A stretch of 64,000 nt of DNA from Dysgonomonas sp. PF1-14 (lineage in GTDB: Bacteria > Bacteroidota > Bacteroidia > Bacteroidales > Dysgonomonadaceae): the NCBI RefSeq assembly GCF_029892965.1, contig NZ_JARXWN010000001.1, positions 62,001 through 126,000 on the forward strand, given 5' to 3'. A program made the translations under genes and the position numbers. Of the stretch, positions 1 to 64,000 are shown in pieces (the first letter of the stretch is position 1; the number at the start of each line of letters is the position of its first letter). A model generated the notes under the pieces. The model searched no databases. It was not told the DNA's origin and saw nothing but the letters and a program-made list of their open reading frames with translations.

Positions 1-12
1 GATATCCGCCAT
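1..12 (-). CDS. Possible 5' end of a divergent gene leaving the window
   Basis: The first twelve bases read on the minus strand as ATG GCG GAT ATC and continue off the left edge. A TAnnTTTG-type box on the minus strand (46-53) lies 34 bases upstream, which is a sensible distance. Only four codons are visible, so the product cannot be named and the start is a guess. Confidence 0.25.
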
Positions 13-45
13 GTTATATGTTGTCTTTTGGGTTTTAACAATATG

Positions 46-53
46 CAAATTTA
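46..53 (-). promoter_or_regulatory. Candidate minus-strand -7 box (TAAATTTG)
   Basis: Read on the minus strand this is TAAATTTG, matching the Bacteroidota primary sigma -7 consensus TAnnTTTG. It would drive the gene that starts near position 12 and leaves the window. No convincing -33 TTTG was found. Confidence 0.35.
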
Positions 54-127
54 AAGATTTACTACTGAATAACGCTGCTTCAGCATCGAAAGTTCGTCCT
101 TTTTAGCCAAAGCGCATAATATTTGTT

Positions 128-135
128 TATTTTTG
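128..135 (+). promoter_or_regulatory. Candidate -7 box for the yicC operon (TATTTTTG)
   Basis: TATTTTTG matches the Bacteroidota TAnnTTTG consensus and lies 27 bases before the yicC start. The next genes (gmk, nadD, M24 peptidase) follow closely with no other obvious promoter, so it probably serves the whole run. Confidence 0.45.
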
Positions 136-162
136 TAATTTAAAAATCAAAAAAATAACAGC

Positions 163-1035
163 ATGATACAGTCAATGACAGGCTTTGGTAAAGCATCTAC
201 CGAACTTGAGAGAAGGAAGGTAACCGTAGAAGTAAAATCCCTTAACAGCAAACAGCTCGATCTGTCAGTACGTCTGCCTAATCTATATAAAGAGCATGAA
301 ATGGAAATCCGTAACAGGCTCTCCCGTCAATTAGAACGCGGAAAAGTGGATTTTCTTGTATATGTGGAGAATATAGGAAATGAAACTCCTACACAGATAA
401 ATCAGAGTATAGTAGAAGGATATTACAACCAGATAAAAGAATCGGCGCGTAAATTGGGAATAGATACTCCTGCCGACTGGTATCAGGTTATACTGCGTAT
501 GCCCGATGTGCTGAAGTATGAATCGCAGGAGGTAGACGAGTCGGAATGGAATGCTGTATCGCAGGTGATAGACGAAGCGGTCAAACAACTGTTGGCTTTC
601 CGTAAACAGGAGGGTGAGATGCTTGAAAATCTATTTAAAGAAAAGGTAGCAAATATATCATCTTTACTGACTGACATCGAGCCTTTTGAGGCCGAAAGGG
701 TAGAAAAGATAAAAGTCCGTATAACTGAAGCATTACATAAAATAGAAGACTTTGATTATGATAAGAATCGTTTCGAACAGGAAATGATCTATTACATCGA
801 GAAACTCGATATAAATGAAGAAAAATCACGTTTGACAAACCATCTGAGCTATTTTCTGGAAACAATGCAATCGGGTACCGGACAAGGTAAAAAATTGGGA
901 TTCATTGCTCAGGAAATGGGACGTGAGATCAATACGATGGGTTCGAAATCTAACCATGCCGATATGCAGCAGATCGTTGTTCGCATGAAGGACGAACTGG
1001 AACAGATAAAAGAACAGGTGTTGAACGTATTGTAA
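163..1035 (+). CDS. yicC: YicC/YloC-family endoribonuclease
   Basis: A 290-residue protein of usual YicC length. It opens with the family signature MIQSMTGFG and has the conserved charged C-terminal half with the QEMGREINT and SKS motifs near residues 246-260. YicC proteins are cytosolic Mn-dependent endoribonucleases involved in RNA turnover. The gene lies 38 bases upstream of gmk; yicC-gmk neighbourhoods are common in bacteria, which supports the call. The ATG at 163 is the only sensible start because the N-terminal signature begins there. No anomalies were seen. Confidence 0.9.
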   Translation: MIQSMTGFGKASTELERRKVTVEVKSLNSKQLDLSVRLPNLYKEHEMEIRNRLSRQLERGKVDFLVYVENIGNETPTQINQSIVEGYYNQIKESARKLGIDTPADWYQVILRMPDVLKYESQEVDESEWNAVSQVIDEAVKQLLAFRKQEGEMLENLFKEKVANISSLLTDIEPFEAERVEKIKVRITEALHKIEDFDYDKNRFEQEMIYYIEKLDINEEKSRLTNHLSYFLETMQSGTGQGKKLGFIAQEMGREINTMGSKSNHADMQQIVVRMKDELEQIKEQVLNVL

Positions 1036-1073
1036 TAATAGTTTTACAGTAAAGAGAGTAATAAAAATATAGA

Positions 1074-1637
1074 ATGGGTAAACTGATTATTTTCTCCGCA
1101 CCATCGGGAGCTGGTAAATCTACAATCGTAAATTATTTGTTGTCGCAAAAGCTTAATCTGCAATTTTCCATTTCAGCGACCAGCCGTCCACCGAGAGGAA
1201 CGGAGCAGCATGGCGTGGAATATTATTTCCATAGTCCCGACGAGTTCAGGCAAAAGATAGAGAATGACGAATTCCTCGAATACGAAGAAGTATATAAAGA
1301 TAAGTTTTACGGTACATTAAAGTCCGAAGTAGAAAGGATCTTTAGTAACGGTGGAAATGTCGTTTTCGATGTAGATGTAGTAGGAGGATGCAATATAAAG
1401 GACTATTATGGCGACAGGGCTTTGTCTATCTTTGTAGAGCCGCCATCCATTGCTGCGCTGCGCGACCGTCTGGAAAAAAGAGCGACCGATTCGCCTGAGG
1501 TCATAGATGCGCGTGTGGCGAAGGCTGAATTGGAGATGACGTTTGCCCCACGTTTCGATGTCGTTATAGTAAATAATGATCTGGAAGAGGCGAAAGCAGA
1601 AGCGTTGAAAGTTGTAACTGAATTTTTGTCGAAATGA
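1074..1637 (+). CDS. gmk: Guanylate kinase
   Basis: A 187-residue cytosolic nucleoside monophosphate kinase that converts GMP and ATP to GDP and ADP. The P-loop APSGAGKS is at residues 9-16, and the guanylate-kinase SATSRPPRGTE segment with the following HGVEYYF motif (about residues 34-51) binds GMP. Length is typical of the family. The stop overlaps the nadD start (ATGA), indicating translational coupling. This is a standard housekeeping gene. Confidence 0.96.
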   Translation: MGKLIIFSAPSGAGKSTIVNYLLSQKLNLQFSISATSRPPRGTEQHGVEYYFHSPDEFRQKIENDEFLEYEEVYKDKFYGTLKSEVERIFSNGGNVVFDVDVVGGCNIKDYYGDRALSIFVEPPSIAALRDRLEKRATDSPEVIDARVAKAELEMTFAPRFDVVIVNNDLEEAKAEALKVVTEFLSK

Positions 1638-2215
1638 ATATAGGTATATTCTCCGGTTCGTTCAATCCTGTTCATATAGGGCATGTGATACTTGCAAACT
1701 ATATTGTGGAGTTTACCGATATAGACGAAGTGTGGTTTATTGTCAGTCCGCATAATCCGTTGAAATTACAGAATGAACTTTCCGATGAGAATATCCGTTT
1801 AGAAATGGTGGATATAGCACTAAGGAGTTATACCAAGCTCAGAGCGAGCGATTTTGAGTTTTCACTGCCACGACCGTCTTATACAATAGATACGCTGAAA
1901 GCTTTGAATAAGGCTTATCCACAGCACGATTTTACACTGATTATCGGAGCAGATAACTGGAATATCTTCGAGAACTGGAAAGAATCCAATTCAATTCTCG
2001 ATAATTATAAGCTGAAAGTCTATCCGCGTCTCGGATCACGCATATCTATACCCAATAAGCTGAAAAACAGGGTAGAGGCGTTGGATTCTCCTATTGTGGA
2101 GATTTCGTCTACTTTCATACGTGAAAGTCTTTCCGGAGATAAGGATGTACGGGCTTTTTTACCCGAAGGAGTGTACGATTATATTATAGAGAACAAACTA
2201 TATAGACAGAAATAA
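1634..2215 (+). CDS. nadD: Nicotinate-nucleotide adenylyltransferase
   Basis: A 193-residue enzyme that adenylylates nicotinate mononucleotide in NAD synthesis. It has the nucleotidyltransferase signature GSFNPVHIGH (residues 8-17, HxGH motif) and the C-terminal ISSTFIR motif that binds the ATP phosphates. It overlaps gmk by four bases and precedes the M24 peptidase by four bases, so it lies inside a tight operon. Length and motifs are complete. Confidence 0.95.
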   Translation: MNIGIFSGSFNPVHIGHVILANYIVEFTDIDEVWFIVSPHNPLKLQNELSDENIRLEMVDIALRSYTKLRASDFEFSLPRPSYTIDTLKALNKAYPQHDFTLIIGADNWNIFENWKESNSILDNYKLKVYPRLGSRISIPNKLKNRVEALDSPIVEISSTFIRESLSGDKDVRAFLPEGVYDYIIENKLYRQK

Positions 2216-2219
2216 GAAA

Positions 2220-3395
2220 ATGAATTATCTGGAAGCATTGTCAAACGATTTGGAGATACGGCGTTCACGTCTGCAACAGGCTATGCAGGCAATGAACATA
2301 GAAGCATGTGTATTAACTACTGTTGTAAATGTATTTTACATGACAGGCAAGGTATATAACGGTTACTTTTATCTGCCTGCCGAAGGAAAGCCTGTACACT
2401 TTGTGAAACGACCGGAAGGAATCGACTTTGAGAATACGATATATGTCCGCAAGCCGGAACAAATAACCGAAGAACTTCAGAATCTGGGGTTCGCCCATCC
2501 GAAAACATTATTGTTGGAAACAGACGTTATTCCCTATGGCGAGTGCACCCGTTTACTTGGTACTTTCGGGATTGCTGAGGCTGCAAATGCTTCGGTGCTG
2601 ATGCGCCGCCTGCGTAGTGTGAAGACTGATTTCGAGCTAGAGCAAGTCAGATTGTGTGCACGCCGTCACGAAGCTGTATATAAACTCATCCCTTCGCTTT
2701 ACCGTAAGGGTATGACCGATATGGAATTGCAGATAGAGATAGAAAAAGTGATGCGCCAACACGGTTCATTAGGCCTGTTCCGTAGTTACGGCGAAAATAT
2801 GGATATCTACATGGGCAGCCTGTTAGTAGGCGAAAATGCCGAAGTTCCTTCTCCATTCGATTTTGCTCTGGGTGGTGCGGGTACTACCCCGATTATTCCA
2901 CTTGGAGCTTCGGGGCAGAAAATAAAAGACGGACAAACTATCATGGTGGATATGGCAGGCAACTACACTCCTTGGATGACAGACATGACCCGCGTATTTT
3001 CTGCTGGAAAAACATTGGATATAGCTTACGATGCGCATCAGGTATCTATTGATATACACAATCATATAATGGATATCGCTAAGCCCGGTGTGAGCTGTGC
3101 CGAATTGTATAATATCTCGATGGAAATGGTGAAAAAGCACAATCTTGAACCGTATTTCATGGGTACAAAACAACAGGCTAAATTTGTAGGGCATGGGGTA
3201 GGACTGGAGATAAACGAACCGCCTGTGTTGACTCCGCGCTCAAAAGAAATACTCGAGCCGAACATTGTTTTTGCACTCGAACCCAAATTCGTAATTCCCG
3301 AAGTGGGCGCTGTGGGTATAGAGAATACTTATCTGATCACCGGAGACGGAATAGAGAAACTTACCATATTGGAAGAAAATATTGTAGAACTGTAA
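2220..3395 (+). CDS. M24-family (Xaa-Pro type) metallopeptidase
   Basis: A 391-residue protein with an N-terminal creatinase/prolidase-type domain and a C-terminal pita-bread M24 domain. Metal ligands are visible: VDMAGNYTPWMTDMTR supplies the two Asp ligands, GHGVGLEINEPP the His, and FALEPKF plus GIENTYLI the two Glu. No signal peptide, so cytosolic. It probably releases N-terminal residues preceding proline or hydrolyses Xaa-Pro dipeptides; the exact substrate is not shown by sequence. It lies four bases after nadD and closes the operon. Confidence 0.85.
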   Translation: MNYLEALSNDLEIRRSRLQQAMQAMNIEACVLTTVVNVFYMTGKVYNGYFYLPAEGKPVHFVKRPEGIDFENTIYVRKPEQITEELQNLGFAHPKTLLLETDVIPYGECTRLLGTFGIAEAANASVLMRRLRSVKTDFELEQVRLCARRHEAVYKLIPSLYRKGMTDMELQIEIEKVMRQHGSLGLFRSYGENMDIYMGSLLVGENAEVPSPFDFALGGAGTTPIIPLGASGQKIKDGQTIMVDMAGNYTPWMTDMTRVFSAGKTLDIAYDAHQVSIDIHNHIMDIAKPGVSCAELYNISMEMVKKHNLEPYFMGTKQQAKFVGHGVGLEINEPPVLTPRSKEILEPNIVFALEPKFVIPEVGAVGIENTYLITGDGIEKLTILEENIVEL

Positions 3396-3405
3396 AAATA
3401 AAGTA

Positions 3406-3413
3406 TATATTTG
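3406..3413 (+). promoter_or_regulatory. Candidate -7 box (TATATTTG)
   Basis: TATATTTG matches TAnnTTTG and lies 37 bases before the small membrane-protein gene at 3451, just past the M24 peptidase stop. It suggests the following genes are a separate transcription unit. Confidence 0.4.
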
Positions 3414-3450
3414 TGATCAGAGAAAGACACACTTCTAAACTGGTACACAA

Positions 3451-3879
3451 ATGACCAAGCTCCATAAATTCTGCGTATATACACCATTGAGGGTATTGGC
3501 AATATCCTTTGTCATTGCATTCATTGCTGCATTTATTGCCGCTAAGATCATGGAGCGGGATGCACGCGAGACAATGTATCTGATGGTTTACGGATTTCTG
3601 ATCTTCCCGAATATTTTGTTTTCTCTCGGGTCGTTTTCTGTTTGTTTTAATCTTTATCAGTCGGTACGTGAAAACTTTTCCCTGTCATTCCTGTCTTTTT
3701 ATTTTCCGGTTATCTTTGCTGTTTTTATTATGCTGTTTAGTCGCATATTTGGGGTGTTGGCTATACCGCTTGTTGCACTTCCATTTCTGATTCCTCAGAC
3801 ATATTATTTTATCCGATTCCGGAAACGATTGACAGAAGGGGAGATAATGGAGGATTTTTATTATGAGGTGAGTGAATGA
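3451..3879 (+). CDS. Small multi-pass membrane protein of unknown function
   Basis: 142 residues with about four hydrophobic segments (roughly 14-31, 43-68, 75-95 and 98-120), so very likely an inner-membrane protein. The C-terminal tail is charged and short. I do not recognise a family. A candidate promoter lies 37 bases upstream, and a lipoprotein gene follows after 25 bases, so the two may be cotranscribed. No catalytic motif is visible. Confidence 0.6.
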   Translation: MTKLHKFCVYTPLRVLAISFVIAFIAAFIAAKIMERDARETMYLMVYGFLIFPNILFSLGSFSVCFNLYQSVRENFSLSFLSFYFPVIFAVFIMLFSRIFGVLAIPLVALPFLIPQTYYFIRFRKRLTEGEIMEDFYYEVSE

Positions 3880-3904
3880 AAAATTAATATAGCAACTAAC
3901 TACT

Positions 3905-4231
3905 ATGAAGCTAAAACTATTTATACCCATCATAATTCTTCTTCTTTTATCTTGTGGTAACAGGGGCAGAACCAAAGAGTATCTTGTCTTTAAGCCGATT
4001 GTTGCAGGAGATGATCATCCTCGCTCTCCTAGCTTTATTCAGGAGGATTCCATACCTCAATCCGAGTTTGAGAATTTTAAGTATGTTCTGAAAAATTATA
4101 AGGCTGACTATTTTGTGGAAGATGGTAAAATCTATATTGATTCTAAAGAGTATTCAGAGAAGGAATTAATGTGGAACTATACGCTTAAAGCAAGAGATTC
4201 CGTATGGCTAAAAGAGAATAGGGGATATTAA
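3905..4231 (+). CDS. Small lipoprotein of unknown function
   Basis: A 108-residue protein starting with a lipoprotein signal peptide; the lipobox LLSCG places the lipidated Cys near residue 17. The mature part is short, charged and without a recognisable domain. It sits 25 bases downstream of the small membrane protein and is probably cotranscribed with it. The lipobox and clean start support a real gene, but the function is unknown. Confidence 0.6.
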   Translation: MKLKLFIPIIILLLLSCGNRGRTKEYLVFKPIVAGDDHPRSPSFIQEDSIPQSEFENFKYVLKNYKADYFVEDGKIYIDSKEYSEKELMWNYTLKARDSVWLKENRGY

Positions 4232-4253
4232 TTATTTACATTTACTCTTCCTC

Positions 4254-4308
4254 GAAAAAACACTACCTTTGATTCACATTATTCTACTAATAAAGAAAAT
4301 GAATAAAA
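4254..4308 (+). repeat. Upstream copy of the folP promoter/start region
   Basis: About 55 bases nearly identical to 4872-4927, including a TACCTTTG -7 box (4264-4271) and a copy of the folP start (ATG AAT AAA). In this copy the reading frame stops after five codons (ATG at 4299, TGA at 4314-4316), immediately before the lipoprotein gene at 4318. The pair flanks that gene as long direct repeats. Confidence 0.75.
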
Positions 4309-4317
4309 TAAACTGAT

Positions 4318-4752
4318 ATGAAACCAACATTAATTATTTCAATTATTTTACTGTCTGTACTGTCGTTTTCGTGTTCATCGGATGATGAGGAAAATGATAA
4401 TAAAGTAACACATGGTTATTGGAGCGTAAAATTCACCTCCTATGTATATAGTGATGTTGAAATTTTCAACAATAAGAATGTATTTGAAATAAGCAAATAC
4501 CCTGAGATTGAGAATGTTCCCAATAAAGAATATTTGGAAAGTATATACAACCATGAATATAAAGAAGTGGATAACATGCTTTTGGGTAATAAAGCTAATA
4601 ATCACTCATTTGAAGTGAAAATATTTTACAAAGATACAGATAGGGATAAAGTTGATAAATACTTAGCTAAATATTTCCCAAGCTATCTTGATTGTGCTTT
4701 TTTTTACATAGAACACGAAGTGTCTGATATTAAATGGGTTAAGTTGTTTTAG
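4318..4752 (+). CDS. Putative surface lipoprotein of unknown function
   Basis: 144 residues with a lipoprotein signal peptide and lipobox (SFSCSS, Cys about residue 19), followed at once by the acidic run SDDEEND. Acidic residues just after the lipidated Cys resemble the export signal for surface-exposed Bacteroidota lipoproteins. The mature domain is not recognised; it is rich in Lys, Asp and aromatic residues. The gene lies between two copies of the folP promoter, so it looks like a later insertion that uses the duplicated promoter. Confidence 0.6.
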   Translation: MKPTLIISIILLSVLSFSCSSDDEENDNKVTHGYWSVKFTSYVYSDVEIFNNKNVFEISKYPEIENVPNKEYLESIYNHEYKEVDNMLLGNKANNHSFEVKIFYKDTDRDKVDKYLAKYFPSYLDCAFFYIEHEVSDIKWVKLF

Positions 4753-4880
4753 GCATAACTTTAAAAGTGCCTATACCGCTTTTCCGTTTATATTTCATTT
4801 CATCCAGATAGTGAGGCAGCCCGTCGAGCATAATAATGCCGTATGGATTTTTCAATATCGTAATGCATACTGAAAAAATA
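4742..4880 (-). pseudogene. Possible minus-strand gene remnant
   Basis: On the minus strand an open frame of about 45 codons ends at TAA at 4742-4744 and reads as a protein-like C-terminus (for example GIIMLDGLPHYLDEMKYKRK). No start codon or ribosome site is visible, and it runs into the promoter repeat. It may be the end of a gene cut off by the rearrangement that duplicated the folP promoter. The family is not recognised and the call is weak. Confidence 0.25.
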
Positions 4881-4927
4881 CTACCTTTGATTCACTTTAT
4901 TCTACTGACACAAGAAAATGAATAAAA
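4872..4927 (+). repeat. folP promoter/start region, second repeat copy
   Basis: Near-identical to 4254-4308 with one indel and a few substitutions. It holds a TACCTTTG box (4882-4889) 28 bases before the folP ATG at 4918 and the first codons of folP. This is the copy attached to the intact gene. Confidence 0.75.
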
Positions 4928-5760
4928 CAATTAACATAAAAGGCGAACTGCTCGATCTTTCTTCTCCCGTTGTAATGGGGATATTGAATGTTACACCCGA
5001 TTCTTTTTACTCCGGTAGCAGGAAGGAATCGGAGGCCGAAATTGTTGAGCGGGCACGAGAAATACTTGATCAGGGAGGGCAGATAATAGACATCGGCGCA
5101 CAATCGACACGCCCGTCGTCTACTCTGTTATCCGCAAAAGAGGAAATAGAGCGGCTTAGTTTTGCCTTACCGCTCATCACACACGAACTTCCCGATGCCA
5201 TTCTTTCCATAGACACTTTTTATGGCGATGTAGCGCGGTTTTGTGTCGAAGAGCATGGCGTAGCTATTATAAATGATATTTCGGGCGGTGAAATGGACAA
5301 AACAATGTTCCCTGTTGCTGCACAGCTCAATGTGCCTTACGTTTTGATGCACATGCGTGGTACTCCCCAGACGATGAACGACCTGACCGATTATGACGAT
5401 CTAATACAGGATATTTTTCTCTATTTCTCCCGGAAAATTGTTGAATTGCACGAATTAGGGTTGAATGATATTATTATCGATCCGGGCTTCGGATTCAGTA
5501 AGACAATAGACCAGAACTATGAACTGATGGCTGCCCTACGTGGTTTTTCTATTTTCGAAATGCCTTTGCTTGTAGGCATATCGCGTAAAAGAATGATAGC
5601 GAATCTGCTCGATACTACTCCCGCCGAGAGCCTGAACGGTACAACAATACTCAATACTTTTGCTTTGGAAAACGGAGCGAATATACTGCGGGTGCATGAT
5701 GTAAAAGAAGCGGTGGAAGCGGTGAAAATAATGAAAAAACTCAAAGAATATAAATTCTGA
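4918..5760 (+). CDS. folP: Dihydropteroate synthase
   Basis: A 280-residue TIM-barrel enzyme of folate synthesis that joins p-aminobenzoate to the hydroxymethyl-dihydropterin pyrophosphate. Signature 1 (GILNVTPDSFYSGSR, about residues 21-35) and signature 2 (IDIGAQSTRPSS, about 58-69) are present, along with the downstream IDTFYGDVA, NDISGG, DPGFGFSK and GISRKRM motifs. Its stop (5758-5760) nearly meets the convergent rsmE stop. The promoter is the TACCTTTG box at 4882. Confidence 0.96.
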   Translation: MNKTINIKGELLDLSSPVVMGILNVTPDSFYSGSRKESEAEIVERAREILDQGGQIIDIGAQSTRPSSTLLSAKEEIERLSFALPLITHELPDAILSIDTFYGDVARFCVEEHGVAIINDISGGEMDKTMFPVAAQLNVPYVLMHMRGTPQTMNDLTDYDDLIQDIFLYFSRKIVELHELGLNDIIIDPGFGFSKTIDQNYELMAALRGFSIFEMPLLVGISRKRMIANLLDTTPAESLNGTTILNTFALENGANILRVHDVKEAVEAVKIMKKLKEYKF

Positions 5761-5763
5761 TAA

Positions 5764-6468
5764 CTATTGATTCAACACATGAATCGTATGGCAGGCAACT
5801 AGTGCTGCCGTCTCTGTACGCAGTCGGCTTTCTCCCAGTGAAATGGGGATGAATCCGTTTTGTATAGCTTCGCTTACCTCTTCTTCGGAGAAGTCGCCTT
5901 CAGGGCCAATGAGGATAAGCGCATTCCCTCCTTTTTTATATACCTCTTTCAATAGCGGTTTTTTACCCGAATAACAGTGAGCTATAAACTTCTGTCCGTT
6001 GAAATTCTGTTTGATAAATTTTGAGAAGGCTTGCATCTCATCCAGCTGTGGCAGCAATGCTTTTTGTGACTGTTTCATCGCTGAAACCAGTATTTTCTCT
6101 ATCCGCTGAGGCTTTATTTCTTTTCGCTCCGAGTGCCGGCAAAGTAATGGTGATAGGCGATCTATTCCTATTTCAGTAGCTTTCTCGGCGAACCATTCTA
6201 TACGGTCTATATTTTTGGTAGGGGCAAAAGCGATTTGCAGATCGAAGTTCCAACCTTTTGGCTGATCTATCGTTTTCAGGATATTCACAATGCAATGTTT
6301 CGGGTTTGCCTGTATTATCTGTGCATCATAGAAATGCCCTTTTCCATCGGTCAGAAATATTTCGTCACCCTCTTTCTTTCTCAGCACTTTTATGCAATGC
6401 TGTACTTCCTCTACAGGCAGTTCGGGATTACTCAATATATCAGGTGTATAGAAGATTGTCTTTTCCAT
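5764..6468 (-). CDS. rsmE: 16S rRNA m3U1498 methyltransferase RsmE
   Basis: A SPOUT-class methyltransferase that modifies U1498 of 16S rRNA using SAM. The C-terminal knot motifs are clear: LIGPEGDFSEEE and SLGESRLRTETAA. I chose the internal ATG at 6466-6468 because the family start MEKTIFYTPD aligns there and the upstream extension overlaps the preceding gene; this gives 234 residues, the usual length. The gene lies 13 bases after the unknown 363-aa gene and is the last of the operon running from 10362. Confidence 0.93.
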   Translation of the reverse strand: MEKTIFYTPDILSNPELPVEEVQHCIKVLRKKEGDEIFLTDGKGHFYDAQIIQANPKHCIVNILKTIDQPKGWNFDLQIAFAPTKNIDRIEWFAEKATEIGIDRLSPLLCRHSERKEIKPQRIEKILVSAMKQSQKALLPQLDEMQAFSKFIKQNFNGQKFIAHCYSGKKPLLKEVYKKGGNALILIGPEGDFSEEEVSEAIQNGFIPISLGESRLRTETAALVACHTIHVLNQ

Positions 6469-6481
6469 TATTGGTCTGTAT

Positions 6482-7573
6482 TCAGATTGTATGGTTAAGC
6501 CATTTGTCGATTTCATCGGCTGACAGTTCTCTTTCTATCTCAATGCCAGCTTTCAGGTTCTTAAATGTTCGCTGTACGCGGCTGCTCCGGCTTACAGACG
6601 GAATGCCAAGCAGTATAACACGATAACCATTATGGATGGTAATATCTTTAGGTGTTCCCTCACTCCATATCCAAGAATCGCGGTAGGCAATGGATAAGCC
6701 GGGATTTTCCTTATTCCCCACGATTGATTTCCATTCCGGCTCCGCACATAGCTCAAGGTTATACATATTCCATTTGCTTTCTATGGACCTTTCGGTGATC
6801 TGCTCACCACTACCATTGACCACAGCGAGGTCTTCGTCGTTTATGGCTTTTCCTCCATTGTTGAGTTGAGGAATGCCCATCAGTAGGTGTTGCAACTGGT
6901 AATTATCGGCTATTCCGCTTATTTTTCCGGTGAATCCGACTTTATTGTCGATATCGATAACTACAACAGGTTCATCAAAAAGTACATCGAACAGCTTACT
7001 GAACCAATAACATCCCTGATTGTAATTCCCTACATAAGCAACTTTCTCTTGTAGGCGTTCTTTTGCTTTATAGAAATTCTGTTTGTTGATGGAGAAAAGG
7101 GAGATTCCACAGGCATAGAATTTATCGAGTCCTGTGATGGCTACATAAACTTCGTCACTCACCAATTCTTTATCATTGATAAGATCGGAGTATAATTCAT
7201 CTACTTTCTCATTTCGTTCTTCATCTTCCGGATCTATCTTGCTGAGCTGATAGAAAAGTATTTTATAGAATGGGAGCGCCTTATTAAGCAAGCTGTCATA
7301 AAGGTCGATGAAATCGCCTAGAATCGCCTCACCGGGAAACCCTCTTTCTATGAGATAACCACAAATTGTAGTGGCAAGCGAGGCTCTTTCTATATCCTGC
7401 AACGAGCTAAGCGAAAATACGTGTTTCATAAACTCATTTACATCATCCTCATTGCTGTCAGGCAAGGCTTTGAAGCATGGTTGCAAAGCAGCATTTACTT
7501 CTTCGTTAGTAGACAATACGTCAGACATTACCCTGATGTACTCATCTGTAGCCTCTTTCAGTTCTCTGTTCAT
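6482..7573 (-). CDS. Conserved-looking protein of unknown function
   Basis: 363 residues, soluble, no signal peptide or membrane segment. The first 150 residues are helical and acidic (several DEED stretches), and the C-terminal part has a mixed alpha/beta look with a VVVIDIDNKVGFTGKISGIAD segment (about 203-223). I do not recognise the family. It lies 19 bases after xpt and 13 bases before rsmE, so it is operon-linked to purine salvage, but that alone does not give it a function. Confidence 0.7.
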   Translation of the reverse strand: MNRELKEATDEYIRVMSDVLSTNEEVNAALQPCFKALPDSNEDDVNEFMKHVFSLSSLQDIERASLATTICGYLIERGFPGEAILGDFIDLYDSLLNKALPFYKILFYQLSKIDPEDEERNEKVDELYSDLINDKELVSDEVYVAITGLDKFYACGISLFSINKQNFYKAKERLQEKVAYVGNYNQGCYWFSKLFDVLFDEPVVVIDIDNKVGFTGKISGIADNYQLQHLLMGIPQLNNGGKAINDEDLAVVNGSGEQITERSIESKWNMYNLELCAEPEWKSIVGNKENPGLSIAYRDSWIWSEGTPKDITIHNGYRVILLGIPSVSRSSRVQRTFKNLKAGIEIERELSADEIDKWLNHTI

Positions 7574-7592
7574 CGTTTAAGGTTTAGATTTT

Positions 7593-8162
7593 TCAGTCTT
7601 CAAAGATAATCTTATTTTCTCCCAGTTCCTTAATTTTTGCCAGAGATTCCACATGTATATTCAGTTCACGCAGTCTGCGTCCGCCATCCTGAAAGCTTTT
7701 TTCGATAATGAATCCCATACCGTAAAGCTCCGCTCCCGATTGTTTTATCAGGTCATAAACCCCGATAGCGGCATTGCCGTTTGCAAGGAAATCATCGATA
7801 AAAACGACTTTATCGTTAGCTGTAAGGAAATCACCGCTCACCGACACTGTGTATTCTTTATCTTTAGTGAAAGAATGGATAGTCGTGGAGAGCATATTCG
7901 ACATGGTTTTTGGTACAGCCTTTTTTACAAAGACAACTGGTAGTTCTAGCAGGTAGCCGAGCATGATCGCAGGAGCTATACCGCTGGCTTCTATTGTCAC
8001 CACTTTGTTTATCGGCATATTCCCGAACCGGCGTACAAATTCCACGCCGATGGATTTCATCAGGATAGGATCCATCTGATGATTGATAAAACTATCTACT
8101 TTGAGGATTCCTCCCTCGTAACTTTTCCCGTCTTTCAGGATACGATCTTTCAGTAGTTTCAT
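7593..8162 (-). CDS. xpt: Xanthine phosphoribosyltransferase
   Basis: 189 residues, the usual length for the Bacillus-type Xpt. It converts xanthine and PRPP to XMP. The PRPP-binding motif [12 protein letters not shown] is at about residues 120-131, and the family N-terminus MKLLKDRIL is present. It follows the permease gene by 117 bases and lies in the same operon, giving uptake plus salvage of xanthine. No purine riboswitch was seen upstream. Confidence 0.93.
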
Positions 8163-8279
8163 GACTATATTATTTATTGGTTTCTATTACAAGTATCTTA
8201 GTTTACTAGTTCATAGTTTACTAGAGTTTTGGCGTTTTTTCTAGTAAACTAGTATACTATCAACTAAAAACTAGTAGTC
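8163..8279 (-). repeat. CTAG-rich repeat between the permease gene and xpt
   Basis: 117 bases containing repeated AGTTTACTAG and CTAGTAAACTAG words in both orientations, able to form several hairpins. The same words occur in the mosaic repeat regions near 17 kb and 28.7 kb, so this is a shorter relative of those elements sitting inside an operon. It may act as a transcript-processing or attenuation site, but this is inference. Confidence 0.5.
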
Positions 8280-9674
8280 CTACTCTTTAATACGGATAAC
8301 AACATTTGCTATGATTGCCACAACACCTCCGGTAGTGATTCCCGACGAAAAGATACCACTTATAGTGCTTGGCATTTGTGATAATATATTCGGTACAAGT
8401 TCTACTCCCAGTCCGCAGGCAAAACTGACCGCGAGTACCAGAATAGCTTTTCTATCGATGTTTTGCGATGCTATAATGCGTACACCCGATGCAGCGACCG
8501 TTCCGAACATCAATAATGTAGCTCCACCGAGAACAGGTTCGGGCATAATGGAAAATATACCTCCAATGAATGGGAATGCACTGAGTATAATGAGGAATAC
8601 AGCAATATAATATCCTACGCGGCGGCTTGCGACTCCGGTTAATTGGATCAATCCGTTGTTTTGTGCAAAGATAGAATTGGGGAACGAGTTGAATACTCCG
8701 GCAACGGCTGAGTTGATACCATCTGCCAATACGCCACCCTGTACACGTTTCATGAATTTAGGCCCTTCTATCGGTTCGCCTCCGATCATCGAATTAGCCG
8801 TAATATCTCCGAAAGCCTCAATGGATGTGATGAAATAAATGAGTGCAACAGCGATGAAAGCGGACAGATCGAAGCTCAATCCGTATTTGAACGGTTGAGG
8901 AATCGTTATTGCTCCTACCTCGCCCATATTGGAAAAATCTACCCATCCCATGAAGTATGCAGTAACATATCCGATAACCAGCCCTATAATAATAGAGCTC
9001 ATGCGGACATATTTATTTTTTATGCTATTCAGTATTAATATAGAAACCAATACCAGTGCTGCCAGTCCGAGATTTTGCAAGCTGCCGAAGGTCCTTGACG
9101 GATCGACTGTCGGATCGACAGCCATTGCGCCGTATCCGCCACCACACGATACAATGGCCACTTTGATGAGGCAAAGTCCTATCATAGTTACCACAATGCC
9201 CGAAACAAGCGGTGTTATGATCTTTTTCGTGTATTTCAGCAATCGGCTTACGATCATTTCCACAGGTGCCGCTGCGATACACACTCCAAATATAGCGGCA
9301 AGTATAGCTGCTTCTCCCATATCTCCCTTTGCGGCAAAACTAGCGGTGAGTGCGCCGATAAAAGAAAAACTTGTTCCCTGAATACATAACAACCCGCAAC
9401 CTACAGGCCCGAAACGGCGGCACTGTATAAAGGTGGAAATCCCTGATGCAAGCAGAGCCATAGAGACAAGGAATCCTGTGGTTTCAGCGGAGAAATTAAG
9501 TGTTTTGGAAATAATGAGCGGAGGGGTTATGATGGCAACGAATATGGCCAGAAGGTGTTGCAAGCCTGCAAACATTGCCTCGCGGAAAGGCGGTTTGTCT
9601 TCTATACCATAAATAAGATCTGTTTTTTGTATGGGCTGAATGATCTCATCCATTTCTTTCTCCGTCATTTCCAT
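8280..9674 (-). CDS. Nucleobase:cation symporter (xanthine/uracil permease family)
   Basis: 464 residues with about 12-14 membrane segments, of the NCS2/NAT family. The NAT-type signature is visible as QNNGLIQLTGVASRRVG (about residues 341-357), and the QGTSFSF segment near 99-105 fits the first substrate-binding loop. Next to xpt, xanthine is the likely substrate, but the exact nucleobase cannot be read from sequence. It is 19 bases downstream of the DUF2625 gene. Confidence 0.9.
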   Translation of the reverse strand: MEMTEKEMDEIIQPIQKTDLIYGIEDKPPFREAMFAGLQHLLAIFVAIITPPLIISKTLNFSAETTGFLVSMALLASGISTFIQCRRFGPVGCGLLCIQGTSFSFIGALTASFAAKGDMGEAAILAAIFGVCIAAAPVEMIVSRLLKYTKKIITPLVSGIVVTMIGLCLIKVAIVSCGGGYGAMAVDPTVDPSRTFGSLQNLGLAALVLVSILILNSIKNKYVRMSSIIIGLVIGYVTAYFMGWVDFSNMGEVGAITIPQPFKYGLSFDLSAFIAVALIYFITSIEAFGDITANSMIGGEPIEGPKFMKRVQGGVLADGINSAVAGVFNSFPNSIFAQNNGLIQLTGVASRRVGYYIAVFLIILSAFPFIGGIFSIMPEPVLGGATLLMFGTVAASGVRIIASQNIDRKAILVLAVSFACGLGVELVPNILSQMPSTISGIFSSGITTGGVVAIIANVVIRIKE

Positions 9675-9693
9675 TTTGTACTTTATTTATCGT

Positions 9694-10362
9694 TTATTTA
9701 AATGTATTTGCTGCATCCATGTTGAAGCTGTAGACCTCTTCTATGGGAATCGCTTTTCGCTGAACCTGCTCGATGTCGTTAGCCTGCTCTGTCCATAAGA
9801 AAGGGTAAAAGCTGATAGAGTGATCAGGATTCAGCTCACTGACTTCCTGTTCCCATCCTTTCCATCGCATTCCTGCGTAAAAATCGTTCATGTCGGATTC
9901 GAAGCAGAACAGCAGGAACTGGCTGTAGCCCATCTCCAAAGGCATCCATTTCAGCATTTCAGGAGCAAAGTAGTACAGATTACCCGCGTCTTGCCCCAGA
10001 AATCCCCCATTGATCGCATAAAATCCTCCGATGGCATCATCTGCTACCAAGAGATAAGGGGCAGGTTCTCCGAAATTATGGAATGTTTTCCCTTTGTTCC
10101 AGTCGGGGAGCGTTCTTTTCAGTCTGTCACTTCCTGAGCCGAGTATGCGTATCCAGCCGTTGTCTATCAGTAAGCCTCCTGTTTCGTAGATTATGGCGCC
10201 CATTGGCGAGCGGGTAGTAACTTGTGTATTGATCAGGCATTTTTCGGCTCGTTCGCGATCGCAAGGTAATACTTCTACCTTGTTTTTAGCCAGTCCGATC
10301 CATTCTTTTACGAGCGGCCAAGCCGGATCGTCCGTATTTATGAGTTCTTGCAGTGTACGCAT
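9694..10362 (-). CDS. DUF2625-domain protein
   Basis: 222 residues matching the DUF2625 family end to end: the N-terminal RTLQELINTDDPAWP and the central GDRL/GGFYAINGG/GNLYYFAPE stretches are characteristic. Soluble and without signal peptide; the function of the family is unknown. It is the first gene of the operon with the xanthine/uracil permease (19-base gap) and xpt. The ATG at 10360-10362 is preceded by a TACTTTTG box at 10386-10393 on the minus strand. Confidence 0.85.
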   Translation of the reverse strand: MRTLQELINTDDPAWPLVKEWIGLAKNKVEVLPCDRERAEKCLINTQVTTRSPMGAIIYETGGLLIDNGWIRILGSGSDRLKRTLPDWNKGKTFHNFGEPAPYLLVADDAIGGFYAINGGFLGQDAGNLYYFAPEMLKWMPLEMGYSQFLLFCFESDMNDFYAGMRWKGWEQEVSELNPDHSISFYPFLWTEQANDIEQVQRKAIPIEEVYSFNMDAANTFK

Positions 10363-10385
10363 AGGTACAATTTTTTAATAAGGTG

Positions 10386-10393
10386 CAAAAGTA
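10386..10393 (-). promoter_or_regulatory. Candidate -7 box for the DUF2625-permease-xpt operon
   Basis: TACTTTTG on the minus strand, 24-31 bases before the DUF2625 start. It matches TAnnTTTG. All five genes down to rsmE may be read from it. Confidence 0.45.
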
Positions 10394-10502
10394 GTTATAA
10401 TTATAGAGATTTTCTATATGAAAAAGGAAAGAATAAAGATTGGTAGTTTGCTCGCGTAGATTTTTTAAGTAAGACATGACTAGATGTCCGCGCCAGCGAG
10501 AA

Positions 10503-11288
10503 TTATTTGATGCGTTTTAATATTATTTCCTCTTTACCCAGAACAAAAAAATCTCCCTCATAGGAGTCTCCATTCTCATCGGCTAATTCCTCCCGGACAA
10601 ATTCAGTTAATAACAGTTCATCTCCGGAAAACACCCAATTGTATTGTTTAAACTCATTGTTATCCGTATTTGAGAATGTTATTACATCCATGTTATAATG
10701 AGGGTGCGATGTGCCGAAATAATCACGAACCTGATATGTATCAAATCCTTCAATTCCAATTAATCTTCCATTATCGGCAAATTCGATTTTATGATTTGTT
10801 TTTATGTCTATGTATACTCCCTTGAATAATATCTCATTAAAATACTGAGCAACATTTATTCTATAGAAACCAATGTTTTCAAAACAAGGTTTTAAGTCGT
10901 CTCTTTTTCTGAAAGTATAAACTGTGGTGTCTGTATTTTCCTTATTTATAACAGGAATAAGCCATAGCGAGAGGTCTTTTCTTATCAAATGCCAATTATC
11001 TCCGGTTATAGATGAAGATAAGATGACTAATGTGTCATTATTTCTATTTAGAGGATATTTAGCTGTCTCTATCGAACCAAAACATTCTAAAGAATCCCTA
11101 TCTATTTTTATAAGAATTGCAAACCATGTCGGTGGTTGAATCCTATATTCTGCTAATTTCTTGTTGAAGGCAATTGAATCAAAATAGTTTGTTAATCCCC
11201 AAGTTCCCTCTAAGTAACTTGATTGAGAAATTTGTGCTGAAATATTTATCGGTAACAAAAAGAGTATGACTAAGAATATATTTTTCAT
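10503..11288 (-). CDS. Secreted protein of unknown function
   Basis: 261 residues with a clear signal peptide (MKNIFLVILFLLPINISAQ). The mature part has short beta-rich segments, including EGTWGLTNYFDS and the C-terminal GDELLLTEF and KEEIILKRI, which look lipocalin-like (a hydrophobic-ligand barrel in the periplasm), but I cannot assign a family. It stands alone, facing away from the dcu gene across a 277-base gap. Confidence 0.6.
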   Translation of the reverse strand: MKNIFLVILFLLPINISAQISQSSYLEGTWGLTNYFDSIAFNKKLAEYRIQPPTWFAILIKIDRDSLECFGSIETAKYPLNRNNDTLVILSSSITGDNWHLIRKDLSLWLIPVINKENTDTTVYTFRKRDDLKPCFENIGFYRINVAQYFNEILFKGVYIDIKTNHKIEFADNGRLIGIEGFDTYQVRDYFGTSHPHYNMDVITFSNTDNNEFKQYNWVFSGDELLLTEFVREELADENGDSYEGDFFVLGKEEIILKRIK

Positions 11289-11444
11289 ATGGATTCATTA
11301 TCAGTTATCTAAGTTAATAATTAAAAGGAATTAAACAATCTTAGATGTATCATTCTATTCCCAGACAATATTATTGATGTGAAAACCTGTAGGTTTCGTT
11401 AGGTTTTATTCGAAAATCCTTCGTTGGCTATTCGCTGAAAAAGC

Positions 11445-11452
11445 TATCTTTG
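11445..11452 (+). promoter_or_regulatory. Candidate -7 box (TATCTTTG) before the dicarboxylate transporter
   Basis: TATCTTTG matches TAnnTTTG and is about 115 bases before the transporter ATG. Upstream in the same gap (about 11380-11412) is a small hairpin around GAAAACCTG/TAGGTTTTAT. The long 5' leader could carry regulation, for example by oxygen or fumarate, but nothing specific is visible. Confidence 0.35.
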
Positions 11453-11565
11453 AGACAAATAGATATGTCATTGAACATCGGATTATCTATTTTGTTTTTA
11501 ATATATTCCGCATAGCTTTGTTGTGAGGGATTGGGATGAATATCGATGAAAAAATATAGGATAAT

Positions 11566-12870
11566 ATGCTGATACAATTTCTGTTTATTCTTGTTGCCAT
11601 TATTATAGGAGCCCGCATGCAAGGCATTGGTCTGGGGGTTATGGGCGGCTTGGGGCTGGCTATTCTGGTTTTCGGCTTCGGGCTGGAGCCTACCTCTCCT
11701 CCTATAGACGTAATGCTGATGATAGTTGCCGTAATAGCAGCAGCAGGATGCATGCAGGCTGCGGGAGGTCTCGATTTGATGGTCTCTCTCGCAGAAAAAT
11801 TTTTGCGGAAACATCCGCAACGCATTACGCTGTTTGCCCCTATGGTGACTTACTTGTTCACCTTTGTTGCCGGAACGGGGCACGTTGCCTATTCGGTACT
11901 TCCCGTAATAGCAGAAGTGGCACATGAAACAAAAATCCGTCCTGAGCGCCCTCTCTCTATTGCGGTTATCGCATCGCAGCAGGCAATAACGGCAAGCCCG
12001 ATTTCGGCAGCTACAGTGGCCTTACTGAGTATGCTGACAGGCTTTAATGTTTCCCTTCTCGATATATTGATGATCACGATTCCTGCAACATTGGCAGGCG
12101 TTTTGGTCGGTGCATTGGTCAGTATGAGACTGGGGAAGGAGCTACACGAAGACCCCGAGTATCTGAAAAGACTTGAGAACGGTGAATTTTCAAATCATTC
12201 ATTGGCAGAAAAAGGCGATTATAAACTCAGGAGTAAAGCCGGGCTGTCAGTACTTATCTTTATTCTGGCTACTGTCCTTATCATTCTTTTCGGTTCGGTA
12301 GAGAGTCTGCGGAATATTAGCGGTAAGGAAATTAATATGCCTGTTATCATAGAGATACTTATGCTTTCGGCGGCAGCGCTTATTTTGCTCACGACTAAAA
12401 CCAATGGTATAAAAGCCGCTCAGGGCTCGGTCTTTGTTGCAGGTATGCAGGCTGTAGTCGCCATATTTGGTATCGCGTGGATGGGCGATACATTTATTAA
12501 TGGAAATATGGAGCAACTCCGCACCTCTATCGAAGGCGTAGTACGGTCTATGCCATGGATATTCGGTGTAGCCCTGTTTGTTATGTCTATCCTGCTATAC
12601 AGTCAGGCTGCTACGGTGAGGGCACTGATGCCTTTGGGTATAACATTAGGTATCTCCCCCTGGATGCTTATCGCGCTTTTCCCTACTGTTAACGGATATT
12701 TCTTTTTGCCAAATTATCCTACGGTAGTTGCTGCCATTAACTTTGACCGTACAGGGACAACGCGTATCGGGCGATGGGTATTGAACCATTCATTTATGTT
12801 GCCGGGACTGGTTGCTACCATTGCCGCCGTATGTGTCGGGTTGCTGATTATTACCGTCATGGGAGTGTGA
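11566..12870 (+). CDS. dcuB: Anaerobic C4-dicarboxylate transporter (Dcu family)
   Basis: 434 residues, all-membrane, matching DcuA/DcuB in length and in the segments TFVAGTGHVAYSVLPVI and SQQAITASPISAATVA. Dcu carriers exchange fumarate, malate or aspartate for succinate across the inner membrane during fumarate respiration. DcuA against DcuB cannot be separated by eye. With malate dehydrogenase 3 kb downstream, it fits the reductive branch to succinate used by Bacteroidales. Confidence 0.9.
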   Translation: MLIQFLFILVAIIIGARMQGIGLGVMGGLGLAILVFGFGLEPTSPPIDVMLMIVAVIAAAGCMQAAGGLDLMVSLAEKFLRKHPQRITLFAPMVTYLFTFVAGTGHVAYSVLPVIAEVAHETKIRPERPLSIAVIASQQAITASPISAATVALLSMLTGFNVSLLDILMITIPATLAGVLVGALVSMRLGKELHEDPEYLKRLENGEFSNHSLAEKGDYKLRSKAGLSVLIFILATVLIILFGSVESLRNISGKEINMPVIIEILMLSAAALILLTTKTNGIKAAQGSVFVAGMQAVVAIFGIAWMGDTFINGNMEQLRTSIEGVVRSMPWIFGVALFVMSILLYSQAATVRALMPLGITLGISPWMLIALFPTVNGYFFLPNYPTVVAAINFDRTGTTRIGRWVLNHSFMLPGLVATIAAVCVGLLIITVMGV

Positions 12871-12955
12871 AATGGGGTGAATATAAACAGAAGCGTTGAT
12901 AATCGCGAAGTTATAAAAAATATAAATATTGAGTGCTGTGTTAAAAATTAATGTG

Positions 12956-12963
12956 TACTTTTG
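12956..12963 (+). promoter_or_regulatory. Candidate -7 box (TACTTTTG) before the lytic transglycosylase
   Basis: TACTTTTG matches TAnnTTTG and lies 90 bases before the transglycosylase ATG in a 182-base gap. No terminator for the upstream transporter was identified in this gap. Confidence 0.4.
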
Positions 12964-13052
12964 AAAAATTTAAATTGATAACAGTCGTCGTTTAAGCAAC
13001 TAACTCGAAAGAAAATGCTTGACAGACTGTTGTTTATGTAACCCAGAAGTGC

Positions 13053-15035
13053 ATGCGAGATATTTTGAGACTAACACTTACAGGACTATTTATCGTCTTT
13101 TCTTTATTTGTTGCAGGACAAAATAGCGATAGCAATTTATTGGTAGCAGAGGATCAATTAACCACAAACGAAGTTGTTCAGAGTTATGATGAACATTTAC
13201 TTACTGACGACAAAAATATAGTATATCCCGAAAACTGTTCATCCCGAACTGTTGTCACATTTCACGATTCCACATATATAAACCGTATAAACTCTCTGAA
13301 TACGGAAATGGAGTTATCATTTAATCCTATTGTACGCGATCATATAGAGAAATATGTGAAGCACGGACGTAAGCAAATAGGAAAGATATTGAGAGACAGC
13401 AAATACTATTTTCCACTGATAGAGGATATCCTCGAAAAAGAAGGGCTTCCTGCCGAACTGAAATATATACCTATCATAGAATCGGCTTTGAATCCGAATG
13501 CACGTTCGAGAATGGGTGCGACCGGACTATGGCAGTTTATGGCGGGAACAGGGAAGGCATACGACCTGGAGATAAACAATCAGGTGGATGAACGCCGCGA
13601 TCCGGTAAAATCTACTTATGCAGCTGTAGGGTACATGAAAGAACTGTATGCTACATACGGAGACTGGAATCTGGTTATCGCCGCATATAATTGCGGGGCA
13701 GGGAACATCAACAAAGCTATCCGCCGCGTAGGAGGTAAAAAGGACTATTGGGCGATTTATCCTTACCTGCCGAAAGAAACGAGGAACTATGTTCCGTCAT
13801 TTGTTGCTGCCGTATATATTATGAACTACTACAATACACATAATATATATCCGGCTGAAAGCAATTTTCCCGAATCGATGGATATGTTGCGTGTAAATCA
13901 GAATGTCCGCTTCAAGCAGATTGCCGATGCTACGGGTCTGTCGGTAGACGATCTGCGCAGGTACAATCCACAGTTCAAGAATGATATTATTCCCGGATCA
14001 AAGAAAGAATACATAATCAGCCTGCCTAGCCAGTATGCTTTGGCTGTTTCAGATAACAGCGATGACAATATGCTGGCAGAGTTGTCTTTTAGGTCTGATA
14101 AGGTTGCTGAAGATGAGAATGCACAAGATATATTTCAGACAGACGAAACTGTGACTTATGGTGTTAAACAGGCTCAGATGGTGGTTACATATCACCGAGT
14201 TGCTAAAGGTGAGACATTGCAGGCAATAGCTAAACAGAATGATGTAACATTGGCAGAGCTGAAAAACTGGAACGGACTGAAATCGAATAAAGTGCGCACA
14301 GGTTCGGAACTGGAAATACGCCGCATAGAATTTGTTGCCGTTCAGGAACCGCAAAAACCTCAGTTGTCAGAACCCGAGTTATTGGTAATCTCAGTCGATG
14401 AATCATTGACTTCTGACGTAATAGATAATTATCTGAAAGAAATAGAGGTCGAATCAGCCATGCAGAAAGTATGGGACAATGAAGATGCTTACAGGCATAT
14501 ACAGCTGCTAGCGGCTGCCAATAGCTATGAATATAAAACCATTACTCATACAGCAAAGAAGAAAAATATATGGTCGCGCCTGACTAATAGTGTGAACAAA
14601 GGTGTGAACATTGCTCTCAATGCGGTAAAAGATTGGGGTGACTCTGTTTCCGATAAATTCAGAAATAACAGGCAGCCTAAAGAATATCTGGCAGACAATA
14701 ACAAAGCCGAAACAGAAAAAGCTGTTGCATTAGCAGAGCCCGTAAAAGACGTGGTGACTGAGAGCAAGGCCGAAGAAACATTGTTGGTTCAGACAACCCT
14801 GTCTCCGGCAGATCTCGCATCCAACGATAACAGTTTGATGAAGATATACCATAAGGTAAGGATAGGGGAGACAGTAACCAAAATAGCGTCACGCTATAAA
14901 GTTTCCAAAGATGATATTATAGCATGGAATAATCTGAATACAGGTACAGCAAGAATAAGCCAGAGATTGCTTATCTTTATACCAAAGGATAACCGGTTAG
15001 CCGAAAACAGGGTTTCGTCTTTGGTGAGTTTGTAA
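13053..15035 (+). CDS. mltD: Membrane-bound lytic murein transglycosylase with LysM repeats (MltD-like)
   Basis: 660 residues: signal peptide (1-22), SLT catalytic domain (about 110-260) with the catalytic Glu143 in IPIIESALNP and the GLWQFM and AAYNCGAGN motifs, then LysM-type repeats near 280-325, 387-435 and 605-650. It cleaves the glycan strand of peptidoglycan to give 1,6-anhydroMurNAc ends. LysM repeats bind GlcNAc polymers. A Lys/Glu-rich stretch (about 520-600) separates the last two repeats. No lipobox Cys is seen, so it is probably periplasmic or loosely attached. Confidence 0.93.
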   Translation: MRDILRLTLTGLFIVFSLFVAGQNSDSNLLVAEDQLTTNEVVQSYDEHLLTDDKNIVYPENCSSRTVVTFHDSTYINRINSLNTEMELSFNPIVRDHIEKYVKHGRKQIGKILRDSKYYFPLIEDILEKEGLPAELKYIPIIESALNPNARSRMGATGLWQFMAGTGKAYDLEINNQVDERRDPVKSTYAAVGYMKELYATYGDWNLVIAAYNCGAGNINKAIRRVGGKKDYWAIYPYLPKETRNYVPSFVAAVYIMNYYNTHNIYPAESNFPESMDMLRVNQNVRFKQIADATGLSVDDLRRYNPQFKNDIIPGSKKEYIISLPSQYALAVSDNSDDNMLAELSFRSDKVAEDENAQDIFQTDETVTYGVKQAQMVVTYHRVAKGETLQAIAKQNDVTLAELKNWNGLKSNKVRTGSELEIRRIEFVAVQEPQKPQLSEPELLVISVDESLTSDVIDNYLKEIEVESAMQKVWDNEDAYRHIQLLAAANSYEYKTITHTAKKKNIWSRLTNSVNKGVNIALNAVKDWGDSVSDKFRNNRQPKEYLADNNKAETEKAVALAEPVKDVVTESKAEETLLVQTTLSPADLASNDNSLMKIYHKVRIGETVTKIASRYKVSKDDIIAWNNLNTGTARISQRLLIFIPKDNRLAENRVSSLVSL

Positions 15036-15133
15036 TCATCTATTATTTAAATATCTAAGATGCCGGTTTATCTTTTGCGGAGGTAAATCGGTTTCTTCTT
15101 TTGCAGATACTTAACTCTAAATGAGCAGTCCTT

Positions 15134-15727
15134 ATGAAAAGAACGGAAAAAGAAAAAATGCTGGCAGGCGAATTCTATGATGCCGGCGATACAGAACTGA
15201 TCACACGTTGGCATCTGGCAAAAAAGCTGATGAAAGAATACTTTCTGGCAGATACTACAGACAAAGCTTTGCTTGACAAGATACTGGATGAATTAATCGG
15301 ATCGAGAGGGGAAAATGTATGGATATCCGCACCCATCCATGTAGACTATGGTGATAATATCCATATTGGTAATAACTGTGAGATAAACATGAACTGTACT
15401 TTTCTCGATTGCAATACGATCACAATAGGAGATAATTCAGGCATAGGCCCCAACGTACAGATATATGCAGTAACCCATCCTGTAAATCCGGACGAACGGC
15501 TGACACGCTCTGCTAATGATGGCGATGCACCGTCTTTCTGGAAAACATATTCGGCTCCGGTAACAATCGGTTCTAATGTCTGGATCGGTGGCGGAGCTAT
15601 TATTCTGGCTGGTGTTACCATCGGTGATAATGCAACGATAGGAGCGGGGAGTGTAGTCACTAAAGATATCCCTGCTAATTGTCTTGCTGCCGGAAATCCT
15701 GCCCGAGTGATAAAGTATCTTAAATAA
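15134..15727 (+). CDS. Sugar O-acetyltransferase (maltose acetyltransferase type)
   Basis: 197 residues with the N-terminal Maa cap domain (KEKMLAGEFYD) and a left-handed beta-helix made of hexapeptide repeats (for example IGDNSGIGP, IGSNVWIGGG, IGDNATIGAG). The catalytic His is in AVTHPV (about residue 115). Members transfer acetyl from acetyl-CoA to sugars such as maltose or galactosides, with or without known physiological role. It stands alone between the transglycosylase and malate dehydrogenase genes. Confidence 0.88.
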   Translation: MKRTEKEKMLAGEFYDAGDTELITRWHLAKKLMKEYFLADTTDKALLDKILDELIGSRGENVWISAPIHVDYGDNIHIGNNCEINMNCTFLDCNTITIGDNSGIGPNVQIYAVTHPVNPDERLTRSANDGDAPSFWKTYSAPVTIGSNVWIGGGAIILAGVTIGDNATIGAGSVVTKDIPANCLAAGNPARVIKYLK

Positions 15728-15806
15728 AGCCTTTTGTTTTTCTTTCATACCAAACTATACTAGAAGAAGGATTGTTATAAAAGGAAACTAATTTAAACAG
15801 AACAAT

Positions 15807-16805
15807 ATGGGATTTATAACATCTGAAAAGCTCACAATAATGGGAGCAGCGGGTATGATCGGGTCTAATATGGCTCAATCGGCTATTTTAATGGGATTGT
15901 CTTCGGATATTTGTTTATACGACCCTTATGCAAAAGGATTGGAAGGGGTTGCCGAAGAATTGCTACAATGTGGTTTTAATGGTGTGAATATAACTTATAC
16001 CAGTAATATTGAAGAAGCATTGAGAGGTAGTAAATATATAGTCAACTCGGGAGGAGCTGCACGCAAGGAAGGAATGACTCGCGAAGACCTGCTGAAAGGG
16101 AACGCTGAAATTGCTATTCAATTCGGGAAAGATGTAAGAGCATATTGCCCCGATGTAAAGCATATTGTAGTTATCTTTAATCCGGCAGATATAACAGGGC
16201 TTCTGGCTCTTTTATATTCAGGATTGAAACCTTCACAGGTGACTACCCTTGCAGCTTTGGACAGCACCAGATTGCGTAACGAGCTATCGAAACACTTCAA
16301 TGTAGATCCCGATAAGGTTGAAAATTGCCGTACGTATGGAGGACATGGCGAACAGATGGCCGTATTTTCATCTACAACCAAAGTTGATGGAAAACCATTA
16401 GATGAACTGATAGGGACATCGGCTTTGACATCCGTACAATGGAATGATATAAAGCAAAGAGTAATACAGGGAGGAAAAGCAATCATAGACCTTCGCGGGC
16501 GCTCTTCTTTCCAGAGCCCTTCTGTACTTTCACTGGGAATGATACAGGCTGCGATGGGTGGCGCAACCTTTAACTGGCCTGTAGGTGCGTATGTGTCAGA
16601 TGGCGAGTATAACCATATTATGATGGCTATGGAAACCACTTTGGATAAAGCTGGTGTACATTATAAAGCTATAAAGGGAACACCCGAAGAACATAAGGAA
16701 TTGAACGAGAGCTACAAGCATCTTTGCGACTTGAGGGACTCGTTGATCGGCTCAAAAGTGATTCCACCAATCAGCGAGTGGAAAAGCATTAATAATAATT
16801 TATAG
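15807..16805 (+). CDS. mdh: Malate dehydrogenase
   Basis: 332 residues, NAD-dependent malate/oxaloacetate interconversion. Rossmann motif GAAGMIGS at residues 13-20, the substrate Arg and Asp of LDSTRLRNEL (about 150-159) and the catalytic His of GGHGEQM (about 178-184). The sequence resembles the Bacteroidales-type MDH rather than the LDH-like short form. In Bacteroidales it feeds the fumarate/succinate branch, for which the Dcu transporter 3 kb upstream is relevant. Confidence 0.93.
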   Translation: MGFITSEKLTIMGAAGMIGSNMAQSAILMGLSSDICLYDPYAKGLEGVAEELLQCGFNGVNITYTSNIEEALRGSKYIVNSGGAARKEGMTREDLLKGNAEIAIQFGKDVRAYCPDVKHIVVIFNPADITGLLALLYSGLKPSQVTTLAALDSTRLRNELSKHFNVDPDKVENCRTYGGHGEQMAVFSSTTKVDGKPLDELIGTSALTSVQWNDIKQRVIQGGKAIIDLRGRSSFQSPSVLSLGMIQAAMGGATFNWPVGAYVSDGEYNHIMMAMETTLDKAGVHYKAIKGTPEEHKELNESYKHLCDLRDSLIGSKVIPPISEWKSINNNL

Positions 16806-16835
16806 AATAGTATTTGATACTATATCTGTTTTGTG

Positions 16836-16880
16836 TAGTGCATTAGAGTCATTAAGATTTTAATGCACTATGTGTTTTTT
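16836..16880 (+). terminator. Intrinsic terminator of mdh
   Basis: Perfect 10-bp stem TAGTGCATTA/TAATGCACTA (16836-16845 and 16861-16870) with a 15-base loop, followed by TGTGTTTTTT. It lies 31 bases after the mdh stop. Confidence 0.8.
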
Positions 16881-16901
16881 CTCTGTGGGTTTATCTATAT
16901 G

Positions 16902-17430
16902 TCAGTTAGCAGTCAACAGTGATCAGTTAACAAGAGAAGGCGGTCTTTGAATAACCAGTGTACTAGATTATAGAGTTAGCTACACCTTGTTCCGCTGAAC
17001 GATGTTTCTAGTTTACTAGAAAAAAGAATTGCAAAGTAATCGGCGGAGGAAAATTTAGAACTAGCAAGCTGGTAGACTATAAACTAATAAACTTGTAAGA
17101 GTTGTCAGGTTTTAGTTAAAATTCACCTCACCCCGACCCTCTCCAACGTGAGAGGGGGGGCAAAGCCTAAAAAGGGAATGAGCTTGTAGGGGCGAACCCA
17201 TGTGTTCGCCCGAAAAACAGAAAATAATGCTAGCAAGCTAGTAGACTGAAAAAACGAGTAAACTAGTAATGTTTGTCAGCTTTTAGTTAAAATTAATTGC
17301 CTCCTGCTTTAGCTGGAGGACAACAAGATTGATAAACAAAGGGCTTTAGCCAAAATGGACTTTTGACTAAAGTCTTTCTTGAGAAAATTGGTAATCCACA
17401 ACTTTTAGGTCGTGGCGATTAAAGAAAGTT
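16902..17430. repeat. Mosaic intergenic repeat region A
   Basis: About 530 bases between mdh and the EamA gene without a gene. It carries two copies of the 18-bp core (minus orientation, around 17106-17123 and 17278-17295; AGGTTTTAGTTAAAATT), CTAG-rich hairpins (17064-17105, 17228-17270), a TCAACAGTGATCAGTTAA word (16913-16930), a GGGGCGAACCC/GTTCGCCC hairpin (17189-17211), a CCTCTCC/GAGAGG hairpin (17138-17158) and REP-like hairpins with CTTTAG/CTAAAG centres (17300-17415). The same pieces recur near 28.3-28.9 kb, mostly inverted. Confidence 0.8.
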
Positions 17431-17457
17431 CCAAGTATAAAAACGGTGCAAAAGTGT

Positions 17458-17465
17458 TACCTTTG
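17458..17465 (+). promoter_or_regulatory. Candidate -7 box (TACCTTTG) before the EamA gene
   Basis: TACCTTTG matches TAnnTTTG, 34 bases before the ATG and directly after the mosaic repeat region A, so the repeats end just upstream of the promoter. Confidence 0.45.
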
Positions 17466-17498
17466 TAACCTTTTATATAAAAGCAGTAATTATAAAAT

Positions 17499-18404
17499 AT
17501 GTGGTTAGCACTGGCCTTTGTTTCGGCGTTCTTTCTGGGATGTTATGATATATGTAAGAAGAAATCGGTTCACGAGAATGCTGTTATCCCCGTACTGTTT
17601 CTCAATACACTTTTCTGCTCCTTGCTGCTACTGCCTTTAGTCGTTATATCAAAGGCATCGCCTGATACGCTGATCGGTACGATAGGCTATGTACCTTCAG
17701 TTTCGTGGGAAACGCACGGGTATATTTTTATAAAATCGGTGATTGTGCTCACGTCATGGATTTTCGGATATTTCGCTATCAAGCATTTGCCTCTTACCAT
17801 CACAGGACCGATAAATGCTACCCGTCCGGTGATGACACTGGTAGGTGCATTACTGATCTTCGGCGAAAGGCTCAACCTGTATCAATGGATAGGGGTAATT
17901 ATTACGATCATTTCGTTCTTCCTGCTGTCATTGTCGGGAAAGAAAGAAGGTATCAGCTTTCACAAGAATAAATGGGTCTTCTTTATGATACTGGCTGCTA
18001 TAGCCGGAGCCGCCAGTGGACTATATGATAAATACCTGATGCAACGGTTTAGCTCTACAGCGGTGCAATTCTGGTTCAACAGTTATCAGTGCCTGCTGAT
18101 GCTTGTTGTAGTAGCCGTATTGTGGTACCCTAAGCGGGAGAGGAATACACCTTTCAGCTGGCGATGGAGTATTGTACTGGTTTCGGTATTCCTCACCATT
18201 GCCGATTTTGTGTATTTCTATGCACTTACCGACCCCGATGCGATGATCTCCATCGTATCAATGGTGCGGCGAAGTAGTGTTCTTATATCGTTTATGGGAG
18301 GAGTGATCTTCTTCCATGAAAAAAACTTAAAAGGGAAAGCTCTCGACCTCGTTTTAATAATTGTAGCAATGTTTTTCCTATATTTGGGGACTGTATACAG
18401 TTAA
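17499..18404 (+). CDS. EamA/DMT-family inner-membrane transporter
   Basis: 301 residues with about ten membrane segments in two EamA halves. The GPINATRPVMTLVGALLIFGERL stretch (about 107-129) is the typical end of the first half, and a matching MVRRSSVLISFMGGVIFFHEK stretch (about 251-271) ends the second. It probably exports metabolites or drugs across the inner membrane; the substrate is unknown. It starts 34 bases after a TACCTTTG box that abuts repeat region A and is followed by the DUF3256 gene. Confidence 0.85.
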   Translation: MWLALAFVSAFFLGCYDICKKKSVHENAVIPVLFLNTLFCSLLLLPLVVISKASPDTLIGTIGYVPSVSWETHGYIFIKSVIVLTSWIFGYFAIKHLPLTITGPINATRPVMTLVGALLIFGERLNLYQWIGVIITIISFFLLSLSGKKEGISFHKNKWVFFMILAAIAGAASGLYDKYLMQRFSSTAVQFWFNSYQCLLMLVVVAVLWYPKRERNTPFSWRWSIVLVSVFLTIADFVYFYALTDPDAMISIVSMVRRSSVLISFMGGVIFFHEKNLKGKALDLVLIIVAMFFLYLGTVYS

Positions 18405-18426
18405 CAATGAATAGAATTTGACAATA

Positions 18427-19068
18427 ATGAGAAAATTGATATTTACAATAGCTTTTGCTATCACAACCATACTCACAGTTTCGGCACAGGAAATAGGTAG
18501 TGTATTACTCCCAATGCCTGAAAGCATCGTCTTCGGACTGGAAGCCGCCCAGAAGAATTTGCTGATAAGTGACACGAAAGATACGACACAGATCGTGGTA
18601 GACAGGGGAACATACGGAGATATGAAAAGACTGGCAATATCACCGGACTACATTGCTCTGCAAACATCGGAAGCGGGCACAATACAGATAAAGCTGTTGC
18701 CACTCATCAATGATTCAAAAATAGTGTGTCTTGTAAAAACCGTATGTGGCAGCAACGGTGTCTGCGATAGCCAGATGCAATTTTATACGACAACGTGGAT
18801 ACCTATTCCACAGGCTGACCTGTTCCCTGCGAAGAATAAGGACTGGTTTATAAAACCGGATGTAGACAGACAAAGTCAGGACTTTATAAATGCGTATGCA
18901 GCACTGGATATGACGCCGATGAAATTCACCCTGTCGCCCAATACGACAAGTCTGACAGCAGAATACGAAATCAAGGACTATCTATCGGAAGAAGATTACA
19001 AGAAGATAGAACCTTACCTGACCGGAGAACCTAAAGTCTTCACATGGGACAAGTCTTCGTATAAATAG
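18427..19068 (+). CDS. DUF3256-family secreted protein
   Basis: 213 residues from the ATG at 18427, chosen because the signal peptide MRKLIFTIAFAITTILTVSAQ begins there; an upstream TTG at 18418 is less likely. The mature part resembles DUF3256 of Bacteroidales (MPESIV near the N-terminus, central SPDYIALQTSE and ND.KIVCLVKTVCGSN segments). Function is unknown; the signal peptide suggests the periplasm. It lies 22 bases after the EamA gene and 5 bases before the YARHG gene, so the three may be one operon. Confidence 0.7.
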   Translation: MRKLIFTIAFAITTILTVSAQEIGSVLLPMPESIVFGLEAAQKNLLISDTKDTTQIVVDRGTYGDMKRLAISPDYIALQTSEAGTIQIKLLPLINDSKIVCLVKTVCGSNGVCDSQMQFYTTTWIPIPQADLFPAKNKDWFIKPDVDRQSQDFINAYAALDMTPMKFTLSPNTTSLTAEYEIKDYLSEEDYKKIEPYLTGEPKVFTWDKSSYK

Positions 19069-19073
19069 ACTTT

Positions 19074-20207
19074 ATGAAACGCCTGACACAACTAACCTTA
19101 CTACTCTTTTCTGTAATAAGCCTGTATGCTAACGATGGTGCTTATTATGTGAGTGGCAACCAGTTGATTCCTGTTACAGAAACAGATATAATGGTAAAGA
19201 AGGAAGTACTGACCATCAAGCGGAAGAATAAAAAGCAGGTAGAAGTATCGGTGTATTACGAATTCTACAATCCGGGTAACGCAAAACAGGTGGTTGTGGG
19301 TTTTGAAGCTTTCTCACCCGGTGGCGATGTAGATCCGAATCCCAGAAACGGACAGCATCCCAATATATATGGCTTTACTGTAGAGATGAATGATATCCAA
19401 CTACCATATAAGGTTGCTATGGTACGAGATACCATGTATTACCAGAATGGAAAGTTTAAGGCGATCACTTCGGAAGAGATAAATCAATCAATGGAAGATT
19501 ACGGATGGATGAGTGCCGATTTCTTCTATGTGTATCATTTCAGCGCGAATTTTAAGAAAGGATTGAATATTGTCAAACATACTTACACGTGTGACCTGTC
19601 GGGCAGTGTAGATTACTCATACTCTTTCGACTATGTGCTGACTGCTGCTATGCGTTGGGGTAACAAGCAGATAGACGACTTTACCCTGATCGTAGATATG
19701 GGGGAATTTCAGAGCTTCTATATTGATGACACTGCTTTTGGAGATCATCCGGAATGGACTGCTAAAGGACGGAAGCTAAGTATAACTACGGACGATTATA
19801 TTGACTATAGTTCCGATAATGAGCAGAAAAGAACGCGAACCAGCTTTCTTATGAGAAGCGGAGAGGTTATTTATAAAGCCAAGAAATTCAAGCCTAAAGG
19901 GGAACTGGCAATCAGGGCTTTTCGTGCCATAGCATTCACTCCGCAGCCTTTCGATTATAAAGAAAGTCCTTCAATATCTTTTACTATCATGGATGTTGAG
20001 GATTACACGATAGAAACCACAGATGAGACTTCGAAAAGAATACTAAAGAATCTGCCTTTTGCCCGCAGGGGATATATCTTCTCCTCACGTGACCTGCAAG
20101 AATACTATTCCGCGCAACTCTGGTATAATCCCGATCCGAGCTACAAAGCAGTGCTTTCGGGTTTACCAAAGGAAGAGCAGGAATGGGTGATGCGTTATTC
20201 AAAATAA
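19074..20207 (+). CDS. Secreted YARHG-domain protein
   Basis: 377 residues with a signal peptide (about 1-19). The C-terminus (about 330-357) matches a YARHG domain: FARRGYIFSSRDLQEYYSAQ then LWYNPDP. YARHG domains occur in bacterial secreted proteins and are of unknown function. The N-terminal two thirds is beta-rich and not recognised; it resembles DUF4424-like folds only loosely. It follows the DUF3256 gene by five bases, which supports coexpression. Confidence 0.75.
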   Translation: MKRLTQLTLLLFSVISLYANDGAYYVSGNQLIPVTETDIMVKKEVLTIKRKNKKQVEVSVYYEFYNPGNAKQVVVGFEAFSPGGDVDPNPRNGQHPNIYGFTVEMNDIQLPYKVAMVRDTMYYQNGKFKAITSEEINQSMEDYGWMSADFFYVYHFSANFKKGLNIVKHTYTCDLSGSVDYSYSFDYVLTAAMRWGNKQIDDFTLIVDMGEFQSFYIDDTAFGDHPEWTAKGRKLSITTDDYIDYSSDNEQKRTRTSFLMRSGEVIYKAKKFKPKGELAIRAFRAIAFTPQPFDYKESPSISFTIMDVEDYTIETTDETSKRILKNLPFARRGYIFSSRDLQEYYSAQLWYNPDPSYKAVLSGLPKEEQEWVMRYSK

Positions 20208-20210
20208 AGA

Positions 20211-20238
20211 AGGGCAAATACACGATTGCATTTGCCCT
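20211..20238. terminator. Bidirectional terminator between convergent genes
   Basis: Nine-base stem AGGGCAAAT/ATTTGCCCT with a ten-base loop between the YARHG gene (+) and the GNAT gene (-). T-rich and A-rich flanks on both sides support use in both directions. Confidence 0.7.
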
Positions 20239-20259
20239 CTATATATTATTGGGGAGTTA

Positions 20260-20547
20260 TTATCCTTCGTGCCCTGCTACAATATCGTTGTACTCAGGAT
20301 GACGTTGTATATATGCCTTTGTGTATGGGCATACAGGGCGCACCTTAAATCCGTTTTCGCGGATATAATCCAGTAAGGTCTTTGTCAGAGCGGCAGCTAT
20401 ACCCCTACCCTCCAGTTGCGGAGGAACTTCGGTGTGCGTCACCAGAAAGAGGTTCTCACGCTTTTTGTAATCCACAAGGGAAGTAAGGCCTTCTATCTGT
20501 GTTTCAAAACGGCTTTCAGCCTCGTTGTGTACAATATTGTATTCCAT
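20260..20547 (-). CDS. Small GNAT-family N-acetyltransferase
   Basis: 95 residues, the size of the short GNAT_2-type acetyltransferases (YjdJ-like). The acetyl-CoA loop is in VPPQLEGRGIAAALTKTLLDYI (about residues 41-62) and the C-terminal VCPYTKAYIQRHPEY motif is typical. Substrate unknown; cytosolic. Last gene of the DUF2027-lipoprotein-GNAT operon, 25 bases after the lipoprotein gene. Confidence 0.9.
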   Translation of the reverse strand: MEYNIVHNEAESRFETQIEGLTSLVDYKKRENLFLVTHTEVPPQLEGRGIAAALTKTLLDYIRENGFKVRPVCPYTKAYIQRHPEYNDIVAGHEG

Positions 20548-20572
20548 AGAGTATTGAATTTATGATGGATAG

Positions 20573-21160
20573 TTATTTGCTTCCGCCAAAGCTAAAGCTT
20601 ACAGGGATATATACCGGAGAAGTGATATTCTGTCCGCCTATATTGAATGATGGTTTAAGCTGAAGGCTTACATTCGATGCTTTCGAACCTATGCCCAAGA
20701 AGTTTTTGGCAATGTCTACAACTGCATCTTTAGAGTTGCTTTTCATCAGAGAAGCCAGATCGACTCCAATCTTCAATGGCAAAGTCTGAGACTGTCCTGC
20801 GCCGATATTCAGTGACTGGTTCAATGAACCGGTAGTAAACTGTATGCCGTCGATACTCAATACATATTGTAACCCCTGAAGCATGGCAGCCGATTGATTT
20901 GGATTCTCGACATTCAGATTCAATGTAAAGTCCAAAGGAATAGATGATGCATTCCCCGACAGTATAGATGTCAACTTCGGAATAGATGTCAATGAAAGGC
21001 CATTAGACAGATTCATTCCCGAAACCGTAAGCCCCGATATGGATTTATAATTATACTTACAGTTTACCATATTGTAAGTACCGAGTAAACCTTGCTGTAC
21101 ACTATCACAGCTAACGAATGTAGCTACTATTACCAATAACGCTAAAATTCTCTTCTTCAT
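20573..21160 (-). CDS. Lipoprotein with an LEA14/WHy-like domain
   Basis: 195 residues. Lipobox FVSCDS (Cys about 18) gives a lipid-anchored periplasmic protein. The mature part has the NLNVENPNQ motif (about 84-92) and two-strand repeats like late-embryogenesis (LEA-type 2) WHy domains, found in stress-related envelope proteins. It lies 31 bases after the DUF2027-Smr gene and is presumably cotranscribed with it. The physiological role is not visible. Confidence 0.65.
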   Translation of the reverse strand: MKKRILALLVIVATFVSCDSVQQGLLGTYNMVNCKYNYKSISGLTVSGMNLSNGLSLTSIPKLTSILSGNASSIPLDFTLNLNVENPNQSAAMLQGLQYVLSIDGIQFTTGSLNQSLNIGAGQSQTLPLKIGVDLASLMKSNSKDAVVDIAKNFLGIGSKASNVSLQLKPSFNIGGQNITSPVYIPVSFSFGGSK

Positions 21161-21191
21161 TTTGTTTCGTTTTTCGTGTAGTAAAAAGTTG

Positions 21192-22235
21192 TTATCTGAT
21201 TGTTATCATGGTAGCCCCATACCCGTATTCGCGAAAAGACGCGTCCTGATAGTAGGCCGATTTATAGTTTGTCTTCAACTCTTTCAAGATGGCATTTTTA
21301 AGGACTCCGTCTCCCTTGCCATGTATGAAAACGATCTTTTGCCCCTTGTTGCGTTTATTTTCATCCATTGTATCTCTGAATGTCTTTAGTTGATATTCGA
21401 GAATGTCACCAGCAGATAAACCGTTTGTGCTATCTAAAAGTTCATCGGCATGCAAGTCAATTTCCAGAATAGCATTCTTCTCTTTCTTCACAATAGGTTG
21501 TATACGGGGGCGTCCTTCTTTTTGCTTCATCGCTATCTCCAATTTCTCTGCCGATACAACCAACTCTTTTTCTGCCAGATCGCGTCGCACAACCGGATAT
21601 ACAATAGCTTCGTCTTCAAAGTAATCGTTCTCTTTGAAGCTATGCAGCTTATAGAACTTCACCGTATCGATGCGTACCTCTACAGAATAGACATTTTTAA
21701 TGGTAAAAGGTTTATTCTGCTTATAAGCAAAAAATTGCAGGCAGATATGTTCTATAGCATTCAGTTCCGTTTTGTCGAACTCTTCCAGAAACAGTTTTGT
21801 GTTAGGTTCTATCAGTCCGGTATTGCGGCTTGTCCATCCCTCATCGGAGCGACTCATATAGTTGAACGACAGGTAGTAATTACTATCATTCACCAAATAG
21901 CATTCGAATGCGGTAGTACTTAGGTTCTTTATATCAACAGGCAGATAAGCCAACTGTACCGATAGCTGTTCGCCTTCCCTCGTTTCTTCGGGTATATATT
22001 CTTCTTCCACCGGAACAGGCTTGGCTGATACTCTCTGCTGAAGTTCATCTGTCGGTTTCGACGACTGACGCACCTGTGCATCGTTAGCAGGTTCTATAAC
22101 TACCGTCTCACGTATCAGTACGGGGATATCAAATCCGTCCCCGTCTTCTACCAACACAACATCTTTTCCCTGAAATCCTTTTACGACACCGCCTCCTGTT
22201 GTATTCAGGAAGCGAACTTTATCCCCTATCTTCAT
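21192..22235 (-). CDS. DUF2027 / Smr-domain protein
   Basis: 347 residues. The N-terminal part (MKIGDKVRFLNTTGGG...) and the 90-230 region match DUF2027, and the C-terminal ~75 residues are an Smr domain with LDLHADELLDS, FIHGKGDGVLKNAI and ASFREYGYGATMI motifs. Smr domains nick nucleic acid in MutS2-like proteins, but the partner and substrate of the DUF2027 form are unknown. No signal peptide, so cytosolic. It heads a three-gene operon ending with the GNAT gene. Confidence 0.85.
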   Translation of the reverse strand: MKIGDKVRFLNTTGGGVVKGFQGKDVVLVEDGDGFDIPVLIRETVVIEPANDAQVRQSSKPTDELQQRVSAKPVPVEEEYIPEETREGEQLSVQLAYLPVDIKNLSTTAFECYLVNDSNYYLSFNYMSRSDEGWTSRNTGLIEPNTKLFLEEFDKTELNAIEHICLQFFAYKQNKPFTIKNVYSVEVRIDTVKFYKLHSFKENDYFEDEAIVYPVVRRDLAEKELVVSAEKLEIAMKQKEGRPRIQPIVKKEKNAILEIDLHADELLDSTNGLSAGDILEYQLKTFRDTMDENKRNKGQKIVFIHGKGDGVLKNAILKELKTNYKSAYYQDASFREYGYGATMITIR

Positions 22236-22294
22236 AATATCTCCAAATTCTTATTCTAACTCTTCGCAAGCTTTTATATTCACACAAAGTTGCT

Positions 22295-22302
22295 TATTTT
22301 TG
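22295..22302 (+). promoter_or_regulatory. Candidate -7 box for queA (TATTTTTG)
   Basis: TATTTTTG matches TAnnTTTG and lies 20 bases before the queA GTG start, in the gap shared with the divergent DUF2027 gene. Confidence 0.45.
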
Positions 22303-22322
22303 TCGGATAAAAAAAGCAAATC

Positions 22323-23546
22323 GTGGAAATATCGAATCCCCAGTCAATACATATAGAGGACTACAACTACAACCTCCCCGACAACAGAATCGCAAAATAC
22401 CCTTTGATAAAACGCGACAACTCGAAGCTTCTTGTGCATAAAGGCAGAGAAATTACAGACAGCGCATTCATCTGTCTGCCGGACTATCTGCCGCAAGATA
22501 GCCTGATGGTATTCAACAACACAAAGGTGATACAGGCGCGCCTGCACTTCCGCAAGCCTACAGGAGCAGAGATAGAGATATTCTGTCTGGAACCGCACAG
22601 TCCGAATGATTACCTACTCAACTTTCAGCAGACACAACACTGCTCGTGGGTTTGCCTGATAGGTAACTTGAAAAAGTGGAAAGAAGGTGAGCTGGTAAAA
22701 GAAATTACCATTGGAGGACAAACGATCAGCGTAAGAGCCAAGAGATTGCAATCACATGGGGATGCACACATCGTGGACTTTGCTTGGGACAATGCAGATT
22801 TTGCCTTCTCGGAATTACTGGAAGCGTTCGGTGAACTTCCTATTCCTCCTTATCTCAACAGGGACACCGAAGAACAGGATAAACAAACATATCAGACTGT
22901 GTATTCCAAAATAGATGGATCGGTCGCTGCGCCTACGGCAGGTTTGCACTTTACGCCGGAAGTGTTTTCCACACTGAACGAAAAAGGGGTAAAGACTGCT
23001 GAGATCACCTTGCACGTAGGGGCAGGCACATTCCGCCCTGTGAAGTCGGAGCAGATAAAAGACCATGTGATGCACTCAGAGTTTATCTCGGTAAGGAAAG
23101 ACGTTATAGAACAACTACTAAACCATAAAGGAAAAATCATAGCTGTAGGAACTACATCTGTTCGCACATTGGAGAGCCTGCATTATCTGGGAGTATCGCT
23201 AAAGGACAACACAAACCCTGAGATGAAAGTTTCTCAATGGCAGCCTTATCAGGAAGGACAAAATGTACTATCGCCACAAGAAGCCTTATCAAACCTGCTT
23301 GACTATCTGGAAAGGAATAACCTGACTACACTTATTGCCGATACACAAATCATCATTGCACCGGGCTACGAGTTCAAGATCGTTGACGGAATAGTTACTA
23401 ATTTTCATCAGCCGCAAAGCACGCTGTTATTACTAGTGTCGGCTTTTGTAGGTGGCAACAACTGGAAGCAGATATATACACATGCTTTGGAGAATGATTA
23501 TCGCTTTCTCAGTTATGGGGATAGTTCACTGCTGCTGAGAGAGTAA
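22323..23546 (+). CDS. queA: tRNA S-adenosylmethionine ribosyltransferase-isomerase
   Basis: 407 residues; makes epoxyqueuosine in tRNA from 7-aminomethyl-7-deazaguanine using the ribosyl part of SAM. Characteristic motifs are present: LPDNRIAKYPL (near 19-29), PVYF-like AAPTAGLHFTPE (about 201-212), HVGAGTFRPV (about 229-238) and the C-terminal ITNFHQP-like VTNFHQPQSTLLLLVSA. The GTG at 22323 is used because the family N-terminus begins there and no ATG fits. It stands alone in front of a lipoprotein gene. Confidence 0.94.
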   Translation: MEISNPQSIHIEDYNYNLPDNRIAKYPLIKRDNSKLLVHKGREITDSAFICLPDYLPQDSLMVFNNTKVIQARLHFRKPTGAEIEIFCLEPHSPNDYLLNFQQTQHCSWVCLIGNLKKWKEGELVKEITIGGQTISVRAKRLQSHGDAHIVDFAWDNADFAFSELLEAFGELPIPPYLNRDTEEQDKQTYQTVYSKIDGSVAAPTAGLHFTPEVFSTLNEKGVKTAEITLHVGAGTFRPVKSEQIKDHVMHSEFISVRKDVIEQLLNHKGKIIAVGTTSVRTLESLHYLGVSLKDNTNPEMKVSQWQPYQEGQNVLSPQEALSNLLDYLERNNLTTLIADTQIIIAPGYEFKIVDGIVTNFHQPQSTLLLLVSAFVGGNNWKQIYTHALENDYRFLSYGDSSLLLRE

Positions 23547-23652
23547 ACCTCAGAAAATTATTGCTGTTTATATTAGTCGTTCGGGTTTAATGATTAACTT
23601 GGAGCGATGAAAATAACTACTAGATTACATCTTTATTTCAAAAACAGTAATA

Positions 23653-24306
23653 ATGCCGCAAAAATACACTCTAATAATCCTTATCCTAGCTTGTATATCC
23701 ATTTCGTGTGCAACAAAACATAACAGCTATGTTTCCGTGCCAATAAGTGATGGTTATTCGGATAAATCCGCAATTACTCATCTTTGGACAGGGAAAGAGA
23801 ATCCGATCTATACACCCAATGATCTACTGAAAATATGGACTGACAATGGTGTTGTGGCTAAGACAGGTGATGATTATACAGAGTATTATGTAAAGCCAGA
23901 TAGAAACGGAACAGTTAATATATACACTATACATACAGGATTTGGTGAGCAACCGGATACTATAAAAGGTGTCTCTACCTTTAAAGCAATTACCCCTCCC
24001 AAGTTCAAAACAGTAATTGACACCAAGCTGCTCAGAGACAGCTCCGTATTAGAATATGATATTGTGTTTGAGGACAATTCAAAATCTATAAAAGGAACCC
24101 GCTATTCTATAGGCGCTCTTCCACCTTCGATAAAGATATTTATGGATGAAAACCCTATTGGTGAGATTGAGTTTTATATGGATGCCGAAGAAGGAAAAGA
24201 GTTGCTCCAAAAAGGGAACAGGCTTATATTACCATCTCTTTTAATAAGAGATATGAAAACAGGTCTGTGGGTGTCGACAGAAGAACTCGACTATAAATAC
24301 CGATAG
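23653..24306 (+). CDS. Lipoprotein of unknown function
   Basis: 217 residues. A hydrophobic N-terminus ends in the lipobox SISCAT (Cys about 18), so this is a lipid-anchored envelope protein. The mature part shows no domain I recognise; short beta-type segments alternate with charged loops. It lies 106 bases after queA and converges on plsC with a gap of only 24 bases. Codon use looks like the neighbours. Confidence 0.6.
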   Translation: MPQKYTLIILILACISISCATKHNSYVSVPISDGYSDKSAITHLWTGKENPIYTPNDLLKIWTDNGVVAKTGDDYTEYYVKPDRNGTVNIYTIHTGFGEQPDTIKGVSTFKAITPPKFKTVIDTKLLRDSSVLEYDIVFEDNSKSIKGTRYSIGALPPSIKIFMDENPIGEIEFYMDAEEGKELLQKGNRLILPSLLIRDMKTGLWVSTEELDYKYR

Positions 24307-24330
24307 CAAGTAACAAATAGAATGTTACCT

Positions 24331-25062
24331 TTATCTATTATCCTCCGGCAATGAAGATTGTATAATTGAATAGACCTTGTCAATTAATTCAGGCAGATCA
24401 TCATTCTTCACACCTGTAGTTTCTATCGGATCGTGAAATGTAAGGGTTATTTTAGCAGGATTCATTATCCATGAGTGAATAGGTAATACCTTATATGCTC
24501 CATCGATGGTCAGTGGTACAATCGGTAGTTTAAGGCTAAGTGCAGTCTGAAATGCACCTTTCTTAAACTCAGCCATCTTCCCGTCAGGAGACCGGTGACC
24601 TTCGGGAAATACAACTGTGGACATACCGTCTTTCAATGTGTTCTTGGTATTCCTCATGGTATCGACAATCCCTTTGCGGCTCGATGAATCTACGAATACA
24701 TGCCCTGCTTTAGCCGATGCGAACCCGACCAAAGGCATTTTCTTCAGACTTTGTTTCATCAGCCACTTAAAGTTGTGGTTGAGATAGCCGTATATGAGGA
24801 ATATATCGAATGCCCCCTGATGATTGGCAACAAAGACATAGGACTGCTTCTTATCGAGTTTGTCGTTCCGGTTAATCTTTACCCTCAGTAAGGCTGCCAT
24901 GCATACGAACCTGCCCCATACCACTCCGGGATAATAGCCCCAGAATTTGTTGTTACCCAATGTGGACCCGATAATGATAGTGAGGGTACACCAGATAGTG
25001 GCAAGAATAAGCAACGGCACAAAGATAAGCCACTGGTATATAAGATATAAGATGCGAATCAT
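24331..25062 (-). CDS. plsC: 1-acyl-sn-glycerol-3-phosphate acyltransferase
   Basis: 243 residues with two N-terminal membrane segments (about 5-31). The acyltransferase box NHQGAFD gives HX4D at His81/Asp86, and FPEGHRS at about 152-158 is the substrate-binding motif. It converts lysophosphatidic acid to phosphatidic acid in membrane phospholipid synthesis at the inner membrane. It follows valS, separated by valS's own terminator, so it probably has its own transcript. Confidence 0.9.
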   Translation of the reverse strand: MIRILYLIYQWLIFVPLLILATIWCTLTIIIGSTLGNNKFWGYYPGVVWGRFVCMAALLRVKINRNDKLDKKQSYVFVANHQGAFDIFLIYGYLNHNFKWLMKQSLKKMPLVGFASAKAGHVFVDSSSRKGIVDTMRNTKNTLKDGMSTVVFPEGHRSPDGKMAEFKKGAFQTALSLKLPIVPLTIDGAYKVLPIHSWIMNPAKITLTFHDPIETTGVKNDDLPELIDKVYSIIQSSLPEDNR

Positions 25063-25111
25063 TATAGTTAAATTTTAAACGGTTTCATTTTTAACAATTC
25101 CAATTGGATAT

Positions 25112-25139
25112 TAAAAAAGGAGTTGCTTTTCACAACTCC
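25112..25139 (-). terminator. Intrinsic terminator of valS
   Basis: On the minus strand GGAGTTG/CAACTCC form a 7-bp stem with a 7-base loop followed by TTTTTT. It lies just past the valS stop and before plsC. Confidence 0.85.
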
Positions 25140-25157
25140 CTTTCATATCTGTGATTA

Positions 25158-28100
25158 TCATTTACTTAGATTAGCGATACTTTCTTCTATCGTTTTGATC
25201 TTGCTTTCGGCATCGGCTAGCTTTTTACGCTCATTATCAACAATCTCAGGTTTTGCATTAGCTACGAACCTTTCATTGCTTAATTTCGCATTAACCGACT
25301 TGAGGAAACCTTGCAAATAGACAAGCTCGTCATTCAGCTTTTTCAGTTCGGCTTCTATGTCGATATTGTTACCTAGCGGAACAGAGAATTCTGTCGTCCC
25401 TACAAGGAAAGATGCAGCAGTAGGGTCTTTTTCTTTTACTTCCGAGATAGCGGAAAGATTACCCATTTTCAGTATAACACTATTGAATGCAGTATTATAA
25501 TCTCCGGTAACTTCCAAAGTTAGTTCTTCCTTATTCGGAATATTCTTCTGCAAACGGATAGTGCGTACTCCGGCAATGGTTTCTTTCACTTTTTCGAATG
25601 CGGCGAGCAAATCAGCGTTGAAATTTGTATCTTTTGGCATATCGGATATCATAATGCTTTCCCCGTCTTTTCTTTCAGTAAGCACCTGCCACAGTTCTTC
25701 GGTAATGAACGGCATAAACGGGTGAAGCAAACGAAGCAACGAATCGAAATAGCCGAGTGTGGCCTCATAGGTCTTCCTGTCTATCGGTTGTTGGTAAGCA
25801 GGTTTCACCATTTCCAGATACCATGATGAAAATTCATCCCAGAACAGTTTGTAAATAGTCATCAATGCTTCAGATAGTTTGTATTTCCCAAAAGAATCGT
25901 CCATTTCAGCAATGGTCTTAGCCAATATATTTTCGAACCATTCTATCGCTGTTTTCGCCGATTCGGGTTGCTCTATGCTATCGCTTACTTCCCATCCTTT
26001 TACCAGACGGAAAGCATTCCATATCTTGTTATTGAAATTACGTCCTTGTTCGCAAAGGCTTTCGTCAAATGGCAAATCGTTTCCGGCAGGCGATGTCAGC
26101 AGCATACCCATACGCACACCATCGGCACCGTATTTCTCCATTAGTTCGATAGGATCGGGCGAATTACCAAGTGATTTTGACATCTTACGTCCCTGCTTAT
26201 CGCGGACGATACCTGTGAAATATACATTTTTGAAACAAGCTTCGCCACGATATTCATATCCCGACATGATCATACGTGCCACCCAGAAGAAAATGATTTC
26301 GGGAGCAGTTACAAGGTCATTTGTCGGATAGTAATAGCTGATATCCTTATTGTCCGGATTATTGATACCATCGAAAACAGAGATCGGCCACAACCACGAA
26401 GAAAACCATGTGTCAAGGCAATCCTCATCCTGACGAAGGTCTTCCATTTTCAGATTCGGATTGATCTTCTTAGCTTCATTCAGTGCTTTTTCAGGAGTTT
26501 CACCTACTACGAAACCTCCTTCCGGCAGATAATATGCAGGAATCTGATGTCCCCACCACAATTGTCGGCTGATGTTCCAGTCCTTGATATTTTCCATCCA
26601 GTGACGGTACATGTTTTTGAACTTCGCAGGATGGAATTTAATTGTGTCATCTTCTACAGCATCCAATGCCGGTTTAACAAGGTGTTTCATTTTCAGAAAC
26701 CATTGCATTGAAAGTTTCGGTTCGATAGGTACATGCGTACGTTCCGAGTAACCTACACTATTGGTATATGGTTCGGCTTTTTCAAGCAAGCCTGAATCCT
26801 GCAAATCTTTTTCAATCTTCTTACGCACATCGAAGCGATCCATTCCCGCATATTGAAGTCCGTACTCGTTGAGTGTACCATTATCATTCAATATGTCGAT
26901 TCCTTCAAGATTATGCTTTTCGCCAAGCATATAGTCGTTTACATCATGCGCAGGGGTCACTTTCAGAAATCCTGTCCCGAATTCCATATCTACATAATCG
27001 TCCTCTATGATCGGCACTACACGGTTGGCAATAGGTACAATCACCTTTTTTCCTTTCATATAGGCTGTTTTCGGATCATTCGGATTGATACATACGGCAA
27101 TATCTCCGAAAATAGTTTCGGGGCGGGTGGTAGCTACAACGATGTAAGGAGCCCCCTCAACTCCCCCGAAGGGGGAGCTATTAAGTGTGGTACTTATCTT
27201 TTCTAAGACATTTTCGGTGTCTGCTATTACTTCTTCGTTAGTAAAACGAAGAATTTTGTAACCTAGATCAGTTAGAATTTCATCTCTTAATTTATCCGCT
27301 TGTTCGATTTCCGGGTCGTTATGATATTTACCATCAACTTCAATAACTAGCTTTTTATCAAGACAAACAAAATCTACAATAAAGTTTTCAATTATCTGTT
27401 GCCTTCTGAATTTATCTCCAAGTTGTTTTTTACGCAACATTTCCCATAAAGCACTCTCCGCTTCTGTAGAGAATTTACGCATGTCCTTTGCATGCTTTTT
27501 CAACAGATTGTAGTTATCCCACTTCGCAGTCTGATACTTCGGGGCTTCACTCTCACTCCCCCCTTGGGGGGTCGGGGGGGCTATGTAATACTTAATGTAA
27601 TACAGCTTCCCATGCTCTTCTTTATGGATAACCTCTTCATCCGATACCGCTGTTTGTGCCGCAGGATCCCAGTTTACCATGCGTACACCACGATAAATAA
27701 GTCCTTTATTATATAGGTCTACAAAGACTTTCAATACACTTTCGGAGCGTTTTTCGTCCATTGTGAAACAAGTCCTGTCCCAATCGCAGGATGCACCCAG
27801 TTTTTTCAATTGCTCAAGGATGATACCTCCATGTTTGTGAGTCCAGTCCCAAGCATGTTTTAGAAATTCCTCACGCGTAAGGTCATTCTTGCTGATCCCT
27901 TCGGATGCAAGTTTGGCAACAACCTTAGCTTCTGTAGCGATAGATGCATGGTCGGTACCCGGCACCCAGCACGCATTCTTACCCATCATACGGGCACGGC
28001 GCACAAGTATATCCTGTATGGTATTGTTAAGCATATGCCCCATGTGAAGCACACCGGTGACGTTTGGCGGCGGTATGACTATCGTGAATGGTTCACGGTT

Positions 28101-28193
28101 ATCAGGCTCCGAATGAAAATATTTATTCTCGAGCCAGTACTGATACCATTTGTCCTCTACTTCGGCGGGGTTGTATTTACTTGCAATTTCCAT
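25158..28193 (-). CDS. valS: Valyl-tRNA synthetase carrying an in-frame DUF559 insertion
   Basis: Charges tRNA-Val. The HIGH-type motif (HMGH, residues 50-53), the editing-domain motif [22 protein letters not shown] (KMSKS) and the C-terminal coiled coil are intact. I start at the ATG at 28191-28193 because MEIASKYNP is the family N-terminus. At residues about 205-348 the protein has an extra 145-residue block between KYYI and [10 protein letters not shown], containing a DUF559 endonuclease-like domain (see the separate feature). At 1011 residues it is about 140 longer than usual. A TATTTTTG box lies 31 bases upstream (28224-28231). The frame is open throughout. Confidence 0.93.
27148..27582 (-). 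mobile_element. 435-bp in-frame DUF559 insertion inside valS
   Basis: The block encodes about 145 residues with an endonuclease-like DUF559 domain (about valS residues 228-334; [25 protein letters not shown] and [10 protein letters not shown] are characteristic, with Asp274, Glu285 and Asp287 as likely PD-(D/E)XK residues). Both ends are GC-rich and inverted (AGCCCCC at one end, GGGGGCT at the other), and each contains a small palindrome (CCCCCCAAGGGGGG; CTCCCCCTTCGGGGGAG). The bases TTACAT (ATGTAA on +) flank the block on both sides (27142-27147, 27583-27588), suggesting a target duplication. Translated edges read PPTPQGG and SPFGGVEG. Confidence 0.75.
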
Positions 28194-28223
28194 GATTAAT
28201 AATTGAATGTCATTTTGAGGGAA

Positions 28224-28231
28224 CAAAAATA
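28224..28231 (-). promoter_or_regulatory. Candidate -7 box for valS (TATTTTTG)
   Basis: TATTTTTG on the minus strand, 31-38 bases before the valS ATG. It matches TAnnTTTG and lies between valS and the mosaic repeat array. Confidence 0.45.
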
Positions 28232-28284
28232 CAAAATAGTTTTGTATAAAGCCTCTTAGTTTAAATACGTAGTTAATACAAACA

Positions 28285-28880
28285 CATAAAATATTTTAAC
28301 TAAAACCTCACAAAGTTATATAGTTAACAGTCAACAGTGATCAGTTAACAACTAATAATTTTCCTTCTATTCTCCTTGTCGTTCTGACCGCAGGGAAGAG
28401 TCTCCTGTCTATAAAAGATACTTCGTTCCTCTGTATGACAAGTAGATTTTAACTAAAACCTCACATTCCTCACGCTTTTTAATTGCCACGACTTTTAAGT
28501 CGTGGATTATTGGTTGTTAAAAAAAAGACTTTAGTCAAATCCTAATTTGGCTGAAGCCTTTTATCTGCTATTTCTGTTATCCTCCAGCTAAAGCAGGAGG
28601 CAATTGATATTTTAACTAAAACCTGACAAAAATAACAAGTTTATTAGTTTCTAGTCTACTAGCCTGCTAGTTCAATCGGCTTTTTGGAGGGGCATCCCTT
28701 GTGGGTGCCCGATTGTAAAATAAACGGGCAGAGACAAGCCACTGCCCCTACAGCCAGTACACTAGTTTTAACTAAAACCTTACGAACCCTACATATTTTC
28801 TCCCATTTTTTCAAAGACCGCTTTTTTTATTCGCGCGACCACAAAGGCGCACCTCTACTTTCTCCCCTATAGATAAAATT
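28285..28880. repeat. Mosaic intergenic repeat array B
   Basis: About 600 bases between valS and the small gene at 28966, gene-free. Four copies of the core ATTTTAACTAAAACCT start at 28293, 28446, 28609 and 28765, spaced 153, 163 and 156 bases. Each interval holds different hairpins: TCAACAGTGATCAGTTAA plus a TTGTCGTTCTGACC / GGTATGACAAG-like pair; REP-like palindromes (CCACGACTTTTAAGTCGTGG at 28486-28505 and CCTCC/GGAGG at 28580-28600); CTAGTCTACTAG plus GGGGCATCCC; and a TCAAAGACCGC word. Region A near 17 kb shares most of these, inverted. Confidence 0.85.
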
Positions 28881-28965
28881 TCTGTGAATTAATAAAGTGA
28901 AATATAATAATCAGATGTTAAGCTAAAAGTATTATTTTTACCTACTTACTATAAGCAGTAATACT

Positions 28966-29376
28966 ATGGCAACAGAATGGTACATTGTCGCATATCAAAA
29001 AGGAGAAGAACAGAATGTTCCGGTAAAGGATGTGCTGGAAATATTCCCAAGTTATGAGATTGATAAAGAGTTTCGGCTCGTTCTTGTGAAATTGTCGAAT
29101 ACCACAATTAGTTTTTTCTTTGATGCTACCGTAAAAGAAATGTCCGGAGTGATGATCTCAAGACCGGAAAAAGATGTAGAACTGTATGTTATTATTCATA
29201 AGATAATGGAACTGGGCAATTTCATCCTTTATGCCCCTGACGGACTTTATCCGATCATGCTAAAAGACGGGACTGAAGAAGACTTTCCCAAAGATATGAT
29301 AGAGTCTTTAGGGAAACCCAGAAAGGCTATGGATGAAAAGGATTTCCATAATCTGATAAGCAATATCTACGGCTAA
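28966..29376 (+). CDS. Small protein of unknown function
   Basis: 136 residues, soluble and acidic, without signal peptide or membrane segment. It has a two-layer alpha/beta look (EWYIVAYQKG... and DVELYVIIHKIMELGNFILY) but no family that I recognise. It is isolated between repeat array B and the large receptor gene on the opposite strand. I would treat it as real because of its clean start and codon use. Another possibility is an immunity protein of a secreted toxin, but there is no toxin next to it. Confidence 0.55.
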   Translation: MATEWYIVAYQKGEEQNVPVKDVLEIFPSYEIDKEFRLVLVKLSNTTISFFFDATVKEMSGVMISRPEKDVELYVIIHKIMELGNFILYAPDGLYPIMLKDGTEEDFPKDMIESLGKPRKAMDEKDFHNLISNIYG

Positions 29377-29405
29377 CGTCTGCTTCCTCTTTATATAAAA
29401 GTTAT

Positions 29406-29454
29406 GTCCGTCCTAAAATAAGCCAATATAAAGCGACTTATTCTAGGACGGGAC
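29406..29454. terminator. Long hairpin between convergent genes
   Basis: A near-perfect 17-bp stem (GTCCGTCCTAAAATAAG with CTTATTCTAGGACGGGAC, one mismatch plus one bulge) in the gap between the small gene (+) and the receptor gene (-). It probably terminates both, although a strong T-run is absent. Confidence 0.6.
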
Positions 29455-29474
29455 ACACTATATTTCAAACAGGA

Positions 29475-32400
29475 CTAGAATTCCCAGTTCAATGACATAC
29501 CGATACTGCGAGTACCCGGAACATTGAAGTAGTCTAACCCGAATCCGTTAGATGATCCTGTAAGGTTAGTCTCCGGGTCTACACCTTTGTATTTGCTGTA
29601 CAGCAATATATTTGTTGCATGGACAGATACTTTCAACCAAGACCTCTTACGGAGCAGATTCAACGGAATGCGGTAGCCCAACGATATTTCTCTCAGTTTG
29701 ATGTAGCTGGCATCTTCTATACCATCTTCACCGATTCCATATTGTCCGTAACGTACCCAGCGGTTTTCATTCAGATTGTCACCGTAAAAACTTACAGGAA
29801 TATTATTCGCCTGTCCGTTTTCCAATACACCCGGAAATACATAATTAGTAGTATTACGATGATCGGCCGAATATTGAGATGTACCGTAATAATTCATGGT
29901 ATTCCTTGTCCCGTTCCATATTTCTCCGCCTTTTCTGTAGTCAAACAACATAGATAAGGTAAAGTTTTTGAATGTCAGCGTGTTTGACCAACTCATCTGC
30001 CAATCGGGATTCGGATTACCTATGACCTGCTGTTCATCGCTTTTGACAGGGAAGCCGTCATTTCCGATAATCATACGCCCCTGATCGTCACGTTTATAAA
30101 CCGTTCCATATAGCACTCCCAGTGGTTGCCCTTCTATGGCATACGATCCGGCTGCATCTTCAATTCCGGAGAGCATCAGTTTTCTTCCTCCCAGATTGGT
30201 TACTTTGTTGCGTTCGCGTGCAAATACCAATCGGGTTTGCCATGAGAAATTACGGTTTCGTACAGGATAAGCACCCAGCTCTATCTCAAATCCATGAGTC
30301 CTGAACGAACCTGAGTTTTCCAGCTGAAGGGAAGATTCTGATATCTGAACAGGCAATAACTGGTCTTTTCCTTTTTTCCAGTAAAGTGAAGCTGCCAACG
30401 ATACACGGTTGTTCCACAGACCAACATCAGTTCCTATGTTGTAGCTCAGAATCCTTTCCGGAGCCAGATCATCTGGTAAAATGATCTCGCGGCTTTCGAA
30501 ATGTTGAGATGTTGTATTCAGGTTGTAAACAGCCGAGTTGAAATAAACCGGATCAAGATACAACGGAGTCTCCTTATCAGCCCGTGAAATGTTAGCACGC
30601 AATGTAAGATATGAAACCAGATCGCTATTGAACATCTCGTGCAGATTCGTAGCTATTCCTACCGATGGTGAAAGTAATGCTTTGTCGCTTACCGAACTCC
30701 ATTCGCCTCTCATCGCTGCTTCCAGAATAAACTTTTGTCGGTAGTTGACACTGGCCTTGCCAAAAACAGCATTGGAATGACGCCGGAATAAACGGTTGTA
30801 AAGCTCAATATCTGTTGCATTCAATATATTATAATCTCCGGACTGAGCCAGATCATAACCGTCTATCCGTTCAATGGTGCGTTTAGAATAATTGTATTCG
30901 TAACCCGCCATTGCGTCTAGTGTCAAATGATCCCAGTTTTTATCATATTTGGCAAAGAATCTCGATTGCAATGATTTGAATTTCTCATTCCTGTTCATGA
31001 TATGCCCTGTCGGGATATAGGCAGAACCAACGTTCAGAGCTGTTTTCGAATCTCCGAACAGGTAGTCTCCGTTTATCTGATAATTCAGCGACAAATTATT
31101 GATCAGTTTATATTTCAGATTCGCATTTCCTGTAAATCTGTTTGTTTCGTCCTTGAACGGATTGTTATCCGAAGTCCAATACGGATTGTCGGTAGCATCG
31201 CCTGCCCTGCGCTGGCTTCCGTCACTCAGGGTAGAAGTCTTGTTGTCGAATGTAGGCGGGGTAAGCAATACACCTTGCATAAAGCCGGACATATTATATC
31301 CGCGCTGTAAACGGTTGCCATTGATATTCCTGTAACCAAAATCTATATCGAAATCCAGTTTGTTGCTCCATTGGCTTCCTAGCTTGAATCCGATCACCGT
31401 CTCATTTTGTTTCGACTCAGGGATGAAACCATGTTGGGTATTATTCCCTAACCTCAATGTATAATGAAGATTCTCGTTTCTTCTTGTCAATGTCAGATGA
31501 TTCTTAGCGGTATATCCCGTTTCAAAAACATCATAAGCATCGTAAATCGGCGCATTTGCAGAACTTACACTTGGCCCCCAGCTAAATGTTTCATTATCCT
31601 TGTTCCATACCGGAGTTCCATCTACCGGACGTCCCTGTGCGTATTGGCTTTGCATATCAGGCAACCTGTTCGGATTATCTACGGAGAAGGAAGAAGAGAA
31701 CGCAATAGAATATTTTTGCTGTTTTGGTTTCTTCGAACTCACAACCAATACTCCGTTTGCACCTCTGGCTCCATATACCGAAGCTGCCGATGCGTCTTTC
31801 AATACTGTGATGCTTTCTATATCGTTAGGGTTCATACTCGATAAGTCTGAATATTCTACCGGTACTCCATCCAATACGACCATCGGGGTGTTGTTACTCA
31901 TTATTGAGGCTGCTCCCCTGATGCGTACTCTGGCAGGATTCCCCGGTTCGCCCGAAGTTTGCGAAATCTGTACTCCTGCAACCCTTCCCTGCAATACGTG
32001 AGCGGCCGAGACATTCGCCAGTTCTTCACTCGATACTGTAGATGTACTACCTGTAAGATCTCTCCTTCTTTGTGTTCCATAGCCGACAACTATCACTTCA
32101 TCCAGACTTGATTGTTCTTCTGCCATCTGAATATTAGGAGAAGTTGACGTTTGCGGAGTCGAAGTTCTCTTCGGTGTTGGGGTTTTTCTAAACGATGGTG
32201 ATGAATTATATGACTGTGATGTCTCAACACTCTTCTCAACCTTAGGAACCCTGACAACATCGTCCACTGCCAGGAATGATGTGTATTGTGTCAGGAGATT
32301 GTATTTCAATCCCAGATTAGTCACACGCTCTATCTGGCTTGCACTGCGTTGGTGGTTGCCATAGTTGTCGCCCCACCGGTTATTGCTGCTTTCATAGTAC

Positions 32401-34418
32401 TGGGCATAATCGTCATAATAACGGATCTGATTGCGTGCCCACAAATAACGCAGAGCCTGATTGTTTTCGACACGCGCTTTCGCTACATCGAATTTTTGCT
32501 CATAAGTGGTATTTCCTGCAATTCCGCTTACGGCTATTGTACCGCTTGCAGGTGATTTGTATTTTCCATATATCAGTATCGGACGTTCGGCAAATACATC
32601 GGGAATGGCTACCGGTTCTACTTCGTACACATCGAAGTCGCCCCAGTCGACAGAAATGTTTGTAAGTACAGGCTTGGATATTTCCTGTATGGCTTTTTTC
32701 CCGATAGCTTCTGCCTGACTGTGGTTGTTCACAATATATGGGGTTCCCATACCTGCATTAGCCAATCCTTCTATGATGTACCTGTTCACATTTGACCCTA
32801 TTCCGAAAGGAAATAAATTAGCCTTGTTCAGGTTGTCGCGTACAAAATTGAATGCCTCCTTTTCGACTGTAACAAAACCGTCTGTCACAATGATGAAAGT
32901 GCGGGAGAAGCCTTCTGTCTCTTTAAAGTTCATCGCATTCACCAAGGCCGGGTAAAGACGCGTGCCTCCGCTTCCTCTTTGCCTGTTGATAACTTCTATT
33001 GCCTTGTCCACGTTTTCTTTGGTAGCTTCGACAGACTTACTGTAAAGCATATCGTTGCTCGATTCGAACAGCATGACATTGAAACGGTCTGTGGGACGTA
33101 GTTCCGATATTAAATTGCGAATAAGTGTTTTTGACACTTCTAGCGGAAATCCGTACATCGAACCTGAAACATCGACAATAAATACATACTCGCGCGGAGG
33201 TATCTGGTCAGAAGTAGGAGCTTTTGGCGGCTGCATCATCAGTAGGAAGAAATTCTCGTCACCATGTTCGTAGCGCAACAGACCCGATTCTACTTTACCG
33301 CCTTGTAATTCGTATTGAAGGATGTAATCACGATCTCCTTCATAGTCTTTCGGGTTGGATAATGTTACTATAGCCTGATCGGGTGATTTAGATTCGATAG
33401 ACAGATTATGGGATATGCTGCTGATCTTTTGTATAGGCATACCTGCCTGAACAATGGTCTTGATGGAGAACTGGGGAGTCTTTCCGCTTTCAAATACCGC
33501 TGTCGAACGGTTGACCCATTGCTCGCCTGTTTCTGTATAGCGCGGGCCGACTACTGTAGGGTAAACAAATTCATATATCCCTCCGTTATGCTCAAGTAAT
33601 TCGGTATAACGCATTTCTACAATGATGGTATCACCGGGCAGAATATTGGCTACATTCATTTGGAAAACGTTCGGACGGTGCTGTTCCAGTAAGGTGGTTG
33701 ACTTACCTTCCGATTTAGCCTGTTCGTATTCCTGACGCGCTTGTTCCTTCTTCTTTATTTTAGCTTCGATCCGTCTGTCGCCGACAGTCATAGCCATACC
33801 ATATACCGCCGCTCTGGTAGAACCGGGAAATACATATATAGCTTCCAGCGTGTTAGGGCTTTCATTGATATATATCTGATTGACACGAACATCAGCTATA
33901 ACCCCTGCAATATTTACCTCTACATTCGTGCTTTTGAGAGGCATGCTTGCATCTTTAAGGGAATCGCTCTTTATCAGAAAATAAGGTGAAAGAGACTGGT
34001 CTTCCCTGCTCGGTGCAATTTCTTTTTGCTTTACCGGCTCTTTCTTCGCTGTCTGTTCCTTTGGTTTTTCTACCGCTTTCTCTTTCTCATTTACAGAACT
34101 AATGACAGGAATGAATGAACCTGCAGGCTTTGAGTTGGAGGCTGTAACCACCATTTCCGAAGGTTTCATCCCTACATATGAAAAGGAAATGGTACTTCCC
34201 AAAGGCGCCCTTAATTCATAAGCTCCGTCGAGATCGGTAATTGTTCCGTTAGTCGTTCCTTTCTGTAATACGCTGACACCTATAATCGGCTCCCCGCTAC
34301 TATCATTGATCACACCCGATACGACACGCATCTCCTGTGCAAAAGCAACTGTACTGATGGACAGGAATAACAATATATATAATATTCTGGATTTCATAGT
34401 TTTATTTTTCATATTCAA
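29475..34418 (-). CDS. VIT-VWA domain protein fused to a SusC-type TonB-dependent receptor
   Basis: 1647 residues in one open frame. Order: signal peptide (1-28), CarboxypepD_reg-like domain (31-95), Lys/Glu-rich linker (110-140), VIT domain (about 150-290), VWA domain (about 408-580) with the MIDAS set DVSGS (416-420), Thr486 and Asp513, a Ser/Thr/Pro linker (about 735-765), then a TonB plug (about 773-897; GYGTQRRRDLTGS, RIRGAAS, VLDGVPVE, SVYGARGANGV) and a beta-barrel to the C-terminal GMSLNWEF. It is a full outer-membrane receptor carrying an inter-alpha-inhibitor-type adhesion module before its plug. No SusD gene is adjacent. It is the last gene after an ECF sigma, FecR, STN and GldM-like gene. 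Confidence 0.9.
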   Translation of the reverse strand: MNMKNKTMKSRILYILLFLSISTVAFAQEMRVVSGVINDSSGEPIIGVSVLQKGTTNGTITDLDGAYELRAPLGSTISFSYVGMKPSEMVVTASNSKPAGSFIPVISSVNEKEKAVEKPKEQTAKKEPVKQKEIAPSREDQSLSPYFLIKSDSLKDASMPLKSTNVEVNIAGVIADVRVNQIYINESPNTLEAIYVFPGSTRAAVYGMAMTVGDRRIEAKIKKKEQARQEYEQAKSEGKSTTLLEQHRPNVFQMNVANILPGDTIIVEMRYTELLEHNGGIYEFVYPTVVGPRYTETGEQWVNRSTAVFESGKTPQFSIKTIVQAGMPIQKISSISHNLSIESKSPDQAIVTLSNPKDYEGDRDYILQYELQGGKVESGLLRYEHGDENFFLLMMQPPKAPTSDQIPPREYVFIVDVSGSMYGFPLEVSKTLIRNLISELRPTDRFNVMLFESSNDMLYSKSVEATKENVDKAIEVINRQRGSGGTRLYPALVNAMNFKETEGFSRTFIIVTDGFVTVEKEAFNFVRDNLNKANLFPFGIGSNVNRYIIEGLANAGMGTPYIVNNHSQAEAIGKKAIQEISKPVLTNISVDWGDFDVYEVEPVAIPDVFAERPILIYGKYKSPASGTIAVSGIAGNTTYEQKFDVAKARVENNQALRYLWARNQIRYYDDYAQYYESSNNRWGDNYGNHQRSASQIERVTNLGLKYNLLTQYTSFLAVDDVVRVPKVEKSVETSQSYNSSPSFRKTPTPKRTSTPQTSTSPNIQMAEEQSSLDEVIVVGYGTQRRRDLTGSTSTVSSEELANVSAAHVLQGRVAGVQISQTSGEPGNPARVRIRGAASIMSNNTPMVVLDGVPVEYSDLSSMNPNDIESITVLKDASAASVYGARGANGVLVVSSKKPKQQKYSIAFSSSFSVDNPNRLPDMQSQYAQGRPVDGTPVWNKDNETFSWGPSVSSANAPIYDAYDVFETGYTAKNHLTLTRRNENLHYTLRLGNNTQHGFIPESKQNETVIGFKLGSQWSNKLDFDIDFGYRNINGNRLQRGYNMSGFMQGVLLTPPTFDNKTSTLSDGSQRRAGDATDNPYWTSDNNPFKDETNRFTGNANLKYKLINNLSLNYQINGDYLFGDSKTALNVGSAYIPTGHIMNRNEKFKSLQSRFFAKYDKNWDHLTLDAMAGYEYNYSKRTIERIDGYDLAQSGDYNILNATDIELYNRLFRRHSNAVFGKASVNYRQKFILEAAMRGEWSSVSDKALLSPSVGIATNLHEMFNSDLVSYLTLRANISRADKETPLYLDPVYFNSAVYNLNTTSQHFESREIILPDDLAPERILSYNIGTDVGLWNNRVSLAASLYWKKGKDQLLPVQISESSLQLENSGSFRTHGFEIELGAYPVRNRNFSWQTRLVFARERNKVTNLGGRKLMLSGIEDAAGSYAIEGQPLGVLYGTVYKRDDQGRMIIGNDGFPVKSDEQQVIGNPNPDWQMSWSNTLTFKNFTLSMLFDYRKGGEIWNGTRNTMNYYGTSQYSADHRNTTNYVFPGVLENGQANNIPVSFYGDNLNENRWVRYGQYGIGEDGIEDASYIKLREISLGYRIPLNLLRKRSWLKVSVHATNILLYSKYKGVDPETNLTGSSNGFGLDYFNVPGTRSIGMSLNWEF

Positions 34419-34432
34419 CTTTATACAACAGT

Positions 34433-35446
34433 TTATTCAATCTCAAAATCAAATGAAGGTATATCCATCACTGTATTTTCTGATGTTTTTACACGGATGT
34501 TCTTTATATATAGCTGTGTGCCCGATGGCTGATCTTTTATCCATTCGCGCTGTGATTTTGAGAATTTGGATGAAGTGGAACTCATGCCACTGATAAGGTC
34601 ATCCCTGTCGGAAAGGGTAAAAGATACTACCCGGTAATTGCATCTCATATCTTCAGAAAACCAAAGGTCGATCCGTCCCGAGTTAATCAAATCTGATTTA
34701 CTGATCGTATTACCTTTCACTCCCCGAAGGGTTGCATAAGGTTTGTCTAACTTCAATACGGCAAAACGCTTCTGTTTAAATTCTCTCAACGTTCCGTTGC
34801 GGTTCAGCACACGTATGGTCAGCAATGCCGTTCCTGTTTCCTGCGGATGGATAATGTAGTTTATTCCGTCAGCTTTAGTTATATTGCCATTATCTATGGC
34901 CACATCTATTTCGGCAAACTCATCCTTGTCGTCATAAATTATAATCGGATTGTCGGCATTTGCATACAAAATATCGAGCTCTCCATCTTCGGGTTGAATA
35001 TCTTTCTCGGAAACCATTGACAATACGCCTGCTGCACAGCCCGCCTTACCATCGCGAAAAGACATGACAACTTCGTAGGTAGCAGCTTTACTACATGTGT
35101 AGTCGAAATGTTGAAGGTTGGAGGAAGTCTTTGTTTCGAAAGTACTACCCACGAGTTTGTCTTTCAGATATAATTCCAGTATTACCTCCCCGTCAAATCC
35201 TTCGGCATCGCATACATTGAACCGATAGGTGGTATTCTTGCTCAGCAAAACCGGATATTTCGCAGAGGGGATCTTCCCCTTTTCGAGCCCATCAAATTTT
35301 ACTTTAAATTCGCGCAGATACACTGCATTGGCACCGCTTTGCATGACGGCTTTATCTACCAGTGTATTGTCGCACTGAGCGCTTGCCTGTCCCCTACAGA
35401 GACACAGGCAAATGGCTATTAGGCATAGTAAACTGATATGTTTCAT
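34433..35446 (-). CDS. Secreted protein with a GldM C-terminal-like domain
   Basis: 337 residues with a signal peptide (about 1-23). The C-terminal half (about 180-330) resembles the repeated C-terminal domains of GldM (VAIDNGNI, LRGVKGNTISKSDLINSGRIDLW, RVVSFTLSDRDD, SQREWI). GldM is a periplasmic component of the gliding motor and type IX secretion system, but this short protein lacks the rest of GldM. It lies 14 bases upstream of the VIT-VWA-SusC gene and is probably coexpressed with it; perhaps it is a periplasmic or surface partner of that receptor. Confidence 0.65.
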   Translation of the reverse strand: MKHISLLCLIAICLCLCRGQASAQCDNTLVDKAVMQSGANAVYLREFKVKFDGLEKGKIPSAKYPVLLSKNTTYRFNVCDAEGFDGEVILELYLKDKLVGSTFETKTSSNLQHFDYTCSKAATYEVVMSFRDGKAGCAAGVLSMVSEKDIQPEDGELDILYANADNPIIIYDDKDEFAEIDVAIDNGNITKADGINYIIHPQETGTALLTIRVLNRNGTLREFKQKRFAVLKLDKPYATLRGVKGNTISKSDLINSGRIDLWFSEDMRCNYRVVSFTLSDRDDLISGMSSTSSKFSKSQREWIKDQPSGTQLYIKNIRVKTSENTVMDIPSFDFEIE

Positions 35447-35472
35447 AATTTTTATTTTTTACTCTTTCTTCT

Positions 35473-35506
35473 CATTCCGGTCTTGGTACCAATTAAGACC
35501 GGAATG
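35473..35506. other. Hairpin 27 bases before the GldM-like gene
   Basis: Perfect 11-bp inverted repeat ATTCCGGTCTT/AAGACCGGAAT with a 10-base loop, in the 155-base gap between the STN gene and the GldM-like gene. On the minus strand it lacks a T-run, so it is either a weak terminator, an attenuator or an RNA-processing site within the operon. Confidence 0.45.
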
Positions 35507-35601
35507 ATTATTTATCTAAATAAGTAACGGAAAGTATTTGTGCAACTATATTTGGCCTTAATTCCCGGTTGCTGTTATACTTGCCAAAATAATAAAATAG
35601 G

Positions 35602-36825
35602 TCAACGACCTAAAATTCCGATTTCTGCAGAAATCTTCACACTATAATTATCTTTCTCCATCTGAAACCACTGATGGGATAGCGAATAATGCCATGTATT
35701 TCCCCCGCCTTTTCCCGAATAATTGATCCGTTGCCCGTAATGGATCGACTTGGGTGCAAAGTCGTCACTTGCACTTGATTTAGGGTTACGTTTTCCCCTT
35801 TCTATTGCTCCCGATTCGTTCGCGTAATAACTGTAATCGTTCGGGAAAACACCTTGTATGGCTACGAAGAAGCCATCTGGTGGTAGCGATATATTGTATT
35901 CGGCAAGATTCACGTCGTACCAGCCCTTCGTGTCTTGTGGTGGCTGTACAACCAGTATCTCTGTAAGCAGATCTTTTCCGGGTCCACCGGTTTCTTCATC
36001 CAGACTGAGGATGCGTACGCGAAAAGGTGCTTCTACATTTCCTTTATCGGAGAGATGGTAACTTACCTTACGGATATATCCTTTCTGTTGTTTCTTGTTT
36101 TCAATATATAATGCTATTTGCTGTCCGTGAGTATCGAGATATACCGAGCCGGTGGTAAACCAACTGCGGTTTCCTACTTTTTTGTAATCCTTAGTCTGCT
36201 TACCTGCGCTTATAACCACAGGCTCCATATCTATCGACCGGCTTTTCATCGTAATAGTTACTTCCGGCTGTGCAAGTAATGAGTCGGGAGTAAATGTACA
36301 GCGCTCATATCCCAGACAAGAGGCTGCTAAGCTATCGGTCAATTCTATTTCGGTCAGCATCAATTCGAAATAACCTTCGTGGTCAGCAATCACTCCTTTG
36401 GGTTTCCCTTTAATCTGCAACGTTGCATACGAAACGGGTTCGCGTGTCTCTTCATCTATAAATGAACCCCTTATTCTATATTCTTTGACCATCATAGTTC
36501 TTTTAGGGAAGATTATCAGTTGCCCTGCATGGACGGTATAAGCTATTTTGTATGGTGAAAATAATTTATTGAGAACGGTTAACAGCATCTGGTCTTTTTC
36601 CTCAACTGATACAGGCGCACAATCTGCAAATAAGTCGCTGGAATAAGATACATGAATATCCGCAGCCTTTGCGATTTTTTCCACAGCCTGTTCCATAGAT
36701 GTATTCTTTAACGTTACGCTGATACGTTTTTCTAAAACCGTATTTTGCGCAACTATAGGAATGACTCCTATGTAAAGACACATTATGGCTATTATTATTC
36801 TCAAAACTAAAACTGTTTTTCTCAT
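35602..36825 (-). CDS. STN-domain protein with CarboxypepD_reg-like domain (free-standing signalling module)
   Basis: 407 residues from the ATG at 36823-36825, where the signal peptide begins; the longer open frame to 36888 is less likely. After the signal peptide come an STN (secretin/TonB short N-terminal) domain (about 33-106) and a CarboxypepD_reg-like domain (about 116-200), then a ~200-residue beta-rich domain that I do not recognise. STN domains normally form the N-terminus of FecA-type TonB transducers and contact FecR. Here the module is separate from the receptor. Neighbours are FecR upstream and the GldM-like and receptor genes downstream. Confidence 0.75.
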   Translation of the reverse strand: MRKTVLVLRIIIAIMCLYIGVIPIVAQNTVLEKRISVTLKNTSMEQAVEKIAKAADIHVSYSSDLFADCAPVSVEEKDQMLLTVLNKLFSPYKIAYTVHAGQLIIFPKRTMMVKEYRIRGSFIDEETREPVSYATLQIKGKPKGVIADHEGYFELMLTEIELTDSLAASCLGYERCTFTPDSLLAQPEVTITMKSRSIDMEPVVISAGKQTKDYKKVGNRSWFTTGSVYLDTHGQQIALYIENKKQQKGYIRKVSYHLSDKGNVEAPFRVRILSLDEETGGPGKDLLTEILVVQPPQDTKGWYDVNLAEYNISLPPDGFFVAIQGVFPNDYSYYANESGAIERGKRNPKSSASDDFAPKSIHYGQRINYSGKGGGNTWHYSLSHQWFQMEKDNYSVKISAEIGILGR

Positions 36826-36948
36826 TAGACAATGTCCGGATTTGATACCCCTAAAAAAATAAAGAATAAAAATTAAAAAATTATTCATTTCCTACTTTTA
36901 TTCTTTATTATACTCTCTATTTTTGTGTTTAAGGTAAGGGTATGGTAT

Positions 36949-37938
36949 TTATTCCTTACTTCTGTTTATGTTTATTCCTTTTTCTCCACTTTCGATATTT
37001 ACACCTAGGGTCAGTCCGATGATTTGTGTAACTTCGTCGAGGCTTAACTGATCGAATGTGCTGGTTATCTCAAGGTCTGCGATTGCGCTATCTACTGTTA
37101 CCGGCGTATGATATACATCTTCTATAACCCGGGCGACTTCTGCCAATGTCGATTGTTTGAATACCATTACTTTGGTTTTCCATGCCAGATAATTCGGGTC
37201 GGGGTTTGTACTTTTTTCCAGTTTTTGCTCTTCAGGTTTGCAAATGCCCTGCTCGCCCTGACGGAGTTCAACGTGGTCGGATTTGCCTTCTGTGGAAAAA
37301 TTGATTATCCCTGTGGAAACAGTGACTATCACTTCATTCGATTCTGCTACAGCCCTGATGCCGAATGATGTGCCGACAACCCGCGTTTGTGTATTATTGG
37401 CATGTATGATAAATGGTTTTTTTGCATCAGGAGCGATATCGAAAAAGGCTTCCCCTTCGAGGTATATTTCACGCGTATTACCCGAAAATGTTTCGGGATA
37501 ACGAATTGCTGACGATTGATTGAGCCACACCTTACTGCCGTCAGATAATTCACATTCGGTAGTTTCGTTCAGACCTGTAGCCAACGCAAGCAACGATCCG
37601 GTATCATTTTTCAATCCGTCTGTCGTGCTTTGGGGCAAACTCCCGATAATATTTACCAAAATAAAGATAAGGGCTGCGGCAGCAACACTGCCGGCAAGCA
37701 TATAGAATAGTTTAGGTTTCTTTTTAGTAGTAGTTGTATCGATACGCTGATTGACCTCCTGTAAAGCCTGTTCTACATCGGGGCTGAATTCATCAGAAGG
37801 GATTTGCTGCCACATACTAACAAATTCGTCCATCAGGTCGGGATGTTGACGACTCCATTCCAAGACCTGTTGTATCTCGTCATCGCTGCATTCTCCTGCA
37901 AGATAACGGGCAATCAGTTCGTACGGAATATTTTTCAT
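36949..37938 (-). CDS. FecR-family anti-sigma factor
   Basis: 329 residues with one transmembrane segment (about 85-101). The cytoplasmic N-terminus (MKNIPYELIARYLAGECSDDEIQQVLEW) is the usual sigma-binding region, and the periplasmic part is a FecR domain (RYPETFSGNTREIYLEGEAFFDIAPDAKKPFII, about 136-170) with a C-terminal DUF4974-type part (LAEVARVIEDVYHTPVTVDS). It is 39 bases after the ECF sigma gene. It should hold the sigma factor at the inner membrane until an STN-domain partner signals. Confidence 0.92.
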   Translation of the reverse strand: MKNIPYELIARYLAGECSDDEIQQVLEWSRQHPDLMDEFVSMWQQIPSDEFSPDVEQALQEVNQRIDTTTTKKKPKLFYMLAGSVAAAALIFILVNIIGSLPQSTTDGLKNDTGSLLALATGLNETTECELSDGSKVWLNQSSAIRYPETFSGNTREIYLEGEAFFDIAPDAKKPFIIHANNTQTRVVGTSFGIRAVAESNEVIVTVSTGIINFSTEGKSDHVELRQGEQGICKPEEQKLEKSTNPDPNYLAWKTKVMVFKQSTLAEVARVIEDVYHTPVTVDSAIADLEITSTFDQLSLDEVTQIIGLTLGVNIESGEKGININRSKE

Positions 37939-37977
37939 ATTATATATTATTTATATTTATGACAACACAGAAATTCA

Positions 37978-38553
37978 TTACCCCCAAAAAAGAAAGTAAA
38001 AAAATAAGATAATCACTATTTTTCCCAATTTGGGATGAAGGTACTCTCTTAGTTTCCGCAATGCTATTCCCATCTGATTGTCTATTGTCTTTTTCGAAAT
38101 ATCCAGATATTCAGCGATTTCGTCATAGGTAAGTCCTTCCTGTTTGCAAAGGATAAATATTTCGCGGCATTTATTAGGCAAGGTATCGACTCCCGATTGT
38201 ATCAGTTTGCTGATTTCGGCATCCGATGCCTTTTCTTCCGGTTCGTGCGGATTATTGTACTCCGAATATTCATTAAGATGATGCAACTCGGTTTGCTGCT
38301 TCTTTATTATGTTCAGGGTATAGTTACGTGCCGAAGTATAGAGATATGCTTTGAGTGAGGTATCGATATTTATTGCAGGAGCTTTTTCCCACAGATAAAC
38401 AAACATACTCTGAATACTTTCTTCTGCATCTTCTTTCGAAAGGCATATAGCATAAGAAAACCGGCATAAGGCTGTGTAGTATTTTCGGAACAGCGTATCA
38501 AAAGCCAGTCTGTCGCGTTGCTTTATTCTTTCAAACAACTCAAATTCATCCAA
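37978..38553 (-). CDS. ECF RNA polymerase sigma factor (Bacteroidales type)
   Basis: 191 residues with sigma-70 region 2 (about 20-85, LFRKYYTALCRFSYAIC and SMFVYLWE) and region 4 (about 125-175, ISKLIQSGVDTLPNKCREIFILCKQEGLTYDEIAEYLDISKKTIDNQ). The C-terminus is a hydrophobic tail (about 177-190), common in this family. It precedes a FecR gene and a STN/receptor module, so it should transcribe the surface operon downstream. A TACATTTG box lies on the minus strand at 38601-38608. Confidence 0.93.
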   Translation of the reverse strand: MDEFELFERIKQRDRLAFDTLFRKYYTALCRFSYAICLSKEDAEESIQSMFVYLWEKAPAINIDTSLKAYLYTSARNYTLNIIKKQQTELHHLNEYSEYNNPHEPEEKASDAEISKLIQSGVDTLPNKCREIFILCKQEGLTYDEIAEYLDISKKTIDNQMGIALRKLREYLHPKLGKIVIILFFYFLFWG

Positions 38554-38600
38554 GGTTAAGATAGTTGTAATGTTTGACTGTTTAGTAATTTAATAAAAGT

Positions 38601-38608
38601 CAAATGTA
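38601..38608 (-). promoter_or_regulatory. Candidate -7 box for the sigma-FecR operon
   Basis: TACATTTG on the minus strand, 48 bases before the sigma gene start. It matches TAnnTTTG of the housekeeping sigma. The rest of the 304-base gap 38554-38857 (to the DPP gene) shows no other feature that I can support. Confidence 0.4.
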
Positions 38609-38857
38609 CATAAATTATTTAAAAAGAGTAGTGCGTTTAATTAAAGTGTTTTGCTTACTTTACCGTTTGGGGTAACTAGCGGTCACAGGAGTGCAGCGCA
38701 TGTAAATGAGGCAAGCAATTTTTTAATTACGCGCAGAAAATAATCCAACCTCTATTCAATACAATATCAAATACTGACTGGTATAATAAGAGTCTGTTTA
38801 AGTAACTGTTTAAAGTTGACCAAAATATTTTATTATAGATTCTTTGAGATAATTTAT

Positions 38858-41071
38858 TTATTTCAAGAAATCATCGAAATACCTTGTAATATGCTCATGC
38901 AGATGTACACGGTCGTGGCCTGTCATATTGTGTCCGTGACCTGTATAGATAAAGAAATCGGGATGCGTTCCTTTCTTTATTGCCGAGTTGAGGAACTGAA
39001 GGCTGTGCTGCATTACCACCGTAGGGTCTTCATCACCATGAATCAGCAATAAACGTCCTTTGAGGTCGCCCGCCCGGTCAACCATATTGGTTTCTTTATA
39101 GCCTTGAGGGTTTTCCTGCGGGCTGTCCATATAGCGTTCACCGTACATTATTTCGTAATACTTCCAGTCGGTAACCGGACCTCCGGCAACGCCTACCTTA
39201 AATGTTTCGGGATGGCGAAGCATCAGGTTAATCGTCATAAATCCGCCGAAGCTCCAGCCATGTACACCTATACGGTCAGCATCAACATAAGGTAGCGACT
39301 TGAGGTATTCTATGCCCTTCATCTGATCCTGCGTTTCTACTACACCGAGTTGGCGGTGTGTAATATTCTCGAAAGCGGCACCCCTGTACGATGTGCCTCT
39401 GTTGTCGAGCACAAATACCAGATAGCCTTTCTCTGCCATGTATATTTCCCATCCGCGCGCCTGTGCCTGCCATGAGTTATCCACCATCTGCGAATGAGGG
39501 CCACCGTAGACATAGACCACTACCGGATATTTTTTATTCGGATCGAAATTCAATGGTTTTATCATCCTCGTGTATAAAACATTGCCATCGTCTGCCAGCA
39601 GGTTATCCAACGTAATCTCCGGCAGCTGTATATTACGGAACGGTTTTTTCGCTGTATGGAATATATGTGTCTTATTCGTTTTTGTATCCGTTATAGCTAC
39701 CTTCCCCGGATTGGCCAGCGAAGTGTATGTATCACAGATGTATTTACCCGAAGCACTTAGAGTAGCGCGGTGCACACCCTCTTCTTTCGATAAGCTGTTT
39801 TCGGCATCTGCCGCTACATATCCGGTCTTTATATTCACTTTGTAAATATGTCTTTCGGGGAACGGCACTGCATAATTTGCCAATGCTCCTTGTTTAGGCA
39901 AAGATGGGTTTTGAGTAGATACATAAAACAGATTCTCGCCCTTTTCATCAAATCCAAGTACAGATGTCACATCCCAAGTGCCGGATGTAAGCTGTTTCAA
40001 TTCCTTGCCTGTAGTGTCATACAGATACAGATGATTGTATCCGTCCCTTTTACTTTGCCAAAGGAACTTAGTCGGATCGTTTTTCAGGAACAGTACAGGA
40101 TTCTCAGGCTCTACATATTTCAGATGCGTCTCGGTAAACAGTGTCTTCTGAAGACTTCCTGTCTGTGCATCATAGCATTTCAGCACACAGGTATCCTGCC
40201 CCCTGTTGATCTCGGCAATGTAAATACTCTTTTCATCGGGACTCCAACCTATATTTGTCAGGTATTTTTCTTTTGGTGTACCTGTTTTCAGAAATACTGT
40301 TTTTTGTGTCGCAGGGTTGTAGACACCTACCGTTACATGATGGCTTTTCATGCCTGCCATCGGATATTTTATATCTTTCAGTTTAGCTACGCGCGCCGAT
40401 ATATCTACCAGAGGATAGTTAGTTACCATCGACTCGTCCATGCGGTAAAACGCTAACAGGTTTCCCTGTGGCGACCAGAATGTACCTTTGTTAATCCCAA
40501 ACTCATTGCGATGCACCGACTGTCCGCAAACAATATTACTGTCAGCCTCCTGCGTCACAGCATATTCTTTACCTTCAGCTGTCTGCACATACAAGTTGTT
40601 TTTTCGGGTATAGGCAAACAAGCGGCTTTTCTCTGATAAATCCTGATTTGCCATATCGGCAGACAAGCTGTATGTAGCAGTTATTGTTTTATTCACATAA
40701 TCATACAAATATATTTTTCCGGTGGTAATCACCATCAGGTCATTCGATTCTGCCGATACCGGATATATATAGCGAAGGCTTTTGGGCGATTCGTCATCCC
40801 CCAGCTTCAGACCATTGTTAATATCCCGCAGTGTAAGCAGCGTTTCGGGTTTTCCTTTGTCTGTATAAGGAGCGACCAAGATGGAATAGCCCTTCACATA
40901 GGTGAGTTTATCGCCAAACCATGTCAGCTGACGCGGCATTTCGGCACGATACTTGTTAAAGGTTTTACCTCCGGGAATTAGATCTTCCAGTGATAGAGGG
41001 ATGTCCTGACTATATGATTTCATTGGGAGCAAAATGCTTATAGCTAAAAAAACAGAATTAAAGAACTTCAT
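38858..41071 (-). CDS. DPP-IV-like S9 serine peptidase
   Basis: 737 residues: signal peptide (about 1-22), an N-terminal beta-propeller region with the YRMDES segment (about 225-230) that fits the Glu pair gating dipeptide release, and a C-terminal alpha/beta hydrolase domain with GWSFGG (catalytic Ser607), HGDEDP (Asp) and GHGHNM (His). It releases Xaa-Pro or Xaa-Ala dipeptides from peptides in the periplasm, typical of peptide-using Bacteroidales. A TATATTTG box lies at 41100-41107. It stands alone. Confidence 0.92.
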   Translation of the reverse strand: MKFFNSVFLAISILLPMKSYSQDIPLSLEDLIPGGKTFNKYRAEMPRQLTWFGDKLTYVKGYSILVAPYTDKGKPETLLTLRDINNGLKLGDDESPKSLRYIYPVSAESNDLMVITTGKIYLYDYVNKTITATYSLSADMANQDLSEKSRLFAYTRKNNLYVQTAEGKEYAVTQEADSNIVCGQSVHRNEFGINKGTFWSPQGNLLAFYRMDESMVTNYPLVDISARVAKLKDIKYPMAGMKSHHVTVGVYNPATQKTVFLKTGTPKEKYLTNIGWSPDEKSIYIAEINRGQDTCVLKCYDAQTGSLQKTLFTETHLKYVEPENPVLFLKNDPTKFLWQSKRDGYNHLYLYDTTGKELKQLTSGTWDVTSVLGFDEKGENLFYVSTQNPSLPKQGALANYAVPFPERHIYKVNIKTGYVAADAENSLSKEEGVHRATLSASGKYICDTYTSLANPGKVAITDTKTNKTHIFHTAKKPFRNIQLPEITLDNLLADDGNVLYTRMIKPLNFDPNKKYPVVVYVYGGPHSQMVDNSWQAQARGWEIYMAEKGYLVFVLDNRGTSYRGAAFENITHRQLGVVETQDQMKGIEYLKSLPYVDADRIGVHGWSFGGFMTINLMLRHPETFKVGVAGGPVTDWKYYEIMYGERYMDSPQENPQGYKETNMVDRAGDLKGRLLLIHGDEDPTVVMQHSLQFLNSAIKKGTHPDFFIYTGHGHNMTGHDRVHLHEHITRYFDDFLK

Positions 41072-41099
41072 AATTAACTTTTCTTGCGTTTTGAATAAA

Positions 41100-41107
41100 C
41101 AAATATA
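41100..41107 (-). promoter_or_regulatory. Candidate -7 box for the S9 peptidase (TATATTTG)
   Basis: TATATTTG on the minus strand, 29 bases before the peptidase start; fits TAnnTTTG. Confidence 0.45.
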
Positions 41108-41252
41108 GTGAATTTATGATTTACAGCTTTATAAAGGCGTTACATTTAGAAAATAAGGCATTAATTTTGAGTAAAGAGTCGCTATAACAACAGGGCTGAA
41201 TTAATTTTTTTTAGAACAATTTCATTTTTTTAAACGTTTAAAAAATAAAAGG

Positions 41253-41260
41253 TATATTTG
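41253..41260 (+). promoter_or_regulatory. Candidate -7 box for the thioredoxin-like lipoprotein
   Basis: TATATTTG matches TAnnTTTG and lies 73 bases before the ATG that I chose at 41333. It overlaps the upstream TTG at 41258, which argues against that TTG as the start. Confidence 0.45.
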
Positions 41261-41332
41261 TACGTTATAATACAAGGTAAGGTTATCAATTTATCATACA
41301 CTTATAAGAAATATAGAAATAAAAGCGAGAAG

Positions 41333-42466
41333 ATGGCTAAGGTAAACAAATCATTCTACACCGGGCTTTTGCTGCTACTTATCATAATAGCAACATCTTG
41401 TAACAGGAAAACGGATCTATACGAAGTATCCGGTACACTGTCTGATGTAAAAGGCGGTTACTTCTTCATGAAGCACGAAGTAGGCGATTCTACATTTATA
41501 GATACAGTATATATCGACAATAAAGGAAAATTCTCCTTCAAGGGCAAGGTCGATACACTTACTGTCATGCACTTGTACTTCAACGAAAACTCAAAATATG
41601 CATTCCTGCTTGTAGACAAAGGATGGGATGTAGAGATGAAAGGAGATATCCGCTATCCCGACCTGATCAACGTGAAAGGCGGAAATGTAAATGACGATCT
41701 GACAGATTTTAAGAATAAAAACGAAGAGCTGCTGAAATCGCGCACCGACATCCTCAGTTCGGCCGAAAAGATGGCGCGTGACAACGACAGCGTACCTGTT
41801 AAGGATTATGTGGTAGAGCTGAAAAATATTAACTTCGAGCTATCAAACATTGCAGCAGCATATATAAAAGCCAATCCTGAAAAGATTGCAAGTGTTATGC
41901 TTATCAATTTGTTTTTCAAAGATGAGACATCTATTCCACGCCTCGAAGAAAATCTGGAATTACTGAAAGGTAAGGCGCTTGACTTTCCCCTCACAAACGA
42001 ACTGAAAGAGTTTAAGAATAGAATAAAAATGTCGGCTGTAGGATCGCATGCTCCATATTTTTCCATAAAGAACATGAAAGGGAAGAATATACAACCTGCC
42101 AACTTCAGAGGAAAATACCTGCTACTCTCATTTGCCGGCACTACCTGCGATGTGTGCAGGGAAGAGAAAAAAGATGCGGTTGCAATATACAACGAACTGA
42201 AAAAGCAAAAAAAGAACATAGAATTTGTCACAATAGTAAAAGATTCCGAGCAGACACCTATATCTGCCAACATAACAGATTCGGTAAAATGGGATATCCT
42301 CCCTGTTTCGGGCGGATGGTCTGCCAAGATATTCTCAACATACTATATCAGGGAAATTCCATACAACATATTGATATCACCCACAGGCTATATCCTCGAA
42401 CGCGACTTACATATACTAGCCCTGCCACAAAAACTGGAAGAGGTGATGAATGAGGACAAAAAATAA
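41333..42466 (+). CDS. DUF4369/thioredoxin-like lipoprotein
   Basis: 377 residues from the ATG at 41333, where the lipoprotein signal begins (lipobox ATSCNR, Cys about 23). An N-terminal DUF4369-type beta domain (about 27-115) is followed by a thioredoxin-like AhpC/TSA domain (about 235-375) with a CxxC pair, CDVC, in SFAGTTCDVCREEK. Such periplasmic proteins are disulfide reductases, often involved in redox homeostasis or cytochrome/lipoprotein maturation; the substrate is unknown. It is separated from the peptidase gene by divergent promoters. Confidence 0.85.
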   Translation: MAKVNKSFYTGLLLLLIIIATSCNRKTDLYEVSGTLSDVKGGYFFMKHEVGDSTFIDTVYIDNKGKFSFKGKVDTLTVMHLYFNENSKYAFLLVDKGWDVEMKGDIRYPDLINVKGGNVNDDLTDFKNKNEELLKSRTDILSSAEKMARDNDSVPVKDYVVELKNINFELSNIAAAYIKANPEKIASVMLINLFFKDETSIPRLEENLELLKGKALDFPLTNELKEFKNRIKMSAVGSHAPYFSIKNMKGKNIQPANFRGKYLLLSFAGTTCDVCREEKKDAVAIYNELKKQKKNIEFVTIVKDSEQTPISANITDSVKWDILPVSGGWSAKIFSTYYIREIPYNILISPTGYILERDLHILALPQKLEEVMNEDKK

Positions 42467-42501
42467 GAGATGAAAAATACCTCTGATGCCACTTTTTTTC
42501 T

Positions 42502-42509
42502 TATTTTTG
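42502..42509 (+). promoter_or_regulatory. Candidate -7 box before comM (TATTTTTG)
   Basis: TATTTTTG fits TAnnTTTG and is 28 bases before the comM ATG, after a short gap from the lipoprotein gene. Confidence 0.4.
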
Positions 42510-42536
42510 CTTTTCATCTGAGCCTATTAATTTAAA

Positions 42537-44081
42537 ATGCTAGTAAAAGTTTTTGGCGCTGCCGTACAAGGCATAGAAGCGACCTTGATTACAATAGAAG
42601 TCAATTGTTCAAAAGGCATCAAATTTATGCTTGTCGGACTCCCTGACGCTTCTGTGAAAGAAAGTCATGAGCGTATCGTATCGGCATTACAGGTCAACGG
42701 ATATAAATTCCCACGTCAACAGATTGTCATAAACATGTCGCCCGCCGATATACGCAAAGAGGGTACGGCATACGACCTGCCTCTGGCAATAGGCATCATG
42801 GCTGCATCTGAAAGCCTGAAAACAGATAAGCTCGAAGACTTTCTGATAATGGGAGAACTTTCGCTCGATGGTAGCATACTCCCTATCAAGGGTGTCCTGC
42901 CCATTGCCATAAAAGCACGCGAGCTAGGGTTTAAAGGAATAATACTTCCTCTCAAAAATGCAAAAGAAGCTGCTGTTGTAAACAATCTGGACGTGTATGG
43001 TGTAGAAAACATAAAAGATGTTGTCGGATTCTTCAACGATGAACAAGCTTTAGAGAAAACAATAATAGACACGCGTTCCGAATTTCACAATGCTCAGGAA
43101 ACATTTGAGTTCGACTTTCTGGACGTAAAAGGACAGGAAAATGTAAAGAGAGCACTGGAGGTAGCAGCAGCCGGAGGACATAATCTGATAATGATAGGGC
43201 CTCCCGGAGCAGGAAAATCCATGATGGCCAAACGTATCCCATCCATACTACCCCCATTCACATTGCACGAGGCACTGGAAACCACAAAGATACACAGTGT
43301 CGCCGGAAAAATAGGTTCGGAGACTTCGCTGATGGCACAACGCCCTTTTCGCAGCCCGCACCACACCATTTCAGACGTTGCACTCGTGGGAGGAGGTTCA
43401 TTCCCTCAACCCGGCGAAATCAGTCTGGCTCACAACGGTGTACTCTTTCTGGACGAGTTGCCCGAATTTAGCAGAAGTGTACTGGAAGTAATGCGTCAAC
43501 CTCTCGAAGACCGGAAGATATCTATCTCCAGATCGAAATTCACAATCGAATATCCGGCAAGTTTCATGCTGGTATCTTCGATGAACCCGTGCCCATGCGG
43601 TTATTACAATCATCCTGAGAAAAACTGCGTTTGCCCGGGCGGTGCGGTGCAAAAGTATTTGAACAAAATCTCAGGGCCATTGTTAGACAGAATAGACATA
43701 CACATTGAAATAATACCTGTCCCTTTCGATAAAATATCGGATAAAACACCGGGAGAGGCCAGCAGGCTGATCAGAGAAAGAGTCCTTATCGCGCGCGAAA
43801 GACAACACGAGCGATTCAAAGACGAGACAGGAATATATTGTAATGCACAAATGACACCCAAACTATTAGCCAAATATGCATCGCCCGACAACACCGGGTT
43901 GGAACTGCTGAAAGTGGCTATGGATAGATTTAACCTGTCTGCCAGAGCCTATGATCGTATACTGAAAGTGTCGCGTACAATTGCCGACCTGGATAATAGT
44001 GAAGATATACAGCCAAAACATTTGGCAGAAGCAATTAATTACCGAAATTTGGATAGGGAAAACTGGGCTAATAAAAATTGA
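42537..44081 (+). CDS. comM: YifB/ComM-family Mg-chelatase-like AAA ATPase
   Basis: 514 residues: an N-terminal ChlI/Lon-like domain (about 1-175; SVKESHERI and MSPADIRKEGTAYDLPLAI), a Mg-chelatase AAA+ core with Walker A GPPGAGKSMMAKR (about 221-228 for the P-loop) and Walker B FLDELPEF, and a C-terminal Mg-chelatase domain with a CPCGYY zinc-like CxC motif. In other bacteria ComM promotes branch migration during natural transformation and recombination. Full length. The gene is followed by the DUF4254 gene and glycosyltransferases. Confidence 0.93.
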   Translation: MLVKVFGAAVQGIEATLITIEVNCSKGIKFMLVGLPDASVKESHERIVSALQVNGYKFPRQQIVINMSPADIRKEGTAYDLPLAIGIMAASESLKTDKLEDFLIMGELSLDGSILPIKGVLPIAIKARELGFKGIILPLKNAKEAAVVNNLDVYGVENIKDVVGFFNDEQALEKTIIDTRSEFHNAQETFEFDFLDVKGQENVKRALEVAAAGGHNLIMIGPPGAGKSMMAKRIPSILPPFTLHEALETTKIHSVAGKIGSETSLMAQRPFRSPHHTISDVALVGGGSFPQPGEISLAHNGVLFLDELPEFSRSVLEVMRQPLEDRKISISRSKFTIEYPASFMLVSSMNPCPCGYYNHPEKNCVCPGGAVQKYLNKISGPLLDRIDIHIEIIPVPFDKISDKTPGEASRLIRERVLIARERQHERFKDETGIYCNAQMTPKLLAKYASPDNTGLELLKVAMDRFNLSARAYDRILKVSRTIADLDNSEDIQPKHLAEAINYRNLDRENWANKN

Positions 44082-44107
44082 ATTAAATACTTAAAAAATA
44101 TATATCT

Positions 44108-44719
44108 ATGGACTTCACAGTATTGAGTAATGAGATTTTTGAAAAATCTATAAACGACTATCACCAAACAGATAATGTGGATACAGCTATTAACAATCCG
44201 TATCCGGAAAAATCTATAGAATATTTCCTCTATCTCAAAAACTGGATAGATACAGTTCAGTGGCATCTCGAAGACATTATCCGCGATCCGGATATCGACC
44301 CGAAAGAGGCCTTGTTGCTAAAACGACGTATAGATAAGTCTAATCAGGACAGGACCGATTTGGTAGAGTTGATAGACAGCTATTTTCTCGACAAATATAA
44401 AGATATTGTGGTGTTGCCCAATGCGCGCATCAATACAGAAAGCCCGGCATGGGCTATCGACCGCCTTTCTATTCTTGCTCTTAAGATATATCATATGAAG
44501 CAGGAGGCAGACAGAACGAATACGACAGCAGAGCATCATGAACAATCGGCAAAAAAACTCGGCGTATTGCTCACCCAGCGAGAAGATTTATCTACTGCAA
44601 TAGAAGAATTGCTGGAAGATATAGAGTCGGGTGCAAAATACATGAAAGTCTACAAGCAGATGAAAATGTATAACGACCCGGCACTCAATCCGGTTTTATA
44701 TGCCAAGTCACAGAAATGA
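44108..44719 (+). CDS. DUF4254-family protein
   Basis: 203 residues, all helical, no signal peptide, matching DUF4254 (N-terminal LSNEIFEKSINDYHQTDN, central RLSILALKIYHMKQEADR). Family function is unknown. It lies 27 bases after comM and 42 bases before a GT9 glycosyltransferase; I recall DUF4254 genes near glycosyltransferase genes in other Bacteroidales, so a role in envelope glycan assembly is plausible but unproven. Confidence 0.8.
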   Translation: MDFTVLSNEIFEKSINDYHQTDNVDTAINNPYPEKSIEYFLYLKNWIDTVQWHLEDIIRDPDIDPKEALLLKRRIDKSNQDRTDLVELIDSYFLDKYKDIVVLPNARINTESPAWAIDRLSILALKIYHMKQEADRTNTTAEHHEQSAKKLGVLLTQREDLSTAIEELLEDIESGAKYMKVYKQMKMYNDPALNPVLYAKSQK

Positions 44720-44761
44720 CACAACACGCAAACATACAAATATACAATTTAAACTCTAACT

Positions 44762-45802
44762 ATGGCTAAAGTTTTGGTGATCAGAATATCGTCTTTCGGA
44801 GATGTGGCAATGCTTGTGCCTGTCGTATTCTCTGTGGCATCTAAATATCCACAAGACCGATTTTCTGTAATGACACGTAAAGCCTTTGCCCCGCTATTTG
44901 AGAATCTTGGTTTCAACGTCAATGTTATACCTCTGGATGTAAACGGCAGGCATAAGGGTATTGTCGGGCTATTCCGCACACTGAGGCGAATTTCCACTCA
45001 GGGATTTTCGCATGTTGCGGACGAGCACGATGTACTCAGATCGAAAGGGCTACGCATATTTATGAAAATGACTGGCAGGAAAGTAGCCTGCATAGACAAG
45101 GGCAGGAAAGAAAAAAAAATGATGCTAGAGAATAAAAATCTCTCACATCCCTTAGAACATACAATAAAAAGGTATCAGGATGTTTTCAACCAATTGGGAT
45201 TTCCGGCTCAGATGATATTCAATAATCTGTTCGATTTTGTCCCGAGAGATTTCTCTCAACTTCGATCTGTTGCAACCGAAAAGAAAGGGCGGTGGATAGG
45301 GATAGCTCCGTTTTCAAAGCACAAAGGGAAAATATATCCGCTGGAAAAAATGGAGAAAGTCGTAGAAATATTATCAGCAGAAGAGGATACGACACTTTTT
45401 CTTTTCGGTTCGGGCAGAGAGGAGCAAAAGGTATTGTCGATGTGGAGTGCCAAGTATCCGAATACGATCAACCCTGTAGGAAAACTCAATCTCAATAAAG
45501 AGTTATTGCTAATCTCTTATCTGGACGTAATGTTGTCTATGGACTCGGCAAATATGCATTTGGCATCATTAGTGCAGGTGCCTGTAGTATCTGTCTGGGG
45601 AGCAACACATCCTTCTCTGGGTTTCTATGGCTTCAATCAGGATCCAGAGAACACCGTACAGATAAACAATCTGGATTGCCGCCCATGTTCTGTATATGGA
45701 GAGCTACCCTGCCAAAGAGGAGACTATGCCTGTATGTATCAGATAAGCGAACAGTCTGTAGTTGAGAAGATTCAGGCTGTTTTGGAAAAAGCGAATAAAT
45801 GA
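44762..45802 (+). CDS. GT9 glycosyltransferase (heptosyltransferase family)
   Basis: 346 residues, GT-B fold, with the N-terminal motif VLVIRISSFGDVAMLVPV and the C-terminal DSANMHLASLVQVPVVSVWG (about 261-280), which binds the nucleotide-sugar. It probably adds a heptose or other sugar to the lipopolysaccharide core or another surface glycan. It precedes the GT4 gene with an ATGA overlap (45799-45802), showing translational coupling. Confidence 0.9.
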   Translation: MAKVLVIRISSFGDVAMLVPVVFSVASKYPQDRFSVMTRKAFAPLFENLGFNVNVIPLDVNGRHKGIVGLFRTLRRISTQGFSHVADEHDVLRSKGLRIFMKMTGRKVACIDKGRKEKKMMLENKNLSHPLEHTIKRYQDVFNQLGFPAQMIFNNLFDFVPRDFSQLRSVATEKKGRWIGIAPFSKHKGKIYPLEKMEKVVEILSAEEDTTLFLFGSGREEQKVLSMWSAKYPNTINPVGKLNLNKELLLISYLDVMLSMDSANMHLASLVQVPVVSVWGATHPSLGFYGFNQDPENTVQINNLDCRPCSVYGELPCQRGDYACMYQISEQSVVEKIQAVLEKANK

Positions 45803-46926
45803 AAATAGCAATTCTTTCACCCTTTTACCCTTACAGGGGCGGTCTGGCACAATTAAATGCACGCCTCTATACTGAATTATCGGTACGCAATGAGGTGAAA
45901 GCTTTCACTTTTACTACCTTATATCCAAATTTTCTTTTCCCGGGAAAGACGCAATATGTGTCGGACGATGACACAGCCACCGTTATCGAAGCCGATAGGG
46001 TATTGAACAGCATCAACCCGTTCAGTTATATACGGACAGCAAAGCGGATCAACAAATTTTTGCCCGATATACTGATCATACCATACTGGATGTCATTTCT
46101 GGCTCCTGCATTCGGTGCAGTCTGCCTGTTTCTGAACAAGAAAATAAAGATTGTTTCTCTTGTGCACAATGCTATACCGCACGAACGGACTGTAATAGAT
46201 AAGCCTTTGGCGAAGTTTTTTTTCAACAGGTGCGACGCTTTCATCGTAATGAGCGAACCGGTCAGAGACAGCCTGCTATCGTTGAAATCGAATGCAAAAA
46301 TACAGCTACAGCCACATCCTATATATGACCAGTATGCCGAACGTACCGATAAACTATCGGCATGCCACAAACTGGGTATAAAAGACAACAAAAAGAACCT
46401 TCTGTTCTTCGGTCTTATACGCGATTATAAAGGACTTGATATACTCATCGAAGCCATGCAGGAACTGGACGATTCGTATCAACTGATTATCGCAGGCGAA
46501 TGTTATGGGAGTTTTGACAAGTATCAGGAGGCCATAGACAGGTCATTGCTGAAAGATAATATAATTGTTTACGAGCAATACATTCCCGATGATATGGTTT
46601 CTACTCTGTTTTCGGCATCGGATGTATTGGTACTGCCATACCGGTCGGCTACACAAAGCGGTGTGGTAGCTCTTGCCTATCAGATGGAATTACCTATGAT
46701 CGCAACCAATGTGGGGGCGCTGGGTACTACTGTAAGAGATTCTGGAACTGGCATGGTAATAGATGCTGTATCGGCACCGGAAATAGCCGCAGGCATAAAG
46801 GAATACTTTTCTTCCGATCTGTCCGGAACCTATCTGGTGAACCTGAAAAAAGAAAAGACCCGATTGTCGTGGAATAATTTTGCCATGTCTACCGAGTCTT
46901 TTTTATCTGAAATAGTTGCGTCCTGA
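45799..46926 (+). CDS. GT4 glycosyltransferase
   Basis: 375 residues, GT-B fold. The N-terminal PFYPYRGGLAQLNARLY motif and the C-terminal EX7E-like ASDVLVLPYRSATQSGVVALA (about 273-293) are typical of GT4. Sugar donor and acceptor are not readable. It overlaps the GT9 gene by four bases and is the last gene of this glycan operon, meeting a convergent GT2 gene with a gap of four bases. Confidence 0.88.
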   Translation: MKIAILSPFYPYRGGLAQLNARLYTELSVRNEVKAFTFTTLYPNFLFPGKTQYVSDDDTATVIEADRVLNSINPFSYIRTAKRINKFLPDILIIPYWMSFLAPAFGAVCLFLNKKIKIVSLVHNAIPHERTVIDKPLAKFFFNRCDAFIVMSEPVRDSLLSLKSNAKIQLQPHPIYDQYAERTDKLSACHKLGIKDNKKNLLFFGLIRDYKGLDILIEAMQELDDSYQLIIAGECYGSFDKYQEAIDRSLLKDNIIVYEQYIPDDMVSTLFSASDVLVLPYRSATQSGVVALAYQMELPMIATNVGALGTTVRDSGTGMVIDAVSAPEIAAGIKEYFSSDLSGTYLVNLKKEKTRLSWNNFAMSTESFLSEIVAS

Positions 46927-46930
46927 TTTT

Positions 46931-47647
46931 TTACTTCATTCTGAACAATCCGTACTTAAGCATACAGATAAAGGCTCTTACTCCATCTCTCCAACCAATC
47001 TTTTTACCTTCTTCGTATGTACGTCCGTAGTAGGATATCCCAACTTCGTATATCCTTACATTAGGATATCTGGAAACTTTTGCTGTCACTTCCGGTTCGA
47101 ATCCGAAGCGTCTTTCCTGAAGCGGAATAGACTTGATTATATCGGCACGAAAAAGTTTATAGCAGGTTTCCATATCTGTCAGATTCAGATTGGTAAACAT
47201 ATTAGATACAAAGGTAAGTATCCGGTTGCCTATCGAATGCCAGAAGAAGAGGATGCGGTGCGGATTTCCTCCCATAAAGCGCGAACCATATACTACATCG
47301 GCAAATCCGGTGACAATCGGTTTCAATAGTATATTATATTCTTCAGGATCGTATTCGAGATCGGCATCCTGTATGATAATATAATCACCTGTAGCTTCGG
47401 CTATACCTCTGTGGAGGGCAGCTCCCTTTCCCATATTTACAGGCTGTTCGAAAAGCTTCATATCCGCTTGCGGATGAGAGGCAATATAAGCCTGTACAAC
47501 CGCCACTGTGTCGTCTTTTGAACAATCGTTGACGATGATAATTTCCTTCTCGAAATTACCAATCAGTTCAACTGCAATTACCTTATCTAAGATCAAATGG
47601 ATAGTTCTGGCCTCATTATATGCCGGAATGACAATAGATAATTTCAT
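46931..47647 (-). CDS. GT2 glycosyltransferase (dolichyl-phosphate mannose synthase-like)
   Basis: 238 residues of the GT-A fold: [14 protein letters not shown] at the start, the DXD-like [14 protein letters not shown] motif (about 93-106) and the metal-binding region [21 protein letters not shown]/DolP-type enzymes attach a sugar from a nucleotide sugar to an isoprenoid phosphate carrier. No membrane domain, so it works at the cytosolic face. It is the last gene of the UXS-OMP-GT2 operon and converges on the GT4 gene. Confidence 0.88.
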
Positions 47648-47655
47648 ATATTAAA

Positions 47656-48345
47656 TTAAAATTTATATCCTAATGTTATAGTAAGACATTTGTTCTTCGC
47701 ATCATTATAACCATGTTCTTTTTTTACATATCGCTGCAATCCCCAATCGTATTCTGCAGTAAGAACAAACTGGCTATATTCGAAGCTTACTCCCAGTCCC
47801 AGCCCATAGTCGAAACGGTTTACATTACCATCGAAACTATCTCTTTTCTCTGTTTCAATATCTCCATTGTCCAAGTATGTATATGTATATTTTGTTTTCC
47901 CTCCCAGCCCATAAGCGATGTAAGGACCTGCATAAGGCATAATATAAAATTTGTCGGCCACCGGTAATTTATAACCTACGCGCAATGGTAATTGGAGGTA
48001 GGCCGGATTGCGAACCAAAGAGCCTTTGTATTCTCTCCCGTTACCATCATGAACTCTCTCCCATTCATGTCCTTCTTTTGTCTTAGTTCCTTTCACTACA
48101 TAATCGAGGCCTGTAAGTAAATATAATTTATCGGCAAGGCGAAAATCGACCGTAAATCCGATATCTATTCCTAATTTAGACTTCTCGCTATCCTGATTAT
48201 ATTGTCCCGACATTGCCACCCCTGCTCTTACACCGAAGACCACAGGCTTGTCTTCATAATCATAAACATTCTGATATTGCGCACTTACCGACATTGTCGT
48301 TATCAACAGACAACTCAATAGTATTGATTTAATCCTTGTTTTCAT
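47656..48345 (-). CDS. Outer-membrane beta-barrel protein
   Basis: 229 residues with a signal peptide (about 1-22) and then amphipathic strands alternating along the sequence, ending in the aromatic LGYKF. This fits a small outer-membrane barrel of the OmpA/OprF N-terminal or PorV type (about 8 strands). Function cannot be told. It lies eight bases before the GT2 gene and 17 bases after the SDR epimerase gene. Confidence 0.8.
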   Translation of the reverse strand: MKTRIKSILLSCLLITTMSVSAQYQNVYDYEDKPVVFGVRAGVAMSGQYNQDSEKSKLGIDIGFTVDFRLADKLYLLTGLDYVVKGTKTKEGHEWERVHDGNGREYKGSLVRNPAYLQLPLRVGYKLPVADKFYIMPYAGPYIAYGLGGKTKYTYTYLDNGDIETEKRDSFDGNVNRFDYGLGLGVSFEYSQFVLTAEYDWGLQRYVKKEHGYNDAKNKCLTITLGYKF

Positions 48346-48362
48346 TTGAGTAAGGTATTTAT

Positions 48363-49304
48363 TTATTTTAATATTTTATCGAAATATTCTATCGTTTTTA
48401 CCAGCCCGTCTCTCAGCTGTATTTTAGGCTCCCAGTTTAGTTTTTCCTTAGCCAGTGTGATGTCCGGCCTTCTCTGTCTCGGATCGTCACTCGGCAAAGG
48501 CATGAATATAAGTTTCGATTTCGATCCGGTCAGATCCAATACCAGATTGGCGAGTTCGAGCATGGTAAATTCTCCCGGATTACCTGTATTTACAGGGCCT
48601 GTAAACGAATCATCGGTCGCCATCATACGTACCATCGCTTCCACCATATCGTCTACATACTGGAAACTGCGCGTCTGCGTACCGTCTCCGTATATTGTAA
48701 TGTCTTCACCCTTCAGTGCCTGAACGATAAAATTGGAAACCACGCGTCCGTCTTCCGGATTCATACGTGGACCATAAGTATTGAATATACGCACAATCTT
48801 AATTCTCACTCCGTTCTGACGGTAATAGTCCATAAACAATGTCTCGGCACAACGCTTTCCCTCGTCATAACATGAACGTATACCTATCGGATTCACATTT
48901 CCCCAATACGATTCGGGTTGCGGATGTACATGCGGATCGCCATACACTTCACTAGTAGAAGCCTGAAGCACTTTCGCTTTCAGACGTTTTGCCAGCCCCA
49001 GCATATTGATAGCTCCCATCACTGACGTTTTAATGGTTTTGATCGCATTGTACTGATAGTGGACGGGAGATGCAGGGCATGCCAGATTATATATTTCATC
49101 TACATCTACATGAAAAGGATGAACCACATCGTGCCGTATCAGTTCAAAATAAGGATTGTCTAATAAGTGAACAATATTATCTTTCGATCCGGTGAAATAG
49201 TTATCGAGACAAAGGACTTCATTTCCTTCATTCAGTAGCCTCTCGCACAAATGAGAGCCTATAAATCCGGCTCCTCCGGTAACCAGTATTTTCTTGTGGT
49301 TCAT
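48363..49304 (-). CDS. UDP-glucuronate decarboxylase-like SDR (UXS)
   Basis: 313 residues, extended SDR with the NAD motif [13 protein letters not shown] (residues 9-21), catalytic Ser-Thr-Ser region STSEVYGDP, and YDEGKR (Tyr and Lys of YxxxK). The long stretch [23 protein letters not shown] is typical of UDP-xylose synthases. It would make UDP-xylose from UDP-glucuronate for surface glycans; dTDP-glucose dehydratase is a weaker alternative. It heads an operon with the barrel protein and GT2. Confidence 0.88.
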
Positions 49305-49401
49305 TTTTATGAGTTATTTTTCCAAGTTTATAGATGTTGTAAGTCTGTTTCAGACTGCAAAGGAATGAAAAATCTTTAGTAAAATGCAATATATTAACAT
49401 T

Positions 49402-52014
49402 TTATTTACCGGAAACAATCTTCTTTATATCATTTAGCTTATTCAGGGCTTCCATCGGGGTCAGGTTATTTACATCAAGCGACTTTATCTCATCGCGCAC
49501 CTGACTCAATACAGGATCATCCAGTTGGAAGAAGCTTAACTGATAACCTTCCCTGTTTTCCTTAATATCTTTTATCGGCTTGGAGATACCCTGTTTACGG
49601 CTATCTGATTCCAGTTGGCTCAATATATTATTCGCCCTTTTCACAATGCTTTGCGGCATTCCTGCCATTTTAGCCACATGAATACCAAAGCTATGTTCGC
49701 TGCCACCTTTCACAAGTTTACGCAGGAATATTACTTTATTGTCCACTTCTTTGACCGATACATTGAAGTTCTTTATACGCTTAAAGGACTTCTCCATCTC
49801 ATTCAGTTCATGATAGTGTGTAGCAAAAAGCGTTTTGGCCCGAGCCTTCGGATGTTCGTGTATGTATTCCACAATAGCCCACGCAATGGAGATACCATCA
49901 TAGGTGCTTGTTCCGCGTCCCAGTTCGTCGAACAGCACAAGACTTTTCGACGAAAGGTTGTTCAATATATCTGAAGCTTCGTTCATTTCCACCATAAAGG
50001 TAGATTCGCCCAATGAAATATTATCGGATGCCCCTACACGCGTAAATATTTTATCTACAAGCCCTATTTGCGCCGATTCGGCAGGAACAAAACTACCTGC
50101 CTGTGCCATGAGTGTGATCAGAGCTGTTTGACGGAGCAATGCCGACTTACCTGCCATATTAGGCCCTGTTATGATGATGATCTGTTGTTTTTCGTTATCG
50201 AGAAGAACATCATTCGCTATATAGGACTCACCCAGCGGCAGTTGCTTCTCGATCACCGGATGACGTCCGTTTTTGATATTCAGCGTATCCGAATCGTTTA
50301 TTTCAGGGCGGATATATTTGTTTTCCTTCGCCGTCTTGGCAAATGACAGCAGGCAGTCGGTTTGTGCTATCAGGCTGGCATTCACCTGTATGGTAGGGAT
50401 ATATTCTACAAGGCTATGTACAAGGTCATTGAATATGCTGGTTTCCAGTGCTAATATTTTTTCTTCGGCTCCCAGAATTTTCTCTTCATATTCTTTTAGC
50501 TCCTGCGTAATATATCGTTCGGCATTTACCAGTGTCTGTTTGCGTATCCATTCAGCAGGCACTTTGTCTTTATGGGCATTGCGCACCTCTATGTAATATC
50601 CAAATACGTTGTTGAAACTTATTTTGAGTGACGATATGCCTGTAGCCTCCGTCTCTCGCTGCTGTATTTTCAATAAATAATCTTTCCCCGAAAAAGCAAT
50701 ATCCCTCAATTCATCAAGAGCTGTATTTACTCCTTTCCTGATTACATTTCCTTTATTCAGCAAAGCGGGCGGGTCGGGTTGTACTTCTTTTTCTATGCGG
50801 TCGCGGATGACAGGGCAAGGATTGAGCTTTTCCCCTATTTCCCGCAGACTCGGTTCGTCCGATGCCAGAAAGGCATTGCGAATAGGCTCGATAGCCTTTA
50901 ATGCTACTTTAAGCTGCACTACTTCGCGTGGCGAAATACGGTTTACTGCTACCTTTGAGATAATACGCTCCAGATCGCCGATCAGCGTCAACTGCTCTTC
51001 GAGTAGCTGCTTAAGCTCTATGTCTTTGAAAAAATATTCGACAACCGACAACCGGCTGTTTATAGGCTTGGCGTCCTTCAAAGGAAACACCATCCACCGG
51101 CGAAGCATACGTGCACCCATTGGCGAAACAGTCCTGTCCAGTATATCGAGAAGGCTTTTACCGCCTTCATTCATTGTAGAGATAAGCTCCAGACTGCGAA
51201 CAGTAAATTTATCGAGACGGACATATTTATCTTCCTCTATACGCGAAAGTGTGGAAATATGCCCTATCTGTGTATGTTGCGTGACATCGAGATAATGCAG
51301 GATTGTCCCCGCTGCTATTATACCGTTCGTCAGATGCTCCACGCCGAAGCCTTTGAGATTGCGTGTTTCAAAGTGCTTCAACAAACGTGTACGTGCTGTA
51401 TCTTCCGTAAACACCCAGTCTTCGAGTTCGAAGATAAAGAAACGCGTGCCAAAATATTCTTCAAACAGCTTCTTCTTGCTTCGTTCCACCAAGACCTCTT
51501 TAGGTGAAAAGTTTGTAAGCAGCTTATCTACATATTCTTTAGTTCCTTCTGCTACCATAAATTCCCCTGTAGATATATCGAGAAATGATACCCCACAATT
51601 ATTTTTTGCAAAATGAATAGCACACAGGAAGTTATTCTCTTTATGGTTCAGTATATTATCGTTGATAGAAACACCCGGAGTTACAAGCTCCGTAATACCT
51701 CTTTTTACAAGTGTCTTGGTCTGCTTCGGGTCTTCGAGCTGGTCGCAGATGGCAACGCGCCTGCCTGCCCTTACCAGCTTAGGCAGATATGTGTCGAGTG
51801 CGTGATGAGGAAATCCTGCCAGTTCTACAAACTGAGCTGTACCATTACCGCGTTGGGTAAGCGTTATCCCCAGTATTTCGGAAGCATCTATCGCATCTTG
51901 GGAGAAAGTCTCGTAAAAGTCGCCTACCCGAAACAATAGTATAGCATCGGGGTGCTTACTCTTGATCTCGAAATATTGTTTCATCAATGGGGTTTCTGCT
52001 ACTTTCTTTGCCAC
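49402..52014 (-). CDS. mutS: DNA mismatch repair protein MutS
   Basis: 870 residues, full length. Mismatch-binding domain at the N-terminus with [10 protein letters not shown] (Phe and Glu of the GxFYE motif, about 24-33), connector, lever and clamp domains, then the ATPase domain with Walker [15 protein letters not shown] (about 614-627) and the [12 protein letters not shown] motif. Recognises base mismatches and small loops after replication. A TATCTTTG box lies at 52062-52069 on the minus strand. Confidence 0.96.
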
Positions 52015-52061
52015 AGCCGGTGTTATTTAGATGTATTCTATATAGTTAAATTACAAGAAAG

Positions 52062-52069
52062 CAAAGATA
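52062..52069 (-). promoter_or_regulatory. Candidate -7 box for mutS (TATCTTTG)
   Basis: TATCTTTG on the minus strand, 48-55 bases before the mutS start; matches TAnnTTTG. Confidence 0.45.
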
Positions 52070-52131
52070 AAAAAAATAAGTGAAAGTGAATTGATTATCA
52101 GACAAGCATAATCAAATATAAATTTTATACC

Positions 52132-52139
52132 TATATTTG
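52132..52139 (+). promoter_or_regulatory. Candidate -7 box for phoH (TATATTTG)
   Basis: TATATTTG matches TAnnTTTG and is 69 bases before the phoH ATG, in the gap shared with mutS. Confidence 0.45.
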
Positions 52140-52207
52140 TGTTCCATTACAAAACACCCGACAAACCAAATTAAATTCATTATGGTACTTTGTTGATATA
52201 GAATTGA

Positions 52208-53200
52208 ATGATAGAACAAATAATAATTTTAGAACATATTGATCCCGTTGTGTTCTTCGGCGTCAATAATTCCAATATACAGCTATTAAAAACTCTTTTT
52301 CCTAAACTACGTATCGTCGCCCGGGGTAATGCCATAAAAGTGATTGGCAATGCCGAAGATGTGCCGCTCTTTGAAGAAAAGATCAGAGAACTGGAAAACT
52401 ATTCGACCGAGCGAAACAAGCTTACCGAAGAAGACATTATAGATATAGTAAAAGGCAAATCGCCCAATGTCGTAAAACAGGACAACCTCATTATATACGG
52501 TATCAACGGTAAGCCTATCTTTGCACGCACACCCAATCAGCAAAAACTGGTCGACAGCTTCCATAAAAACGATATGGTATTCGGCATTGGTCCTGCGGGT
52601 TCGGGGAAGACATATACGGCCATTGCATTAGCAGTAAAAGCTCTCAAGAATAAAGAGGTGAAAAAGATCATACTCAGCCGCCCGGCAGTAGAAGCAGGCG
52701 AAAAACTTGGCTTTCTTCCCGGCGATATGAAAGACAAGATAGACCCGTATCTGCAACCTTTGTATGATGCACTGGAAGATATGATAGCTCCTGCCAAGCT
52801 AAAGGACTACATCGAGAATAAAACGATACAGATAGCACCTCTCGCCTTTATGCGCGGACGTACGCTGAGTGATGCTGTCATTATACTCGACGAAGCTCAG
52901 AATACGACCACTCATCAGATAAAGATGTTCCTTACCCGTTTGGGGATGAACGCCAAAATGATCATTACAGGCGACATTACACAGATTGACCTTCCTCCGT
53001 CGCAAATGTCGGGACTGAAACATGCCCTGCGCGTACTGAAAGACGTGAAAGGTATCGGACGTGTCGAATTCGACAAAGCCGATATAGTCCGTCACAAACT
53101 GGTTCAGAGCATAGTTGATGCTTACGAAAAAGAGGATAAAAGAGAGAATAAAATCAGATTGGAGAAAAAGGAGAGTGTAGAGAAGAGTACAGACAAATGA
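52208..53200 (+). CDS. PhoH-family ATPase
   Basis: 330 residues with an N-terminal KH-like region and a PhoH ATPase domain; Walker A GPAGSGKT at 128-135 and Walker B ILDEAQNTT. PhoH proteins are cytosolic ATPases, probably RNA helicase-like, linked to stress and RNA turnover. In many genomes phoH neighbours ybeY, but here the next gene is ffh. The highly charged C-terminus (about 305-330) is typical. Confidence 0.92.
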   Translation: MIEQIIILEHIDPVVFFGVNNSNIQLLKTLFPKLRIVARGNAIKVIGNAEDVPLFEEKIRELENYSTERNKLTEEDIIDIVKGKSPNVVKQDNLIIYGINGKPIFARTPNQQKLVDSFHKNDMVFGIGPAGSGKTYTAIALAVKALKNKEVKKIILSRPAVEAGEKLGFLPGDMKDKIDPYLQPLYDALEDMIAPAKLKDYIENKTIQIAPLAFMRGRTLSDAVIILDEAQNTTTHQIKMFLTRLGMNAKMIITGDITQIDLPPSQMSGLKHALRVLKDVKGIGRVEFDKADIVRHKLVQSIVDAYEKEDKRENKIRLEKKESVEKSTDK

Positions 53201-53264
53201 TATTAACAGAAGGATAAAGAACAAGAAAACCACAATCAGTTTTTCACTTTATAGCAAAAGTTTA

Positions 53265-53272
53265 TATCTTTG
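53265..53272 (+). promoter_or_regulatory. Candidate -7 box for ffh (TATCTTTG)
   Basis: TATCTTTG fits TAnnTTTG and lies 41 bases before the ffh ATG. Confidence 0.45.
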
Positions 53273-53313
53273 TGCTCCCGTATAATCTTGATAATAAATA
53301 ACAACGATACAAT

Positions 53314-54633
53314 ATGTTTGAAAGCTTAAGTAATAGACTGGAACGCTCGTTTAAGATACTGAAAGGTGAAGGAAAAATCACCGAAATAAACGTAGCGGAA
53401 ACCCTCAAAGATGTACGCCGCGCGCTGTTGGATGCCGACGTTAACTACAAAACAGCTAAACAATTTACCGAGACCGTAAAAGAAAAAGCGCTGGGACAAA
53501 ACGTGCTAACAGCCGTTAAACCTGAGCAGTTGATGGTGAAGATCGTACATGACGAACTGGCTACCCTGATGGGTGGTACAGCTACCGATATCAATCTGAA
53601 TAACTCGCCTGCTGTTATCCTGATGTCTGGTCTTCAGGGATCAGGTAAAACGACTTTCTCGGGTAAACTTGCCAAATTGCTGAAATCGAAAAAGGGTAAG
53701 AATCCATTACTTGTGGCTGGAGACGTATATCGTCCTGCCGCCATAGAGCAGTTGAAGATACTGGGACAACAGATAGAAGTTCCCGTTTATGCAGAGGAAG
53801 AGAATAAGAATCCTGTACAGATAGCACAGAATGCGATAAAATTTGCCAAGCAGAACGGCAACGACCTTGTTATTATAGATACTGCCGGACGTCTGGCTAT
53901 AGATGAAGAGATGATGAAAGAGATCACAGCTGTAAAAGAAGCTGTGAAACCTGACGAAATACTCTTTGTGGTAGACTCCATGACCGGACAGGATGCTGTA
54001 AATACCGCTAAGGAATTTAATGACAGGCTGAATTTCGATGGGGTTGTGCTGACTAAACTCGATGGTGATACACGTGGTGGTGCTGCGCTTTCTATCCGTT
54101 CGGTAGTAGACAAGCCGATTAAGTTTGTAGGTACAGGCGAGAAGATGGATGCACTGGATGTATTCCACCCTGAACGTATGGCCGACCGTATTCTGGGAAT
54201 GGGTGATATTGTGTCACTCGTAGAAAAGGCTCAGGAGCAATACGATGAAGAAGAGGCTCGCCGCCTGCAAAAGAAGATTGCCAAGAACCAGTTTGACTTC
54301 AACGACTTCATCGGACAAATTCAGCAGATCAAGAAGATGGGTAATCTCAAAGAACTTGCATCCATGATTCCGGGTGTGGGTAAAGCCATCAAAGACCTCG
54401 ATATAGACGATGATGCTTTCAAGAGTATCGAAGCTATCATTTACTCAATGACTCCGGCAGAGAGAACTTCTCCCGAAATACTGAACGGCAGCCGCCGTCA
54501 ACGTATAGCTGTTGGTAGCGGGACATCTATACAGGAAGTGAACAAGCTGATCAAACAGTTTGACGAAACCCGCAAGATGATGAAAATGATGACTCAGATG
54601 AAGGGTGGCAAAATGCCGAAGATGAGAAGATAA
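53314..54633 (+). CDS. ffh: Signal recognition particle protein Ffh
   Basis: 439 residues, usual size for Bacteroidota Ffh. N domain (1-95), GTPase G domain with G1 GLQGSGKT (106-113), DTAGRL and [10 protein letters not shown], and the Met-rich M domain at the C-terminus ([16 protein letters not shown]). It binds the SRP RNA and signal peptides and delivers ribosomes to FtsY at the membrane. No SRP RNA gene was recognised nearby. Confidence 0.96.
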
Positions 54634-54651
54634 GAAAACCCAGTATAAAAG

Positions 54652-54690
54652 AAAGCCCGCTAAGCACTATGTTTAGCGGGCTTTTATTTT
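54652..54690. terminator. Bidirectional terminator between ffh and ubiE
   Basis: Stem AAAGCCCGCTAA/TTTAGCGGGCTTT with an eight-base loop, followed by a T-rich tract (TTTTATTTTTATTA) on the plus side and preceded by A-rich bases that serve the minus side. Confidence 0.85.
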
Positions 54691-54699
54691 TATTATCTA

Positions 54700-55437
54700 T
54701 TATTTAGATGCCAGATACATAGTACAAACACCCATCGTATAAGTTTTATAGATAGCCTCACAAAAACCATTTTTCAAAAGTGTATTGGTCATTTCCTTGC
54801 CTTGTATAAATGCCTGTATCGATTTAGGCAGGTAAGAGTAAGCCGTCTTATCTTTCGATATCAGACGTCCGATTGTAGGAATGAACAACCGTGTGTAAAG
54901 CCAATATCCCTGTTTTAGTGGGAAGCTATTCGGTTTAGTTAATTCCAGTATCATCAGTTGTCCTCCGGGTTTCAGCACACGCAGTATTTCCCTTAGTCCC
55001 TTGTCGAGATCTTCAAAATTGCGGATACCAAAAGCAACCATAGCTGCATCGAACGAATTATCGGGAATTTCCAGAGCCATACAGTCCTGTTTCTCAAAGC
55101 TGATCTTATCCGACAATCCTGCTTTCTCTACCTTCTTACGGCCTACTTCCATCATACCTTCCGAAATATCTATTCCCAAGATAGATTGAGGTTGAAGTAT
55201 ATCGAACGCCTGTATTGCCAGATCGCCAGTACCTGTAGCAATATCGAGTAACGTCTGTGGATTTTGCTTTTTTAGCATCGACAAACCTTTCTTGCGCCAA
55301 CTGATATCGATACCCATCGACATCGTACGGTTTAGCGCATCGTAATTTTCGGCTATGGAATCGAACATACGCTCTACCTGAGCGCCCTTGTTCTCTTCAC
55401 TGGAGTAGGGTACTACCTTTTCGGCTTCGTATGTCAT
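54700..55437 (-). CDS. ubiE: Demethylmenaquinone methyltransferase (UbiE/MenG)
   Basis: 245 residues, SAM methyltransferase of class I with LDIATGTGDLAI (SAM motif, about 62-73) and family motifs FDSIAENYDALNRTMSMG (about 25-42) and GIRNFEDLDKGLREI. In a Bacteroidales it most likely methylates demethylmenaquinone for anaerobic respiration. It overlaps the zeta-like gene by four bases (55434-55437), so they are translated together, as part of the purC-zeta-ubiE operon. Confidence 0.9.
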   Translation of the reverse strand: MTYEAEKVVPYSSEENKGAQVERMFDSIAENYDALNRTMSMGIDISWRKKGLSMLKKQNPQTLLDIATGTGDLAIQAFDILQPQSILGIDISEGMMEVGRKKVEKAGLSDKISFEKQDCMALEIPDNSFDAAMVAFGIRNFEDLDKGLREILRVLKPGGQLMILELTKPNSFPLKQGYWLYTRLFIPTIGRLISKDKTAYSYLPKSIQAFIQGKEMTNTLLKNGFCEAIYKTYTMGVCTMYLASK

Positions 55438-56000
55438 ACGTTCTTCAAATAATAGAAAATTTCTTCATCCTGAATATCCTGTACCTGTGTACGGTTGCCC
55501 TCAGCAATCATCTGGAAAGGATCGGTAGAATTATCAATCAGTATCCAGTAATCGGCAATAGGTATAAACATAGAGAACAGGTTGCGCATACCGGCATAAT
55601 ACCGTCTTAAAACAACCTCGTCGGGAACATGGTGTCCTCCGAAACGTACACGCTGCTCTACCCTTCTAATTGCCAGTTCGGGCGATTCGAGCCAGAAGTA
55701 GATCAGAGTAACAAAGTACCCTTCGTTCTGCGCCCGGCGTATAAAGTTGGCATACGACTTAGTAGCCAGTGTGGTCTCGATTGCAAAATCTTCTTTCATG
55801 CGCAGCATCTCGTTCATACGCATCAGCATGATACGCCCTGCATCGATAGCAACGGTCTCCGGCTGAAAAGGAGAAAGCCCCTTCGCTATTTCGTCCGCAT
55901 TGATGAACTCCTTACAGTCCAGCATTTCGGGAAACATGGCATACGATGCGGTTGTTTTTCCCGCACCGTTGCAGCCTGATATGATATAAAGATTCGGCAT
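55434..56000 (-). CDS. Zeta-toxin-family P-loop protein
   Basis: 188 residues with a P-loop GCNGAGKT (9-16) and the family pattern of the zeta-toxin/AAA kinases, including DEIAKGLSPF and FAIETTL (about 73-79). Zeta toxins phosphorylate UDP-GlcNAc, but many chromosomal members are stand-alone kinases of unknown substrate. No epsilon-type antitoxin gene is adjacent; the gene sits between purC (14-base gap) and ubiE (four-base overlap), which argues against a classic toxin-antitoxin role. Confidence 0.82.
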   Translation of the reverse strand: MPNLYIISGCNGAGKTTASYAMFPEMLDCKEFINADEIAKGLSPFQPETVAIDAGRIMLMRMNEMLRMKEDFAIETTLATKSYANFIRRAQNEGYFVTLIYFWLESPELAIRRVEQRVRFGGHHVPDEVVLRRYYAGMRNLFSMFIPIADYWILIDNSTDPFQMIAEGNRTQVQDIQDEEIFYYLKNV

Positions 56001-56014
56001 CGATAAACCCCTTC

Positions 56015-56959
56015 TTATTTATTCAGATAATTAATTATGTTTTTTTCAATACGTCCGGCAACATCGCTTGCATCAGCCTTAACGAACTTTTCACCCACTA
56101 TCTTTTCGTATAGTTCGATGTAGCGTTCCGATACGCTGTTGCAATATTCTTCGGTCATTTCAGGTGCTTTCTGCCCGTCTTTACCCTGAAATCCGTTATC
56201 CATAAGCCATTTGCGAACAAACTCTTTAGACAACTGTCTTTGATCTTCACCCTTATCGAACAATTCCTGATAAGTGTCGGCATAAAAGTAGCGTGACGAA
56301 TCGGGTGTATGTATTTCGTCTATCAGATAGATTTTACCATCTTTCTTACCAAATTCATATTTCGTATCTACAAGGATCAGTCCTTTTTGTGCAGCCATTT
56401 CTGTTCCACGTTGAAACAGGGCATAAGTGTATTTCTCCAGCTGCTCATATTCTTCTTTGCTTACCAACCCCTGAGCAATAATTTCTTCTTTCGAGATATT
56501 CTCATCGTGTCCTACATCTTCTTTGGTGGTCGGAGTGATAATAGGAGAGGGGAATTTTTCATTTTCTTTCATTCCCTCAGGCAGAGGTACACCGCAAAGC
56601 ATTCTTGCTCCTGCCTTATACTCACGCCATGCACTACCGGTAAGGTATGCACGTATCACCATTTCTACCTTGTACTGTTCGCATCGCAACCCCACAGTCA
56701 CCATCGGATCGGGAGTAGCCAGTTTCCAGTTGGGTACAATATCGGCTGTCGCATCCAGAAACTTGGCAGCAATCTGGTTCAACACCTGTCCTTTATATGG
56801 GATTCCCTGTGGTAATACTACATCGAATGCCGAAATACGGTCTGTAGCTATCATCACCAGCAGGTCTTCACCTATTGAGTAAACGTCTCTTACTTTACCA
56901 TGATATACATGGGTTTGTCCCGCAAAATTGAAATCTGTTCTTACTAAAGTATTCTCCAT
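56015..56959 (-). CDS. purC: Phosphoribosylaminoimidazolesuccinocarboxamide synthase
   Basis: 314 residues, the long PurC type found in Bacteroidales and yeast. It ligates aspartate to CAIR in purine synthesis. Visible family motifs are [26 protein letters not shown] near the N-terminus (about 21-46), [19 protein letters not shown] (about 114-132) and [14 protein letters not shown] (about 212-225). A TAACTTTG box lies on the minus strand at 57008-57015, 48 bases upstream of the ATG. It is the first gene of the purC-zeta-ubiE operon. Confidence 0.95.
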
Positions 56960-57007
56960 TTTTGTTTACATTCTAGTTTGTTCATCCTTATAACAAAAAA
57001 GATGTCT

Positions 57008-57015
57008 CAAAGTTA
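57008..57015 (-). promoter_or_regulatory. Candidate -7 box for the purC operon (TAACTTTG)
   Basis: TAACTTTG on the minus strand, 48 bases before purC, matching TAnnTTTG. Confidence 0.4.
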
Positions 57016-57185
57016 CGGAAAGTTGTCTAAAAAGCAATAATAAAAGCATAGGCTTAATAGCCATACTTACATTTTTCAATGATATTTCTTCAATATCAGT
57101 GTTTTGTTCGATAAGTAGCAGGGTGTAGGTGTAATGTGTTTATATCCTGCGTGTTACATCGACGTTCTCTGTAAGATTTTCATTT

Positions 57186-57245
57186 CATACCTTTTTTGTG
57201 CGGCAGTCATACTCTTTTTGCGGAGAGCATACTTTCTTTTTGCGG
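57186..57245 (+). repeat. Triple CATAC...TTTTTGCGG repeat before the surface-protein island
   Basis: Three short direct repeats: CATACCTTTTTTGTGCGG (57186-57203), CATACTCTTTTTGCGG (57208-57223) and CATACTTTCTTTTTGCGG (57228-57245), at spacings of 22 and 20 bases, about two DNA turns. A fourth CATACCGCAT fragment follows. They lie 42 bases upstream of a TAGCTTTG box, so they may be binding sites for a regulator. The remaining sequence of the gap 56960-57349 shows no further feature. Confidence 0.45.
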
Positions 57246-57286
57246 GTACCATACCGCATATTCTAGTTGTAAGATAATTAAACAAT

Positions 57287-57294
57287 TAGCTTTG
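57287..57294 (+). promoter_or_regulatory. Candidate -7 box for the surface-protein island (TAGCTTTG)
   Basis: TAGCTTTG fits TAnnTTTG. Transcription from it would start about 265 bases before the gene at 57564, giving a long leader. Confidence 0.45.
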
Positions 57295-57306
57295 CGACAA
57301 TTATTA

Positions 57307-57650
57307 AAAAATGACAAACGATCAAAAACTTATGAGCATATAAAATTCAATGCCTGAAGAAAAAAATGGAGAGTTTATATTACTTTTTTTATCAAAGTAC
57401 TATACTAATTGTCTTCAAATATTTGTCTTGCCTTCATTAATTTGTCATCTATTTGCGAAAACCGATGACGGATACTTCAGCGCATTGAATTTATTTAGAA
57501 ATGATTTAATAACAAACTATATAGACTATAATATATAAATACATAACTAAACTAACAAAAAAGATGGAGACAAAGCTAACAGTTTTATTATTAAGCATAT
57601 TTTTAATAATATGCGGGTCTACGAATGTAAAGGCTCAGGTAACGATCGGG
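57307..57650 (+). repeat. Leader and signal-peptide repeat, copy 1
   Basis: A 344-base segment nearly identical to 58994-59330. It covers a long 5' leader, a 62-codon open frame (57350-57538), and the first ~29 codons of the gene at 57564 (signal peptide METKLTVLLLSIFLIICGS). The differences inside the 62-codon frame are almost all amino-acid changing, so this frame is probably not a gene and the conserved element is more likely an RNA leader or a recombination region. Confidence 0.75.
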
Positions 57651-58958
57651 GACGGAACTCCTCCTCAGGATTTTTCCGTACTGGAAATATCTACAGCTGA
57701 AACAAAAGGGGGGCTTCGCCTGCCACAACTTACAACTACACAACGAAATTCACTATCGCTGCCAACAATAAGCGAAGACAATAAAAAAGAAAGAGCAAAG
57801 GGACTGGCAATTTTTAACACCGAAACCAAGTGTTTCGAATTCTGGAACTCTATGGAATGGATCAGCCTATGCAACGGACAAGAGCCGGGTCTTGTAGAGT
57901 TTACTGATTGTGACAAAATAACAGTCACAGGCGCATACGATATGGACAAGCCGCTTAAAGACCAGAATGTGAGGATAGAAGTTCCTGTTAACGTGACGAA
58001 AATGGGTTCTTATGTTTATTCTGCTGTCTGCAACGGGATTACATTCGAGGGTAGAGGAAACTTCGTAAATCTGGGGCCTACTACCGTAAGCCTGTATATC
58101 GACATTGCAGGCGGAACACCAACGGCTGCCGGCACCTTCAATGCTACCGTTACTATTACACCGGTAGATGGCGATCCTGACCCTATAACGGTAGTGTGTA
58201 CAAGTACACAAATCAAATTTCTGAAAAGATCGGAAGCCACTCTGAAAATACTTAATTTGGCCGGTGATCAAAATAGTACAGGGCTAACTTCCACCGGGGG
58301 TAATTATAGTTCATCTTCTGTTTACACTGCTGTTGGGAACTGGCTGCGAGGCGCCTCTACCTCAATAGTAGGCACAACTCTAAGTGCCCCAAGAGTGTAT
58401 GCGGGCACACTGAATGTGGAAATTATAAATGTTCCAATATCCGGAGAGATGGCTGTCTTACAGACATATATTGAAGAAGCCTCTATCATCTGGGTGGGAG
58501 CATCAGAAATACATCACTATGGTGCAGGAGTGCTGATTAATGAATGGAGCAAAGCCGGAAAAGGGATTGTTATGATAACCGGGGATAAAGCAGCCGAATC
58601 GACCGTACCAAACGCTCTGGGATATTATATAGAGGATGGTAGCTCAGCTTATGGATCTGTATATGGCAGTCGCCTGCCCGAAGTGTTTTCATCGGCTAAC
58701 GGCGCACCTTTCAATATAGGGACAATCAGTCAGGGGATAGGTTATAGCGGATCTAACTGCGGATATGTATCGTCAAAAACCGGAACAGTATTTATGAATG
58801 TCGACGGCTATCCTTCAGCCTTTGCCGACCTATCGAACGGCGTATTTATATTTGGCGACAAATTTGGATCTGTATCTTCAGGCGATAGATGGAACAATTT
58901 TGCCAAAGTATTGACCGATATTTTTGTATGGTCGCTTAAAAATGCTCCGATCCATTAA
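57564..58958 (+). CDS. Secreted surface protein with an amidotransferase-like C-terminal domain
   Basis: 464 residues with a signal peptide (about 1-24). It starts with the mature segment QVTIGDGTPPQDFSVLEIS, common among Bacteroidales secreted proteins, and GLAIFNTETKCFEFWNSMEWI (about 89-109). The middle (about 115-215) looks like an Ig-like beta domain. The C-terminal ~220 residues resemble a ThuA/GATase-like alpha/beta fold (IIWVGASEIHHYGAGVLINEW, GIVMITGD), but I cannot assign an enzyme. No recognisable T9SS sorting domain is seen. Paralog of the next gene only in the N-terminal region. Confidence 0.7.
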   Translation: METKLTVLLLSIFLIICGSTNVKAQVTIGDGTPPQDFSVLEISTAETKGGLRLPQLTTTQRNSLSLPTISEDNKKERAKGLAIFNTETKCFEFWNSMEWISLCNGQEPGLVEFTDCDKITVTGAYDMDKPLKDQNVRIEVPVNVTKMGSYVYSAVCNGITFEGRGNFVNLGPTTVSLYIDIAGGTPTAAGTFNATVTITPVDGDPDPITVVCTSTQIKFLKRSEATLKILNLAGDQNSTGLTSTGGNYSSSSVYTAVGNWLRGASTSIVGTTLSAPRVYAGTLNVEIINVPISGEMAVLQTYIEEASIIWVGASEIHHYGAGVLINEWSKAGKGIVMITGDKAAESTVPNALGYYIEDGSSAYGSVYGSRLPEVFSSANGAPFNIGTISQGIGYSGSNCGYVSSKTGTVFMNVDGYPSAFADLSNGVFIFGDKFGSVSSGDRWNNFAKVLTDIFVWSLKNAPIH

Positions 58959-58990
58959 ATAAATAATTATACACTACAGTTTGAGGTTGA
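58948..58990 (+). repeat. 3' flank repeat, copy 1
   Basis: CGATCCATTAAATAAATAAT and the next ~22 bases after the stop of the 57564 gene recur at 63079-63120. This marks a shared 3' boundary of the two surface-protein units. Confidence 0.6.
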
Positions 58991-58993
58991 ACT

Positions 58994-59330
58994 AAAAAAT
59001 AATAAGCGATCAAAAATATATGAGCATATAAAATTCAATGCCTGAAGAAAAAAATGGAGAGTATATATTACTTATATTATCACAGTACTATACTAATTGT
59101 CTTCAAATATTTGTCTTGTCTTCATTAATTTGTCATCTATTTGCGAAAACCGATGACAGATACTTCAGCGCATTGAATTTATTTAGAAATAATTTATTAA
59201 CAGATTATATAAATATTAATACTTAACTAAACTCACAAAAAAGATGGAGACAAAACTAACAGTTTTATTATTAAGCATATTTTTAATAATATGCGGATCA
59301 GAGAATGTAAAAGCTCAGGTAACTATCGGG
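58994..59330 (+). repeat. Leader and signal-peptide repeat, copy 2
   Basis: Near-identical to 57307-57650 and placed directly before the gene at 59244. It lacks a promoter box of its own, so copy 2 is probably read through from copy 1. The 62-codon frame (59038-59226) is also open, with about a dozen amino-acid changes and no clearly synonymous change. Confidence 0.75.
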
Positions 59331-59900
59331 TCAGCTACACCACCTAACAAAGATGCACTATTAGATCTCAGCGAACAGACTAACGGGACTGCACAGAAAG
59401 GCTTACTGATGCCCCGCGTATCGCTGCAATCGACAACACTGGCTGCTCCTATGACAGCACACGTAGAAGGAATGACTGTGTACAATACGCAAACGGCAGA
59501 CGATGTACAGCCCGGATACTACTACAACAACGGCACGCGATGGATACGTCTGGTGCCCGAAGCCGAAACATTCTTCTATATGCCCTCTATAGTATTACCC
59601 CTCGAACCGACAGGAGGCACAGAATACAATACTACATTGCAGCAGTTTGAAATTCCACTCTACCAGAAGTATTCCGAACAGTTTGCGCTGACAAAGACTA
59701 CACATACCACTAAAAATCCTCTGGCAGGAACATTGCCGCTATATCCGGCAACAAGGCTCGATTTCTTTGTTACATACTACGATGAAGATGTATTCGAACA
59801 GGTAGCTGTAGATAATAACGGGTTGCTTACATACAAGGTGAAAAATGGATACAGCATATCGGACAACACCTATATGAATATCATATTTAAAGTAAAATAA
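59244..59900 (+). CDS. Secreted protein with a short beta-rich domain
   Basis: 218 residues. Its signal peptide is almost identical to the 57564 gene, but the rest differs: it begins QVTIGSATPPNKDALLDLSEQ and has GLLMPRVSLQS plus MTVYNTQTADDVQPGYYYNNGTRWIRLVPEAE (about 74-105). Such N-termini are widespread in Bacteroidales secreted proteins. The C-terminal part (about 125-218) is beta-rich and unknown. It follows the 57564 gene by 285 bases, including the repeated leader. Confidence 0.65.
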   Translation: METKLTVLLLSIFLIICGSENVKAQVTIGSATPPNKDALLDLSEQTNGTAQKGLLMPRVSLQSTTLAAPMTAHVEGMTVYNTQTADDVQPGYYYNNGTRWIRLVPEAETFFYMPSIVLPLEPTGGTEYNTTLQQFEIPLYQKYSEQFALTKTTHTTKNPLAGTLPLYPATRLDFFVTYYDEDVFEQVAVDNNGLLTYKVKNGYSISDNTYMNIIFKVK

Positions 59901-60044
59901 CCCGTATAATCCGGTAATCATCGAAGATATATAGTTGATTGTACTCGTGCTATGCCTGAGTGCACTCTTCCTTTGTACTCAAATGACAACAGGAGGTGTT
60001 GCTGTTTTGGATGACAGCCGGAATATAAAGTAATACAGAAACTT

Positions 60045-63000
60045 ATGAAATTATATATAAACAACAAGTACATAGCAGCATTTGTCTGCCTGCTCATGCT
60101 ATGTCTGCTATCGCAGCATACAGTAGCACAGACATGCGCACACGACTTTACGGTGGCAGCAACTACATCGCCGTCTACCTGTATGGCAAACGGTACAGTA
60201 ACCGTAACACTGGATGGCGACACCCAAAATCTGATAAATATACAATACGGGCTAAGCAGTACCGATGGCTTTAATGTGACACCGCAAAACAACAGTACCA
60301 TATCGGGCGTGCCTGCCGGAACATATACACTTACCGTACTGGCACAGTGTAGTGCAGATCCTACCTACAACGAGATAAAAACAATAGAAAATGTAATAGT
60401 AGAAGGTAACTACAGAGAAATAGAGACTTCAATCAATTTCCTAGAATCGCGTAAACCATATGCCGGATGCGCTACCGGAAGCATAGTATTAAATGTGACT
60501 GGCGGTAACGGATCTCTTACATTCAATATCACCTCAGCACCTGCCGGAGTAGCTACTGGAGTGATAACACCCATAAAAGACGGTGACCTGTACCGATTCC
60601 CTACTAAAAACTACTCTGCAGGACACTATACGGTAGAGATCTCCGATGAGTGTTATACGGCTATTGCGAGTTTTACACTGGAAGAACTGACAGGGATTCC
60701 CAATATGGAGGCGAATTCCATTCTTAGTAGCACTATAAATTCTCCTTTTTATGTTGATGGGAAATCATGTAATATTATTGTTATTAATACAGCAGGAGTA
60801 TCCGCCAGTGCTGATAATGATTACCACCTTTATTTTGAAGATGAAATGTACGAAATAGGAGCTGCGCCTACCGGACAAACTCCGACTGCATGGACTGACT
60901 GGGTATATCAAAATAAGGAACTAGTGAACGGTAGATATTTTTATTATACATCAACTACTCCACTGGATTTATCCCCATATAGCTATACCGATTTTTTCAC
61001 AAGTAATAGCTTGGATATACATGTCAGACTAAAAGGTTATGCGTCATATAGCAGAGTGTATCAGACACAGACGGTTTCTCCAGATAAATATATGACTAAT
61101 GTCATGCGTCCTATCCCTTATAAATTAGCAGTAAAAGACTGTAAGCCGACAATTACTATATGTCCTGATATTCAGCCCAAATTCCTTTACTGCTACCCAC
61201 TTTCGATCACCATCAAACAAGGTAAGCAAGAGATATATAACAATGCAGAGTACCAGTTTGGCGACTATTTGAAAAGTACAGTGCCCATCGAATTCGATAC
61301 ATCTTATACAATGACAATAACGGACAATACGGGAAAAATTCATACAATCAATATCAAGTATAGCTACCCTTACACAACGGAAGCTAAGTTAAGTAGTACC
61401 TTTAAACTGTATTGTGAAGGTTGGAAGGCTTCTGTTGAATTACCAAAAGGTTGTGAAAAATCTATGGATATAGAACTTAGGCAAGGAACTACTATTATTG
61501 ATACAAAACTTGTCACTACTGAATATTATAGTATGCCTTTGTTGAGTTATGGTGTCGATTACAGTCTTAATTATAGGTTTGTCAATGGTGAATGGAAAAC
61601 TTTAAACATTCCGGCAAAAAAAATGCCGACACCTTCATATACTTTTACAACAAGCTATAGTTCCCTCAGTTGTGGAGATGATATGGCATCATTCAGACTA
61701 TCCGGCACTAATGTTTCTGTAGGTACTACTGTATCTATTACTGGTCCGTCCGGATATACTCCCCGTACATATACCTTAAACCCTGAATCAGCAAGCAAAC
61801 AGGAGATAACGCTCTTGCCGTCTGCTGTACATTATACGCCTGCCGGCACTTATACTATCGTGGCTGATAATAATTGTGGCAATGTGCAAACAATAAAAAT
61901 AACTGCCAATGGTGCAAACTACAAAGTGAGAAACTTTGGTTATACTTTGAAGGAAACTTGTGATGGTATTGAGGTTACTCCCACAGCAGATATTATATAT
62001 AATGGTCTAGCAGTTCCTGTTTATTTTCATTTTAGCTCAGGTCCGGATGGCTACGACCAGACTACCATTCCTCTGGGACAAACACTAACTATGGCTTCAG
62101 TAGGGAAATATAGACTAGGGGTGGGGATAGCCCAAAATCCAGGTGCTACAAATTATTTAGTTTGTAGCATGCCTATCGAAGAATATATAAAGAAACCCCT
62201 CTCGCTAGATGTTTCCAAAACCTCAGCTTACAACTGTATCGGCGGCGAGTCGGGCACTATTGTAGTGAAGGCACAAAACGGTATTGCCCCCTATACCTAC
62301 GAGCTATGGAATGCCGACAACACACAGCGCGAAGCTATCGACCCTGTAGTTAGTGACGACAGGGCAATATTTCACTATGGCAAGACCGGCGATAAATACA
62401 CCATACATATTACCGACGCCTGCGGCACGTGTATGGACAATATCGGTATCGAAGTATTCGACCTGTCCACTATCAATATTGCCAGTACCGAACCATCATC
62501 TGTTTGTCTGGGCGAAAGCATCAACCTCAAGTGTGCTACTTTGGGCGGCGTTTCATATCTGTGGACAGGCCCTAACGGATTCACTTCTACCGAGCAAAAT
62601 CCAGTGATTACCGGCGCCACCCTTGCCATGCAGGGTACATACAAAGTGTCCGTTACACCTGAGTTTTGTTCTCAGCCAATAGAAGGGAAAGTAGATATAA
62701 CAGTATATCCGTCCGTTGCAAAAGGTGTATCTTCGGGTACACAGGAGATTTGCAAAAAGGAGAGTGTTAGTCTTACCTCCGAAGTAACGGGTGGCAGCGG
62801 GTCTTATACCTATCAGTGGCAGTCGAGTGCCGATGGTATTTCCGGCTGGACGGATATCTCCGGTGCTACCGGCGTCAACTATATATTTCCGGCTCAAACG
62901 GTTTCCGGTGCATATTATTATCGCCGTATCACTACCGACCGTTGCGGTATGGTAGAAGGCGATGCTATATTGGTCAATGTAGGTAACTGTGTTCATTCAG

Positions 63001-63053
63001 CCACTGCACCTGTAAATCCTAAGCAGAGAAGTGTAGTAGAAACGGGTGAATAG
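60045..63053 (+). CDS. Large secreted Ig/SprB-like surface protein
   Basis: 1002 residues with a signal peptide (about 1-29). It has SprB-like repeats (for example ISGVPAGTYTLTVLAQCS and LNVTGGNGSLTFNITSAPAG) and Ig/PKD-like domains near the C-terminus (GESINLKCATLGGVSYLWTGPNGFTS and CKKESVSLTSEVTGGSGSYTYQWQ). Many Cys are paired. The protein ends with VNPKQRSVVETGE, not a T9SS sorting domain, so anchoring or export is unclear. Adhesion is a reasonable guess. It is the last of the three tandem surface genes and is followed by a good terminator. Confidence 0.75.
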   Translation: MKLYINNKYIAAFVCLLMLCLLSQHTVAQTCAHDFTVAATTSPSTCMANGTVTVTLDGDTQNLINIQYGLSSTDGFNVTPQNNSTISGVPAGTYTLTVLAQCSADPTYNEIKTIENVIVEGNYREIETSINFLESRKPYAGCATGSIVLNVTGGNGSLTFNITSAPAGVATGVITPIKDGDLYRFPTKNYSAGHYTVEISDECYTAIASFTLEELTGIPNMEANSILSSTINSPFYVDGKSCNIIVINTAGVSASADNDYHLYFEDEMYEIGAAPTGQTPTAWTDWVYQNKELVNGRYFYYTSTTPLDLSPYSYTDFFTSNSLDIHVRLKGYASYSRVYQTQTVSPDKYMTNVMRPIPYKLAVKDCKPTITICPDIQPKFLYCYPLSITIKQGKQEIYNNAEYQFGDYLKSTVPIEFDTSYTMTITDNTGKIHTINIKYSYPYTTEAKLSSTFKLYCEGWKASVELPKGCEKSMDIELRQGTTIIDTKLVTTEYYSMPLLSYGVDYSLNYRFVNGEWKTLNIPAKKMPTPSYTFTTSYSSLSCGDDMASFRLSGTNVSVGTTVSITGPSGYTPRTYTLNPESASKQEITLLPSAVHYTPAGTYTIVADNNCGNVQTIKITANGANYKVRNFGYTLKETCDGIEVTPTADIIYNGLAVPVYFHFSSGPDGYDQTTIPLGQTLTMASVGKYRLGVGIAQNPGATNYLVCSMPIEEYIKKPLSLDVSKTSAYNCIGGESGTIVVKAQNGIAPYTYELWNADNTQREAIDPVVSDDRAIFHYGKTGDKYTIHITDACGTCMDNIGIEVFDLSTINIASTEPSSVCLGESINLKCATLGGVSYLWTGPNGFTSTEQNPVITGATLAMQGTYKVSVTPEFCSQPIEGKVDITVYPSVAKGVSSGTQEICKKESVSLTSEVTGGSGSYTYQWQSSADGISGWTDISGATGVNYIFPAQTVSGAYYYRRITTDRCGMVEGDAILVNVGNCVHSATAPVNPKQRSVVETGE

Positions 63054-63078
63054 GTAAATATTGCTTTATGAAATGTTT

Positions 63079-63120
63079 CGATCCATTAAATAAATAATTA
63101 TACACTAACGTTTGAGATTG
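63079..63120 (+). repeat. 3' flank repeat, copy 2
   Basis: Matches 58948-58990 after the stop of the 1002-residue gene. The bases just before it still resemble the end of the 57564 gene, so this is probably a scar from recombination between the two units. Confidence 0.55.
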
Positions 63121-63175
63121 AGATTGTCGGAAAAGTTATTACAAGATAATATACTTTTCCGGCAATCTTTTTTTA
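63121..63175 (+). terminator. Intrinsic terminator of the surface-protein island
   Basis: Long stem AGATTGTCGGAAAAGT/ACTTTTCCGGCAATCT (one G-T type mismatch) followed by TTTTTTT, 68 bases after the stop of the 1002-residue gene. Confidence 0.85.
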
Positions 63176-63260
63176 GAGCCTGTTTAAAATCAGGTAGATA
63201 AGCAAAAACAGAACAGACTATATATTAAGAATAAAAGGCTTACAGTTACTAATGCAAATC

Positions 63261-63289
63261 ATTAAAAAAGGGTGACCGAAGCCACCCTT
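63261..63289 (-). terminator. Intrinsic terminator of the S41 peptidase gene
   Basis: On the minus strand AAGGGTGGCTTCGGTCACCCTT forms a short stem followed by TTTTT, 21 bases after the peptidase stop. Confidence 0.8.
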
Positions 63290-63309
63290 AATTATGTTGA
63301 TTTCATTAT

Positions 63310-64000
63310 TTACTTGTTCCATACTCTTGGTGCAGGAACAGGTTTCAACGGTTGACGGTTTTTCAGTTCCTTCATCACTTCTTCTATGGCTCTGTTGAGT
63401 TGCTGGTCTTCACCGTTCCACTCTTTCACAGGGTCGTTGTCGATAATTATGTCAGGATCTACACCATGATTTTCGATGATCCATTGTCCGGTCTTGGCGT
63501 CGTAACTGGTGAAAAACGGTACGCGTATATCTGTTCCGTCTATAAACGGTAGGGAGCCCGATATGCCGACTATACCGCCCCATGTGCGTGTTCCGATCAG
63601 TTTGCCCAATCCCAGTGCGCGGAATCCCCAAGGGAACAGGTCACCGTCCGAAGCCGAGTATTTGTTAATAAGGCACACTTTAGGTCCTACTTGTACAGCA
63701 TCGGGCACAGTACCTATACGGTTCGACCCACGTCGCATTGTCAGACGGTACGGCTCGCGCGACAGGCGTTCGAGTATCATCGGAGACACGTTCCCACCGC
63801 CGTTTGCGCGGTCGTCTATGATAAGCCCTTCTTTGTCGAGTTGCGGGTAGAAGTAGCGAGAAAACTCGTTCAGCCCTTCAGGCCCCATGTCGGGTATGTA
63901 GATGTAGCCGATCTTTCCGCCGGATGCTTTCTCTACCTTCTTAATGTTGTTCTGTACCCATTCGTAGTGGTAGAGCGAGTATTCTTCTTCCAACGGGCTG
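63310..64000 (-). CDS. Tricorn-like S41 peptidase, C-terminal part (runs past the window)
   Basis: The frame is open to the right edge (the two extra codons read Ser, Pro), so the gene continues outside. The visible ~230 residues contain an S41 core: IGYIYIPDMG, the IDDRANGGGNVS motif, KYSASDGDLFPWGFR with the likely catalytic Ser, RTWGGIVGIS and ENHGVDPDI with the catalytic-type Glu. The pattern resembles tricorn protease homologs of Bacteroidota. In tricorn proteins a beta-propeller and a PDZ domain come first; these would be off the window. The function is peptide degradation, probably periplasmic. Confidence 0.85.
   Translation of the reverse strand, partial: SPLEEEYSLYHYEWVQNNIKKVEKASGGKIGYIYIPDMGPEGLNEFSRYFYPQLDKEGLIIDDRANGGGNVSPMILERLSREPYRLTMRRGSNRIGTVPDAVQVGPKVCLINKYSASDGDLFPWGFRALGLGKLIGTRTWGGIVGISGSLPFIDGTDIRVPFFTSYDAKTGQWIIENHGVDPDIIIDNDPVKEWNGEDQQLNRAIEEVMKELKNRQPLKPVPAPRVWNK

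Follow-up and report, generated by a model that had tools for sequence, protein, structure and literature searches.

The valS gene of Dysgonomonas sp. PF1-14 contains a 435-nt block that encodes a DUF559 nuclease domain between inverted hairpin ends and keeps the reading frame of the host enzyme. The reading we favor, with moderate confidence, is that the block is a non-splicing, in-frame homing cassette. Positions below refer to the window, meaning the whole 64,000-nt stretch that was analyzed; genomes and loci carry G and L numbers, G000 being the genome of the window. The features concerned are the following.

25158..28193, minus strand: valS (valine-tRNA ligase), carrying the in-frame insert; open reading frame, start and frame were checked.
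27147..27581, minus strand: in-frame cassette, 435 nt or 145 codons, replacing the native loop EGEDG, as defined by comparison with virgin (cassette-free) sites.
27183..27503, minus strand: DUF559 (PF04480) nuclease domain, Pfam E 1.7e-34, residues 229-335 of the product P0001.
27294..27374, minus strand: putative catalytic residues D272, E283, D285, H289 and D298 of P0001, conserved across copies.
27556..27582, minus strand: left end in the coding sense, an outer GC-rich arm and hairpin, AGCCCCCCCGACCCCCCAAGGGGGGAG, from the inverted-repeat alignment.
27150..27179, minus strand: right end in the coding sense, a hairpin and outer GC-rich arm, an inverted copy of the left end, from alignment and folding.
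27583..27588, minus strand: TTACAT left of the insert, a lineage-specific codon change that is absent from four orthologous inserts.
27142..27147, minus strand: TTACAT right of the insert, formed by the last base of the cassette and the native Tyr-Ile codons before VVATTRPET.

The valS open reading frame (25158-28226, minus strand, with its ATG at 28193) is uninterrupted through the inserted block. Its product, P0001, was identified as valine-tRNA ligase by the NCBIfam models NF004349 and TIGR00422, both above cut-off. Comparison with virgin relatives shows that the cassette replaces five native codons directly ahead of the CP1 editing motif TTRPET, with the junctions ...YI/APPTPQ and GGVEGAP/YI (slash at the boundary). 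The DUF559 domain (C1:89183-89503 in the genome search) is nested within a tRNA-synt_1 match covering residues 13-706 of P0001, and in the Pfam scan the block matched only DUF559 and the nuclease model MTES_1575, the latter below its cut-off. The in-frame DUF559 block of 435 nt that the earlier note had described is thus real. An assembly artefact, named in that note as a possible refutation, was excluded by open frames in many independent assemblies, including L087 and L088; single-contig genomes, for example G428 and G560, also have open cassette-bearing frames. The DUF559 domain of L088 (Dysgonomonas sp. 25) is the same as that of G016, a member of the same genus. The motif that follows the valS site is only moderately conserved, a point against homing; its best 12-residue window ranks 250 of 775, and the leuS counterpart 41 of 851. 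The cassette probably occupies a surface loop, where it would be tolerated close to a conserved motif in an essential gene. A single valS was found in G000, as the search (E up to 1e-30) matched just its two halves. Since no second valS was found in G000, this enzyme must be functional with its insert, or else the insert is removed. Elsewhere in the window, a 1647-residue frame (29478-34418, minus strand) that combines CarbopepD_reg-like, VIT and VWA domains with a TonB receptor plug looks like an unusual fusion.

The putative catalytic residues are kept in nearly all copies. Each of the five was present in 37 of 39 in-frame copies (35 of the genus and order set plus 4 further leuS copies) and in 30 of 30 free-standing copies, as well as in all 40 in-frame copies of the phylum set, or 77 of 79 in-frame copies overall. 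This agrees with the PD-(D/E)XK-type residues recognized earlier from the sequence. The two exceptions, L145 (G286) and L146 (G031), represent one decayed leuS lineage; their DUF559 lacks the putative catalytic residues, is still in frame with a low pN/pS (0.168) and is a possible domesticated domain. The nearest solved structures by sequence were 3hrl (endonuclease-like) and 3r3p (“Mobile intron protein,” E 0.0015), although the 3r3p alignment is partial and has N and W at positions where the cassette has D and H. We take 3r3p to be I-Bth0305I. EDxHD (Vsr-like) homing endonucleases such as this one belong, by sequence, to the same nuclease superfamily as the cassette domain and share its intermittent presence at fixed sites. 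The available part of one study assigns a DUF559 gene to the EDxHD homing-endonuclease family (PMC9403480). The domain is also common to VsrA and other free-standing DUF559 proteins, which are stand-alone genes with a predicted role in mismatch repair; in Caulobacter, a methyltransferase mutant requires VsrA for its DNA-damage response, according to the available part of PMC12907096.

The cassette is present at some homologous sites and absent from others. A valS match was obtained in 23 of the 25 genus genomes searched, comprising 5 full, 3 scarred and 15 virgin sites, so that the comparison of relatives' valS suggested in the earlier note revealed all three states. The scars, in G024, G008 and G013, are hairpins without DUF559. 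On a 25-row tree built without the insert, the valS states require 9 changes against a shuffled mean of 8.4, and they are scattered as if at random. The genome of the window has a second cassette in leuS (G000:C13:12801-13118; L002, L152), at the homologous place directly before FTTRADTIFG. A leuS match was found in 76 of 81 family genomes; 62 were unbroken, 13 were broken by an insert (those of G297 and G280 fall outside the text-pattern reading) and 1 (G004) was cut by a contig end. The unbroken leuS of G014 carries a scar. On a tree of 38 of the 45 leuS rows (L124, L129, L130, L131, L141, L142 and L145 left out), the 11 full ones account for 11 changes, against a shuffled mean of 9.8; well-supported branches force at least 9 of these changes. 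Most virgin sites hold the native loop, which is EGEDG-like in valS and KDSD in leuS. Sampling was at the species level, and some genomes are incomplete. Three further observations concern the same genes. A second polymorphic spot in valS (L005, L006, L032, L049) has a pair of GC-rich hairpins, separated by about 70 nt, and no DUF559, where other members of the genus, including the window, have native text. The leuS of G111 (L100) contains a second, decayed DUF559 in a different loop, which is low-scoring and was excluded from all counts. The leuS of G032 (L030) has extra palindromic inserts, one of which is located at the second leuS cassette site described below.

Similar blocks occur in many other genes of related bacteria, in addition to the leuS of the window's own genome, as the earlier note had envisaged. 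The DUF559 matches in the genome of the window are three, namely valS, leuS and one weak free-standing match. A DUF559 match (E up to 1e-3) was obtained in 24 of 61 genomes (its own and 60 relatives). In the order set, 86 of 247 genomes have a match at 1e-12, with at least 24 matches in open frames of at least 300 residues; in the phylum set, 124 of 296 genomes have a match at 1e-20, with at least 41, the window's own apart, in frames of at least 370 residues. The phylum set analyzed consists of 40 of the 41 listed matches in such frames, the two of the window's genome being uncounted. Hosts were named by NCBIfam or Pfam on representatives and some by eye or below cut-off; L187, L189 and L212 were left out of host naming.

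In-frame DUF559 cassettes recur at the same sites of leuS, ileS, valS, metH, recG, hsdR, icmF and other genes. Among hosts above the NCBIfam cut-off, leuS has two sites, upstream of the CP1 motif and upstream of YELTTMPG/YELSTMPG, and ileS also has two, upstream of TTTPWTLP and upstream of PADFIAEGVDQTRGWF. The cassette lies upstream of DVHDIGKN in metH, between DEQHRFG and TATPIPRT in recG, upstream of PPGNNGLG in the IcmF-type mutase and, in 6 of 7 copies, shortly upstream of WHTQGSGKS in hsdR, with L191 farther off. Hosts identified below cut-off, by Pfam or by eye include a PglX-like methylase (cassette upstream of DPAVGSGHF), hsdM, N6/N4 methylase, type ISP and Eco57I-type enzymes, RecB/UvrD-type helicases, a sugar aminotransferase and a nucleotide-sugar reductase. 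Many of the non-synthetase hosts are restriction-modification genes. In the phylum set without L191, the DUF559 domain ends 25 to 66 residues ahead of the named motif in those copies that have one, cassette tail included. Several copies are end fusions and not internal inserts: coproporphyrinogen oxidase (3), hisF (1), a GNAT-like frame (1), L195 and L209. A scan of viral contigs yielded one relative, L153 on an IMG/VR contig, with a whole valS that carries the cassette. This valS reads like that of G021 and is therefore probably host sequence, the contig probably being a prophage edge. No description of in-frame DUF559 cassettes was found in titles and abstract openings of the open PMC literature, nor was any open PMC literature found on DUF559 together with a tRNA synthetase.

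The cassettes fall into lineages that follow the host gene and the insertion site. In a 107-domain tree, which counts free-standing copies as one label and leaves out L021 and L145, host labels need 31 changes against 70.6 when shuffled, and none of 200 shuffles was as low; these domain trees rest on 103 columns and leave many forks open, and part of the clustering by host comes from near relatives. Grouping by host is seen for metH (across three families), 4 of 7 hsdR copies, valS, recG and the mutase copies, and leuS copies require 7 changes for 21 rows. Most free-standing DUF559 copies fall outside the synthetase-cassette clade, with L089 inside it. In G083, the cassettes of hsdR and an N6/N4-methylase (L103, L104) share 545 nt at 75.6% identity, and the homology breaks off at the two flanking hairpins. 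This delimits the unit and demonstrates that it moved between unrelated genes.

The recurrence of sites, the lineages clustered by host, the kept residues and the EDxHD affiliation together point to homing at conserved genes and not to free transposition, even though the G083 unit changed host gene. The proposed steps are as follows. The DUF559/EDxHD-type nuclease would be translated as part of the host enzyme and, with no excision, retained in the mature protein. Its targets would be cassette-free alleles, which it would cut or nick; repair templated by a cassette-bearing copy would then transfer the cassette, together with some adjacent DNA, into the target gene. One sister pair, described below, has a foreign patch of the kind expected from this, and another does not. 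Tolerance by the host protein and a kept frame would take over the role of splicing in inteins and introns. Copies decay in frame as dead domains or shrink to a short hairpin scar, virgin alleles would be open to renewed invasion, and rarely a whole unit enters another gene from hairpin to hairpin.

Traces of entry by recombination were sought beside the sites. The sister pair G015 (full) and G017 (virgin) have near-identical valS genes, and 44 of their 96 differences lie at -240..+60 relative to the insert, where 15.6 are expected (p 1.1e-11, assuming independent sites). The top of 28 blocks of 300 nt (2.82-fold) begins at -240. The leuS genes of the same pair, both virgin, have no excess at the site (11 differences against 14.7 expected). 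The G015 valS is a mosaic, with a foreign stretch at -244..-64 followed by 1 difference in the 60 nt that adjoin the insert on its left; to the right, the first 60 nt have 7 differences, all inside 18 nt. This near-identity right beside the insert leaves room for the main patch (-244..-64) to have arisen separately from the insertion. No donor of the patch was found among 344 genomes. By contrast with the G015/G017 valS pair, the other close full/virgin pair, leuS of G019 and G003 (90.8% identical), has no local excess (23 differences against 25.3 expected). As a control, G020, which has two valS copies (L048, L055) and forms a divergent virgin group together with G018 and G019, was compared between its own copies. 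Its most divergent 300-nt block is also at the site but weaker (1.57-fold), with 40 differences against 36.4 at -240..+60 (not significant) and 113 against 86 at -420..+360.

The ends of the cassette bear on the principal alternative. The first base of AGCCCCCCCGACCCCCCAAGGGGGGAG doubles as the last base of the host ATA codon. DNA folding gave modest energies, with z -2.03 for the left end (27545-27582) and z -1.73 to -1.84 for the right-end hairpin. The two ends of the window's cassette align in inverted orientation with a score of 29, against a shuffle maximum of 21 or 23 in two runs, and those of the orthologous valS insert of G021 (L052) are identical, inverted, at 30 of 30 bases. The GC-rich inverted ends reported earlier are thus upheld. 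With shuffles that preserve base composition only, inverted ends beat all 100 shuffles in 53 of 75 in-frame copies (25 of 35 and 28 of 40 in the two sets) against 1 of 73 control regions (0 of 33 and 1 of 40); none were detected above shuffles in the other 22 of 75. Homing does not account for the existence of these hairpin ends.

According to the first alternative, the hairpins are REP/MITE-like elements moved genome-wide by another enzyme, DUF559 is cargo and the in-frame copies are those that were tolerated. This is unlikely, though it is the most serious of the alternatives. Hairpins related to the cassette ends are indeed scattered in the genome, and most of the 20 close matches (L156-L175, with the REP-like hairpins AGCCCCCTAAATCCCCC and AGCCCCTCCAACCTCCC) are at or between gene ends, several as inverted pairs. 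The count at 3 mismatches (57) has no excess over the backwards control (62), and so only the close matches are meaningful. One Y1_Tnp gene is located elsewhere in the genome, solo hairpins without DUF559 occur in the valS and leuS loops, and inverted ends are also seen in 14 of 28 free-standing DUF559 genes (controls 0 of 24; 2 of the 30 copies lie too near a contig end and were left out). However, the cassette lineages group by host site across families, the nuclease residues are intact at the frequency given above, and the scatter of presence and absence demands repeated re-entry at the same spot. In addition, the valS site has no target duplication. The TTACAT repeat, proposed in the earlier note as such a duplication, was ruled out since 0 of 4 orthologous valS inserts (G007, G015, G016, G021) have it; the left copy arises from the KYYI of the window, in place of the KYKI or KYKV of these inserts. 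No target-site duplication was found at the valS site in the comparison with these four inserts. Thus, the cassette shares terminal inverted repeats with IS and MITE transposons but differs from them in lacking both a target-site duplication at the valS site and a transposase within the unit. Likewise, its ends are built like the dispersed hairpins of REP/BIME repeats, but unlike RAYT systems the unit has no Y1 transposase, its gene being an unrelated nuclease. The earlier proposal of a mobile element that keeps the frame is well supported by scattered sites, scars and many hosts, although not in the form of a classical transposon.

A second and rather improbable alternative is that DUF559 serves the host, in defence against foreign DNA or in regulation, with selection maintaining it and ordinary recombination spreading it. 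The pN/pS of the cassettes (0.06-0.21 in valS; 0.13-0.35 in leuS, for 5 of 6 cassettes with L008 left out) is similar to that of the host genes (0.08-0.15) for valS and somewhat above it for leuS, and the dead leuS pair is constrained too. DUF559-like stretches also occur in anti-phage proteins, to judge from a match to the ProA model NF058533 (E 5.6e-5, far under its cut-off) and weak PADLOC matches. Against a host function, the cassette is missing from most relatives searched, it collapses to scars and its hosts are functionally unrelated to one another.

A third alternative, slightly less probable again, is an old fixed domain that was passed on vertically, with repeated loss. In 10 valS pairs and 10 leuS pairs (the latter with the same omission of L008), synonymous divergence is as saturated in the cassettes as in the hosts, so no recent spread is visible among the sampled copies; the valS cassettes form one clade, as do the leuS cassettes of the genus. 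Most virgin sites nevertheless have the native loop, and loss of a cassette by deletion could not have restored it. In the leuS tree no two of the 11 full rows stand together, and the near-identical valS genes of G015 and G017 differ in state. As the sole account, vertical inheritance was rejected on the tree scatter of valS and leuS.

Removal of the block after transcription or translation, by an unrecognized intron, an intein or ribosome bypass, is very improbable: the gene is essential with no second copy found and the hairpins at both ends presumably resemble bypass signals, but the frame is open throughout, insert lengths and edges differ between species, there is no Rfam match (a group I or II intron was rejected up to E 1 in 26600-28200), and an intein was rejected on the Pfam scan (no intein or Hint domain) and on the junctions, which in the window lack, by eye, Cys/Ser/Thr and Asn residues. 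By the tests made, with neither a splicing domain nor a transposase, the block is neither an intein nor a known IS, as first thought.

The homing reading places the cassette among known systems as follows. With inteins that contain a homing endonuclease, it shares an in-frame position close to conserved motifs in essential genes and the proposed logic of homing, but it lacks a splicing domain and junction residues. Homing endonucleases occur in introns, inteins or as free-standing genes, and their linkage to self-splicing sequences lets them invade highly conserved genes, according to the available part of a review (PMC3943268). In contrast to the EDxHD homing endonucleases, as far as the available sources describe them, the cassette nuclease sits in frame and no splicing element was found with it. 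Rickettsia palindromic elements are likewise palindromic and in frame in conserved protein genes, and the product of an insert-bearing gmk is translated and enzymatically active (available part of PMC2229807). However, these elements measure 105-146 bp and the same part of that source mentions no nuclease, whereas the cassette has 435 nt, a DUF559 domain and site-linked lineages. The similarity to 3r3p, the EDxHD assignment, the splicing-bound nature of known homing nucleases and the Rickettsia palindromes together lead us to read the blocks as homing-type cassettes that dispense with splicing.

The wider proposal, for which the case is evenly balanced, is that such cassettes are splicing-free homing parasites throughout the phylum, with a lineage for each loop of one conserved gene and a cycle of virgin, full, dead and scarred sites, and that they leave behind new in-frame domains, some of them selected by the host. 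Conserved genes would then be invaded seemingly without splicing, in enzymes indispensable to the cell, which contrasts with the account in the available part of the review (PMC3943268). If true, this would be a natural path for selfish DNA to add whole domains to essential proteins. The cassettes would map loops of LeuRS, ValRS, MetH and RecG that tolerate inserts of about 150 residues, and they would offer compact nucleases whose targets are possibly gene-specific. They may also account for “DUF559” annotations within core enzymes of Bacteroidota.
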